Shown piece by piece: positions 1-64,000 of a stretch of 64,000 nucleotides of DNA. Every line of letters begins with the position of its first letter. Positions within the stretch are counted from its first letter, which is position 1. A program made the position numbers and the translations under genes. This stretch comes from Nereocystis luetkeana (Eukaryota; Sar; Phaeophyceae; Laminariales; Laminariaceae), in the NCBI GenBank assembly GCA_031213475.1, contig JARUPZ010000004.1:5713169-5777168 (forward strand), read 5' to 3'. The notes beneath the pieces are model-generated. The model saw only the letters and a list, made by a program, of their open reading frames with translations. It searched no databases and was not told where the DNA came from.

Positions 1-190
1 GTTCTGATTACTGTAGGATGCAGCTCACCCTTCACCCCCCCCCCCCCCCCTTCAAGTAGTGTTTGCCTGGTCAGTCGGTGAAAACCCCGACATGCTCCGT
101 CCCAGCATTGTACGGATGCGAGGGTCTATTTTCATACGACTACGGCCATGCATGAGATCGAGTACATCTCTCCTATCGAGTACACCCCCA
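1..190 (+). repeat. Dispersed repeat family E, copy 1, cut by the window edge
   Basis: This matches five other copies in the window, at 44307-44436, 53373-53469, 56555-56736, 57189-57278 and 58545-58745. The shared core reads CCGACATGCTCCGTCCC, then a GGATGCGAGGGTCTAT segment, then ACGACTACGGCCATGCATGA. A C-run interrupts this copy at about 37-50, and a second C-run (187-199) follows its 3' end. No coding frame is shared among copies. The class is unknown; no terminal inverted repeats or tRNA boxes are visible. Confidence 0.7.
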
Positions 191-568
191 ACCCCCCCCC
201 CTCTCCCTCCGCTTCAAATCTCAAAAAAGGAGCTCATTGGTGCCGGTATACGAACAAACCTACCTATGCGCGTGTTATTAATACTATCATTGCAGTACTC
301 GTACGTATATACAATACCGCTCCGTCCGGAAATGTAAGGAACCGTCTATTTGCATATCTGTACTTGAACCGTCCCTGTATTTCCGGACAGAGCGGAAGTG
401 TTTTTACGGGTTTCTCAGCCCGATGTCCGGTCGGCGGGCCGGCCGGCCGGGTTTGACATAACCAGATATTGTCGCTTTTTTGTTTCAAAACGCTTGGTGT
501 GTTCGGTCGAGCCGCTATTGTTGGGGTGCCGTGCGAGGTTGTTAGTCGTAATGGTGTGTGCATTCGTG

Positions 569-574
<6 letters not shown>

Positions 575-612
<38 letters not shown>

Positions 613-613
613 T
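575..613. repeat. (TGCG)n microsatellite
   Basis: About ten perfect TGCG units. The reverse strand gives an Ala-Arg-Thr-His repeat frame that is a by-product of the microsatellite. Confidence 0.95.
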
Positions 614-689
614 GTTTGTATGTTTGAGTGTGTTTCTTTTCGCGTCTATGTTTTGAACCCGGCGGGATTTCACGGCCAAACAGCCATTT

Positions 690-812
690 GACGGGGGGGC
701 ATAGTAAATACGACCTACGGTGCACACAAAAACTTATACCAGGGTATGCTTACCTTTTTTTTACCAACAATATTTGGTCCTATTCACTATGGGCCCCCGT
801 AATAATTGGCAG
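690..812. mobile_element. TA-flanked MITE (family B), degenerate copy
   Basis: The left end (ACGGGGGGGCATAGTAAATA) and right end (a TATTTGGTCCTATTCACTAT segment followed by GGGCCCCCGTAATA) are imperfect inverted repeats of each other. They match the better copies at 12346, 12689 and 57705. The interior is AT-rich and non-coding. Confidence 0.7.
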
Positions 813-1330
813 GTGCCGTTATGTAGCCTATCTTACCAAGGTATCTTTTAGGTCAGCAAGCCACCTCCGGAGAACGACTGACAATCAAATCCGACTAGTA
901 AAATAGTTGGTGAGCTGAGTCGTGCCGGCCTACACAGCTCTACTTAGAGTTTTGTTTTTCACGGGTTTCTTTCTCACCCGGCCGTTCGCGCCGCGCCCAA
1001 CACATGGCTCTCCGGGCGTAAATCTTAGTCTCTCTTTCGTCCTGATATTCGTATCTAAACGGTCATTTTGTTTTTCAAGGCCCGAGTGGTATATGGTTTG
1101 TTTGCGCTACGTAGCGCCTGGCGTGTCGACGCCTCCCACTAAAGGTTTGCTCCCTTCGTCGCTTGCTCGCTCGCTTCGGGGTTGCGGCCCGTCCCGTGCT
1201 GTGTCGCGGGCGGTGCATGTGTGTCGTGTGCATCTGTGTCGGACCAGGGCGGCATTATGCTGGTGGGTGCAAGGCGGGGCTCACAGGCATCATCCCGGGC
1301 CGGGCTTAGCTTTGAGGTCGTCTCGAGCCC

Positions 1331-1363
<33 letters not shown>

Positions 1364-1504
1364 TGATGATGGTGACGGTGGTGGCGGTGCCGGCGGTGGT
1401 AACGACATCGGCCGTGGCGGCGCCAGCGGCGATGGTGGTAGTGAAACTCTCTAAATTGTGGGGGCTCTCACGGATCAGGACGGATCGGATCCGGTCCGGT
1501 CAGA

Positions 1505-1778
1505 TCGGGTCAGGTCGGGTCGGGTCGGGTCGGGTCGGGTCGGGTCGGGTCGGGTCGGGTCGGGTCGGGTCGGGTCGGGTCGGGTCGGGTCGGGTCGGGT
1601 CGGGTCGGGTCGGGTCGGGTCGGGTCGGGTCGGGTCGGGTCGGGTCGGGTCGGGTCGGGTCGGTTCGTCTCGCATCCAGGAGTTTTCAAACTCTCATGGG
1701 TTGGGTTGGTTTGGGTCACCCATACCCGACTCTACCCGACCCGATCCGCGAGGTTTTGGCCCGACCCGCGAGTAGCTC
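1505..1778. repeat. (GGGTC)n array with conserved flank (family G)
   Basis: About 30 GGGTC pentamers occupy 1514-1662. A non-repetitive flank follows: a GGAGTTTTCAAACTCTC hairpin, then TACCCGAC and GACCCGCGAG motifs in the opposite polarity. The same arrangement recurs at 61240-61372, and a GGCCC-rich relative lies at 49610-49790. All six frames are open only because a 5-base repeat without a stop cannot stop; no protein is implied. Confidence 0.85.
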
Positions 1779-1789
1779 GGCTAAATAGT

Positions 1790-1969
1790 AACATGTTGGT
1801 GCGGTCCTGCCGTGCAAACGCCTATCGAAAGCTACGGTTACGGCCATGAGTCGGCACTGCCGCCGGAGAAAGGGAGTGGCTGAAGCGGAGCTGCACTCGC
1901 TCGGCGCAACCTCGACAGGATCCGGCGAGAGCGCTCCTCCTTTTTTTTTGGTGCAGTTACAAGAGCAGT

Positions 1970-2000
<31 letters not shown>

Positions 2001-5000
2001 CCTTGAATTTCTGTCGCCTCTGGGTTGTTCCGAAGGCAGTAGCACCACGAACGATCGTACAGAGCTTGATTTTCTGTCGCTCCTTGGATGTTGTCATGAT
2101 GGCGGCAGTAGGGCTTGAGTTTTGCTGTCGTTCGGGAGAACGGAGGCGAGCGGGTCACGGTCGGTTGGTTGGTTGGTTGGTTGGTCGGTTGGTTGGTTGG
2201 TTGGTTGGTTGGTCGATCGGCCGAACGGTCGGTCGTTCGAGCGGACGGGCTGGTGGGCTCGGGGGGGGGGGGGGCTAAGCGGGACGTGCTGAACACCACC
2301 TGTCGCGGCTGGAAGTAGGAGTGGTCGTAACACAGCGATATGCCCGTTGTGTTGTGTGTGCTCTAAACGGTTGCGTTGCCTCCGAGTTGGTAGCCCGTTC
2401 ATTGTTTTTTCTGCGAAGGATCGTTTTCTCCCAGGAGTTTGTACCATGGCGGGCGGGCGTTGGGGCGGGGGTGGGGGCGGGGGTGGCCGTACAGCATCTA
2501 CGAGGGGGGAGTTCGTTCAGAGAGTTGATCACGAACCTGATTCGTTTATCGTTTTGTGTTGGAATGTTCGGAAATAAATGTAAGGAACTTGTGGGTGTTG
2601 CAATTAAATATAGCTATTGATAAAAACAAACGATTCTGACATTTGGGGACAGAATGGAATAGCTTTACCACGGTCGTATCTGGTGGTGGTGGTGGTGGTG
2701 GGGGGGGGTGAATTCACTTGCTTTGCGCGAGATAATCCTGTTTGCCCGTGACCCGCCCCGCACCTCTTTTTCAGAAAGACGGGATTAGACCAATTGTTTG
2801 TTTTCGTGTTATTTTTGTTGAATCCGCGTAAGAAATACCCCCCTCCTTTTTTTTCTTGCCCGTGTTGAAAAGTTTGAAAATATGTGAAAAGCATCTGTGT
2901 CTGTTCAGGTTTGGCTGCACTATTCGCAGGCGTTTTTTCATTGTTGTCATTGGTATGCCCTTGAAGCCTACTGCTGCTTACCTAATAGCACCGGAGTGGC
3001 GCACAGGGAGAAGGCTACCACATCAGTACATGGTGCCTGTTAATATGTTTGCGAGTACAAAACAGAACTGCTGTCTCCGACTGACTAGATTGATTTTGTT
3101 ATATCTGTTCTTCTGGGGAACAGACCCAGTGCCATCTACGCCTATAAATCTTGTACCTTAACAACGGTTCCATGATTTCTGTCTTCTTTACTGCTTGTTT
3201 CGTCTCCGTATATCTATAGGTATACCTTGTGTTGTTCGTTGATGGCTCTTGTTGCGCTCTTATGCGGTGGTTGATGCCTTACCAGGTAGTACCCGGTACG
3301 AATCATGTCTCGACCAGGTGTAGGAACCCGCGAGTACCCGCCACAAACAGGCGTATACCCGCCATATACTTGGAGCCCGGATCCCACTTGGCCCTCGGAG
3401 TAGTGCCATATTGATGACCGAGTACACATTTGTACACCAAGACACCTGTAAAGTTAGGGACAGGAGTGCCGGCCAAGCCTGGATTTATTATCATGCCGTA
3501 GGGAATGCGCTCGTCGTAGTGAAATATTGGCTGGGTTTCGTACGGTAACATATTATGGTTCTCCTGCAATCTGATTTGCCTTTCACGTGTTGTTCGTTTT
3601 CGAAGTGTAGGAAATAAATGGTGTCCTGTCTGTAAATCAGCAGTATAGCAGCCAGATCAAAGAAAGACGTTTGAAGGTACCACTCACTGTTAAACAAATG
3701 AATCCATAAAAAAAGGGTTGCTTGCAAACGAGTACAACAAGTTGGTCCACGTACTCACGAACTCTGCTGACATCATTAAACTCTGGCTTTTTCTCGTAGT
3801 ATAGCGTCCCCTTAATTAAGCGCAAGCCCTGCCTGCAGTAACGCCATAACCCGTTCCGCTCTTCTTGGACGAGACACGCGCTCCATATCGCACGGGTTGC
3901 GCCCGGACCTCAACCAATGTGTCCGGCCGGGCTTCCCGTGTCGACTACTTAACGTGTGTTGCCCGAAAGCGCTCGTACGAAGAGATATACTCCAACATAA
4001 AGTACGAAAAATTACAGTCATACGAAACTGGAAATGTGAAGACCTATTCATGAAAGTGCTTGTATTCTTTTACCAGGTAACCAGGTAGGTAGTAAATAGG
4101 TATTCAGCTCTCCTTGCAGCACCACGAAGCAAACAGTGCAGCAAGTACATCCCGATGGTCGCGCGTTTTCTCCGCCCCTTTCGGAAGGATGATGCACACA
4201 TCGGACACATTATTGGCAATCTGCAGATATATCATAATCTAGATAATCCACGAGTATATATACAGTACATCCTACCCTATCAGGTATCTGGTATGTTTTT
4301 GGCCGTCACGGTATCATATGTTTTGATGTACGGACGCTGTGCAAGAAGAATAGCTGCATCGTTAAAAAAAAAAACATCCGGCTACTATCGAGTACCAGGC
4401 ATCAGCGCAAGAGGAAGAGAGGTGCCGTTCAGATTCCACGTGGTGAAAATAAAAACATGAAAAACAACAACAACAACAAACATCGTTGATTCTTAAATCG
4501 CACAGATAATCTATCTTCAGCAGAAGAAAGACCCTGTATGTGTCGTTATCATGTACCAGGTACCTCTGACAATAGAGTTGCTTGCTACGCCACCAGGATT
4601 GGTGGTGTCTTGAGGTTTTACGTGCGTGCGGTCGATCCGGAAATAAGCCCCCGGGTACTGTACAGTAGTTAGTGGACTTTACATCGACGCGGTTGTTGTT
4701 GTCATTATGCTTGTTTCATAAAAAAATAGGTTGCGCAAGAAGAAGAGCTGTGTACGGTACGTACCCCTCACCCTAAGTGGTAAACACGAGCTAGCGTGCG
4801 CACGAAGAGAGCCATACATATATATGTGTATGAGGTATTCTGCCATTCAGATCCAACCCCCGGCGACCTGCCGCCGTCGTCGTTCATCGTTGAGAAACTA
4901 AAATACTGTATACTACCATGATTGATTTTTAGATCAGGGCAGGCGGTACATATTATACGAACTGCTAATAATATACCAGGTAGTACTGGTACCAGGTATG

Positions 5001-5360
5001 CCTACTCATATTATGCATCATCTGCTCGGAAAGATCCGTGTAGTCACATGGTATGGGGATGAATCTGGTCTGCCCGATGTGCGGAAGGATGTTGAACAAG
5101 ATCCGTGATGACTCCCCTCATGTCATGAATTGGGGGTGCATATATATTCAAGTGAGTACACGCAGGGAAGGAAAATTGGTTCGATGAAGTTAGTGGTATT
5201 CGATGAATCAGCTTTTTCATTTTGAATGAATAACGCCCTGCACATTGTCAGAAAGAAGGCAAATAAAAAAATAAAATAAAAAAATAAAAAAAACCTGATC
5301 TGATTGGAGGCTGCCGGCGGACGAATATAATGATTGCGGGGAGATGCGGTGTGACACACA
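1790..5360. other. Intergenic, no gene seen
   Basis: This stretch holds a CAG run (about 1970-2000), a (GGTT)n run (about 2160-2213), G-runs (2263-2275, 2700-2710) and AT-rich sequence. Many copies of the word CCAGGTA or its complement are scattered through 3.2-5.0 kb. Open frames are short and none has paired splice signals that I would defend. Confidence 0.5.
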
Positions 5361-5736
5361 ATCAACCAACCAATAATATAACTTCTCGATTGATTGATTG
5401 ATTGTTCGATTGATTGGTTGTCCCGTTTCTTTTAGCCGTGATGTTTGATATCTTCTTGTGTATCATACGCAGTAGAAACAGACGTTTCAGATATTTCACA
5501 CCGACTCCCTCGAGGGGTAGAGCGTCGCGTCCTGCTGGGAGCGACCAGTCAGTGCAGCACGGGCGCCCGCGGCCACCGCGAGCGCGGCCAGGTAGGTCGT
5601 ACCCGGGAGGCACCACCACAGCGGTCGCCCGCCGCATCGAGTTGAGGCGATCGAGCTACTAAATGTTTCGTGTGCTCTTCTTACTTGCAGGGTGGGCGTG
5701 GATTCGCCGGGGATTGTTGCCGTTGTTGCTTATTTC

Positions 5737-5815
<79 letters not shown>

Positions 5816-5816
5816 G
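5737..5816. repeat. (GTT)n microsatellite
   Basis: About 26 perfect GTT units. It produces poly-Val, poly-Leu/Cys and poly-Asn shadow frames that are not genes. Confidence 0.95.
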
Positions 5817-6283
5817 ATGTTTACCGTATCCGCGTACGGAGTACCCTGCGTATCCACTTTTTTCAAGGAGATTTTCGTGTACGAAAACCGTGAGTATCGC
5901 AGCAAACACACGCCCTCAGCCTGTACGTACGCACGCGCCCTACAATTTTCGATCGAGGTGACTGGCGCCGTTTTAGTTTCCCAAATAATCGAGCTACGAA
6001 CGGTGTACTACAGGTATGCTGTAGTCTGGTCGACACGACCTGCATATATATGCTACTTCTTGTTGCCGGTGGGCACGATCGCCCAGACTGCAGTCTACGC
6101 TGCTGGTTGTGTACCAAGGGACTGTTTTTTTACTATATACGAGTACACCACAGCAGTACGGCCCACCATGCAGCAGTGCCTCCATAAATATAGGCAATCA
6201 AATGCCTGATATCCGATGCCCTTCATGTCTTTTGTCTCACTCGACCGTCCACCTTTCGCTATCACAGGCCGCACTGCCGGAAC

Positions 6284-6442
6284 ATGCCACGCCTACGAGG
6301 AATATCGTGGGTTGCGCTGTTCGTCGCGTCTACCTCGACCCTCCCCGCCCCGAGCGCAGCCAGCGCCTTCATGTACGCGGGGATCGCGGCGAGGATTGAG
6401 GCCGGCACTCATGATGGCCTTCCCAGGCAACACCCCCGAGAT
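6284..6442 (+). CDS. Candidate first exon with an N-terminal presequence
   Basis: ATG opens 53 codons that end at a good donor (GAT then GTAAGA). The peptide begins MPRLRG, has a short hydrophobic stretch (WVALFVAST), then SAASAF at about residues 24-29. In heterokont algae an ASAF-type motif marks the signal/transit peptide junction of plastid-bound proteins, so a plastid or secretory target is conceivable. The exon ends in phase 0 and the candidate exon at 10207 starts in phase 0, so they could join. GC-rich sequence keeps the other two plus frames open as well, so the frame choice rests mainly on the peptide. Product unknown. Confidence 0.3.
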
Positions 6443-7047
6443 GTAAGAGCTAAACACCATCATATTATTGCTGTGCATACTCATGAGGCGTTGGTTGATG
6501 AACGTTCACAAACGCCGCTGTTTTCAGTTGGTAGCACAGAGCACGCCATTAGTAGTAGGAGCATCGCAGTACAGCGTGGGTAACTACTGTATGTAGGTTG
6601 GCCAGAAGGTATATCGTCGGCTTTACGCCAAGTACTCGTAGCACGTAAGGCTGACGCTAGAGCTGAATCCGAGGGCTCGTGCCCTGGGCCGCTTCTGCTC
6701 CTTCCTGTGCGTCGGCGCGATAAAAATCAAAGCGAGAACGATCTCACCCGGAAAAAACAGAGGTGGGGCTGCTTTACGGTTTTGCTTTATGCTATTATTA
6801 TTTCACCTCACACAGCAGTAGTAGTAGTAGCACAGGGTGCGTAGATATCAAATTCGGCTTTTTTGTGTCTCGATTCTTCTGTTGGTTGCTGAGTGGTTGG
6901 TTCTTCAAGCCAACCCAACTATTAATATGTATCTATCAATAATGCACACCTCGGGCAATTCACCCCTTCCTGCTGGGCGACTTAGATATTTCAAGGCAGA
7001 TAGAAGATCTATGATATATTCCACTGTGGAACAACCGTGTATTATCT

Positions 7048-7160
7048 ATTCACGGGGGGCCATAGGAAGCAGGACCAAATATTGGTTCGTACGTCGTACT
7101 CGTAGTAAAAATGGAAAATACATACCTGGTAGGTGTTTGTGTGTATACCGTTACGGTAGG
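7048..7160. mobile_element. TA-flanked MITE (family B), decayed copy
   Basis: The left arm (CACGGGGGGCCATAGGAAGC, then AGGACCAAATATTG) and the internal GTGTTTGTGTGTATACCG block match the family. The right terminal repeat has been lost. Confidence 0.6.
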
Positions 7161-7164
7161 TTGT

Positions 7165-7211
7165 TATAAGGATTACCTTGGGCTGGGTAATCGATCGGTC
7201 TTTTACCCCTC
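7165..7211 (+). mobile_element. SINE fragment (family T), 5' leader only
   Basis: This carries the leader GGCTGGGTAATCGATCGGTC followed by TTTTACCCCT. The same leader precedes the tRNA-like heads at 9126 and, on the minus strand, at 61425-61560. The tRNA-like part is missing here. Confidence 0.6.
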
Positions 7212-7836
7212 CCTGTTGTTGTTGTTCTCACATTAACTCTCTGACGAAGGAGTCCGTGGTCATACAAAGGTGCTGGAGCCCTAAGAAGACCCGAAAAACG
7301 GGGAAAAAATCGAAAATTCGGCTGCCTCAAAATACACGAACGAGACGAAGAAAGCGCACACTAGCTAAAACCAATGTGCAAACTGAACTAACATGGCCGC
7401 GGGTATATCCTCTCAACTATAACATAAAGTACCCCCGTTCCCACCACTAACCAACTCGTGGCTGCTGACTACAGCGGATGCTATCTGAAGTGCTGCCTGC
7501 ACCGTACGAAACGCACGGTAGTAGTCGTGAAAACGAAAGAGGAACGCACCTACCTGCCTGATAATATATATCTGGAGTGCTGTCAGAGTGAAGAGGCGCG
7601 GATATGCAGTGAAAAAAGGAGCAATCAAACCTTACTACCACACGAATATCAACGATCGCCATCTCTTCCTGGACTGTCTGATACAAAACGGTGCAGCACG
7701 GTTATGATACCACGCCCCTGATAATTGCGTAGGTTATTCCCCATGAAGGGTATACAACTCGTTAAACTACAAAAAGACCAGTGACGACGTTAATAACAAG
7801 TACCGGTAGATACTATTCTGCCTCGCGAAAAACAAT

Positions 7837-8245
7837 AATAAACAGACAAATCGGAAAAATGGGAACGAAGCCTAAAATGAGAACCAAGCCGTATCTCCAG
7901 AAGAACCATGTGGTGTATCAGATAACCAAAATGATCCTGCGAAACCCCTTGGCCAGCCCTGTGAGAGGAGCTCGTCAGAACGGTCATGCTCCATCATCTC
8001 GTGCCTTCGGGTGGGCGCAAAAAGCGATATACGCTGGCTGTATTGTGATTTCTCTAGATGCTGGCTACCGCGGCGATGCCGAGGACTTCCAGCCTGAGCG
8101 ACAGCTCATTCGAAGGCTGCTGTACAGCCCCACAGGACTGTCAACTTTTTTTCTTGGAGTTGTACACAATTGGTTTGCTTTCTCAAAAAAAACGTCCGTT
8201 CTCATTTTTTGTTTCGTTCCCATTTTTCCGATTTGTCTGTTAATA
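7837..8245. repeat. Inverted repeat, arms about 50 bases
   Basis: The arm at 7837-7892 contains ACAGACAAATCGGAAAAATG and continues GGAACGAA. The reverse complement of 8198-8245 contains the same 28 bases without mismatch, then diverges slightly. The arms enclose about 300 bases. A small open frame runs through the spacer, but no splice or start evidence makes it a gene. Confidence 0.65.
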
Positions 8246-8899
8246 CCAGGAAAAAACAAACCATGACTGCTTCTCTCGTGATGACAGTGTGCGCGCAGAT
8301 CATGGGTCTCCGTGCACCGTCTTCCTGCCGCTCTTCATGGCCGCCTCATCGCCTTGGCCCAATCCACCCGCCCCTTTGCGCGTGCACTCGTTGCCATTCC
8401 CTTCCAGTCGATTCCCTTTCTCCGTCATCCCGAAAAACAAAATGCTCCTCGCACTTACTTGCGGTTCAGATCTTAAAAATAAAAATTCTCGCGCAGGGGG
8501 AGGTCAATCCGTCTCTTCCCCGCACGTCGACGCTCAGTCTCCCTCCTCCCTCGTCGTCGAATCCAGCCTCCTACCGGCGCAATAAACTGTGCCGTAGTGT
8601 GGCCTGTGGTGGCGCCTGCCTCCGCGCACGGACACCCCGATTGAACATTGCTGCTCTGCCGCAGCTGCCTAAAAAAGACGCGCGAATCGTAGGTCTCCGT
8701 GCCTGACGCACCACGTACGACCCAACTCTACTGCCGCCTGAGCCTCGCGGCCACAGGCAGCAGTAAGAAGGTATCACTCCTTGAGGGTGAGTCGGGCCTT
8801 ACACCCGCCAGAAATACCTACCCCACTCGCTATTATTAGCCTGATAGGGCATGCCTCGCAGCATTCCTTGCCGAGGCAGCGAGGGGAACGGAGGGTAGT

Positions 8900-9010
8900 T
8901 ATACCCCTATAGCTCACTACTAGGTAACACCCTCACATTTGACGTCGTCCAGGTCACGGGTTCGAACCTCACTTCGAACGTTTCTTTTACAGAAACGCTT
9001 GCGCGTGCAC
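8900..9010 (+). mobile_element. tRNA-derived SINE (family T)
   Basis: A tRNA-like head with an A-box-like segment (TAGCTCACTACTAGG, about 8910-8924) and a good B box (GGGTTCGAACC, about 8958-8968). The following AAACGCTTGCGCGTGCAC resembles the tail of the minus-strand copy at 61425. The cloverleaf pairing is poor, so this is a SINE head and not a working tRNA gene. Confidence 0.65.
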
Positions 9011-9125
9011 ACCTAAAAAAACACATCTCCCACCCCCAGGTAATGAAACGAAGCTAGGTCAGCGTACGGACGTACACGGTTCCGACGCCCCAAAGACCCC
9101 ACCGTTCATAGGGGGGGAGAGTGTT

Positions 9126-9203
9126 AAAAGGATTACCTTGGGCTGGGTAATCGATCGGTCTTTTACCCCTATAGTTCAGTAGGTAACACCTTCACAAGGT
9201 CCT
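9126..9203 (+). mobile_element. SINE fragment (family T)
   Basis: The GGCTGGGTAATCGATCGGTC leader is joined to TTTTACCCCT and an A-box-like TAGTTCAGTAGGTAACACC. The copy stops before a B box. Confidence 0.65.
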
Positions 9204-10206
9204 ATGTATTTGCCCCGTAATAGTGCAGCTCGTGCCGCAGGGTGGGAACCATTCAATCTGCATAATTAATGTATCAACTGGAACATGTATAGTAGCACTT
9301 GTTTCCAAGTTCAGATATGTGCTATATATATATATGCAGGTCCTCCTGCACAACCCCCCACAACGTCAGGCAAAGGACTATTAATAGTCGTATGTAGATG
9401 ATCTACCTGTAGATAGATAGATAGATAGATAGATCATGACCTCTACGAGTATCCGTCCGAGGTTGTGCAATAATATTGGTGCATTCATGATGTGCTCTTT
9501 CCGGTACATCCCAGGAAAATTTTGCGTGTCGACGTAGTGGTGCATAAACAGTACGTAGTCACACTACTACAACAACAGCTGTATTAACACCAGGTAGTAG
9601 TAAGTAGGTACCTAGTACCAGGTATCTGTTTTGCACTATATCCTCTCCCCGAAGAGTGAGCAACAGTCCTCGGCCAATATGTCTTGCGTATTATTTATTA
9701 CCGAGCTATATATATATGGTCGGCTGGTGCTCTGTTTTCTCCCTCTTTATTAGTACGAGGTATTTTTGTGTTTTCTCTTCCTATTATTTACCTGGTATTG
9801 TATATATATTCTCCCTTCTTTGCTCTCTCCCTCCTATTATTATGAATATTATTAATAGTCGCAACCCAGATACGGGGGCACATACAGTAGCAAGCTCTCT
9901 CCCCCCCTCCCCACTACGATTTGTGCCTTTGTTTTTATCGCGAGAAGACTTCAGCCAGGTTTTCCCTCTTCTTTGACTCGCGTCGAGTTTCACCTACTAC
10001 TACCCGCGCTACTCTCTCTCAGCACAACATTGTTAATATTATTAGAGGTCCGGACACTCTGTACCCATGGACAGGTTTGCCTATTATTATAAAGTCGGTA
10101 AGTCGGTACTCGTTGGTACTCAAGTGTCTTGGTTTATCTCATTCAAGGCAGCATCAAAACAAAAAAAAATCAACTCGAGCAAATAAATGTGTTTTCCCCT
10201 ACGCAG

Positions 10207-10341
10207 GGTCCCTTCGCACAGCTGGTCAAGAAACTAGCTTCGATGAGGACGCAAAATGAGTGTTGCGCCGATCTCCTGAAGGAGGAAGGTCTGGTCCCCC
10301 GAGCACCCGACGGCACAGTTGAGCTACCGGTCAGCTGGTGA
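10207..10341 (+). CDS. Candidate exon, possibly terminal, of an unknown gene
   Basis: Preceded by the acceptor CCCCTACGCAG. Only one of three frames is open: 44 codons beginning GPFAQLVKKLASMRTQ, continuing through ECCADLLKEEGL and ending ELPVSW then TGA. Two other readings are possible. It may be the 3' terminal exon, whose phase-0 start fits the 6284-6442 exon. Or it may end at the donor GTGAGA (10338), leaving phase 2. The peptide is helix-prone and hydrophilic. I do not recognise a family. Confidence 0.4.
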   Translation, partial: GPFAQLVKKLASMRTQNECCADLLKEEGLVPRAPDGTVELPVSW

Positions 10342-10604
10342 GATATATATTATGGCGTCTTCTCTTGACCTACCTGCTGAAAGGTTCCCCCGGCAGCTCC
10401 CTGCACCATGTATGTCTGTACGTGCATATTAATTGTGTTTCGGAGGCTACTCTACTCTGTTATTGAGGAGCGTTCTACTGTACGTACTGTAACACTACCC
10501 TGCCACAGTAAACCTGACCCAAAACAACCGCACTATACAACGAAAATAGAGAAAATAGGTATGTATGTGCGTTCAAACCACGGACAATCCCGATGGGGGT
10601 ATTA

Positions 10605-10665
10605 TTGCTGTGCTGTACTGTGCTGTACTGTGCTGTACTGTGCTGTACTGGACTGTACTGCAGTA
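10605..10665. repeat. TGTACTGTGC minisatellite
   Basis: Four to five tandem copies of a 10-base unit (TGTACTGTGC), the last ones degenerate. A related degenerate patch lies at 13082-13185. Confidence 0.85.
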
Positions 10666-11124
10666 TACAACGAGCACTCACTGTCGAATATTGCACATAC
10701 ATGATCGAGCAGATACCATGGACTACTCTGTTGCAGTATATTCCTGATATAATATGCATCACCCACTCTACAGTAGTAGTAGCTCACGTTGCTGGGTGGG
10801 AGGGTGTATTATATTAGTTTGTCTCTTCTTGCCATCCGACAATGTGCTGCATGATCTTCAACAACATGGATCACTCATAACTTTCCCGAAAGAAGAAAAT
10901 TCTCGGAAGCAAATAATAATAGGAAATCTATCTATGATGCACCAAGTCTACCTCACTCCTGTGCCAACTTTAGGCTTGCCTACTCCATTAAATATTTGCT
11001 GTCTTTGCTCCTCCCTTCTCATTACGTTCTATTCTTCTACTACTATATTCTGTATGAACTACTGCTGCTGTATGTACGTAGCAACTCTGGCCTGTGGGTT
11101 GGAGATAGACGTACTACTGCCACT

Positions 11125-11235
11125 CTAACCCTTTTTTTAGCACTGCAGTCTCGTTTTGGGGACAATAATAGTGGATAATTTACTTGGGATTTGAGTGGTT
11201 TGTCCCCACAACGGGACTGGAGTTCTAAAAGCTAA
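11125..11235. mobile_element. TTAA-type hairpin MITE (family C), diverged
   Basis: Imperfect inverted arms surround a short spacer: CAGTCTCGTTTTGGGGACA on the left and TGTCCCCACAACGGGACTG on the right. The flanking tetranucleotides read CTAA on both sides, one change from the TTAA seen at better copies. Confidence 0.7.
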
Positions 11236-11584
11236 GGATCGTTTGTGTACTACTGCTGTTCCATCCAAACGGTCGTAATGTACCAGGTAGGTACGTATGT
11301 TAATAATGTATTTATTTAGGGACGGAGTGGTACAGTCCAGCATACATAAAACATACATATGTCATGCATACGGATGCCCCACAACCGCTCGTCATGACGG
11401 CGGCATATGATATGTTTTACTGCAGTAGACTGCTGTGTATCTCGTACTACTACTACTACTGCTAGTTAGTGCTGTAGGTCATAATCTATCTGTCAGATAG
11501 ATAGATGCATGCGTGGAATGCTGAAAACACCGGCCTCGTAACGGCATTTAATACACTAAAAAAGGTATAGGTGTCGGGTAGGCC

Positions 11585-11705
11585 CTGTCGGTCTATTATG
11601 CAGTCAGTTCAGTCTATATATTCAGTATGTTCCGTCTATTATTCCGTCTGTCTCTGTTCAGTCTATTTGATGGCTTCAGCCTATTATTCAGCCTACTATT
11701 CGGCC
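11585..11705. repeat. Degenerate TTCAGTCTATTA minisatellite
   Basis: About nine loose repeats of a unit like TTCAGTCTATTA or TTCCGTCTATTA. It falls inside a 119-codon plus-strand open frame that I do not consider coding. Confidence 0.6.
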
Positions 11706-12028
11706 GAGGAGCCCCGTCAGTCAGAAACGCGCGCATAACTATTATTATGTACCTGGTAAATATTATGTGCATCGTCCTGTTGACCCGGGTAGCATCCAGG
11801 CTAGGGGAGTCACTGGCCTATATCCTCGACGAGGAAATAAGGAAGCACATATACTTCCTCATACCCGGTGGCTTGGTAGGTGGTCCGCGTGCCTATATCA
11901 AGATCAATTTCGCGGGGTTTAAGTCCCACCGAGTGCATGCTCGTATGTATGTATGTATGGGCTTTTTATTGCATGAAAGAAATTGATTATTAATTAGCGG
12001 AAAGCGCAAGAAGAGCGTGAGTCCGCTA

Positions 12029-12226
12029 CATTCGATGAAAATCGACGAGCAGTGGGAATGAATGCTGAACCCTATCTATGCGCGACAAAAAATGAAGGCA
12101 CGTACCGGGGGGGGGAAGGGAAGACACCTGTGACCACGGCGTGTCCAGAAGGTCGTCGAGGGTAAAACCTCCTACGAGTTATTAGGCTGGAAAGTGAAAG
12201 ATGATAAAAAAATAAAAATAAAAAAC
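12029..12226 (+). mobile_element. A-tailed dispersed repeat (family A), copy 1
   Basis: This begins CATTCGATGAAAATCGACGA, passes through GACCACGGCGTGTCCAGAAG and GGGTAAAACCTCCTACGAG, and ends in an A-rich tail. Three more copies, all in the same orientation, lie at 13228, 48910 and 52926. The A-rich 3' end suggests retroposition (SINE-like). No clear tRNA A/B boxes are visible on the plus strand. Confidence 0.75.
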
Positions 12227-12345
12227 TGGTATGCACGAACGGCTTCTCATGCCATTTATTTGTAAATTCAGTACATACATACAGAATGAATGGGGTGTAG
12301 ACGAGACGGATGATATTGCGCAGCTTGCATAGCTGAGTATCAACT

Positions 12346-12453
12346 ATTACGGGGGACCATAGTTAATGGGACCTGTGGTATACATAAACACCTATATATT
12401 GACCCATTTCTACCTACAATATTTGGTCCTATTAACTATGTTCCCCCGTAATA
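12346..12453. mobile_element. TA-flanked MITE (family B)
   Basis: Near-perfect terminal inverted repeats: TATTACGGGGGACCATAGTT on the left, and a right end reading AACTATGTTCCCCCGTAATA. About 108 bases, AT-rich interior, no coding capacity. Confidence 0.85.
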
Positions 12454-12688
12454 TTTAATCAGTCGAACTCACAGCTGACGTACCTGGTATATATTTCATA
12501 GTTTAATAAAACGTGTGGGGCAGTGGGGCAGTGTGTGGGGCCTGAAAGTACCACAGCAAGCAGTAATAGAGTACATACAGTCAGACTCGCCCAACGGTAG
12601 GGAATGCGCTTTTGGCTCAACCTTTTCTGACCGATTGAGTTATCTCTCAAAATGAACAACTACCGGTCACAGCAGTCTCTATCGTAGT

Positions 12689-12810
12689 ATTACGGGGACC
12701 ATAGTAAGTAGGACCAAATAAATATTGTTAGTAAAAATAAATGGGAAAACATACCAGGTATAGATTTTTGCGTACACCGTAGGTCCTATTTACTATGGTC
12801 CCCCGTAATA
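12689..12810. mobile_element. TA-flanked MITE (family B)
   Basis: Left end ATTACGGGGACCATAGTAAG and right end TTTACTATGGTCCCCCGTAA are inverted repeats. The interior contains the family's AATATTGTTAGTAAAAATAA block. Confidence 0.85.
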
Positions 12811-13081
12811 TTATTATTATGCTTGCCATCCGACAATCAATGTGTAGTGTTGTTGTTCTAAGAAACGACTATATTTCATATTAATAATTAATATTAATAG
12901 TACGATACCTCGACTGCAGTAGACAGCAGTGCATTTTATTTGGGGCTAGAAACGTTTGGTCGGATTTGCTCGGGATTCTTCGAAGCCGCGTTTCGGATGT
13001 GCTCAGAAAACAAGGCGTCACCCTGAAGAGGCCTTGCTCAGTAGACCCCCAAGCGTAGCATGGCTCAACCCGATGTTAAGA

Positions 13082-13185
13082 CCCTGTACTGTGTTGCCGT
13101 ACTTAACTGTGTACTGTATTGCTGTGTTGCCGTACTTTGCTGTATCGTCCTGTACTGCCTTACCGTACTTCAGCGCATTGTGCTG
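13082..13185. repeat. Degenerate TGTACTG/TTGCCGTACT minisatellite
   Basis: Irregular alternation of TGTACTG, GTGTTGCCG and TACTT-type words, related to the perfect array at 10605-10665. Confidence 0.55.
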
Positions 13186-13227
13186 TGTTGCCGGCATGAA
13201 GTTACAGTCAGCCAGAGTCAGCCACAA

Positions 13228-13406
13228 CATTCGATGAAAATCGACGAGCAGTGGGAATGCTGAACCCTATTCGCGACAAAACTAAAGGCACGTGCCGGGG
13301 GGGAGAAGGGATGAAACCTGTGACCACGGCTTGTCCAGAAGCTCATTGAGGGTAAAACTTCCCACGAGTAAGGCTGGAAGGTAAAAGTGATGTTAAAAAA
13401 AAAACA
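13228..13406 (+). mobile_element. A-tailed dispersed repeat (family A), copy 2
   Basis: Same start (CATTCGATGAAAATCGACGA) and end (GTAAAAGTGATGTT then an A-run) as the other copies. A CA-repeat follows the tail. Confidence 0.8.
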
Positions 13407-13688
13407 CACACACACACACATTGAGAACACGCGTATGTATGTCACCCGCAGGTCTGCGGTGTCTAGAAACTGTGGATTCCTCCCTGATCCAGGCTAATGA
13501 TATACGTATCCCACGGTCTTCGTCTGCGCTGCATCCTCACAAGCTCGCTTGCCTCCATGCGCTCGCCGACCGTTTGGTGTACCCTCAACGCTTTGCCTAC
13601 AGCTTTCGCGTCCGCTACATACAGAGGAAGCGTTTCGTGTTATTATGTAGTATCTACGCGCTCGGTCAGTATAGCCCGTCGTGAGGGC

Positions 13689-13795
13689 TTAACCCTTTTA
13701 GGACTGCAGTCTCGTTTTGGGGACAATTGGGGACAATTTACTTGGAATCTGACTGCCATGTCCCCAAAACGGGGCTGGAGTTCTAAAGGGGCTAA
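13689..13795. mobile_element. TTAA-type hairpin MITE (family C)
   Basis: TTAA at the left flank and CTAA at the right. The arms are CTGCAGTCTCGTTTTGGGGA and TCCCCAAAACGGGGCTGGAG. The spacer carries a small duplication of GGGGACAATT relative to other copies. Confidence 0.75.
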
Positions 13796-14339
13796 GTGGA
13801 CAGCAGCAGCAGCAGCAGACAAGCGAAGCAGCTTCACAACGAGCGTGCTTCTTGTGCGCGCTTCCTGAACGATGGGCATCGATGTTGTGGGTGTCCGCCT
13901 CTTGTCAACGTGATGCGTCTCTGTCGTGTGTCTTGTTACTGTTCTCAGCCTGGAAGAGGGGGCTTCGTGCAAGGTACTCAACGTGTACGGGCCAAGCCCC
14001 GCCGGCATCCCCTCGGTGAGCAGAGCAATCGTGCACGACCACACGTGCGTGTGACTCGGGTGATAGATCCTACAAATAAATGTCGGTTTAGCAATACCCT
14101 CCATCCTTCGAAGTATGGCCTAACGCAGCACTCATGCATGGGGTAGGAGTGCGGAATTCAGACCAAACATGTGGCTTTGCTCTTCAGCCGCTGCCCAACA
14201 TGTACGCATCGATTTGTCTAGGCCTCCTATGCCCGGGAGCGCGTAAAACCGAGACAACTATGTACTGGTAATCGACAATAATACCGACCCTTCCGAACGG
14301 CCATGAGACGGAAAGCTGGTACGTTTTTATTTTCTTCAG

Positions 14340-14522
14340 GTTTTTGTCAGCTTTTTGTTGTGTGCATTCACCAGAAACGTCATCACCACCTTGGCCAAGA
14401 GGTTGAGGTGTGACGTTGTCGTGGGCACTGCGAGAGCGACGACATCGACCCCACGCGTGCCTGTACGGCGATACAAAAATGTCCCCGCGAACATTTCGCT
14501 CACCCCGAATAGAAAGTGTCAG
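14340..14522 (+). CDS. Coding exon of an unidentified gene
   Basis: The acceptor TTTTATTTTCTTCAG has a strong pyrimidine tract. 61 codons in phase 0/0 end at CAG then GTACAA. The other two plus frames both hit stops, so the frame is determined by the sequence. The peptide starts with a hydrophobic stretch (VFVSFLLCAF), then is basic (TLAKRLRCDVVVGTARA, RRYKNVPANISLTPNRKCQ). The two exons downstream also keep phase 0. Family not recognised. A minus-strand open frame overlaps but has no supporting signals. Confidence 0.45.
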
Positions 14523-14548
14523 GTACAATACTCTTACTTCGTGATCTA

Positions 14549-14653
14549 ATACGGGGGGCCATAGTAAATAGGACCAAATATTGTTAGTAAAATGGAGAAA
14601 TGTATAGGTTTTTGTGTGTAACGTGGGTTCTTTTTACTATGGCCCCCCGTGAT
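14549..14653. mobile_element. TA-flanked MITE (family B)
   Basis: Left end TAATACGGGGGGCCATAGTA, right end TTTACTATGGCCCCCCGTGA. It sits 26 bases after the candidate exon donor at 14522, within the putative intron. Confidence 0.85.
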
Positions 14654-14876
14654 AAATGTTCGAGGACAGGCACAGCAGTAGATTCCTGATCTGTGTCAGG
14701 TACCAGGAAAGATAAAAAACACTCACGATGCCGGGTGGGAGCCGTGCACCCTGCACGATCTACAGCAGGATAAGTTTCCCACGGTAGGTTGGATCTGCAC
14801 AACAAACAGTTAGTTGTTGTACCGGACATGCGCAACATCTCGGAACGACAGGTTACATACCAGATAGAAGTAGCGC

Positions 14877-14973
14877 TTAACCCTTTTAGAACCGCAGTCC
14901 CGTTTTGGGGACAAACCAGTCTAATTTCAAGTAGTTTGTCCCCAAAACGGGACTGCGGTTCTAAAGGGGTTAA
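14877..14973. mobile_element. TTAA-type hairpin MITE (family C), best copy
   Basis: TTAA flanks both ends. The arms pair almost perfectly over about 35 bases (CGCAGTCCCGTTTTGGGGAC against its complement) around a spacer of about 20 bases. About 97 bases including both TTAA sites. It lies in the putative intron between the exons at 14340 and 15135. Confidence 0.9.
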
Positions 14974-15134
14974 GTAACCCACGGTACAGTAGAGCACGAT
15001 CATCCGTGTCCGAAGTTTGGAAGATTGCGAACTACTGTTTAGTATCGTAGTACTACTACTGTAGTTATACACTCGCAGTTATATGGGTCCCCCGTTCACG
15101 ACCCGAAGTATCATCGCATCACACTAACTTGCAG

Positions 15135-15218
15135 GCTGACGTCAACGACAACACGAAGACCAGCTTCGAGACCTTCGACCTTCCCACAGCGGTTAACGCC
15201 ACTGTGAGCAACGCGCAG
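15135..15218 (+). CDS. Coding exon of an unidentified gene
   Basis: Acceptor CTAACTTGCAG, donor CAG then GTAAGG. 28 codons in phase 0/0; both alternative frames contain a stop. The peptide is acidic and polar: it starts ADVNDNTKTSFETFDLPT and ends NATVSNAQ, with a possible N-glycosylation sequon (NAT). It continues in frame into the next exon 134 bases downstream. Confidence 0.5.
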
Positions 15219-15352
15219 GTAAGGCGCCTCCGCCCGTGAGGAATGCACCGGTCTGCGCACGGCCGTGACCACTAGGTACAGATAGTGTATCGTATCGGAA
15301 AGGATGGTTGGTGTTCTGCGCATACGTACGTACGCGACCTCGCTGTGTGCAG

Positions 15353-15441
15353 GACGCCGACAATGCTACTGTAGTAGCGCAGGAAGGGCCCGTTGCTCTG
15401 TGTTCATTCGGGCCTTGGCTGAGAGTTGCAGTAATGTTTCC
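15353..15441 (+). CDS. Coding exon of an unidentified gene
   Basis: Acceptor GCTGTGTGCAG, donor a near-ideal GTAAGT. It follows the previous exon in phase 0 and ends after 29 codons plus two bases. The peptide opens DADNATVVAQEGPVALCSF and then PWLRVAVMF, a mildly hydrophobic end. The repeated NATV in this and the preceding exon suggests related sequence around the junction. The next exon was not found. Confidence 0.5.
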
Positions 15442-15464
15442 GTAAGTAAGTAGGGTTAGTCGAC

Positions 15465-15869
15465 GTGAAGGTGCGACATCAGCACTCGAAGCGGCACATA
15501 CGGTTCATACCGCTACACGTATCATCTATAGAAAGCATGTATGTGCACAATGATGGCCTTGATATGCACACCCGGCCGCGATACTTACCCGGTCAATATC
15601 GAAGGGCACGAGGGAAATACAATCCGGCACCAAAGCGCCCCGTCAGCATTGCGGTTTGCAGTGAAGGGCCTTCCTACCGCTGCACTGAATGCCCACTGTG
15701 CAAGCGGCTGGTGGAACAACACGTTTCAGCCTGGATGAACAGGGCAGGTTCCAATAACTCCGGGGTTGAAGAATGTCCCAGGGAAAATAAAACAAGGGTC
15801 TTGCGCGGTTGGCTGAAGCAACTCGCACACCCCAGTCACAAAATAAGTGAAACCAGCGTACATACGTAA
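15465..15869 (+). CDS. Unsupported open frame of 134 codons
   Basis: Begins just after the donor at 15441. It contains a short Cys cluster (CTECPLC) and several basic patches. No acceptor, start context or homologue supports it, and it may be intronic chance. Recorded because it is the longest plus-strand frame in 14-16 kb. Confidence 0.2.
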   Translation: MKVRHQHSKRHIRFIPLHVSSIESMYVHNDGLDMHTRPRYLPGQYRRARGKYNPAPKRPVSIAVCSEGPSYRCTECPLCKRLVEQHVSAWMNRAGSNNSGVEECPRENKTRVLRGWLKQLAHPSHKISETSVHT

Positions 15870-17140
15870 AATATGTTACGACCTACCCCTGGTACGTTGC
15901 AACAGAAACCGAGTGGTAGGTGACCCGCATACCAAGAGAAAAAAAAAACGAAACTAACTGAAAGAACAAAAAGGAGAAATGGGGAAAAGGAGAAACGGAG
16001 AAAATGGGCAGAAAACAAGAAGAGAAAACGCAAAAAAAGGAGAAGACGCAGAATTGCAGACTCGCCAGCATGGGGGAGGATGGCGAACCGAGCACAGAGT
16101 CCACTCACTATCAACAACGGTTAATATTTGTGGCTAAGGATACGCACCCGTACGAAAGAAGCAACCTCGAAAAAAAACAGAAAACCGAAAGGAATGCAAA
16201 AGAACGGCATGCACTACATACAGTAGAGGCACGCATCACCACGATGATGGTCATACCCGGACGTCCGTGCCTTTGTCAGGACGCCTCCTCTCTTTCCACG
16301 CGCATTGGGGACATTAATGTCTCACGTCGCGGTTGCAACCATCCCGTATCGCACTCTGGCTCCACTTGTCCCACGTTTTCCAGATGATGGAGGCTTCCGC
16401 CCCGCCCTCGATCCATCGGAGCCATCGGCCGACCTTCAGTGCCGCCTTCGGCCGCCCTTCCGGCTTGATGCAAGACTTCTTTAGACCTTCCCCCAAGGAG
16501 CCCCGTCAAATACCCATCCTTCCCCCCCGGAGTAGGCCGTTACTCCCGACCATCTCCCAGGACAAACAAAACCCCTCTCGACAAACGCTCCTCTCCCATA
16601 CGTATCCACGCAACCCAAGAGCGATATCCTTTGCCTGCGCACCGCCGCGTCAACGCTCTCGGATCCTGTTTCGACAAGCGCGTCGGTGTCGAATACCGTG
16701 TGTGGTATTCGTGCTTCCGTCTCCGCTTGCCGCATACCTGGCACCAGGTAGGGTTTACCATCTACTCGAAGCTGACTACGAAGCACAGCCGCACTCACTG
16801 GTGTACAGCGCTTCATGATCGGACCGGTTCGATTATCATCCACGGCCGTTGACACCTACCTGGCATGATGTGAAGCACGCGTATTTATGTGTAAAATCAG
16901 TGGTACAGTGGGACATGACACCATTCTTGCTCTCTCTTCGAATTGGACGTATGATATACAGCTCGGGGGGTATAATAGCATGCTGCAATTCAGAGGTGCG
17001 AGCTGGATTAAGCTGGACGCCCATAACACAAAAACTCTTCCCCTTCCAACGCCCACGCACTTTTCCGAGTCTGAGAGCTGGTAATCTAAATAAGCTCGCC
17101 TAAATGCGGTGACGCACATCGCTTAGTTGTTCCACCGGTA
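15870..17140. other. Region without a defensible gene
   Basis: It contains a purine-rich stretch (about 15940-16060). Open frames overlap on both strands at 16276-16855. The minus frame near 16314-16496 reads plausibly (for example GRWLRWIEGGAEASIIW), but it ends without paired splice sites and I could not extend it. Confidence 0.35.
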
Positions 17141-17141
17141 G

Positions 17142-17740
17142 GTTTCCGGGGCTCTCGTGGATATCCTATGGGAAACCCACGGAAGCCTCATGGAAATTAC
17201 ATTGAGAGCCACCGTGGAATTCCCATTGGAGTCCCTTAGAAGTTCCCCGGAAATCCCATGGAAGCCCCGTGGAAGTCCCTTGGAAGTCCAAGGAAAACCC
17301 TGTAGCAGTCCCAATACGAGTCCCATGGAAGTCACGTGGGAATTCCATGGAAGAAGCATGGATGTTTCACGGAAGAATATCAAGTCGCATGGGGACACCA
17401 TGGGAACATTACAAACCCATGAACGCTGCACATGAGTTGAGTCCCATGGAAGCACCATTGAAGCCCCGCGGAAGTACCGTGGGTGTGCCATCAGAGAACA
17501 ATCAAAGTCCAATGGAAACCTCATGGGTATACCTGTTATCGCATGGTGTCCCACGGGAACCGAGGAAGCCTCCTGAGTCTCATGAGAGTTCCATTCTCCC
17601 TTTCATCAAACTCTTCTGGGTGTCCCATGGGAACAGCATTAAGTCCGATAGATTCCCCATGTCAGTCCTGCCATAGTCCAATGGACACCATGCGAGTGTC
17701 ATGGAAGTGCCATGGAAGCGCCACGGAAGCTCCATTGAAG
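17142..17740. repeat. Degenerate CCATGG-rich satellite, block 1
   Basis: Loose repeats of words such as GTCCCATGGAAG and CACCATGGAAG, spaced about 10-12 or 20-24 bases apart. Frames on both strands stay open (PWDFHGT-like on the minus strand) as a consequence of the repeat. Confidence 0.75.
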
Positions 17741-17743
17741 CGC

Positions 17744-17810
17744 TGACTGAGTGGCCTAGCAGGTAGTGCAATATAATTCCCAAGCGTAGGTCGGGGTTCA
17801 AATGTCACCG
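17744..17810 (+). mobile_element. tRNA-like SINE head between satellite blocks
   Basis: TGACTGAGTGGCCTAGCAGG gives a good A box, and GGTTCAAATGTCA gives a weaker B box about 32 bases later. A second A-box part (GACTGAGTGGTCTAGCAGG) lies at 17983-18010. Acceptor-stem pairing is absent, so this is not a functional tRNA. Confidence 0.5.
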
Positions 17811-18022
17811 AATTCGCTATTTGTTCTTTCCGATAGTTAGTGCGCGCTGGAGACAATACGAATGGTTACGATACTGTGCCTCTATACACCGGTTGCGTTT
17901 ACCGAGGGGAGGGCCCCCGAGATCACTGTCACTACGTCGACGAGATTCCACGACTCTAAGGCATATATTTTGTTGGTTATTTTGCGACTGAGTGGTCTAG
18001 CAGGTAGTGCTAAAGAAGAGAT

Positions 18023-18235
18023 GGAATATCCCAAGGAACCACCATGAGAATCTCATGTCAGTCCCATGTCAGTCCCATGGAATTTCCATGATAATACGAC
18101 TAAGTCCCACGGGAGCACGATGGGAGTCCCATGGAACCACCATGGAAATCCCATGGATAAACGTACAGTACTGCTACGCACGAAGCCTCACGGAAACCAG
18201 GTATCTCCATTGAAGTCCCACTAAGGTCCCAATGT
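18023..18235. repeat. Degenerate CCATGG-rich satellite, block 2
   Basis: Same words as block 1, for example CAGTCCCATGGAATTTCCAT and GGAGTCCCATGGAACCACCA. It is separated from block 1 by the tRNA-like sequence at 17744-18010. Confidence 0.7.
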
Positions 18236-19118
18236 GTGTGTGTGTGTTCTTCACATTAAACCGTTCTTTTTACCCGTCGACATCCAGCACAACCAGTGTC
18301 CGTGCCGATTCTTCAATCCTAGAAGAGATACAAGTTCTGTGGTCACAAAGCTACGCCACAGAGATACTACGTTGACACGTGTGCAGGGTGCACTGCAGTG
18401 GGCAATGCAAAGCCATGTCATCATACTAGATACGACAGGCACGATATACGCAATCTATGAAATAGTGAAACGAAAAGAAACAATCAAAGAGAAAACAAAA
18501 ACAAGGTAGACAAATCAAAAGAGAAAAAGAAGAAAAATGAAAGCAAAATCTAGGAGAAACAATCTGTCGTGCCCCCCCCCCGCAGGCGAGGTGGCCAACA
18601 CTTGAAAAAGAACGAGCTGGAGAAAAGAAATAAAATGAAATAAAATAAAATAAACCACCACTGCTTGTAAACAGAGTAAGACAAAGAACCAAGGAAAAAA
18701 GTAACAAGGAAAAATAACAAAGGGGAAATAACAGGCAGACCAAAGCCCAAAGCACCTTCCAGGTGGCGGCAGCAGCTTGTGGTACGAGTAGTATAGCCAG
18801 GTTCTCCCTGCGAATCCGCCTGGTACCTTGCTACCCAGACTGCCGTCTCCGCCCTGCGTTCGTCAACTATGCCCTGCCCCTTGGCGTCAGAAAATACGAA
18901 ACGAGCAGAGCAGGTTCGTCTTCCAACCACGCCACACGGCTCCTTCAGTACGGCTTATCAATCAGAAAAGGAAGAGGAAGAGGAAAAATAATATGGAAAT
19001 CACGGAGAGTCAGCGCAAGAAAGAAAAAAAAAAAAACAAGAAGACAAGACAAGGGAAGACCACGTTCGAGCCAGCTGCACCGGTTGGTAGCACTAGTAGT
19101 ATGGTCATGTTCTACTTT

Positions 19119-20680
19119 CTAGTCGACTTGGTGCCTTGCTACCCTGTCTGTCATCTCCTCCCTACTTTCGTCTACCGCCGTTTCCCTTCTACCCCTCCTG
19201 TTCCCCCCCCTCTCCGCATTCCCTCGGTCGGGCTTTCTGCCACTTCTCCTGTTGCCCCCTCCCCCCCCGTTCCCTTGGGCACCATCCACGGCGGATGCGC
19301 GGCGCTGCCTACTCATCTCAGCCTCAGCCTCGTGCCACCTCACCATGAACCGTTCGGCTGCTTCAAGGATCCCCCGGTACCACTTCCCCGCCTTTTTGGC
19401 TGCAGTGGACCACAACGCGGTCTCAACTCCAAACACCAAGGGGGCAACTTCCGTTGACCCTTCGGTGGCTCGGAACTCCCTAAGGTCTTCGACTATGCAT
19501 CTATGCCAAGTCTTACACTGTCCGCCTGGTCTCGGGTTCTCCCCACCAGTTATCGTCCCGAACATTACCCGACTGGGTAATCGCTCCTTGCTTTGCCGTG
19601 CCACGCCCCCCGCAAAGAAGAGCCGCCGTTTACGAATGGTCGTTTCGATGCTCTCGCAACGTGTCATCTTGAGGGCCTTCGCGTACGAGAGGGTGGCATG
19701 GTCAGTATGAAGTCGGCGCTGGAAGCCAATGACTCGCAGCAGGACTTGGTGGTGAGCCGTTCGAAGCTTGGCAAAGTGTTCCGCTCTGAGGGTCCACGTC
19801 ACACACCCGTACAGCAGGGTCTCAATCACCTCGGCCTTCAGCATTCGGACTTTAAGGCTAAGGGGGGCGGTCGTCCTATCATACAACTCCGGGCCGAACC
19901 GTTTGAGGCATGCTCGCATGAGGCGGATCCGTCGGTCGATTTCGAGCGAGAACGCAGCGTTTTCGTGGATAACGCCGCCTAGGTATAAGAACTGGGTCGT
20001 CTGCTTATACCTCTGACCTGCTGCTTCGATGACGAGCGGTGGTGCGAGGGTTGTCCGGTCTGGTGTTTGTAGGACCATTGTCTCGGTCTTCTTTTCCGAC
20101 ACCGTGAGGCCTGCTGCTTCGAAGACAGTCACGATGACTGTCATCATTTTTGCGAGCCCTTCAGTCGACTTCGAGACAATTCCTGCATCATCGGCGTACA
20201 ACATGCCCCATACAGACCTTCACACGCACGCCAATGGCTCCTCCTTCCCTGTTCGAACTACTCCAGCTTCACATAGTTGGACCAAATCCCTTACAATGGC
20301 TTCGTCTTGGCTGAAGCGTACTAGTACGACGTGTAACGCAGCAGCGGCGAACACGTTGAACAGTAACGGTGATAGTACACAGCCTTGCCGCAGCCCCTGC
20401 GTGACATCAAACCATTCCGAGAGCTCGCCGTCATCAGTACGCACGCGAGCCCGCATGCCATCGTGGAAATTACGGAAAATTCTCAGCATCTTGGTTGGTA
20501 CGCCAAAGCGTGTGAGTACCTTCCATAACAGCTCTCGGTCGACAGAGTCGTACGCTTTCTGCAGATCGATGAAGCACACGTAGAAGGGGATTTTCCTCTG
20601 TCGTCCGAGCTCTTGCAGCCGGCGCACGACGAACAACATATCAATCGTTGATCGTGCGGGGCGGAAGCCGCACTGTTCCT
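19119..20680 (-). pseudogene. LINE reverse transcriptase palm and C-terminus
   Basis: Motifs in order: [29 protein letters not shown] (catalytic Asp), [29 protein letters not shown] (the YADD box) and FLYLGGVI. A C-terminal domain follows, with KRRLFFAGGVARQ and KWYRGILEAAERF. A TGA at 20220-20222 lies five codons before the YADD-box methionine in the same frame. The expected residue is Arg, so a CGA to TGA transition is likely. Downstream of it 360 codons are open to a stop at 19119. Confidence 0.9.
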
Positions 20681-20682
20681 CG

Positions 20683-21190
20683 GGAGTAGTTCCTCGGTCT
20701 CGCAGTAGTTGCTGAGGCGGGACGCGACGATTTTCAACAACAGTTTGCCTGCGTGGACAATAAGCGAAATCCCTCTATAGTTGGTGCGGTCAATTCGATC
20801 CTTCTTTTTGTGAAGGACCTTGATGATCGCATATTTCCATTGCTGAGGGACTTCTCCTGTTAACCAAACATTGAGAAGGATGTTGTGAAAGCGCTGGGCG
20901 AATGCCGGACGGTCGATTTTTAGGAGTTCGACCGGGAGACCATCTGGCCCGACAGCTTTCCAATTCGACATCCCCTTCAGTGCTTCTGCCATCTCGTCTA
21001 TGGATGGTTCATCTTCAAGCGACAGTTTAGGCGGTCGCGGTGGCAAGAGGTCGATGATCGTGGGATCGAGTTTCAGCGACTTCGTGTTCAAGAGTTTGTG
21101 GTAAAACCCCGCCCATCGTTCACGAATTCGCACCTTATCCCGTAGGATCGTGCCATCCTCGTCCCTAATGAACTGTTCGCTCCTCGCTTA
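20683..21190 (-). pseudogene. LINE reverse transcriptase, N-terminal part
   Basis: The frame runs from [16 protein letters not shown] through [10 protein letters not shown] to the RT fingers: [16 protein letters not shown], then [15 protein letters not shown] and NYRGISLI. At about 20685 a single-base loss after GAG GAA CTA CTC shifts the frame. The sequence that should read [14 protein letters not shown] continues in another frame. Confidence 0.9.
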
Positions 21191-22752
21191 GTCCCTTCCA
21201 ATCCTACCGTACTCTTAAGGTGCTTGTAAAAGCCTCTTTGGTCGTTGTTCGCTAGGAGTCGTTCGGTTTCGGCAAGGTACGCTTCGAAGTACGCATGCAG
21301 TCCTGCGGCAATCACCTTCTGCAGGTTCGCACACGCAGAACTCGGGGTCTTCCACGCGGTTCTGTCCCGGGGGTGGGCACGCAAGAATTGTCGTGCCTCC
21401 TCCCTCGCTGTCCATGCTGGCATGAATGCGGCCAAGGTTTCGGCAGACTCACACCATCCATGTCTGCGGTGGCGACGTGCAGGGGGTGGTACCTCTTTTT
21501 CGACCGCATCAATAACAGCCGTAGTGAAAATCTCAACCATACCAGACGTATTACGGGGCTGGATAGGCTGGTTGAGAGTGGAGCTGACCCTGGAGACTAC
21601 TCGTTCACGACACTTTCCATCGGACATAAAAAGCTGCCTGTCGAACTCTCGGCGTTTCGTCGGGTTACGTATTTGTCTATTGGGCGCAAAATGACCACCG
21701 AGTCGGACTTTGATATACAAGATGTTGTGGTCTGAGTCAGCCTTAGCTGGGGCAGGAGGCTGTGGGAAGACTTTCGCATCTTGTACTCTAGGTCGGTGGG
21801 CTTGACGGGTTAGGATGTAGTCGATTCGCTTACGGTCATTCGGGCCGGTGCCGTTGTGAGTATGCGATATCCCACCCTTGCGCGTGCTGAAAAACGTGTT
21901 GGTGAGAGCTAACTTGCAGTTGGTGGCGAACGACAGGAGCCGTCTGCCATTATCGTTACGAACATCACGTCCATACGCTCCCAGCACTCTGCTTTCATCA
22001 TCACCGCACCCTTCCTTCCTCTGTCCAGTTCGCGCGTTGGCATCCATCAGTACAAACAGACACTCTTTCGTCGGGATTTTTTCCACCAAGTCCTCCAGCT
22101 TCTGCCAGAAAATACGTTTCAGTTCGGCGTCCTTGGTACAATCAGTTGGAGCATACACAACGACGAAATTGACTGCCTCGCATTTTCCAGCCAGCTCAAA
22201 GCTCATAGACATTAGCCGCTCGTCAACGAACTGATGAGTATACACAGACTTACTGCACAACGATTCCTTGACAGCTAGGCCTACTCCGTACAGCCCTTGC
22301 CTGGTGGCTGTTGTTTCCTGTCCTGAACAGAAAACACGATACCCTGCCGCACGGAACGTCGTGCTGCCGGACCTCCGAGTTTCTTGCAGGCCAATGAAGT
22401 CACAGCCGAGTTGCCGTCCCTTCGCCAGTACACGCTCGTCATGTCCGTACCCGTTCTTCCCCTTTACAGCAAGGGTGCGCACATTGTAGGTCGCTACCGC
22501 CACAAGTGCCTCCTTCTGTCTCTTACGAGCCTCGCGTGCTGCTTTCTTTGCCAGCCGACGTGAGGCTCGTCCCCGCCTTCTTTTTTTTCTTTTTTGTTTC
22601 TTTTTTTTCTCTGTGGCGAAAGTGGCTCTCCGTTTCGTAGCCCGGTACGCGCCTTGGTTTCCAGTTGGCTGGGTGCAGCCGTCCCAACCCACGCCGACAA
22701 TCCCATCCTTCCTGTCGTGCATGCATACCCACGCTGTGGCCAGTCTCTCCAC
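21180..22752 (-). pseudogene. LINE endonuclease domain and linker
   Basis: The frame opens with a basic stretch (lysine-rich, about residues 46-75), then the exonuclease-endonuclease-phosphatase fold. Visible motifs are VATYNVRTLA, GLQETRRSGS (catalytic Glu), FVVVYAPTD, LMDANARTG (Asp-x-Asn), KRIDYILT and ADSDHNILYI (Ser-Asp-His). All are expected of an AP-like LINE endonuclease that nicks target DNA. A linker follows (ERLLANNDQRGFYKHLKSTV). The frame is lost near 21180; the next frame resumes at [16 protein letters not shown]. The ATG used is the first one; the true start may lie slightly upstream. Confidence 0.9.
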
Positions 22753-23017
22753 TCCACCGGCTGCCCACGTAGCGCTCTCTGCTGTGGTGATGTACCCGTC
22801 CCGCCTGAGGGATGAGCTCCTCGGCGTCGGGGTTAAGAAGAAAAAACATCACCACCACCCCACGCGGTCCTTAAAGCGAGCAGGCCACCAGCCGGACCGC
22901 GCAAGGTTCCCTACCTACGTAGTCCGAAGCTCGATGTTCGTGTGACTGTCGCTAGACCGCTGCAGGTCCTGGCAGACTTCCTCGGCCCACCCCAAGGACG
23001 GGGCAGGCCGAAGCAGG

Positions 23018-24290
23018 CAGGATGCAGCCCTATTATTCCATAAAAGCCCCATCGGCATACTATAATCCCCTGGACGTCCCATGGAAGCACCACGAAACTT
23101 CAATGCAAAAAACAATGCAAGTGTCATGGAAGTCCCACAATAGCACTATTGAGTCCCATGGGAAGTCGCTTTGGGCTAACATAATCCTACGGAAGTCACG
23201 CGGAAGCACCATGGAAGTCTTATGCAGGTCTCACGCAAGCACTAGGGAAGTCCGATGGTAGTGCCGTAGAGGCATCATTGAAATTCCATGTGAGTCCCAA
23301 AGCTGCCCCATAAGCACAATATTAAAACACTATGGGAACATCATGAAGGCCCCATGGAAGTAAACCGGGAGTCTCTTTGGGACAGAATGCAGGGCAAGCA
23401 TATCAAGAACCGTTTATGCTATCCTTTCCGAAGTGTCGGTAGTATATAATCCGTATTACGCTCGATCAAAGCGTCACATGCAGTCTGGAAGTATCAGTTT
23501 TGCGGAAGTTCTCGATATCATAGCGTTTTATTTAGATTAAGTTTGAAGGAAAGTCCGCCGAGAATCCCATGGAACCCCCTTGCAAATCCCACGGAAGTCT
23601 TATTTAAGTCCCACAGGAACCCACGGGAACAATACAACCTGATGGACACCTTTGTCCCATGGAAGCGACACGGAAGTTGCAGGGGAATCTCATAGAAGCC
23701 CACTCAAAGTCCCACGGGAGTTCCGTTGGAATCCCACCGAAGTCGCATGGAATTCCCATGGAAATGCCCATGGAAATCCTATCGTAGCGCTAGTCCCATG
23801 ATGACACCCTTCAAGTTCCACGACAAGACATCTAGTCCAATCGAAGTGCCACAAACGTCCCACGAGCGTGCCATCTGAGCCCATTGGGAGTCCCATGGAA
23901 GTCCTGTGGGGTCACCATGGGCCTCCCATTGTAGTATCATTTTCGCATGAAAGTCACATGCGAGTGCCATGAGAAAGCCATGGATACAACACTCCACGGG
24001 AGCACCATGGAAGCAAGATGGGAGCAACATGAACGTCCCGTGGATGCTAACTTCCATGTGAGTCTCCTCTGATTCCCACGGGAGCACCATGGGGGCATCA
24101 CTACTCCGATGGGACCGTGGGGATCCTATGGAAGCACCGAGTATCATGGGAGTTCACGAGAATCCCATGAAAGCCATGGAAGCCATGTGTCTCACTTGGG
24201 TTCCAATGGAAGCACCATACTCGCATGGAATCACATAGAGTTCCATGGGGATACTATAATTTCATGGCACTGTCATCGGACTTCTGGACC
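23018..24290. repeat. Degenerate CCATGG-rich satellite, block 3
   Basis: About 1.2 kb of words such as GTCCCATGGAAG and AGCACCATGGAAG, with non-repetitive gaps at about 23390-23560. No unit is exactly conserved, but the GGAAGTCCC polarity is constant on the plus strand. Confidence 0.75.
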
Positions 24291-24620
24291 CCCATGGTTA
24301 TCCGATGGGACTCCCATGTCACTTCGTTCGTTTTCTCCTGGGACTTCCGTGGACCCCCCATGGGACTTCCATGGTGCTCCCATGGGACTTCCGTGGAACT
24401 CCTTTGGGATTTTCATGGTGCTTCCATGAGACGTCCATGGTGTTTCGATGGGGCTACCGTGGGACTTCCATTGGAGTTCCATGGGACTACAGCACCATGA
24501 TATTGCTATGCGACATCCATGAGCTGCCTTACCCATCAGTCTAAATTGACGCTCTCATGGTGTTCCTATGGTACTTTCATTGGACATCCGTCAATTGTAG
24601 CACTGCGATGGAGGCCCCAT
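24291..24620. repeat. Degenerate CCATGG-rich satellite, block 4, reversed polarity
   Basis: The same words appear reverse-complemented: CCATGGGACTTCCATGGTGC and relatives. The polarity switches at about 24290. Confidence 0.75.
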
Positions 24621-25505
24621 GGGGCTCTCGCAAAATACAACGAGTGTGCATACTCTCGAATATCGGCCCCACCCATTGAATTGCCCAAGGCATGTGCATG
24701 ATCTGATTCTAAACCCTGCGGCTTCATGCCGACCATCACAACAACGCAACCGAATCCTAGTTATGAATCGTCGACTCCCTGCGTTCGTTTGCTTGCTGGC
24801 TCGTTCGTTCGCCTACGTTTCCGACATTATCCGGGCGTTGAACACACCGCATTCGCGGGGTATCGACCTTACTCAGCAAGACCCTCCTGTACTCAGCAAG
24901 ACCCTCCTTAGGACGAACGATGCAAGGGAGGGGCAGTAGCTGTCCGTAGGCATCCATATTGAAACGTAGCCGTGTCGCATGCACAAGACAGCGGCGAGAC
25001 GCAGAATCAGATATCGTCAGACGTTCAACCGAGCAAGTCACTCCCTATGTAGGTGTCTCGTTGATTGCGTCTTACCGTCACATCTGTGGTGGAAGTAATC
25101 GACCGACTGCGTTTGGTACGTTCGCCTTGACCCCTCCGGGCACTTGGCTCCTGACGCATGCGACTGTCTCTTTTGCCCCCGGCCGTTGCTCTACCGACGA
25201 GCATCCTTTGCGAATACCGAACGAGGACTTCGGAACGCTAAGAAAGTCGTTGCTGACCTTAGAGAAATGAATGCAGGAATGAGACAATGTTGCCAGAATT
25301 GAAATGCACCTGATGTCGTTCCTGCGGTACCGCTATTGGTACAGAAACAAGTTGTCAAAACCTTGCACACACCTGGTGCAGCGCAAGAAATAGCCAGAGC
25401 CATAACGCACATGCACAACTATATAAAGTGCCAGTACTGCACTCTAGCACCGTGTCGTGCTCTCAAAGCTAAGTTGTCGCTTTTTCTCCGGTTAAACTCA
25501 CCGGC
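24620..25505. other. Region without a defensible gene
   Basis: Mixed-composition sequence. It contains a short direct repeat of ACTCAGCAAGACCCTCCT at about 24870 and 24890. Open frames up to about 105 codons lack splice or start support. Confidence 0.4.
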
Positions 25506-25507
25506 CT

Positions 25508-25615
25508 ATTACGGGGGACCATAGTACATAGGACCAAAATAGTTAGTAAAAATAGGTAACTTACAGGTGTTTGTGTGTACTGTAGGTAGGTCCTATTTAA
25601 TATGACCCCCCGAAT
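25508..25615. mobile_element. TA-flanked MITE (family B)
   Basis: Left end ATTACGGGGGACCATAGTAC, right end ATTTAATATGACCCCCCGAA. Internal AGTAAAAATAGGTAA block as in other copies. It lies just before the first candidate exon of the cassette-exon locus. Confidence 0.85.
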
Positions 25616-25710
25616 TAGGGTCCTATTGACGTACATTGGTCCGGTGCCGCAGTAAATACGGTAAATTAACTGAGCTGAAAATACGACGACATCACGCTTA
25701 CGCTCTGCAG

Positions 25711-26007
25711 GTGAACGATCCGGAGGACTCTGTGATTAGCTTTTACGAGGACGGCCAAGATGCTCAGCAAACGCCGACGGTGGCTAACGACGAGATCACC
25801 ATCGACTTTTCGTGGCTTCAAGAGGACGAAAAGCTCATAACTGACCACCGGCACAATATACCCAGGTTGGCAAACAAGTCGAACCCTAGACACTGGAAAC
25901 ACATTCGGTGTTTGACCGTGCAATTGGACGAGGAACGAGATATGAAACCCCGTCGGCTTCTTAGCGCCTATCGAGCAAGCGTCCTCGCCGTTCAATGGCC
26001 ATATTGA
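25711..26007 (+). CDS. Candidate exon upstream of the cassette array
   Basis: Acceptor GCTTACGCTCTGCAG. The frame is open for 98 codons, starting VNDPEDSVISFYEDGQDAQ, then an acidic region (EITIDFSWLQEDEKLI) and a basic end (RDMKPRRLLSAYRAS), before TGA. No convincing donor precedes the stop. It could be a terminal exon of something else or a decayed exon. Family not recognised. Confidence 0.3.
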   Translation: MNDPEDSVISFYEDGQDAQQTPTVANDEITIDFSWLQEDEKLITDHRHNIPRLANKSNPRHWKHIRCLTVQLDEERDMKPRRLLSAYRASVLAVQWPY

Positions 26008-26480
26008 GTGGATGAAAGAACTCTCGCGATCACAGGGCTGTTGCTAGCGTCACCGCGATGCTTTTCCGGGCGAGATGGTCTCCATGCCTAACAAGAATAC
26101 TCGAGAGGTGGAACCACCGTCCCAAAAAAGCGCGTGCCGTTGGTATACCGCGAGGGCGGGGATTCGCAGCTGTTTATCACACCCCAAGATACTAATTTTG
26201 TCTCAGGTTTCGTTCGCGTTCGTATATGTTACTCATTTTTTCTGTCAACATACATTGGAGGGGTACGGGGTCTGGGTGATGCGGTGCAAGGGTAGATCGT
26301 TGCGACTAAGGAAATACAACGCAGTATTACCTTAGGTGATTTTCGCTCGGAAGCTTCTTGTATGCTGGTACTAACCCAACCCTAAACGTTTAGACTTCAA
26401 CCCTTCGTTTGTGCATTCTGTATTTTGGTTGCGACTGCAGTGGCGTGGTCGGTATCGGGAACTGAAACGGGACAGTATAG

Positions 26481-26654
26481 GATGCCATTGAAGCAGACAC
26501 CGTCGAAACCGGCAACACAGCACAGAGCTCTCCATGGTTTATTTCGCACGCCGTAGAGAATGAGAACATCGTTTACCACTCGATGACGGCTGTCCCCCAA
26601 GCGCTGCAACCCCGCTATTCTGTGCTTCTGGGGCTTGACGCGCTCGTCCGCTGA
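26481..26654 (+). CDS. Candidate exon upstream of the cassette array
   Basis: Acceptor GGACAGTATAG. 57 open codons starting DAIEADTVETGNTAQSS and including VENENIVYHSMTAVPQALQ, ending in TGA with no donor before it. The composition is protein-like. A minus-strand frame over the same bases is also open, so confidence is low. Confidence 0.25.
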   Translation, partial: DAIEADTVETGNTAQSSPWFISHAVENENIVYHSMTAVPQALQPRYSVLLGLDALVR

Positions 26655-27042
26655 CCACGCTAACCACTGCGGTGGATCCAACAACAGGTGTACTCTAGAT
26701 CATTTTACCAGGTAGATTCGCCCATTTTCTTGCTCGTGCAGAGCTCTTCACGCGCGGGGCTGGATCGGATATATGCGGCCACACTCGAGCCGGGTCGAAC
26801 AGAATGTCGTTGGGCGAGAGGCTGAAGTGAGCGCGAGTGGCATTAGGTATGCGCATGGTGATGTGCGGACCCTCTTCTCCAGGACCGAACAGGTTATGGT
26901 CGATCGAGTAGATGAAGGCGAGGTCAGTCTCTGGGGTGGCCACACTCCGCTGCTGCTGCCGAGCCCCGACAAGGTGGGCAACGAACACATATTTTGAGAG
27001 CGTGCAATTCTGTGCTCCCCGAATCGCTTCCGTCTGACCGCT

Positions 27043-27139
27043 TTAACCCCTTTAGTACCACAATCCCGAGTTGGGTACAAACCAGTCTAATTCCAAGTGA
27101 TTTGTCCCCAAAACGGGACTGGGGTCCTACAACGGTTAA
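27043..27139. mobile_element. TTAA-type hairpin MITE (family C) with readable empty sites
   Basis: TTAA flanks both ends. The two younger copies of the surrounding repeat lack it: there the site reads GGCTGCTTTAAAAGCTGAAC (about 31033) and GGCTGCTTTAAAAACTGAAC (about 32613). Here the element separates GACCGCTTTAA from TTAACAGCTGAAC. This shows insertion at TTAA with duplication of the tetranucleotide, as piggyBac-type transposases do. Confidence 0.9.
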
Positions 27140-28009
27140 CAGCTGAACAGCGTGTCACCGCTACCGTGTTCCTCCTATCTAATGCGCCCGGTAGAGTCGG
27201 GCACCACGGATTTCGAAAAAGGCCTTGTCAAGAACGACACGCTAAACCGAATGCAACTACCGTGTGCACCACATGGACCACAGCGTCCTAGCGTATTCCG
27301 GTACCTGAATCGCCGGTGAGATGGCGGCAGCAGGGCGATGGTGTCTGACATGGTATCCGCGGGCCTTCACCCTTTCTATTTGGGTGAAGCCAACTCTACT
27401 CCATTGGCAGGTGTTGTGCGAGGAAACGTTGGACGTGAGTAATGCCATGGTCGTTTAGGACCCCGATTCGCAAATGGCACTATAGATACAAACCTTATCA
27501 CGCTAAGCTTGACAGTGTACGGCCTTCAAAAAGCAACGGAGGTCTGCCTTCTCCGGAGACTGGGTGGACGGCATGATGAGATGGTGTGTGCCATGCCGGA
27601 TGTACTGCCTACCGTAAACGCTTTCGCTTTCAAGTCAAGCATGAACCACATGTCACCTATGGCGTAGCATGCCAATGCTGGAGATCTCCCGTAACTCGGC
27701 ACAAAACGAGATACGTGGCTGACTCTTATTAATTTCCTTCTGCCCTTTGGGCTTGGCCAGCATATTGAAGGCGATATAAACTTCGCCGCTGATGCTCTGA
27801 CCGAGTCAGTATCGAATGAGATCGCCATCGTCGGCCCACGTCGCTGCAGAAACACATCCGCAACGGAGATATCTTCACAATTCCGCGTTGTCACTACGCC
27901 TCCAATGCCAAGACGTGTACACTGCTCTCGTGATTACAGTGAATAGTGCTCGTGTACCGTATTCACGTCCGACCGCTACGTACGTTTTTACAATCTGGAG
28001 TATGTGTAC

Positions 28010-28087
28010 ACTACCTTCAAAACCGGCCACGTCATGTCTAGTTTTTCTATCGCAGTGTCGGCGATTCATAAGGCATGGGTGCAGCAG
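28010..28087 (+). CDS. Cassette exon U1, acceptor lost
   Basis: 26 codons opening TTFKTGHVMSSFS and ending AWVQQ, donor CAG then GTACGG. The acceptor position reads TAC where the other copies have TAG, so this cassette is probably skipped. Confidence 0.45.
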
Positions 28088-28324
28088 GTACGGCGATGTT
28101 TCCTCTCGTCAGCACGCGTTCCATGCGTGATATACGTACTGAATGGCCATGAACTGGTAATTTCCCTACAATTTGATGGTGGTTTGATCCGTGATACGTA
28201 CACGGTCGAGGTTGGTGTCAAATTGAACGATGCCATGGTACTGCCAACACATAACGTACAACAGCAATGGAGCCCATATCGGTTTGATGATCCTAGCGGT
28301 ACGTGTCTGTGAACCCTTCTATTC

Positions 28325-29700
28325 GGGTATCACAGACCAAAGCACCATCAAATCGTAGGGAAATCAACAGTTCATGGCCGTTCAGCACATATATCACGCA
28401 TGGAACGCGTGCTCAGGAGAGGAAACATCGCCTCACCTACTGCGCCCATACCTCGTGAATCGCCGACACGGCAATAGAAGAACTAGACTTGTGTGGCCGG
28501 TTTTGAAGGTAGTCTACACATACTCCAGATTGTAAATGCGTACGTAGCGTTCGGACGTGAATACGGTACACGAGCACAATTCACTGTGATCATGAGAGCA
28601 GCGTACACGGCTTGGCATTGGAGGCGTCGGTACTACGCGGAATTGTTTTGATATTTCCGTTGAAGGTGTGTCTCTGCAGCGACGTGGGCCGACGATGAGG
28701 ATCTCATGCGATGCTGACTCGGTCAGAGCATCAGAGGCGAAGTTTATATCGCCTCCAAGAAGCTGGCCAAGCTCAAAGAAAGGGCGAAAGGAAGTTAATA
28801 AGAGTCAGCCACGTATCTCGTTTAGTGCCGAGTTACGGGAGATCTCCAGCATTGGCATGCTACGCCATAGGGGACATGTGGTTCACGCTTGACTTGAAAG
28901 CGTAAGCGTTTACGGTAGGCCGTATGTCCGGCATTGTACAAATCACCTCATCATGCCGTTCACCCAGTCTCCGGAGAAGGCAGACCTCCGTTGCTTTGTC
29001 AAGGCCGGACACTGTCAACCTTAGCATGATAAGGTTGGTCTCTAGTGCCACTTGCGAATCAGGGTCCCAAACGACCACGTAAGGAAATCAACAGTTCATG
29101 GCCGTTCAGTACATATATCACGCATGGAACGCGTGTTAACGAGAGGAAACATCGCCATACCTGCTGCACCCATGCCTTGTGAAACGCCGACACTGCGATA
29201 GAAGAACTAGACATGGCGTGGCCGGTTTTGAAGGTAGTCTACACATACTCCAGATCGTAAATGCGTACTGGTACGTAGCATTTGGACGTGAATAAGGTAC
29301 ACGAGCTCAATTCACTGTGATCACCGAGCAGCGTACACGGCTTGGCGTTGGAGGCGTAGGGACAACGCGGAATTGTTTTGATATTTCCGTTGCGGATGTG
29401 GTTCTGCAATGACGTGGGCGGACGATAGAGATCTCATTCGATACTGGCTCGGTCAGAGCATCAGCGGCGAAGTTTATATCGCCTCCAATAAGATGACCAA
29501 GCTCAAAGGGCGGAAGGAAGCTAAGAAGAGTCAGCCACGTATCTCGATTTGTGCCGAGTTACGGGAGATCTCCGGCTTTGGCATGCTACGCCATAGGTGA
29601 CATGTGGTTCATGCTTGACTTGAAAGCGGCCGTTCACCCAGTCTCCGGAGAAGGCAGACCTCGGTTGCTTTTTGAAGGCCGTACACTGTCAACCTCAGCG
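28325..29700 (-). repeat. Inverted copies of the array unit
   Basis: Two adjacent stretches (about 28325-29080 and 29081-29700) read as array units on the minus strand. Each contains a reversed cassette exon and the reversed GAGGCGATATAAACTTCGCC segment. They separate the older plus-strand copy at 27.6-28.3 kb from the clean tandem copies at 30-33 kb. Confidence 0.75.
29161..29238 (-). CDS. Cassette exon in inverted orientation
   Basis: On the minus strand: acceptor GTATGTGTAG, 26 open codons (TTFKTGHAMSSSSIA at the start, AWVQQ at the end), donor CAG then GTATGG. Intact, but opposite to the array, so it cannot be spliced into the plus-strand transcript. Confidence 0.4.
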
Positions 29701-30320
29701 TGATAAGCTTGGTCTCTAGTGCCACTTGCGAAACAGGGTCCCAAACGACCATGGCCTTGCTCGTGTCCAACGGTTCCTCGTACAACACCTGCCAATGGAG
29801 TAAACCTTATCACGCTAAGCTTGACAGTGTACGGCCTTCAAAAAGCAACGGAGGTCTGCCTTCTCCGGAGACTGGGTGGACGGCATGATGAGGTGGTGTG
29901 TGCCATGCCGGATGTACTGCCTACCGTAAACGCTTTCGCTTTCAAGTCAAGCATGAACAACATGTCACCTATGGCGTAGCATGCCAATGCTGGAGATCTC
30001 CCGTACCTAGGCACAAAACGAGGTACGTGGCTGACTCTTATTAACTTCCTTCCACCCTTTGGGCTTGGTCATCTTATTGGAGGCGATATAAACTTCGCCG
30101 CTGATGCTCTGACCGAGCCAGTATCGAATGAGATCTCTATCGTCCGCCCACGTCATTGCAGAACCACATCCGCAACGGAAATATCAAAACAATTCCGCGT
30201 TGTCCCTACGCCTCCAACGCCAAGACGTTTACACTGCTCTCGTGATTACAGTGAATAGTGCTCGTGTACCCTATTCACGTCCTAACGCTACCTACGCGAT
30301 ACAATATGGAGTATGTGTAG

Positions 30321-30398
30321 ACCACCTTCAAAGCCGGCCACGCCATGTCTAGTCTTTCTATCGGAGTGTCGGGGTTTTACAAGGCATGGGTGCAGCAG
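30321..30398 (+). CDS. Cassette exon U2
   Basis: Acceptor GTATGTGTAG, 26 codons (TTFKAGHAMSSLSIGV at the start, KAWVQQ at the end), donor CAG then GTAAGG, phase 0/0. Confidence 0.5.
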
Positions 30399-30722
30399 GT
30401 AAGGCGATGTTTCCTCTCATCAGCACGCGTTCCATGCGTGGTTTGCGTACTGAACGGCCATGAACCGTTGATTTCCCTACAATTTGATGGTGCTTCGATC
30501 CGTGATACGTACACGGTCGAGGATGGTGTCAAATTGGACGATGCCATGGTGCTGCCAACACTCAAAGTGCAACAGCATGGAGCCCATATCTGTTTGATGA
30601 TCCTAGCGGTATGAATTTGTGTACCATACTGCCATCGATACTTTGCATCTCTGCAACCCGGCCTGTTTCATAACCTTGATAACCAACCATTTCTAGTTTT
30701 TTTTTGCCTCCGCCTTACGTAG

Positions 30723-30968
30723 GTCGTAAGCCTTCGACCAGGGACCGACTTGATCGAGTACACGCGGCCACACTCGTTGGGAGTCGAACAAGCTGTCATC
30801 GGTCGAGAGGCTGAAGCCGGCACATGCGGCATTAGGTATGCGCATGGTTATGTGCGTCCCCGCTTCTCCAGGACCGCACAGGTTATGGTCGATCGAGCGG
30901 TTGAAGGCGAGATCACTCTCTGGGGTGGCCACACTCCGCTGCTGCTGCTGATGCCGAGCCCCGACAAG
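30723..30968 (+). CDS. 82-codon exon of the array unit, copy 1
   Basis: A strong pyrimidine-rich acceptor (a TTTTTTTTTGCC run, then TTACGTAG) and a good donor (AAG then GTGAGC) bracket 246 bases in phase 0/0 with no stop. The peptide starts VVSLRPGTDLIEYTRPHSLG, contains IGREAEAGTCGIRYAHGYV and ends LLLLMPSPDK. It looks beta-rich and soluble. An older copy at about 26.77-26.98 kb keeps much of this frame (GIRYAHGDV, LWGGHTPLLL). A minus-strand frame over the same bases is open too, but has no comparable splice signals. Function unknown. Confidence 0.5.
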
Positions 30969-31304
30969 GTGAGCAACGAACACATTTCTTGAGAGCGTGC
31001 AGACCTGTGCTCCCCAAATCGCTTTCGTCTGGCTGCTTTAAAAGCTGAACAGCGCGTCACCGCTACCGTGTTCCTCCTATCAAATCCGCCCGATAGAGTC
31101 GGGCACTGCTGATTTCGAAGAAAGGCCTTGTCAAGAACGACCCGCCAAACCCAATGCAACTACCGTGTGCACCACATGGGCCACTGCGTCCTAGCGTATT
31201 CCGGTACTTTAGCAGCCGGTGAAATGGCGGCAGCAGGTCGGTGGTGTCCAACATGGTACCCTCCCCCTTCTATTTGGGTGGCGCCACCTTTACTCCATTG
31301 GCAG

Positions 31305-31472
31305 GTGGTGTACGAGGAACCGTTGGACGTGAGCAAGGCCATGGTCGTTTGGGACCCTGTTTCGCAAGTGGCACCAGAGACCAACGTTATCACGCTGAGG
31401 TTGGCAGTCTACGGCCTTCAGAAAGAAACCGGGGTTTGCCTTCTCCGGGCAATGGGGGGTCGGCATGATGAG
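31305..31472 (+). CDS. 56-codon exon of the array unit, copy 1
   Basis: Acceptor CCATTGGCAG after a pyrimidine-rich stretch, donor GAG then GTGATG, 168 bases, phase 0/0. The peptide begins VVYEEPLDVSKAMVVWD, continues ETNVITLRLAVYGLQKE and ends GGRHDE. The older counterpart at about 27.4 kb carries stops. An additional exon may start at 31653 (acceptor GGGCTTGACCAG, peptide HIEGDINFASGALTESVSN), but I could not fix its donor. Confidence 0.45.
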
Positions 31473-31900
31473 GTGATGTGTACAATGCCGGATGTACGGC
31501 CTACCCTAAACGCTTTCGCTTTCAAGTCAAGCGTGAACCCCGTGTAACCTATGGCGTAGCATGTCCATGCTGGAGATCTCCCGTACCTAGGCACAAAACG
31601 AGGTACGTGGCTGACTCTTATTAACTTCCTTCCACCCTTTGGGCTTGACCAGCATATTGAAGGCGATATAAACTTCGCCTCTGGTGCTCTGACCGAGTCA
31701 GTATCGAATGAGATCACCATCGTAGGCCCACGTCCCCGCAGAACCACATCCGCAACGGAGATATCAAAACAGTTCCGCGTTGTCACTACCCCTCCAACGC
31801 CAAGACGTTTACACTGCTCTCGTGATTACAGTGAATAGTGCTCGTGTACCCTATTCACGTCCTAACGCTACGTACGCGTTACAATATGGAGTATGTGTAG

Positions 31901-31978
31901 ACCACCTTCAAAGCCGGCCACGCCATGTCTAGTTTTTCTATCGGAGTGTCGGGGTTTTACAAGGCATGGGTGCAGCAG
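31901..31978 (+). CDS. Cassette exon U3
   Basis: Identical in layout to U2 (acceptor GTATGTGTAG, donor CAG then GTAAGG). It differs by one residue: Phe for Leu in MSSFSIG. Confidence 0.5.
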
Positions 31979-32302
31979 GTAAGGCGATGTTTCCTCTCGT
32001 CAGCACGCGTTCCATGCGTGGTTTGCGTACTGAACGGCCATGAACCGTTGATTTCCCTACAATTTGATGGTGCTTCGATCCGTGATACGTACACGGTCGA
32101 GGTTGGTGTCAAATTGGACGATGCCATGGTGCTGCCAACACTCAAAGTGCAACAGCATGGAGCCCATATCTGTTTGATGATCCTAGCGGTATGAATTTGT
32201 GTACCATACTGCCATCGATACTTTGCATCTCTGCAACCCAGCCTGTTTCATAACCTTGATAACCAACCATTTTTAGTTTTTTTTTGCCTCCGCCGTACGT
32301 AG

Positions 32303-32548
32303 GTCGTAAGCCTTCGACCAGGGACCGACTTGATTGAGTACACGCGGCCACACTCGTTGGGAGTCGAACAAGCTGTCATCGGTCGAGAGGCTGAAGCCGG
32401 CATGTGCGGCATTAGGTATGCGCATGGTTATGTGCGTCCCCGCTTCTCCAGGACCGCACAGGTTATGGTCGATCGAGCGGTTGAAGGCGAGATCACTCTC
32501 TGGGGTGGCCACACTCCGCTGCTGCTGCTGATGCCGAGCCCCGACAAG
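32303..32548 (+). CDS. 82-codon exon of the array unit, copy 2
   Basis: Copy of 30723-30968 at an offset of 1,580. Same acceptor (GTACGTAG) and donor (AAG then GTGAGC), same open frame; ACATGC has become ATGTGC, changing Thr to Met. Confidence 0.5.
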
Positions 32549-32884
32549 GTGAGCAAAGAACACATTTCTTGAGAGCGTGCAGACCTGTGCTCCCCAAATC
32601 GCTTTCGTCTGGCTGCTTTAAAAACTGAACAGCGCGTCACCGCTACCGTGTTCCTCCTATCAAATCCGCCCGATAGAGTCGGGCACTGCTGATTTCGAAG
32701 AAAGGCCTTGTCAAGAACGACCCGCCAAACCCAATGCCACTACCGTGTGCACCACATGGGCCACTGCGTCCTAGCGTATTCCGGTACTTTAGCAGCCGGT
32801 GAAATGGCGGCAGCAGGTCGGTGGTGTCCAACATGGTACCCTCCCCCTTCTATTTGGGTGGCGCCACCTTTACTCCATTGGCAG

Positions 32885-33052
32885 GTGGTGTACGAGGAAC
32901 CGTTGGACGTGAGCAAGGCCATGGTCGTTTGGGACCCTGTTTCGCAAGTGGCACCAGAGACCAACGGTATCACGCTGAGGTTGGCAGTCTACGGCCTTCA
33001 GAAAGAAACCGGGGTTTGCCTTCTCCGGGCAATGGGGGGTCGGCATGATGAG
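32885..33052 (+). CDS. 56-codon exon of the array unit, copy 2
   Basis: Copy of 31305-31472 at an offset of 1,580, with the same splice sites and open frame. One visible change turns NVIT into NGIT. Confidence 0.45.
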
Positions 33053-33480
33053 GTGATGTGTACAATGCCGGATGTACGGCCTACCCTAAACGCTTTCGCT
33101 TTCAAGTCAAGCGTGAACCCCGTGTAACCTATGGCGTAGCATGTCCATGCTGGAGATCTCGCGTAACTCGGCACAAAACGTGATACGTGGCTGACTCTTA
33201 TTAACTTATTTCTGCCCTTTGGGCTTGACCACCTTATTGAAGCCGGTATAAACTTCGCCGATGATGCTCTAGCCGAGTCAGTATCGAATGAGATCGCCAT
33301 CGTCAGACCACGTCAATGCAGAACCACACCTGCAACGGAGATATCGAAACAATTCCGCGTTGTCCCTACGCCTCCAACGTTATGCCGTGTACGCTGCTCG
33401 GTGACCACAGTGAATTGTGCTCGTGTACCGTATTCACGTCCGAACGCTACGTACGCATTTTCAATCTGCCGTATGTGTAG

Positions 33481-33558
33481 ACTACCTCCGGAAACGGCCA
33501 CGCCATGTCTACTTCCTCTACCGCAGTGTCGACGATTCACAAGGCGGGCGTGCAGCAG
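33481..33558 (+). CDS. Cassette exon U4
   Basis: Acceptor GTATGTGTAG, 26 codons (TTSGNGHAMSTSSTAV at the start, HKAGVQQ at the end), donor CAG then GTATGG, phase 0/0. It is intermediate between the U1-U3 type and the U5 type. Confidence 0.5.
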
Positions 33559-33825
33559 GTATGGCGATGTTTCCTCTCGTTAGCACGCGTTCCATGCGTG
33601 AAATATGTACTGAACGGCCGTGAACCGTTGTTTTCTCTAATTTCACCGCGGGTATCCGCAGTGCGCGGTCGGAGTATACATCAATGAGCTGCGGGAGTAT
33701 TTTACTGACGACACGGCAAGAGCGGCCGCAGTGATCTGGCACCTACTAGGCGGTCACAATTCATTGTACTCGTATACAATGTTGACACCCAACAATTGCG
33801 CCTTTACAATCCGATGTATGCACAG

Positions 33826-33903
33826 GCTGCCTCTGGGGACGGTGACCTCGTGGCTACTCCCTCTGTCGCAGAGCCGACGATAGACGAGGCAGGAGTGGAG
33901 CAG
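33826..33903 (+). CDS. Cassette exon U5
   Basis: Acceptor GATGTATGCACAG, 26 codons (AASGDGDLVATPSVAEPT at the start, DEAGVEQ at the end), donor CAG then GTAAAG. Acidic and Ala/Thr-rich. 345 bases after U4. Confidence 0.55.
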
Positions 33904-34105
33904 GTAAAGCTACGTTTCCCCTCGTTAACAGGCGTTCCATGCGTGAGATATGTATTGAACGGCCGTGAACCGTTGATTTCCTTAATTGTATCGTGGTTCG
34001 TTCCGCGCTGCACGGTCGAGGTTTGTGCCAACTTGTGCGATGCCATGGTGCTTCCAACACCTAGTACATTAATCATGTGTCTACGCAGGGGAATCGCTGA
34101 TTTAC

Positions 34106-34189
34106 ATGTTCCACACGGCCGTCGTCGACGGCCACAGCAACTACGTAGGGTTTTACGATTGCCATCGAGTGAACGTCTCCGGAGGAAGC
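34106..34189 (-). CDS. 28-codon cassette in inverted orientation
   Basis: On the minus strand: acceptor GCGTATGTGCAG, 84 open bases (ASSGDVHSMAIVKPYVVA at the start, GRVEH at the end), then GTAAAT. Together with the degenerate plus-strand copy ending at 34373 (which shares CACTCGATGGCAATCGT), it forms a local palindromic arrangement. Confidence 0.45.
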
Positions 34190-34642
34190 CTGCACATACG
34201 CCGGATTGTAAAGGTGTAACGTATGGACGTCAATGTGTCGCACAAACACGTGTCACTAGGACTATAAAGCAGGTACCAGCCCAATGTGGTCATGCACTAG
34301 GTGTTGACACTCGATGGCAATCGTGGAACCCTACGCGGCTGTTGTGGCGGTCGACAATTGACATATGGAACAGGTAAGGCAGCGATTTCCCTCGTAAACA
34401 CGCGTCTTATGCACGATGTGCGTCCCCAACGGCCGCGCACCCTTGATTTTCTCTACTGTATCGTGCACTGTGCCGCCATGCGCGGTTGCGGTTTGTAACA
34501 ACCTTCTGGGGTGTTGTTGTACTCGCGACACTGCATGCGCGACTACGTTAAGCTGGCATTTGCTCGGCGATCATAGCGACACCTTATAGTGTTGCTCACT
34601 GATGTCCAAACGCTTCGCATTTACAATCCGACGTGCGTGCAG

Positions 34643-34726
34643 GATACTGCTGGGGGCCGTAAATCAAGGTCGCCCCAGGATTCCTGTCACGTTGAGCCGG
34701 CCGTTGACGTCGGAAGGGTGGACCAG
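34643..34726 (+). CDS. Cassette exon U7, GC donor
   Basis: Acceptor ACGTGCGTGCAG, 28 codons (DTAGGRKSRSPQDSCHVE at the start, GRVDQ at the end). The donor reads CAG then GCGAGG in place of GT; it may be non-functional or a rare GC-AG intron. Confidence 0.45.
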
Positions 34727-35000
34727 GCGAGGCGGCATTTCCGCTGGTTTATACGTGTATAATGCGTGCCGTGTGTGTCAAAAGGCCGTGAAACATTGCG
34801 CTCTTGCTTTTATTCGTGATTTGCCCCGCAGTGCACGGTCGAGATTTGAGCCAGTTTGCTGCGGCGCTATTTCACTGATTGCAGCGCAAGTTCAACCGGA
34901 CTGATCCAACAACTTACAGTACTTGGCGACCATGCCAGAGACCCGCTTGTGTTCCGTTTTGATGTTTAAACGTTACCTTTATAACTTGGCGTATTTGTAG

Positions 35001-35084
35001 GCTTCATCTTCAGACGGTCAGCTCAACTCTCAAGAGGAAGATCGTGTCTTGGTGCCCGCCAACAACAGCCACGTCCACAACCAG
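35001..35084 (+). CDS. Cassette exon U8
   Basis: Acceptor GCGTATTTGTAG, 28 codons (ASSSDGQLNSQEEDRVLV at the start, HVHNQ at the end), donor CAG then GTTAGG, phase 0/0. Confidence 0.5.
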
Positions 35085-35344
35085 GTTAGGCAACGGTGTC
35101 ACTTGTGAATACAACGTTCACGATCATAGTCGCTTGTGCGCCGTCGCGTTATATAAATGTACCGTTGTTTGTTCCCTAGTGCGAGATCGAGGTTTGTACC
35201 GACCTGTTGCAATGCCATGGGAATCGCGAAAGCGCATGAGTGTCAGCATTGGTTAAACAACGGCTTGGCGATCATAGCGACGTTTGTTCCATGTAACGCC
35301 TTGACGTTCAAACGCTCCGCCTTTTACCATGAACTTTCGCGCAG

Positions 35345-35422
35345 ACTGCCACCAGGGACCACCACCCGACGCCTGTCGAGGCTGTCCATGCCGGTGTGCC
35401 GGTCATCGGCGTCAACAAGCAG
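35345..35422 (+). CDS. Cassette exon U9
   Basis: Acceptor CTTTCGCGCAG, 26 codons (TATRDHHPTPVEAVHAGV at the start, GVNKQ at the end), donor CAG then GTCAGA, phase 0/0. It is the last recognisable cassette before the putative membrane exons. Confidence 0.5.
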
Positions 35423-35942
35423 GTCAGACAGCTTGGCCGCTCGTGAACACGCGTTTCACGCACGATGTGTATACTGAACACGCGTGAACCGTTGCGTTGC
35501 GATATTCCATTGTAGCGTTGCTTGTTCCGCAGCGCGAGGTCGACAATTGTGCTGGCTCTCTGCGGCGCTGTGGTCACAACGACAATTTTAGGGGCTCCAC
35601 ATCGATCCGATACCTGTTAGCGATCATATCTCCTGTTCGGTATGGACGTTGAAACAATTCGCGTTTACAACAGCGTTGGGCGTGACAGCTGTGCGGCGAA
35701 GATAGGGGTTGTTTCTTGTTTATGGTATGGACGCTATGTGGTGCACTATTCGAATCAGATCTGCGTAGCACCTGGCATTTTAGAGCGTCAAAGCGAAGCA
35801 AAATGTTTCAACGCATCATACCGCGGCTGAAATCTGAAAGCGTATTCCGAGTCAGTATCGTTCCGGTTGTCTGTCGACACCGATTTTTGTTGTTGCTTCG
35901 CGCCTTGCGCACTATCCTAACATTCGCCCCTACGATCCCAAG

Positions 35943-36296
35943 GTCGGCCGAGGATCCATATGGGCGACTGAATTCATCGACCGAGCAAAGGGTGCTGAAG
36001 GTAGATGCGCCGTGGGGTCAGCACCGCTGGACGAGATATCCCACCATGTTCCCGTACGGGCATCCATCGCTCCCAACGTGGACGACGGCCGCCGGCGTCT
36101 GGCACTCAAAGTGGTTGGTGTCCTCCACCGCATTTGGTCTTGGGCGGCCATCGGCGTTCGTATCTTCACGATCGTGCAGTTGGCTAGCTTGCTGTACTCG
36201 GCCACATTTCCCCTTCGGGTCGGTGGCAGAGTGCACCCAAGGGTGGAGCACATGGCATACTGGCGACGGTTCCTCGCCGTCGCTGTTCTGCGCGTG
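35943..36296 (+). CDS. 118-codon exon with a hydrophobic segment
   Basis: Acceptor TACGATCCCAAG, donor GTG then GTGAGT, 354 bases, phase 0/0. The peptide begins VGRGSIWATEFIDRAKGAEG. It has a likely membrane helix at about residues 67-90 (WAAIGVRIFTIVQLASLLY) and ends with WRRFLAVAVLRV. Its phase matches both the cassette exons before it and the next candidate exon. Unidentified. A second plus frame is also long here, so the frame rests on the splice phases and on the hydrophobic segment. Confidence 0.45.
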
Positions 36297-37153
36297 GTGA
36301 GTTCGCCCGAGCCACTACTTAGAGTCGGGCATACGTTCGCGCCGATCCACCGGCAGCAGTGCCGTAGGTCATGCCCACGCCAAGAACGGTCAGTCAAGTG
36401 GTGTCAACGTACTATAAGCGTCAAGCTCAGACTTACGTCTCACGCGTGTTTAATCATCGAGGGGTGTATGAGTGCGTCGGTGGTGTTTCGCCGATGATCA
36501 AGACGTCAGCCGATACGACCGCCCCAGCCTCTTGCACCCGTGAGAAAATAGGTTGGTCACCTGTTTTTTGGCGTCGAACAGCGTTTCGGTTGTAAAACAA
36601 ATGGCATAGGAGGGGAATCGCGTCCTGCGATATACGGTGAGTATAACACGCCTCTCGGCGCACCTCTCGTGACCGCTCCACCTCGTGATGAGCGTCGTGA
36701 CATATGGGAAGGTAACACATCAAGCTTGCAATGATCAAGCTGGTAAGGCGTAGTCGAGAACTCACGAGTCTGGTTCTTGTCACGACTGACCCCCCAAATA
36801 TAGTGAGCAGGCAATGAAAAGTGTATCTGTCCATCGCTACGGCAAGATGACGCGGATAAAGTCTTTCGGCCGCATGCCCTGCAGTTAAATAACTTATTCT
36901 ATTAGATCCGTGTCGATCGAGACGAGCGGCCGGCCTGCCTCCTGATCCTGATTATCGAGACCGAGTGGTGCTCGCCATCTCTTGCACCAACAACATCGTA
37001 CCATGTTCAGAACACTGTACTAGAGTAGCTGTAGATGATAAACTGTCAAGATGTGGTTCGAGTACGGAGCAAGGAGAATGGTATAAGCTAGAGATTCACA
37101 TCGTGCGCACATTTGCCCTTGCACCCGCTGCGTCTTGCTCTAACAATATCTAG

Positions 37154-37293
37154 CGTTCCAAGCGCGCCGGAGATGGATTGCTTTTCCGTGTGCTCGGCGT
37201 TGTCCTCTACATTTGGATCTGGCAGCTGTGGGGTACTTGCGCAGCCTTCGGCCTTACGGCTACCGCGCTGGCTGCCACGTATGTGGCCAAGAG
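37154..37293 (+). CDS. 47-codon exon with a membrane helix
   Basis: Acceptor CTAACAATATCTAG, donor AAGAG then GTGAGC. In phase 0 it reads RSKRAGDGLLFRVLGV, then VLYIWIWQLWGTCAAFGLTA, an obvious hydrophobic helix, ending YVAK plus two bases. All three frames are open here, but the next exon is open only when entered in phase 2, as this frame requires. Confidence 0.45.
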
Positions 37294-37590
37294 GTGAGCC
37301 GTCTGGGCAGCAAATAGTTGGCAATGGATTTTCTGGAGAGAAGATCCGTGTGCGATTTGCGTGTTGCAAGCCATAACTTGTGTATGTACGTGCAGTATAT
37401 ATCACGTGTTTTCAAATTCCAATCCTTAGCGGAACGAAGGTCTGGTTGGCGTGATGTTGGCACGGCAGGCGCTTTGGAAATGCTCGGATGTTCTGTCTAC
37501 AGTTGTCTATCTTCCACTGCCACCTCGAGTACGGTGTGTTGCTCATGATGATGCTGCCGGTGTTTGCCACCCCGGGCCTTCGTACTGCAG

Positions 37591-37744
37591 GTGTGCGGTA
37601 AAGGACATCTTCGACATGGTCGTGTTCAAGCTTATTTGTGACTACCTCGACGTACTCCTCGTTGGGGAAGACGAGCAGGCGTTGCAAGCGCACGTGCACT
37701 CACGTAGAACCTGCATGATGGCGCGGTTTCCGCCCAGCATATCG
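37591..37744 (+). CDS. 51-codon exon following the membrane exons
   Basis: Acceptor CTTCGTACTGCAG, donor TCG then GTGAGA. It is open only when entered in phase 2, completing AG+G (Arg) with the previous exon. The peptide starts CAVKDIFDMVVFKLICDYLD, then LLVGEDEQALQAHVHSRR, and leaves in phase 0. Probably a soluble segment after the helices. Family not recognised; the continuation downstream was not resolved. Confidence 0.45.
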
Positions 37745-38033
37745 GTGAGATATTGCCTGGCACGGGTTATACGTACGGCGTAGGACACCTGGCTTGGTTT
37801 GAAAAAACGTAATTCAGCCTTCTCAAGTCAAGTCGACACATCTCAATAGTAGTCAGACGCTGCGCATCGTGTGAGCCCAAACGCCTCCATGGTAGCTCTT
37901 GATTTGAGCTCTGACGCTTTTCGTACCTCCGTTGATTGAATCACTGGAGGGCGGTCGTCGGTCGGGAAAAGAAATGACAGCGTCAATTCTAGACAAATAT
38001 ATCGCATGAATAACACGCTATTGTAGTTTATCT

Positions 38034-38429
38034 GTGTTTCGTGCCATATTGCTTGGGGCTAGCAGCGCAGACGGCTATATACAAGGCTGCACCCCGGCGT
38101 TCCCTAAGCTACTCGCACATGACTTACGAGGCAGGCAGCCGCGTTTCGACATTGGGTTAGTTGACCCCTCCTCCATATTTGAACAGTTATTTCGTCAACT
38201 TGGGCACGTTTGTGTCTCGTTTCACGTAGAGGTTGAGTCACCGAAGCAAGGAGATACACGTACCCTCGTATCACGTGTGTTACATCCGACGTTAGTCATT
38301 TTTACCCAACCAGCCGTGGGGGTCATCCGGGGCATGTCGGTGCCTGACCAAGCTCTGCTGGGTATCTGGTCCATTGCTCAATTCTTATCTGAACGCCCGT
38401 CTCACAGGATACTGTGCACGACCTGCTAG
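38034..38429 (+). CDS. Open frame, possible exon
   Basis: 131 open codons with protein-like composition (FDIGLVDPSSIFEQLFRQLG, SFHVEVESPKQGD, ALLGIWSIAQFLSERPSHR). The other plus frames are closed here. An upstream acceptor (CGCTATTGTAG, about 38026) would need a phase-2 entry, which the preceding exon does not offer. Either an exon is missing or this belongs elsewhere. Confidence 0.3.
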   Translation: MFRAILLGASSADGYIQGCTPAFPKLLAHDLRGRQPRFDIGLVDPSSIFEQLFRQLGHVCVSFHVEVESPKQGDTRTLVSRVLHPTLVIFTQPAVGVIRGMSVPDQALLGIWSIAQFLSERPSHRILCTTC

Positions 38430-38705
38430 GCGTGCGGAGACCACGGATTTCCCCCACGAAACATATGCTCTATGATGACCGAGAGGTGGGTGAAGACGGT
38501 ACATAACATTGAAGATCACAGGGAGCGTCGAGAGAGTAGTGGTGCGGGACAAGTCTCAACGACGTATGCGCGTTAGCTTAGCCGGGCGACCAACCGTACG
38601 TCCGTCGACAGGACGTCACTGCCGTGCCCTATCTCTCTGTGTAACAGGAAGCTTCTGGAAGAAGGTAAGGGAAATCCATGATTATCAAGGGGGGAAAAGT
38701 GTTGT

Positions 38706-38820
38706 ATTACGGGGGACCATAGTAAACACCTTGTAGGACCTAGGGTACACAAAAAAAACTACATATTTCCCCATTTTTACTAAAAATATTTGGTCCTAAT
38801 TACTGTGGTCCCCCGTAATA
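38706..38820. mobile_element. TA-flanked MITE (family B)
   Basis: Left end ATTACGGGGGACCATAGTAA, right end ATTACTGTGGTCCCCCGTAA. Preceded by T and followed by G, so TA/TA termini are kept. Confidence 0.85.
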
Positions 38821-38829
38821 GCTACTACT

Positions 38830-40950
38830 CCCGTGCTACTACTCCCGTGCCGTCGAAAGGGCGGGCCACGGGCTTTTGGGATAAGTTCAGCCGTAGCGTG
38901 CGTGCAATTTCCGGAAGGGGCGCCAATGCGCCCGCAACAGCCCAACGTTTTAGCGAAACCTAGAGCATTACAAGTTCGAATACATGTGTGCACCCTACTT
39001 TCCCGATTCTTCTAGGTCCTCGGTTTTGCCCTTGGTTCAGAAAGGACGACATGTTTTAACCATGCCGGCAATCAGCCCGGTCGATCTTCCATTAACATTG
39101 GGTTTTCGTCCGTCTTGTCATCTGTCACTCCCACGGAGGAATAGCCCTGACGGCGGTTTATGTCACCTGGCACCGCCGAAGTCAGCACAGGCATGGACGA
39201 TACTTCAAACGCCTTAGTTTGCGGTGCGGGGGTATACAACGCATTTCTGGAAACGGACGCCCTTAGCTGACTCTAAACATCTCCCCGGTGCCCCCTGTGT
39301 GTGCTTGAAAAGAGCGTCGCCGTCATCAGGGGTGGACCTGAGGAACCTGTTGTCTTGGAATCTCAAGGCGGCTCGGCCTTGACGAGACAGGCCGTCATCA
39401 TGGCTTGTGCGGTGCGTTCTAGAGACAAAGGCCAACTGTGCGGTGAATACGGATTGGGGAGGGGCGAACTCGTACTACTACACAGTAATATTACGTGTTT
39501 AAAATCACGTCATTTCCACAGTCACGATAACGTGCAACCTTGGTAGAGATGCCCACGGTACTGACCACCGGCAATCCAATGGCACATCGTGCCCCACTTG
39601 TACGCTTTGTGGTTGGGCCTGCGATCCTGTTGTGGTCATGTTGATACCACCCGCACGCGGTATATAGAGCATTGCTTCTTACCTACCAGGATATACGCAC
39701 AACCTCTGTATATGCGTGGGGGGCGACCACAACGCAAAATACATGCATTCTACAGCCACGAGCGCATGTCGCCGCTACTGCGACAAAGGCCGCAGCGATG
39801 TTTAACCCCTCCCTTTTTTTACCTTGTCCGCCGGCGGATTTGATAAACACAAGTATGGCTCGCCACAATACCGCATCAAATTTCAACTGTGTTTTTGTAT
39901 CGATTAAATTCAGTTGTACGTAGAAGACAACCGTACCAGCTGCCAACGTCGCATGCGTTCGACATTCTGCCTCACTCAAGTCGTTTATTTCTCACTTCGG
40001 CACGCGACAGGACCAGGACACCGTCCTTCCGGTGTACGTCTTTGGCGCAACACGCAAGCCCGAGCTTCTCCCTGGGTGTGAGAGCAAGCTTATGAGGGCG
40101 CTCGTTTGCCAGGTACTTGCCGCAGATAGCACCCTGCATGATATTGCCGGCGAACCTTCCGATGGTGGGGGAAAGTAGAGCGTAGCACCTCGTCGACAAC
40201 TACCCACGTCGTGTCACAAAGATGGCGCGTGATATTGCTGCCCCTACCCGCATACACGGTCGCCTTGACGCGTGCACGGTGTGCGTGGGGTTCGAAAAAC
40301 TTAATACCGTCGAGGATTGTTTAACCCACGTAGGAAGAACAGGATGCAGTGTAGAAGACACACCACCACCACCACCACCACCACCACCACCACCACCAAG
40401 TGAACATGACCCTTGCTGAACGACAACTGCATGCCGTGCGTGCCTCTTCCGTCCACTGCGTGCCCTCGATGCGCCCTCGGCGCCCAACCAAATGAAGTTC
40501 CCCGGGCTCATGTTTCGGGGCGTATTTGGCCTGGTGTCGTACCGGCAACAGCTGACGGTCGCACTCGGAAGGTGTGAAATATACCAGCCGCGATGCAAAA
40601 TACAAGCACCTACCACTGTTGAGGTGCTTGATCAGACCTCGACCTCCGGCGAACGATTTTTATGCATACGATATCGTCGGTCGGACGAAGACTTTCAAAC
40701 GAAACGTCGTCTGTACGTAGAGCCTCGAGTAACTGCACAGAACATGGACCTACTGCATATATATATATATCAGGGAGCCAGGGGGGTCGACGTTCGGCGT
40801 GACGACAGAAACCTGCGGACGGATGCCAACGACCACGGAGGCCCCGTGTTGGCCGTTGGATGTACCAGTAGCTATGTTTCCCTTCCATAAAGAGTACCCA
40901 ACATCCTACGTAGGGACGCGTGCTGCGGTACCGGTAGCCCTGTGTTTTTT
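38830..40950. other. Region of overlapping open frames, no gene resolved
   Basis: Several plus and minus frames of 60-130 codons overlap at 38984-39217, 39301-39546, 39972-40199 and 40492-40890. None has a start or splice pair that excludes the others. It may contain more exons of the upstream locus or eroded mobile-element sequence. A (CAC)n run lies at 40360-40398. Confidence 0.4.
40360..40398. repeat. (CAC)n microsatellite
   Basis: Thirteen CAC/ACC units, giving poly-Pro or poly-Gly shadow frames. Confidence 0.95.
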
Positions 40951-40954
40951 ATGA

Positions 40955-41776
40955 GGCTCCTCACTTCAAAAGTGCCTATTAATAGGAGCTCTACAGTACA
41001 CCTCACCCGACAACCGAAGTTTCAAAAAGGAGACGACACAATCCCATGGGCTAGGACGGGCATCTGACGAACAATGCTGGTGCCGTAGACACATGTCGGA
41101 TCCTACTAATGCATCGGGTAGTTTGAGCGTTTCATTGGCTGAGAAGCTCAACTTCTACCGTAACACGGCCCTAAGAAAACGGAGTATCTTGGCCGCTGTC
41201 CTCCGGCGTTTACCGAAACATTTCGCTCGAATGTTCTACTACAGTAGAATCGGGCGTGGGTAGAGCAAGGTTAGGGCGCGGATGGGCGATGCAGGACACA
41301 GACGAGAAAACATCGGAGTGGGGAGCGCATACGCCTTAAGAAACCGCTGGTTGCCAGTCATCACGAGCAAGTCAAGCATCCATGTGTTTCGTGTAGCTTT
41401 GGACGTGCGTGCGCTCGTGATGCCAAGCTACAGCAACACTCTGTAGCTTCGGGCCAGCTCGCACCCTTGGTACTACCATGCGCACGGCACCGATTGTTTG
41501 TTCGTTGCGTTCGCCACCGGCTTAAACCGCCGCAGACCGATCGGGGTCACGAGAGCGACGTTCAAAAACGCTGTCACGCAACGCACTTGTGTTGAGGTGG
41601 AAGAGGCGATGCTCCAGCTGGCGAACAAGCACCGGCCAGAATGGAACAGGCGTGAAACCCTGTTCGCGAGGTGGGCGCCCTCGGTTTTCCTCTGCCTTGC
41701 CGTGTATCATCGTGCTCCCGGTCGAGCGGGGGTGGGGGTGTTTTCATTCGCTGAACTATGGCCTCCCAAAAGATGA
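40955..41776 (+). pseudogene. Eroded 274-codon frame of unknown origin
   Basis: One plus frame runs 822 bases with only two stops (TAG at 41261 and 41444). Segments include GSLSVSLAEKLNFYRNTALR, NRWLPVITSKSSIHVFRVA and HGTDCLFVAFATGLNRRRP, then EVEEAMLQLANKHRPEWNRR. The DCLFVAFATGL segment is reminiscent of the Asp-x-x-Cys-Leu-Phe start of OTU-type cysteine peptidases, but the spacing is not exact and no partner His motif was found. Possibly a dead mobile-element or viral-type gene; could also be chance. Confidence 0.25.
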
Positions 41777-41779
41777 AGA

Positions 41780-42890
41780 GGGTCTCACATCGAAAGAGGC
41801 CTTGTAAGTCAGGGCAACGTGTGTACGCGTTGGGACAAAAACCGCGTGAGCCATGCATTGGGCAGAAACGGTGCAGCAGGATAGGGTTGAGGCAACTCGC
41901 TAGCTCCACCAGCCGTTCACGCACTGCCCGTTGCACCTGTCACCAGAGGACAAATCCCTACCAGTATCTACTACCAGTATGTAGAAACCCAGCCCGAGGG
42001 AGTTACAGGTAGTTGGTGCTTGTCGGATACCTTTGTTGGGGTCGTCTTGTGGGTTGAGTTCGCTTTGCTCGGAGGTTTTCTTCTGCAGCTTTGCAGGTTA
42101 ATGAAGAGGCTTCAAACTACACAAGTGGGTGACGTGCCGCGATGTGTTCTCGACAGCCTTACTTAGATTACACACGTGTGTTCAAGCAGGGGTCAAGCAG
42201 GGTATGCACTGGAGAACACCGCCTTGCTTTGATCGATATCCTTAGCGGACTATGGGTTCGCCCAACTACCCCCCATGCCCGCCTCCTTGACCTTCGTTGC
42301 TGATTTACCTCGCCCCCCTCCCCGTGGTTAATGGTGAAATGGCTAAGGCAGGCAACTAATGAGCCTCCCACCCCCCCACCTCGCCCCTCCCCCGCGCGCG
42401 TCTACTGTAGTTCCCTCATTTTCCCTCCCCACTCGAATATATATGCCCCAGTCATGCACGAACGCTCGTCGACGCTGCGCTCGATAACGACCCTGGGATT
42501 TTCATTTCTGGTCTACAGCAAGATCATGCGCAGACCTGATTTAGTCGCATACATAAGTAGTGCCCCCAGTCGTCTCCGAAACGCTTTGTCTTGCAGCTGC
42601 TCTGCCGACTTGCGCAAGGCTGGGTTTTGCCCATATATATCACGACTGTAGTAGGGTGGTGCAGGCATATATCATTGAAACGGTTTGTGGCTGTATGGCG
42701 TATAGCTCTTGTTTTGCATCGACTACAAGGTCGGCTCGGCGTTCTGATGGTTCCTGGGACGCCCTCGCTGCCCACGCGGTTCGTATCGCCCCCTCGTACG
42801 GGAGAAGAGATATCCGGAACAGGAACAAAACAGGCAACGACTTCAGACGCAACGCGGTCGAAACCGGTGGTTTGCATGTTCTCTACGGTC
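41780..42890. other. Region without a defensible gene
   Basis: Open frames at 42331-42651 and 42560-43003 overlap on different frames and carry no splice or start support. A short dispersed word (GGCAACTAATGAG with flanks, about 42330-42368) recurs at 43122-43158 and 57135-57183. Confidence 0.35.
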
Positions 42891-42892
42891 TC

Positions 42893-43468
42893 CTACTGCT
42901 TGTCAGACCCCGCGTCCCCGTGGTCCAAAAACACGTACGTCCTAGCAGCAAGAGTCATGCGATCCGCCTCCTCCTTGTCGTAGCATATATGGACCCGCAA
43001 TAGACTGGGCCTGATCCGCCTGCCACTCGCGAACAGCTCGCTGACATTTCTCGGTCTTCTACCACCTGCCATAGCCCCGAGTCGACCCCTTCCCCTGTCC
43101 TCGATTAGGATGCGTGGCCAGTGGTCAAATGCCTGAAGCAAGCAACTAATGAGTACGCCGCCCCTCCTACCCCTTGGTCTTCGTGTTCTTACGTTCAAAT
43201 CGGGCAACGTCAGGGTTCCCGCCGGCTGGAGATGAGAGTTTTCTACTGGTGCGGCATCGACCAGGCATTGGTTGTCCCGTGCTGAGCGTAGGAAAACTAG
43301 GGAGAGGTTAATGTCGGCGGGGGGGGGCACAAGCTCTGCGGGGGCTGTTCTGCCAGGAAAGGCAGCGTGGGTATCGCTGTGATATATAATGGCTGAGTAG
43401 AACTGTTCCCTGTGGTGTATCAGCAGCCCACCCGCGGTGGTGCAGGAAGCCTCGCCATTCAGACGCAA
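42893..43468 (-). CDS. Hypothetical open frame of 191 codons
   Basis: The longest uninterrupted minus-strand frame outside the LINE, the satellite and the simple-sequence shadow frames. It contains LSLVFLRSARDNQCLVDAAP and LLQAFDHWPRILIEDRGRG. The dispersed word at 43122-43158 falls inside it, which argues that at least part is repeat-derived. I recognise no domain. Confidence 0.2.
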   Translation of the reverse strand: MRLNGEASCTTAGGLLIHHREQFYSAIIYHSDTHAAFPGRTAPAELVPPPADINLSLVFLRSARDNQCLVDAAPVENSHLQPAGTLTLPDLNVRTRRPRGRRGGVLISCLLQAFDHWPRILIEDRGRGRLGAMAGGRRPRNVSELFASGRRIRPSLLRVHICYDKEEADRMTLAARTYVFLDHGDAGSDKQ

Positions 43469-43518
43469 GCCTTACTATGAGCGAGAGTTATTGTAGTCAG
43501 AGCTGCAAACGGCCGACA

Positions 43519-44300
43519 GGAGCGATACGCGAAGGACACCTACCAAAGGGGTATATTTGCTGAGGGGGTGGAACGAGCAGGAGGCAAGGGAGGCGGGGCG
43601 GGGGCGGGGGGGGGGGGAGTAGGGAAGGACACCTGCCAAAAGGATACATTTTGCTGAGGGGGTGGAACGAACAGGGGGCTAGAGGGGAGGAGGGGGGGGG
43701 GATACGCGAAGGACACCTGCCAAAAGGATACATTTTGCTGAGGGGGTGGAACGAACAGGGGGCTAGAGGGGAGGAGGGGGGGGGGGAGATACGCGAAGGA
43801 CACCTGCCAAAAGGATACATTTTGCTGAGGCGGCGGAACGGACAGGGGGCTAGAGGGGAGGAGGGGGGGGGGGGGATACGCGAAGGACACCTGCCAAAAG
43901 GATACATTTTGCTGAGGGGGTGGAACGAACAGGAGGCAAGGGAGGCGGGGCGGGGGCGGGGGGGGGGGGAGTAGGGAAGGACACCTGCCAAAAGGATACA
44001 TTTTGCTGAGGGGGTGGAACGAACAGGGGGCTAGAGGGGAGGAGGGGGGGGGGGATACGCGAAGGACACCTGCCAAAAGGATACATTTTGCTGAGGGGGT
44101 GGAACGAACAGGGGGCTAGAGGGGAGGAGGGGGGGGGGGAGATACGCGAAGGACACCTGCCAAAAGGATACATTTTGCTGAGGGGATGGAACGAACAGGG
44201 GGCTAGAGGGGAGGAGGGGGGGGGGGGATACGCGAAGGACACCTGCCAAAAGGATACATTTTGCTGAGGGGGTGGAACAAACAGGGGGCAGGAGGGGGGG
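43519..44300. repeat. G-rich satellite, nine units of 84-94 bases
   Basis: Units start at 43531, 43624, 43708, 43795, 43882, 43976, 44061, 44148 and 44234 (anchor GAAGGACACCTGCCAAAAGG). Each has a conserved half (GGATACATTTTGCTGAGGGG) and a G-run half of variable length. Units 1 and 5 share a GGAGGCAAGGGAGGCGGGGC variant, hinting at a higher-order period of four or five units. Every minus-strand frame is open across the array (PPPSSPLAP-type), a by-product of C-runs. Confidence 0.95.
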
Positions 44301-44306
44301 AGGGGG

Positions 44307-44436
44307 GTGTTCAGTATCATGCATGGCTGTAGTCGTATCACCATAGACCCTCGCATCCCTGCAATACCGTGGTGGAGCACGTCAGTTTTTCACCGACCAG
44401 GTAGACATTTCTTGCACCAAGCGCGAATCGCCGTGA
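44307..44436 (-). repeat. Dispersed repeat family E, copy 2
   Basis: Reverse orientation. It includes CATGCATGGCTGTAGTCGTA and TGCACCAAGCGCGAATCGCC. It begins directly at the edge of the G-rich satellite and ends in another G-run. Confidence 0.75.
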
Positions 44437-44439
44437 GGG

Positions 44440-47400
44440 GGGGGGGGCGGGGGGGAGGGGGCGATGTCAACACCTGCTGCATGCTGCAAGGTCCCACGTG
44501 CAAGACCCTGCGAGCGATCGCACCTACACGTAACACACAAGCGGGAATGACACCCCCCTGCCCCACACCTCTCGCGGCAGCCAGAGGGACTCACCGGGTG
44601 GGTTCATGCTTGATGGTCAATGGAATCTCGAGCGCAATCGTCGACACTCCGGGGGAGGGCGACCTGTCAAACTGTTTACATGGTTCGCCCTCATTGCGCG
44701 GTACCACACATGCCCCCCGATGGGGTGTAGAGTGTTTTGTGTCCTTCCCTATTGCCTGACTACGAGTAGGGGTCCAACGCGCCGTAGACCCCGGTGGCGG
44801 AACGCAGTATTTTTATATTTAGGATGATGGCACTGCTGTGCCACTGTAGTTCATGCTTGCATGTGTGCTCTGAGTCTATGCAAATCAATTCGCGCCGGTT
44901 TGGGGCTTGGCAGGCTTATTGGGCGTTTGCGTGGGCTCTGATAGGGATCGAACAGTGCTCCTACTGTGTACGAAGTATACCTGGTATACAGTACTACGGA
45001 AAAGCTGCGCCTCAACTGTTACTCTTCTGCCGTTGTGATGCGAAATTCCAGGTACAATATGTGGGTCCAACTTGTTCCCTGTGGGGCTGAATCATAACGG
45101 CACACCAAACCTCCAGACGGCGTGACATACAAGGTCAACCACGGCCCGATCCCCCGATCCCTTCGATATTACCTCCCAGATTGTCCTTTCCAGCTCATAT
45201 ACTACCCCTGCCACACCCCAGCTCCCCTAGCCGGTCTTCCTGACGCCCTGACCGCGCCGCCGCTTGCGGCTCCCCCAGTGTATGATGTCGAAATCGTGGC
45301 TATCTCACCATGAAGTCCAGCAAGCAGCAGCCCGTGCCGTCTCAGTCCGGCGACCGTCCCCCAGGAGCTGACCGGTCTGCTCGCTGGCTCTCTCTTCCTC
45401 TAGCTTCGTTCCCGGTTTAGTCACACGTATCACACTGGTTGATAAGCAGCCTCAGCTGCTTAACCGGTGGAGCTTGCAGCTGCCCGTACTCTTCCCAGCA
45501 TGTGATGTACTTGTACAGTAGTCTGCCGTGCAATATTATCGTTTGTTCGTAAACCGAACGCGGTGCGAGAGGTTCACAGGCTGGGAATTATTGTAGCTGA
45601 GACCTTCGATTACTGCTGTGGCTGCGGCCGACCAGTTACTCGTCTCCCTCTCAACCCAACTCGCGGGAACCTAATTGCAGAATCGGTCTCGAGAGCTCAA
45701 GCCCAGGCGGGATCAAGTCGGTGTGACATGCAGGATCAGAGTAGTCGTCGTTTTTTTTCAATGCACAGCAGTCGAGAAAAACAAGCCGGGGGCGCGAAGG
45801 CATGCTTCCCGGCGTTTCCCCGAGTTTCCGACATGCATGCGCGTATTCGGGCTGAGGTTCTCTTTCACCGGCTAGGCGCTCAGCGATCAATTGGTTATAT
45901 CTGGGCCACTCTTTTATTAATACAAGGTCTGGCACATCATCGGGCACATTATTATCGACGTTGAATCTTGATTCTGCCACCGAACGGGCGGCACATTATG
46001 GGCGTGCCTGCCGAAATGGCGGTCTTTTCACCCGAGCGGTGCTGTCAGCCTGCGTACTGCCGTCCGCCAGAAACGAACGGGTTCGTCTCCTTTCTCGAAT
46101 CTGGGCTATAGAGGTGGCAGCTCTCTTGGCAACGTTTTGTCGAAGGGCGGAGGTCGGACGGGTTGCTCGCTAGAGGGCGGGGGGGGGGGCGGGGCGGGGG
46201 GGGGTAAGTTTCTTGAAAAGGTGAGGAACAGAGGTTCTAAATCCAACCTCGCGGACGCAGTCTTCGGCAACCGAGTCGCAGGCGCGCGACGTTCAAGCTG
46301 GTGGTCATGTGTCACAGAGCACGCGTTCGTCGTTTTCGAAAACTCCCCCTCGCACGTGAAACAATCCGTGAAACAATCTACAGCAGCAGCGCAGGGCGAC
46401 TTCAGTACGATGCGATACAAGGATGTCAGCGTCCACTCAGTCAGACGGCACCCCCATCGCGTGCAGGCAGCTACACGGAAAGGTAATCTCGCATATTTAC
46501 TGGCAAAATAAAAAAACTACCAGGTACATCCGTTCCAACATTATTCCGTTTGGTCGTTTTAGTATTGAATAGTTCTCGGACTGGTAGGACCGCGAAGTGA
46601 TTTCCTAAGAGTTCTACGCGTAGATTTATTTTTGCTTTTGACGCGTGACGTCAAGGAGCGAGGTGAGGCAACAACAAAAACGCTCGTGCTGCTCGAGGGG
46701 AGGCATGAGCTCCGCTGGGAGGGAGGGAGGAAGGAAGCCGGTGCCCCGAAAGACATATTCGAAAAAAAGGCTGAGCACAGACAAACTAAACAAGAGCAAA
46801 TCCCCCAAGTTAAAAATTGAAGAAACAAACAAAAAATGATGGATACCTGATACCTGCTTCGCGGGACTGCCTTGTTGCGGTCTGTTGCTGATCGCACGTG
46901 TAAATGATTTTCATTCCGTTGGTGATGGCTGATATTCTTCGTACCAGTACGACAAGGCGGTGCTACGGGGGGGGTGTGATAGCATGATTGGTGTGCAAGG
47001 CCAATCTTGGGGGGCTACCGCTCACGATTCTTGCCGCGGGCTTCGCCTCGGGCGCTTGACTCTATCCCAACAATACACCCCTAGCCTTCGAATCCTTCCT
47101 CCTCCTCCTCCTCCTCCTCCTCTGTTGGCTTCGAGGGCGTGTTCAACCAAAAGGCCATGCCGACGGAGACAGTCAGACCGTTCATCGCTTGCCTTTGTGT
47201 CGGAGGCAAGGAGCACCGTCGGGGGGGGGGGTGGATGGCGTCAGGCGTAAACGCCCCGGGAGGCGAAACTGGAAGGACACAGCCCGATGGCATACTGTAC
47301 TGGTACTGCTGTATGCTCGATGGTACTTCATGGCATGGCATGGCATTCTTGGTGAGTAGGGGGCTGGCTGGTGTGACGTCCCCGGGGGCCTTCACAAAAT

Positions 47401-47840
47401 CGCCCTCGGATCTCCGCTTTTAATATCTCCGCGTCAAGTTTCTATAATTGTCTGAGATATTTATTCCAGACAGAAGCCTAATCGTAAACGCTTGAAACAT
47501 TCGTTGGGTCAATGGTTCCATGCCTTTGTTGGCTCATTCATGCCCTCCCTGGTTGCGTCGGCCCATGGAAAAAAAAAAAAAAAAAAAAAGGAAAGTTGTC
47601 GGTACGCTTGATCGTTCGCTCCATGTCTTTGCTCATCCGTTTATTCGACTGTCTAATCCATGACTTCCTCCCTTTGTTCCTTCCTTCCTTCCTTCCTTCC
47701 TTCCTTCCTTCCTTCCTTCCTTCTTTCGTTCGTTAAATTCCGTTGATCTGCCTTCCTCGAATTCCTGATTCCAACCATGTGCTCGCTCGCTGGGAGGTGT
47801 TCTCCGTAGCATATCCGTATCAGCTACTGCTTTGATACAG
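44440..47840. other. Intergenic, downstream of adenylosuccinate lyase
   Basis: Contains G-runs (44438-44460, 46180-46204), a CCT run (47098-47121), a poly-A run (47571-47589) and a (TTCC)n run (47677-47722). Open frames up to 150 codons (for example 44307-44759) start inside repeat copies and are not supported. Confidence 0.4.
47677..47722. repeat. (TTCC)n microsatellite
   Basis: About eleven TTCC units, 120 bases beyond the stop codon of the adenylosuccinate lyase gene. Confidence 0.95.
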
Positions 47841-47843
47841 GTA

Positions 47844-59323
<11,480 letters not shown>

Positions 59324-59937
59324 TGGTTCCAGGCTTTTCTTCCTCACGGAAATAACAAACAAAAAAAGGTGCTCTCCCGAGACGCTGACGAAGAGTGATT
59401 CAAAAAAACATTTGCACAACCAGAATATACCACGGTGGTCATGGTTGCGCGGATACGCACCATGAAATAATAGCACAGAGGCGTGAAAGGTGGAGCAAGG
59501 GGACAGGGGACGCGGGACAGGGGGCAAGTCAAGAAAACACAAGAAAGCGAAAGGGGGAAGGAAAGGTAGGGAAGAGTGGTCGAAGGGACGGGAGGAAGGG
59601 GGTAGAACAAAGAAGGAGGGAGAGGGGGCGAGGGGGGGGGGGGGGGGCAAAAACGGGCAAGGGGGAAGGGGGGAAGGGGGGGGGGGGGGCAAAAACGGGC
59701 AAGGGGGAAGGGGGGGAAGGGGCAAGAGGGGGGGGGAGGGGTGGCAAGAGAGGGGGGGGGGGGAGGGGACGAAGGGGGGGGGGGGGGGGGGCGGGTGAGC
59801 AACTGCGAGGCGTTGTGCGTCGAGAACGCAAATCGAAGTATAACGTGAACAGTGGGACACACTGGGCAGGGCAAGGAATGGGAGATGAGAATGTAAGAAT
59901 GGTGAAAAAGAGGAGGGTGTGGTGAGGGAGGGACGGA

Positions 59938-60003
59938 GGTAGGGAGGGAGGGAGGGAGGGAGGGAGGGAGGGAGGGAGGGAGGGAGGGAGGGAGGGAGGG
60001 GGG
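59938..60003. repeat. (GGGA)n microsatellite
   Basis: About 16 units. The surrounding 59.5-60.0 kb is G-run rich and open in several frames for that reason. Confidence 0.95.
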
Positions 60004-60246
60004 GCTGAACCACCTGGAAGGCGTTGCGGGTGCCAAGGTAGGTGTCACGGTAAGCCCTGGAGGTAATAAAGCACGGCCGGGCGCGTTGACGCATACGCCA
60101 GTCAGTTTTTTCTCTAGAATGAGGAACGATGCTTTTGGTTGTGCTTGGTTCGCACCGGCCAAATAAAAAGGATAACACTCTCTTCGTGATTAGGAAACAC
60201 CTTTTGCGCGTTTTCACGTTTTCAGTGTGTCCCTCTTCTCGTCAGA

Positions 60247-60864
60247 ATGAGCGAGATGTGCAGCGGACGGAACTACGAACGCAACAGAGGCAAACGTAAC
60301 GGGGTTTTGCGCGAGCATGGAGTGCCCTTCCCGACCCCGGCGTCGTCCCACGTACGTACGTACGTACGAAAGGCGAGAGCCGGCTTTCTCGGGATGGACG
60401 CCATTGATACTTACTGGTACTGTATTAACATCGTACCAATGTCTGGGGGTATAAGACCGTTTTTAGTATGGCCCTGGTGGGAAAAAATATCACCGGGTGT
60501 GTACGTAGCCCCGCGCCCCCGTGGCAATACTACCGTGTACGACGCAAGATTATCACACACCCCCAGGGCGAAATTCCGCGACGAGTTTATACGAAAGCGA
60601 GGGGGGGGGCGGGCGCACGCACGCACGCACGCAACCAAAATGGTGGCGCTGGGCAGTGCCTCGTCGAGGGGAGAGCTCTCCAAAAGGCGCATGGCTCGGC
60701 GTTCGCACCCTCCCTCTCCGTTGTCGAGCAAACATCCTCTTGAAGAAACGCGTCCCAGGGGGGGGTGTGCTGTCGCTAGCGTGTGCGTTACACCGTACGG
60801 CTCAGTGAAGCATCAGGGACACAGCAAGAGGCGCAAACACACGTGCACCCCTACGTATCTATAA
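60247..60864 (+). CDS. Unsupported open frame of 205 codons
   Basis: Lies head to head with ADSL. It includes (TACG)n and (CACG)n microsatellite stretches translated in frame. No splice sites, domain or codon pattern supports it, and two other plus frames are partly open. Probably chance in GC-rich sequence. Confidence 0.15.
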   Translation: MSEMCSGRNYERNRGKRNGVLREHGVPFPTPASSHVRTYVRKARAGFLGMDAIDTYWYCINIVPMSGGIRPFLVWPWWEKISPGVYVAPRPRGNTTVYDARLSHTPRAKFRDEFIRKRGGGRAHARTHATKMVALGSASSRGELSKRRMARRSHPPSPLSSKHPLEETRPRGGCAVASVCVTPYGSVKHQGHSKRRKHTCTPTYL

Positions 60865-60869
60865 AGCGG

Positions 60870-61230
60870 TGTTTTAAATAAAGTCCGTGCACTCGTAGTT
60901 GGCTCTACAACTTTTGGCTACGGTAAAAACGCTTTCGGGTTTTGCAGTGATTTGGGGCATTATTTTGGGAACAAACATAGCACGAGACATTTTTTTTGTG
61001 CCCTCCCCTTCCTCTCGCCCGTCGCACAAGCTTTCGACACGCACCATTTCGATCGGAGTACTATAGTAGCAATATACATTCTACCCACTGCAGCATACTC
61101 ATGAGATCTATGTATTGTACCAGTCAGTAGTATCCGTACTTGGGACGGTTCACGTGTATATATGAAATGCACTCTCTTTTTTTCAGAACTCTTCGCGGGT
61201 CAGGACCCGACCCGAGGATCTGGTCAAGAA
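60870..61230. other. No feature seen
   Basis: Mixed-composition sequence between the open frame and the GGGTC element. Nothing recognisable on either strand. Confidence 0.4.
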
Positions 61231-61239
61231 AATTGTAAA

Positions 61240-61372
61240 AACCTCGGGTCAGGTCGGGTCGGGTCAGGAGGTTTTCAACCTCTAACGGGTCGGGCTGGGT
61301 CGGGTCACCCTTACCCGACCCGACCCGACCCGACCCGACCCGACCCGCGAGGTTTGACCCGACCCGTGAACA
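61240..61372. repeat. GGGTC element (family G), second copy
   Basis: A short GGGTC array, then GGAGGTTTTCAACCTC (hairpin), GGGTCACCCTTACCCGACCC and GACCCGCGAGGTTTGACCCG. The order matches 1505-1778, but the pentamer array is much shorter. Confidence 0.75.
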
Positions 61373-61424
61373 GCCCTGCAATGTTCGGGCATGCATTGGT
61401 AACCTCTTCCCTCCAGGCCGCGGG

Positions 61425-61560
61425 GCGCAAGCGCTTCCATCAAAGAAACTTTCGGGAGTAAGATTCGAACCCGTGTCCTGCCGACGACGCCCAACGTGAA
61501 CAGGTGGTACCTACTAAGCTATACTGTAGGGGCAAAAGACCGATCGATTACCCAGCCCAC
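61425..61560 (-). mobile_element. tRNA-derived SINE (family T), most complete copy
   Basis: Read on the minus strand: leader GGCTGGGTAATCGATCGGTC, then GCCCCTACAGTATAGC. The A box is TAGCTTAGTAGG (61510-61521) and the B box GGGTTCGAATCT (about 61461-61473). A tail GAAAGTTTCTTTGATGGAAG follows. Box spacing is about 38 bases, near the tRNA norm, but the arms do not pair as a tRNA. Confidence 0.75.
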
Positions 61561-61806
61561 GGGTACTCCTCGAGAGTAATACCTGGTACAATGTAAGTGC
61601 TACTTATACCAATGCACTACCAGGCAGGTATGAGAGTATGATATTAATAGTTCAAAGTGTTTTGTAGTGTTACTACCTGTACATAAGAGTGTCGAGTACG
61701 GCAGTAGCAGCTTAGACTACCGCCGCCGCAGTATCATACTACAGTAGACTACTGCCGTATCATCACGTACGGATTACGTAGAATTTAGGCGATGGGTTGA
61801 TATGAT

Positions 61807-61807
61807 T

Positions 61808-61861
<54 letters not shown>

Positions 61862-61862
61862 C
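61807..61862. repeat. (CAA)n microsatellite
   Basis: About 18 CAA/ACA units. Confidence 0.97.
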
Positions 61863-62248
61863 TACGGCGAGTTTATGTGAAGAGCACGCACATATACTAG
61901 CACATATGCCAGCACTCGATATCGAAGTACATGTTGTGTCCCGCACATGTCTCACGCTCCTCTCTCCTCTGCCTGTCGACAGGCGTCGTGAACGTGGTTG
62001 TTTTTTCTTCGTTTTTTTGTTCTGCAGTACGAACACCATTAATAACAGAACGGCATGCCGTTCCCACCGAAAGAAAAAAGGGGGCGTATTGTACGATGCG
62101 GTATTGCAGCCTGCCGGTATACTGGTATACAGCAGCAGCAGTGGTCGTTAGACCTATGCCAGTGGAAACGCAAAACTCCAATCAAAATATTGAATTCCAA
62201 AGACACCCGTCAGAATATTTCGGGTACAGCTTGCTGTTGGCACCTTCC

Positions 62249-62345
62249 TTAGCCCCTTTAGAACCGCAGTCCCGTTTTGGGGGCAAACCACTCAAATTCC
62301 AAGTATTTTGCCCCCAAAACGGGACTGCGGTCCTAAAAGGGTTAA
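62249..62345. mobile_element. TTAA-type hairpin MITE (family C)
   Basis: TTAG on the left and TTAA on the right. The arms are CGCAGTCCCGTTTTGGGGGC and GCCCCCAAAACGGGACTGCG, a perfect 20-base pairing with a compensated change (A to G in one arm, T to C in the other) relative to the 14877 copy. Confidence 0.9.
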
Positions 62346-62399
62346 AACGGAAAGTTCCAAACTTTAGGACAACCCCGAAAAAAACAATTATGGGGCCGA

Positions 62400-63530
62400 T
62401 GTTGGGCCAAGATCGGCTTCAGAAGAGCTCGGGCGGATGTTTGGTTCGAAGCGGCGAGATCCCGAGTCCTCGACAGACATCGATCGACAAAACAAACGAC
62501 TGCGTCATGAAGTAATTCTGAACGGAGTGCGCTCGTTAGGGGTTCCGACCCACCCTAGGGTCACCGTGTTCCCACAATGGCCGGTGTCATGTGGCGGGAG
62601 CTGGCCAGGCGTATGATAAAATACAATTGGCCGCTGGTGTGCACAAAACAGATGACAAAAAATATCGATCAGTCTCGACTGACAAAAAGTAGAATTATTT
62701 TTCGGGTTCGGGCGGATACCGTACGACGCCGCCGGCAAGCTCTCGCCTCCTAGACCATGCATCCACCTGATATCTCCGAAGGGCCGTCATCTAAAATTGT
62801 TGGCCATGCCCGTCTATTCTATTCTATGTCGAGATCGAGCGTCTATCGTCGCACGAGCTGATTTTTATACGTAAGCGTGTTGACAATTTGCCACGAGAAA
62901 AAACAAATTGCGCCGCCTCCAGCCGATAGACAAAAAACAAACAAACAAACAAACAGTTTTTCCCTTCTTTCCCGCAGCGGCGGTAGGAGGACATTTTCGG
63001 CTGTTCCTTGAAGGAAATCTTTTCGAAAGATCAAAAATTGGCTTCGCGTTTCCATTGGCATAGGTCTTCCTGCTGCCACCTTACACCCAGTTCGGCAGCA
63101 AGTCTCTACGTAAGAAACAATTTTTTAGACCGGTGTTCAGAAAATTGTACTATTAATAATACGTCAGCTGTGAGCACGACCGATCCAAATGGTTGAAAGT
63201 CAACTTTGCAAAGCTGCGTGATACGTCAGACACGCTCCAAGCTGCGTCCTGGAGAGCTCTACGCTCTACACAAACAGAGTAGTGAAAAGCTGAACAGGTA
63301 CGTGCTGCTAGTACGTAAAAGGTTCTGCTGTGCTTCGTATAACATGGTCTTGACCTGGTATACAAGCAGCTGCACGAGAAAGTACCGGTACTGCTGTAGC
63401 TCTTATGTTCAGCACGCGTATCATGCTAATCTTCCAGCTATTAATAGTACCCTGCTCTCGTGTTGGCCCGGCTTCTGCTCTCATACTGCTGCCGTGCGCA
63501 ACTACGGGCTCACGACAACACTACCTGGTA
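62400..63530. other. Region without a gene; short inverted repeat
   Basis: GACCTATGCCAGTGGAAACGC at about 62150 and the reverse complement of about 63040-63080 (GACCTATGCCAATGGAAACG) form an inverted pair 0.9 kb apart that brackets this stretch. Open frames are short. Confidence 0.35.
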
Positions 63531-63535
63531 TTAAT

Positions 63536-63600
63536 ATTACGGGGGGCCATAGTAAACAGGACCTATGTTACACTATATACTTGGTCTATAATCCGTTCAG
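63536..63600. mobile_element. TA-flanked MITE (family B), left half only
   Basis: ATTACGGGGGGCCATAGTAA then ACAGGACCTATGTTACAC; the right half is missing. Confidence 0.7.
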
Positions 63601-64000
63601 AGTTGGTCGAGCTAGGCGCGGCAACGTGTGTATGCACACCGGGCCATGGAACCGTAAAGAACCGTAACGGTTGTTGTTGTTTTTTTAGTTCTACCTAACG
63701 AAATCCAACTCTACGAGGACTCGTAGGCAGAATGTGCCTGTGCACAGCAGCAACGTCCGGGTGGTGTCCCTGAGCCATGCTGCAGGTTGGTGGTACCGTA
63801 AGGCCCACCCTCCTGCTGATGAGGGAACGGCGACGCAGGAGAAGCTCTGCTGTAGATGTCGTACAGCTGTAGTTGGTGGTGGCACTCGGTTACGAGAAGA
63901 TCTGTTGGACACACATGTCAGGTTGTAGATTTTCGTCTTCAAATTACGCCGAATTTCGAGTTGGGGAACCGGGAAACTCACAACGAAATCGAGTGCGTGT

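Follow-up and report, generated by a model that had tools for sequence, protein, structure and literature searches.

The window (the whole 64,000-nt stretch of Nereocystis luetkeana DNA that was analysed) contains an array of short cassettes. On balance these seem to be real coding mini-exons, now or formerly, which were multiplied locally; the gene part at this locus is probably dying or already a relict.

Cassettes and their boundaries

Twelve related units were recovered with a cassette profile: eight plus-strand cassettes, three in minus orientation, and a truncated plus-strand copy. In the donors given below, a slash marks the exon end.

28010..28087, plus strand: cassette, 78 nt; acceptor lost (TAC), donor CAG/GTACGG; near copy of 33481
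28437..28513, minus strand (28513r): cassette copy, 77 nt, frame broken by a 1-nt deletion; acceptor TAG, donor TAG/GTGAGG
29161..29238, minus strand (29238r): cassette copy, 78 nt, open; acceptor TAG, donor CAG/GTATGG
30321..30398, plus strand: cassette, 78 nt, open; acceptor TAG, donor CAG/GTAAGG
31901..31978, plus strand: cassette, 78 nt, open; differs from 30321 at one site
33481..33558, plus strand: cassette, 78 nt, open; stands for the duplicated group among the old lineages
33826..33903, plus strand: old cassette, 78 nt, open; acceptor CAG, donor CAG/GTAAAG
34106..34189, minus strand (34189r): old cassette, inverted, 84 nt, open; acceptor CAG, donor CAT/GTAAAT
34308..34473, plus strand: truncated unit close to the inverted cassette 34106-34189, without the acceptor side and with a stop in the cassette frame
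34643..34726, plus strand: old cassette, 84 nt, open; GC donor (CAG/GCGAGG)
35001..35084, plus strand: old cassette, 84 nt, open; acceptor TAG, donor CAG/GTTAGG
35345..35422, plus strand: old cassette, 78 nt, open

All eight plus-strand cassettes of the preliminary description, each with 78 or 84 nt and one open frame, were found again. Its statement that nearly all are bounded by an acceptor and a donor, mostly CAG followed by GT, agrees with a YAG acceptor in seven of the eight (28010 has TAC), a GT donor in seven (34643 has GC) and CAG before the donor in all. The units of the array share one register and conserved splice dinucleotides, with exons of equal length that preserve the frame. 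YAG, the open 78- or 84-nt frame and GT are all kept in eight of the twelve units (30321, 31901, 33481, 33826, 35001, 35345, 34189r, and 29238r); the other four are damaged or have a non-GT donor. No polypyrimidine tract precedes any of the 11 measurable cassette acceptors (6-10 pyrimidines per 17), and the comparison acceptors have 11 (one of adenylosuccinate lyase), 13 and 12 (candidate exons c and d, respectively). Gaps between neighbouring old cassettes are 267, 274, and 260 bp, and once 739 bp with two further units inside, so short introns would fit.

Duplications and longer candidate exons

The cassettes 28010, 30321, 31901, 33481, 29238r, and 28513r are copies within nested duplications with a unit of about 1.58 kb. 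Further partial copies of this unit, direct and inverted, lie at 27136-28315, 28327-29077, and 29079-29804. The eight plus-strand copies all exist, but their independence had been overstated, as 28010, 30321, 31901, and 33481 are members of one recent duplication family. Six cassette lineages are old, namely 33481 as the representative of that family, 33826, 34189r, 34643, 35001, and 35345. Among these the only lengths are 78 and 84 nt, and the unit flanks carry indels not divisible by three, both as described before. Miniature-transposon-like repeats and one LINE-like element are located nearby.

30321..33480, plus strand: two tandem 1580-bp duplication units, 96% identical, with one cassette each
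30723..30968, plus strand: candidate phase-0 exon c, 246 nt; pyrimidine-rich acceptor ending in TAG, donor AAG/GTGAGC
31305..31472, plus strand: candidate phase-0 exon d, 168 nt; acceptor CAG, possible donor GAG/GTGATG

Exon c has a copy at 32303-32548, and its periodicity is not significant (p 0.13 and 0.08). For exon d, with a copy at 32885-33052, the values are 0.005 and 0.019. The predicted structure of exon d, all strands and with pLDDT 46, was too poor for a structure search.

Coding signal in the cassettes

The six old cassettes have a three-base periodicity with a chi-square of 63.3, a value never reached in 5000 shuffles, and G occupies codon position 1 in 78 of their 162 codons. When equal 78-nt windows are compared, the cassettes give 59.6 and the flanks a mean of 8.3 and a maximum of 24.9 (383 windows of the same ancestry). 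No flank window of equal width reaches the values for the cassettes' first 48 nt or last 30 nt; narrower pieces are weaker, with nt 24-48 matched by 3.8% and nt 15-48 by 5.0% of flank windows. Chi-square stays at 49.0-61.9 when any one cassette is left out. Four of the six cassettes are periodic singly at p <= 0.04, with 0.052 and 0.19 for the other two, and 3 of 246 flank windows pass a chi-square of 12.6. The chi-square detects a period, not a frame. Periodicity is a more independent test than openness, and a strong one.

The acceptor-to-donor frame is the sole one of 842 in-register combinations of offset and strand that is open in all six old units, a partly circular test, as this frame was originally picked for being open. 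No reverse-strand offset open in all six old units was found. Open 78-nt windows are common on the plus strand (43.5% in 26-36.5 kb), and for this reason, together with the choice of the frame, openness by itself is weak evidence. The remaining two forward frames of the old cassettes are each open in four of six. Three conserved AG...GT pairs in the unit alignment are open throughout in all six old units; two of them span a multiple of three nucleotides, and the pair ending at CAG/GT is that with 78/84 nt. In-frame stops are present in the flanks and there are none in the six old cassettes. In 3000 runs of simulated neutral drift, begun from a coding start, all six stayed open at 0.4 substitutions per site in 3.7% without indels and never with indels; at 0.2 substitutions per site the values were 13.4% and 0.5%, respectively. 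The length of open frames was rejected as coding evidence, since the long ORFs of 26-36.5 kb do not significantly exceed those of simulated DNA in length and the other cassette frames are often open.

A joint coding model, trained on the LINE-like ORFs of the window and the adenylosuccinate lyase exons, gives the sense frame of the old cassettes +23.9 bits, while the flanks reach -6.5 at best with a mean of -26.6. The antisense frame has +15.8 and ties with or exceeds the sense frame in three cassettes (33481, 35001, and 34189r). With the lyase-only model an antisense frame outscores the sense frame in five of six, though it is open in just four of the six. Under that model only the final ten codons contribute a positive sense score; the first sixteen are negative, but less negative than five of six flank segments. 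Segment 35339-35425, which corresponds to cassette 35345, scores highest in 24.5-39.5 kb under this model. The highest amino-acid-composition score in 26-36.5 kb, 12.4, does not stand out from simulated DNA (mean 12.2), and the number of segments above threshold, 49 against 27.8 expected, is inflated by duplications. The earlier claim of symmetric phase-0 mini-exons is supported for the six old cassettes, as periodicity is confined to the AG...GT interval, though the choice of strand and frame draws on openness, on G at the first codon position, and on one of two coding models.

Divergence and database searches

The recent copies show no sign of selection and drift like neutral DNA. Three informal comparisons of near copies gave no consistent codon-phase preference, and the 2 synonymous and 9 nonsynonymous codon changes between 33481 and 28010 are compatible with neutrality. 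Of 13 pairs, chosen out of 55 possible among 11 units, 12 showed no difference between exon and flank divergence at p<0.05, and the sole pair below this level involves the frame-broken copy. Between 29238r and 33826 there are 1 synonymous and 20 nonsynonymous changes, with exon divergence above that of the flanks (p 0.053). In the old-unit alignment, exon identity is 51% against 61% in both adjoining 60-column stretches, which may reflect misalignment or homogenised introns. Positive selection on the cassettes was rejected, as the low exon identity is not upheld in the pairs (one of 13 with p<0.05, one with 0.053). A variable middle between fixed ends, an impression from the peptides by eye, was also discarded; identity falls from 58% over the first 15 nt to 50% in the core and 49% over the final 18 nt. 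Gapped identity by region was uninformative, being close to shuffle level.

In six frames of about 25.5-38.5 kb no Pfam family reached the cut-off, including LRR, ROC-COR, TPR, and NB; the match of MliC to reading 26716-26994 (E 0.13) is far below it. Four queries to PDB sequences gave nothing with E below 0.2, Rfam (gathering score) and ARAGORN gave no matches, and no relative was found in viral and prokaryotic sequence collections. The six old cassettes have 3 leucines in 162 residues, in agreement with the earlier remark that the peptides look like neither LRR nor TPR. Translation of the cassettes would yield repeats that are short, polar, and poor in leucine.

Origin of the array

The mini-exons, 26 or 28 codons long and in phase 0 on either side, would come from one multi-exon eukaryotic gene and could have been multiplied by local unequal exchange. 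Since each mini-exon is made of complete codons and has both edges at a codon boundary, the frame would survive the addition or removal of copies. Later, a block with the unit of about 1.58 kb, containing one cassette and probably two longer exons, would have been duplicated several times in tandem and in inverted orientation. The copies of this block now appear to drift neutrally, and for this reason a dying or relict gene part is the most likely state of the locus. Repeat anatomy, boundaries, and the periodicity confined to the cassettes are observed, while splicing, product strand, membership of one gene, and loss of function are inferred. Confidence in mini-exons is reduced by the antisense scores and the alignment identities of the old units.

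A living gene, in which the repeated exons are still spliced and varied in a modular receptor or surface protein, is unlikely. The eight complete units, the low exon identity in the old-unit alignment and the changes between 29238r and 33826 speak for it, but exon and flank divergence do not differ significantly in nearly all of the chosen pairs, codon changes fit neutrality, the low identity may be an artefact of alignment or of homogenised introns, and the array contains inverted and broken copies. The proposal of the preliminary description, living cassettes that can be exchanged within a modular and possibly undescribed family of surface proteins, is unsupported, with near copies drifting neutrally and four of twelve units damaged or with a non-GT donor. 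Non-coding repeats or transposon debris, with short frames and periodicity due to chance or antisense origin, are rather improbable. The absence of domains and of selection in near copies, the frequency of open 78-nt windows, antisense scores equal to sense in several cassettes, and the mobile-element-like sequences nearby would fit such debris, but periodicity is limited to the in-register AG...GT interval and absent in equally related flanks, and none of the reverse-strand offsets leaves all six units open.

It is likewise improbable that an uninterrupted coding repeat, roughly 115 codons (345 bp) in length, has decayed here, its apparent splice sites being ordinary codons, CAG for Gln, some mutated to TAG. 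The spacing from 33481 to 33826 is exactly 345, frames 27947-28309 and 33709-34374 pass through a cassette and its supposed splice sites, and peptides upstream of the cassette resemble one another in some units. Four upstream segments compared in frame 0 have 13 synonymous and 38 nonsynonymous codon pairs, computed on short segments, with the third position most changed. Such a repeat is weakened by flanks without coding composition, by their in-frame stops, and by unit spacings of 817, 358, 344, and 1580, which like the flank indels are not multiples of three.

Comparison with known exon arrays

Brown-algal ROCO genes have shuffled 72-bp phase-2 exons, each coding for an LRR with the consensus LxxLxxLxxLxLxxNxL, according to the part of Teng et al. 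2024 (PMC11378527) on these exons, and like the present cassettes they are tandem symmetric exons of fixed length with one module per exon. The cassettes differ in length (78 or 84 bp), phase (0), and leucine content, and neither LRR nor ROC-COR had a Pfam match within about 25.5-38.5 kb. TPR is a helical repeat of about 34 residues, a module too long for the 26-28 residues here, and neither TPR repeats nor an NB domain had a Pfam match in this region. In brown-algal NB-TPR genes, TPR exons are shuffled (Zambounis et al. 2012, Teng et al. 2023, as cited in the same part of PMC11378527), and the likeness is that repeated exons encode repeats. For Tetrahymena, the sections of PMC6564038 on LRR arrays describe tandem equal 90-bp phase-2 exons with extreme phase bias and conserved leucines, introns of about 257 bp in most T. 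thermophila group III genes, and an origin by unequal crossing over and other recombination. Tandem equal exons with a characteristic intron length are common to both, but exon length, phase, and peptide are different here.

Arrays of phase-0 exons with 26 or 28 codons were not found in the literature search, in which few papers were examined in depth, and their absence is not claimed. It is improbable that a living family unlike ROCO-LRR and NB-TPR assembles a variable protein from quickly changing mini-exons (phase 0, 26 or 28 codons) and renews its repertoire as single exons are locally duplicated, inverted, and lost. Arrays of equal frame-neutral exons supply the material for rapid receptor diversification, and the parts of PMC6564038 and PMC11378527 that treat them report LRR modules in Tetrahymena and LRR or TPR modules in brown algae. 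The locus, where open old cassettes and newly made broken copies lie side by side, could show the growth and death of such an array, and a phase-0 array whose module is neither LRR nor TPR would, if true, be a third solution.

Cassette inventory

The preliminary description listed eight plus-strand cassettes (mini-exon candidates of 26 or 28 codons in phase 0, designated here by start coordinate), and all of them were present at their positions, 78 or 84 nt long and each with one open frame. Its claim of splice signals at nearly all of them also held, with YAG acceptors in seven of eight (28010 has TAC) and GT donors in seven of eight (34643 has GC). The acceptors are without a polypyrimidine tract. 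A nucleotide profile was made from seven units, i.e., repeat copies of a cassette and its flanks, and the whole window was searched with it. Twelve units were above the inclusion threshold, all within 27954-35528, and five of them were outside the building set; three further matches in the window were below significance (best E 0.17).

Cassettes and incomplete unit of the array (r in the text: minus-strand cassette)
28010, 30321, 31901, 33481 and 33826, plus strand: cassettes of 78 nt each, open
34643 and 35001, plus strand: cassettes of 84 nt each, open
35345, plus strand: cassette of 78 nt, open
34189, 29238 and 28513, minus strand: additional cassettes from the profile search
34308-34473, plus strand: additional incomplete unit from the profile search, a truncated copy

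The region 26.7-33.7 kb consists of nested direct and inverted duplications, with 30321-31900 and 31901-33480 as tandem 1580-bp units 96% identical to each other. Duplication blocks gave copies 28010, 30321, 31901, 33481, 29238r, and 28513r. From 33481 onward, successive plus-strand cassettes are separated by 267, 739, 274, and 260 bp. Coding tests were restricted to six old lineages, namely 33481 (for its group), 33826, 34643, 35001, 35345, and 34189r; the truncated, broken unit was excluded, as were the five cassettes closely related to 33481 by copying. A palindromic repeat of about 97 bp flanked by TTAA copies was seen at 27043-27139 and recurs at 14877-14973 and 62249-62345. It looks like a miniature transposon and is missing at paralogous sites near 31038 and 32618.

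Periodicity and reading frame

Base use in the six old cassettes is markedly uneven, with a strong period of three (chi-square 63.3, unmatched in 5000 shuffles), with G at 48%, 14%, and 27% of first, second, and third codon positions. The flanks, which share ancestry with the cassettes, served as control. In equal 78-nt windows, chi-square was 59.6 in the cassette and 8.3 on average in 383 flank windows (maximum 24.9); the statistic detects period and not frame, so displacing the window by no more than about 14 nt changes the score little. Taken separately, the initial 48 nt and the final 30 nt of the cassettes each exceeded every flank window of equal width. For nt 1-24, 25-48, and 16-48, the share of flank windows reaching the cassette value was 1.3%, 3.8%, and 5.0%, respectively. 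Shuffle p-values of the six single cassettes were 0.052, 0.0067, 0.19, 0.040, 0.0015, and 0.0003.

When a 26-codon frame was slid in register along the six old units (421 offsets on each of two strands), only one offset was open in all six, namely the plus-strand frame starting at the acceptor. Openness alone is weak evidence, because 43.5% of all 78-nt windows on the plus strand of the cassette region are open, the frame had been picked for openness in the preliminary description, and the remaining two forward frames are open in 4/6 old cassettes each. In an alignment of the units, three AG...GT pairs (AG in at least 5/6 and GT in at least 4/6 old units) were open throughout all six, with lengths of 69/75, 78/84, and 98-105; the 78/84 pair terminates at CAG|GT.

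Strand was assessed with two position-specific coding models trained elsewhere in the window, where the following features were recognized.

Features of the window used in the coding models
49126-54403, minus strand: adenylosuccinate lyase gene in pieces, with introns (ADSL_C E 3.2e-13; Lyase_1 E 3.3e-4, under its curated cut-off); coding control
19119-22752, minus strand: long ORFs resembling a LINE-type retrotransposon, labelled by eye

The lyase pieces show a eukaryotic-style gene, and further pieces were seen by eye near 55514-55656. With the joint model (LINE-like ORFs and lyase exons), the six old cassettes scored +23.9 bits in sense and +15.8 in antisense, and the best of 383 flank windows -6.5; antisense equaled or exceeded sense in 3/6. 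With the model trained on 212 lyase codons only, an antisense frame outscored sense in 5/6, and the pooled sense score was above zero only in the last ten codons. The best segment of 24.5-39.5 kb in that model was 35339-35425 in sense frame, which nearly coincides with cassette 35345; it scored 19.3 bits, and none of 30 simulated regions scored above 17.9. Only 4/6 old cassettes are open in the antisense frame. Given openness, the placement of G at position 1, and the splice dinucleotides, we consider the plus-sense frame the likelier one.

Probable constraint and signs of decay

The old cassettes keep their frames at 51% identity in alignment. Neutral drift from a coding start was simulated in 3000 runs at 0.4 substitutions per site, a value assumed from this identity; all six stayed open in 3.7% of runs when indels were left out and in none when they were included. 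With 0.2 substitutions per site, these values were 13.4% and 0.5%. No consistent codon-phase preference was seen in three near-copy comparisons (no formal test), and exon and flank divergence differed at p<0.05 in 1 of 13 chosen pairs, which included a frame-broken copy, and at p 0.053 in one more. Codon changes fit neutrality, as in the pair 33481 and 28010 with 2 synonymous and 9 nonsynonymous changes, while the pair 29238r and 33826 has 1 and 20, respectively. Among the 12 units, 28010 is without acceptor, 28513r has a broken frame, and the truncated unit is without start and frame; the GC donor of 34643 was also counted as a sign of decay. Retention of the old frames against simulated drift, together with the near-copy comparisons, suggests that the old cassettes were probably long under constraint and the recent copies are not.

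Neighboring candidate exons

Candidate exons of the 1580-bp unit
30723-30968: 82 codons, acceptor rich in pyrimidines, donor AAG|GTGAGC; periodicity not significant (p 0.13)
31305-31472: 56 codons; periodicity moderate (p 0.005)

Both are in phase 0 if their boundaries are right. Upstream, 25711-25947 is periodic (p 0.0003), and 25711-25980 is an exon-like open stretch preceded by a CTCTGCAG acceptor; it scores well as coding sequence and has no match in Pfam or PDB. We infer that the cassettes and candidate exons are parts of one gene. Strong periodicity (chi-square 38.3) was also observed at 37601-37699, a stretch that on visual inspection looks like part of a copia-type reverse transcriptase, although ORF 37430-37780 had no Pfam match. 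An 87-bp tandem repeat of about eight copies lies at 43606-44307.

Comparison with known exon arrays

No Pfam family was recognized in any of six frames of about 25.5-38.5 kb, and searches of viral and prokaryotic collections gave no relative. Brown-algal ROCO exons are 72 bp long, in phase 2, with LRR consensus (PMC11378527). Tetrahymena LRR exons are 90 bp long and also in phase 2, and most group III genes of T. thermophila have introns of around 257 bp (PMC6564038). The cassettes are unlike both in length, phase, and residues, and are thus placed outside both arrays. The mode in which the cassette array grew is nevertheless of the same kind as in the ROCO and Tetrahymena LRR arrays.
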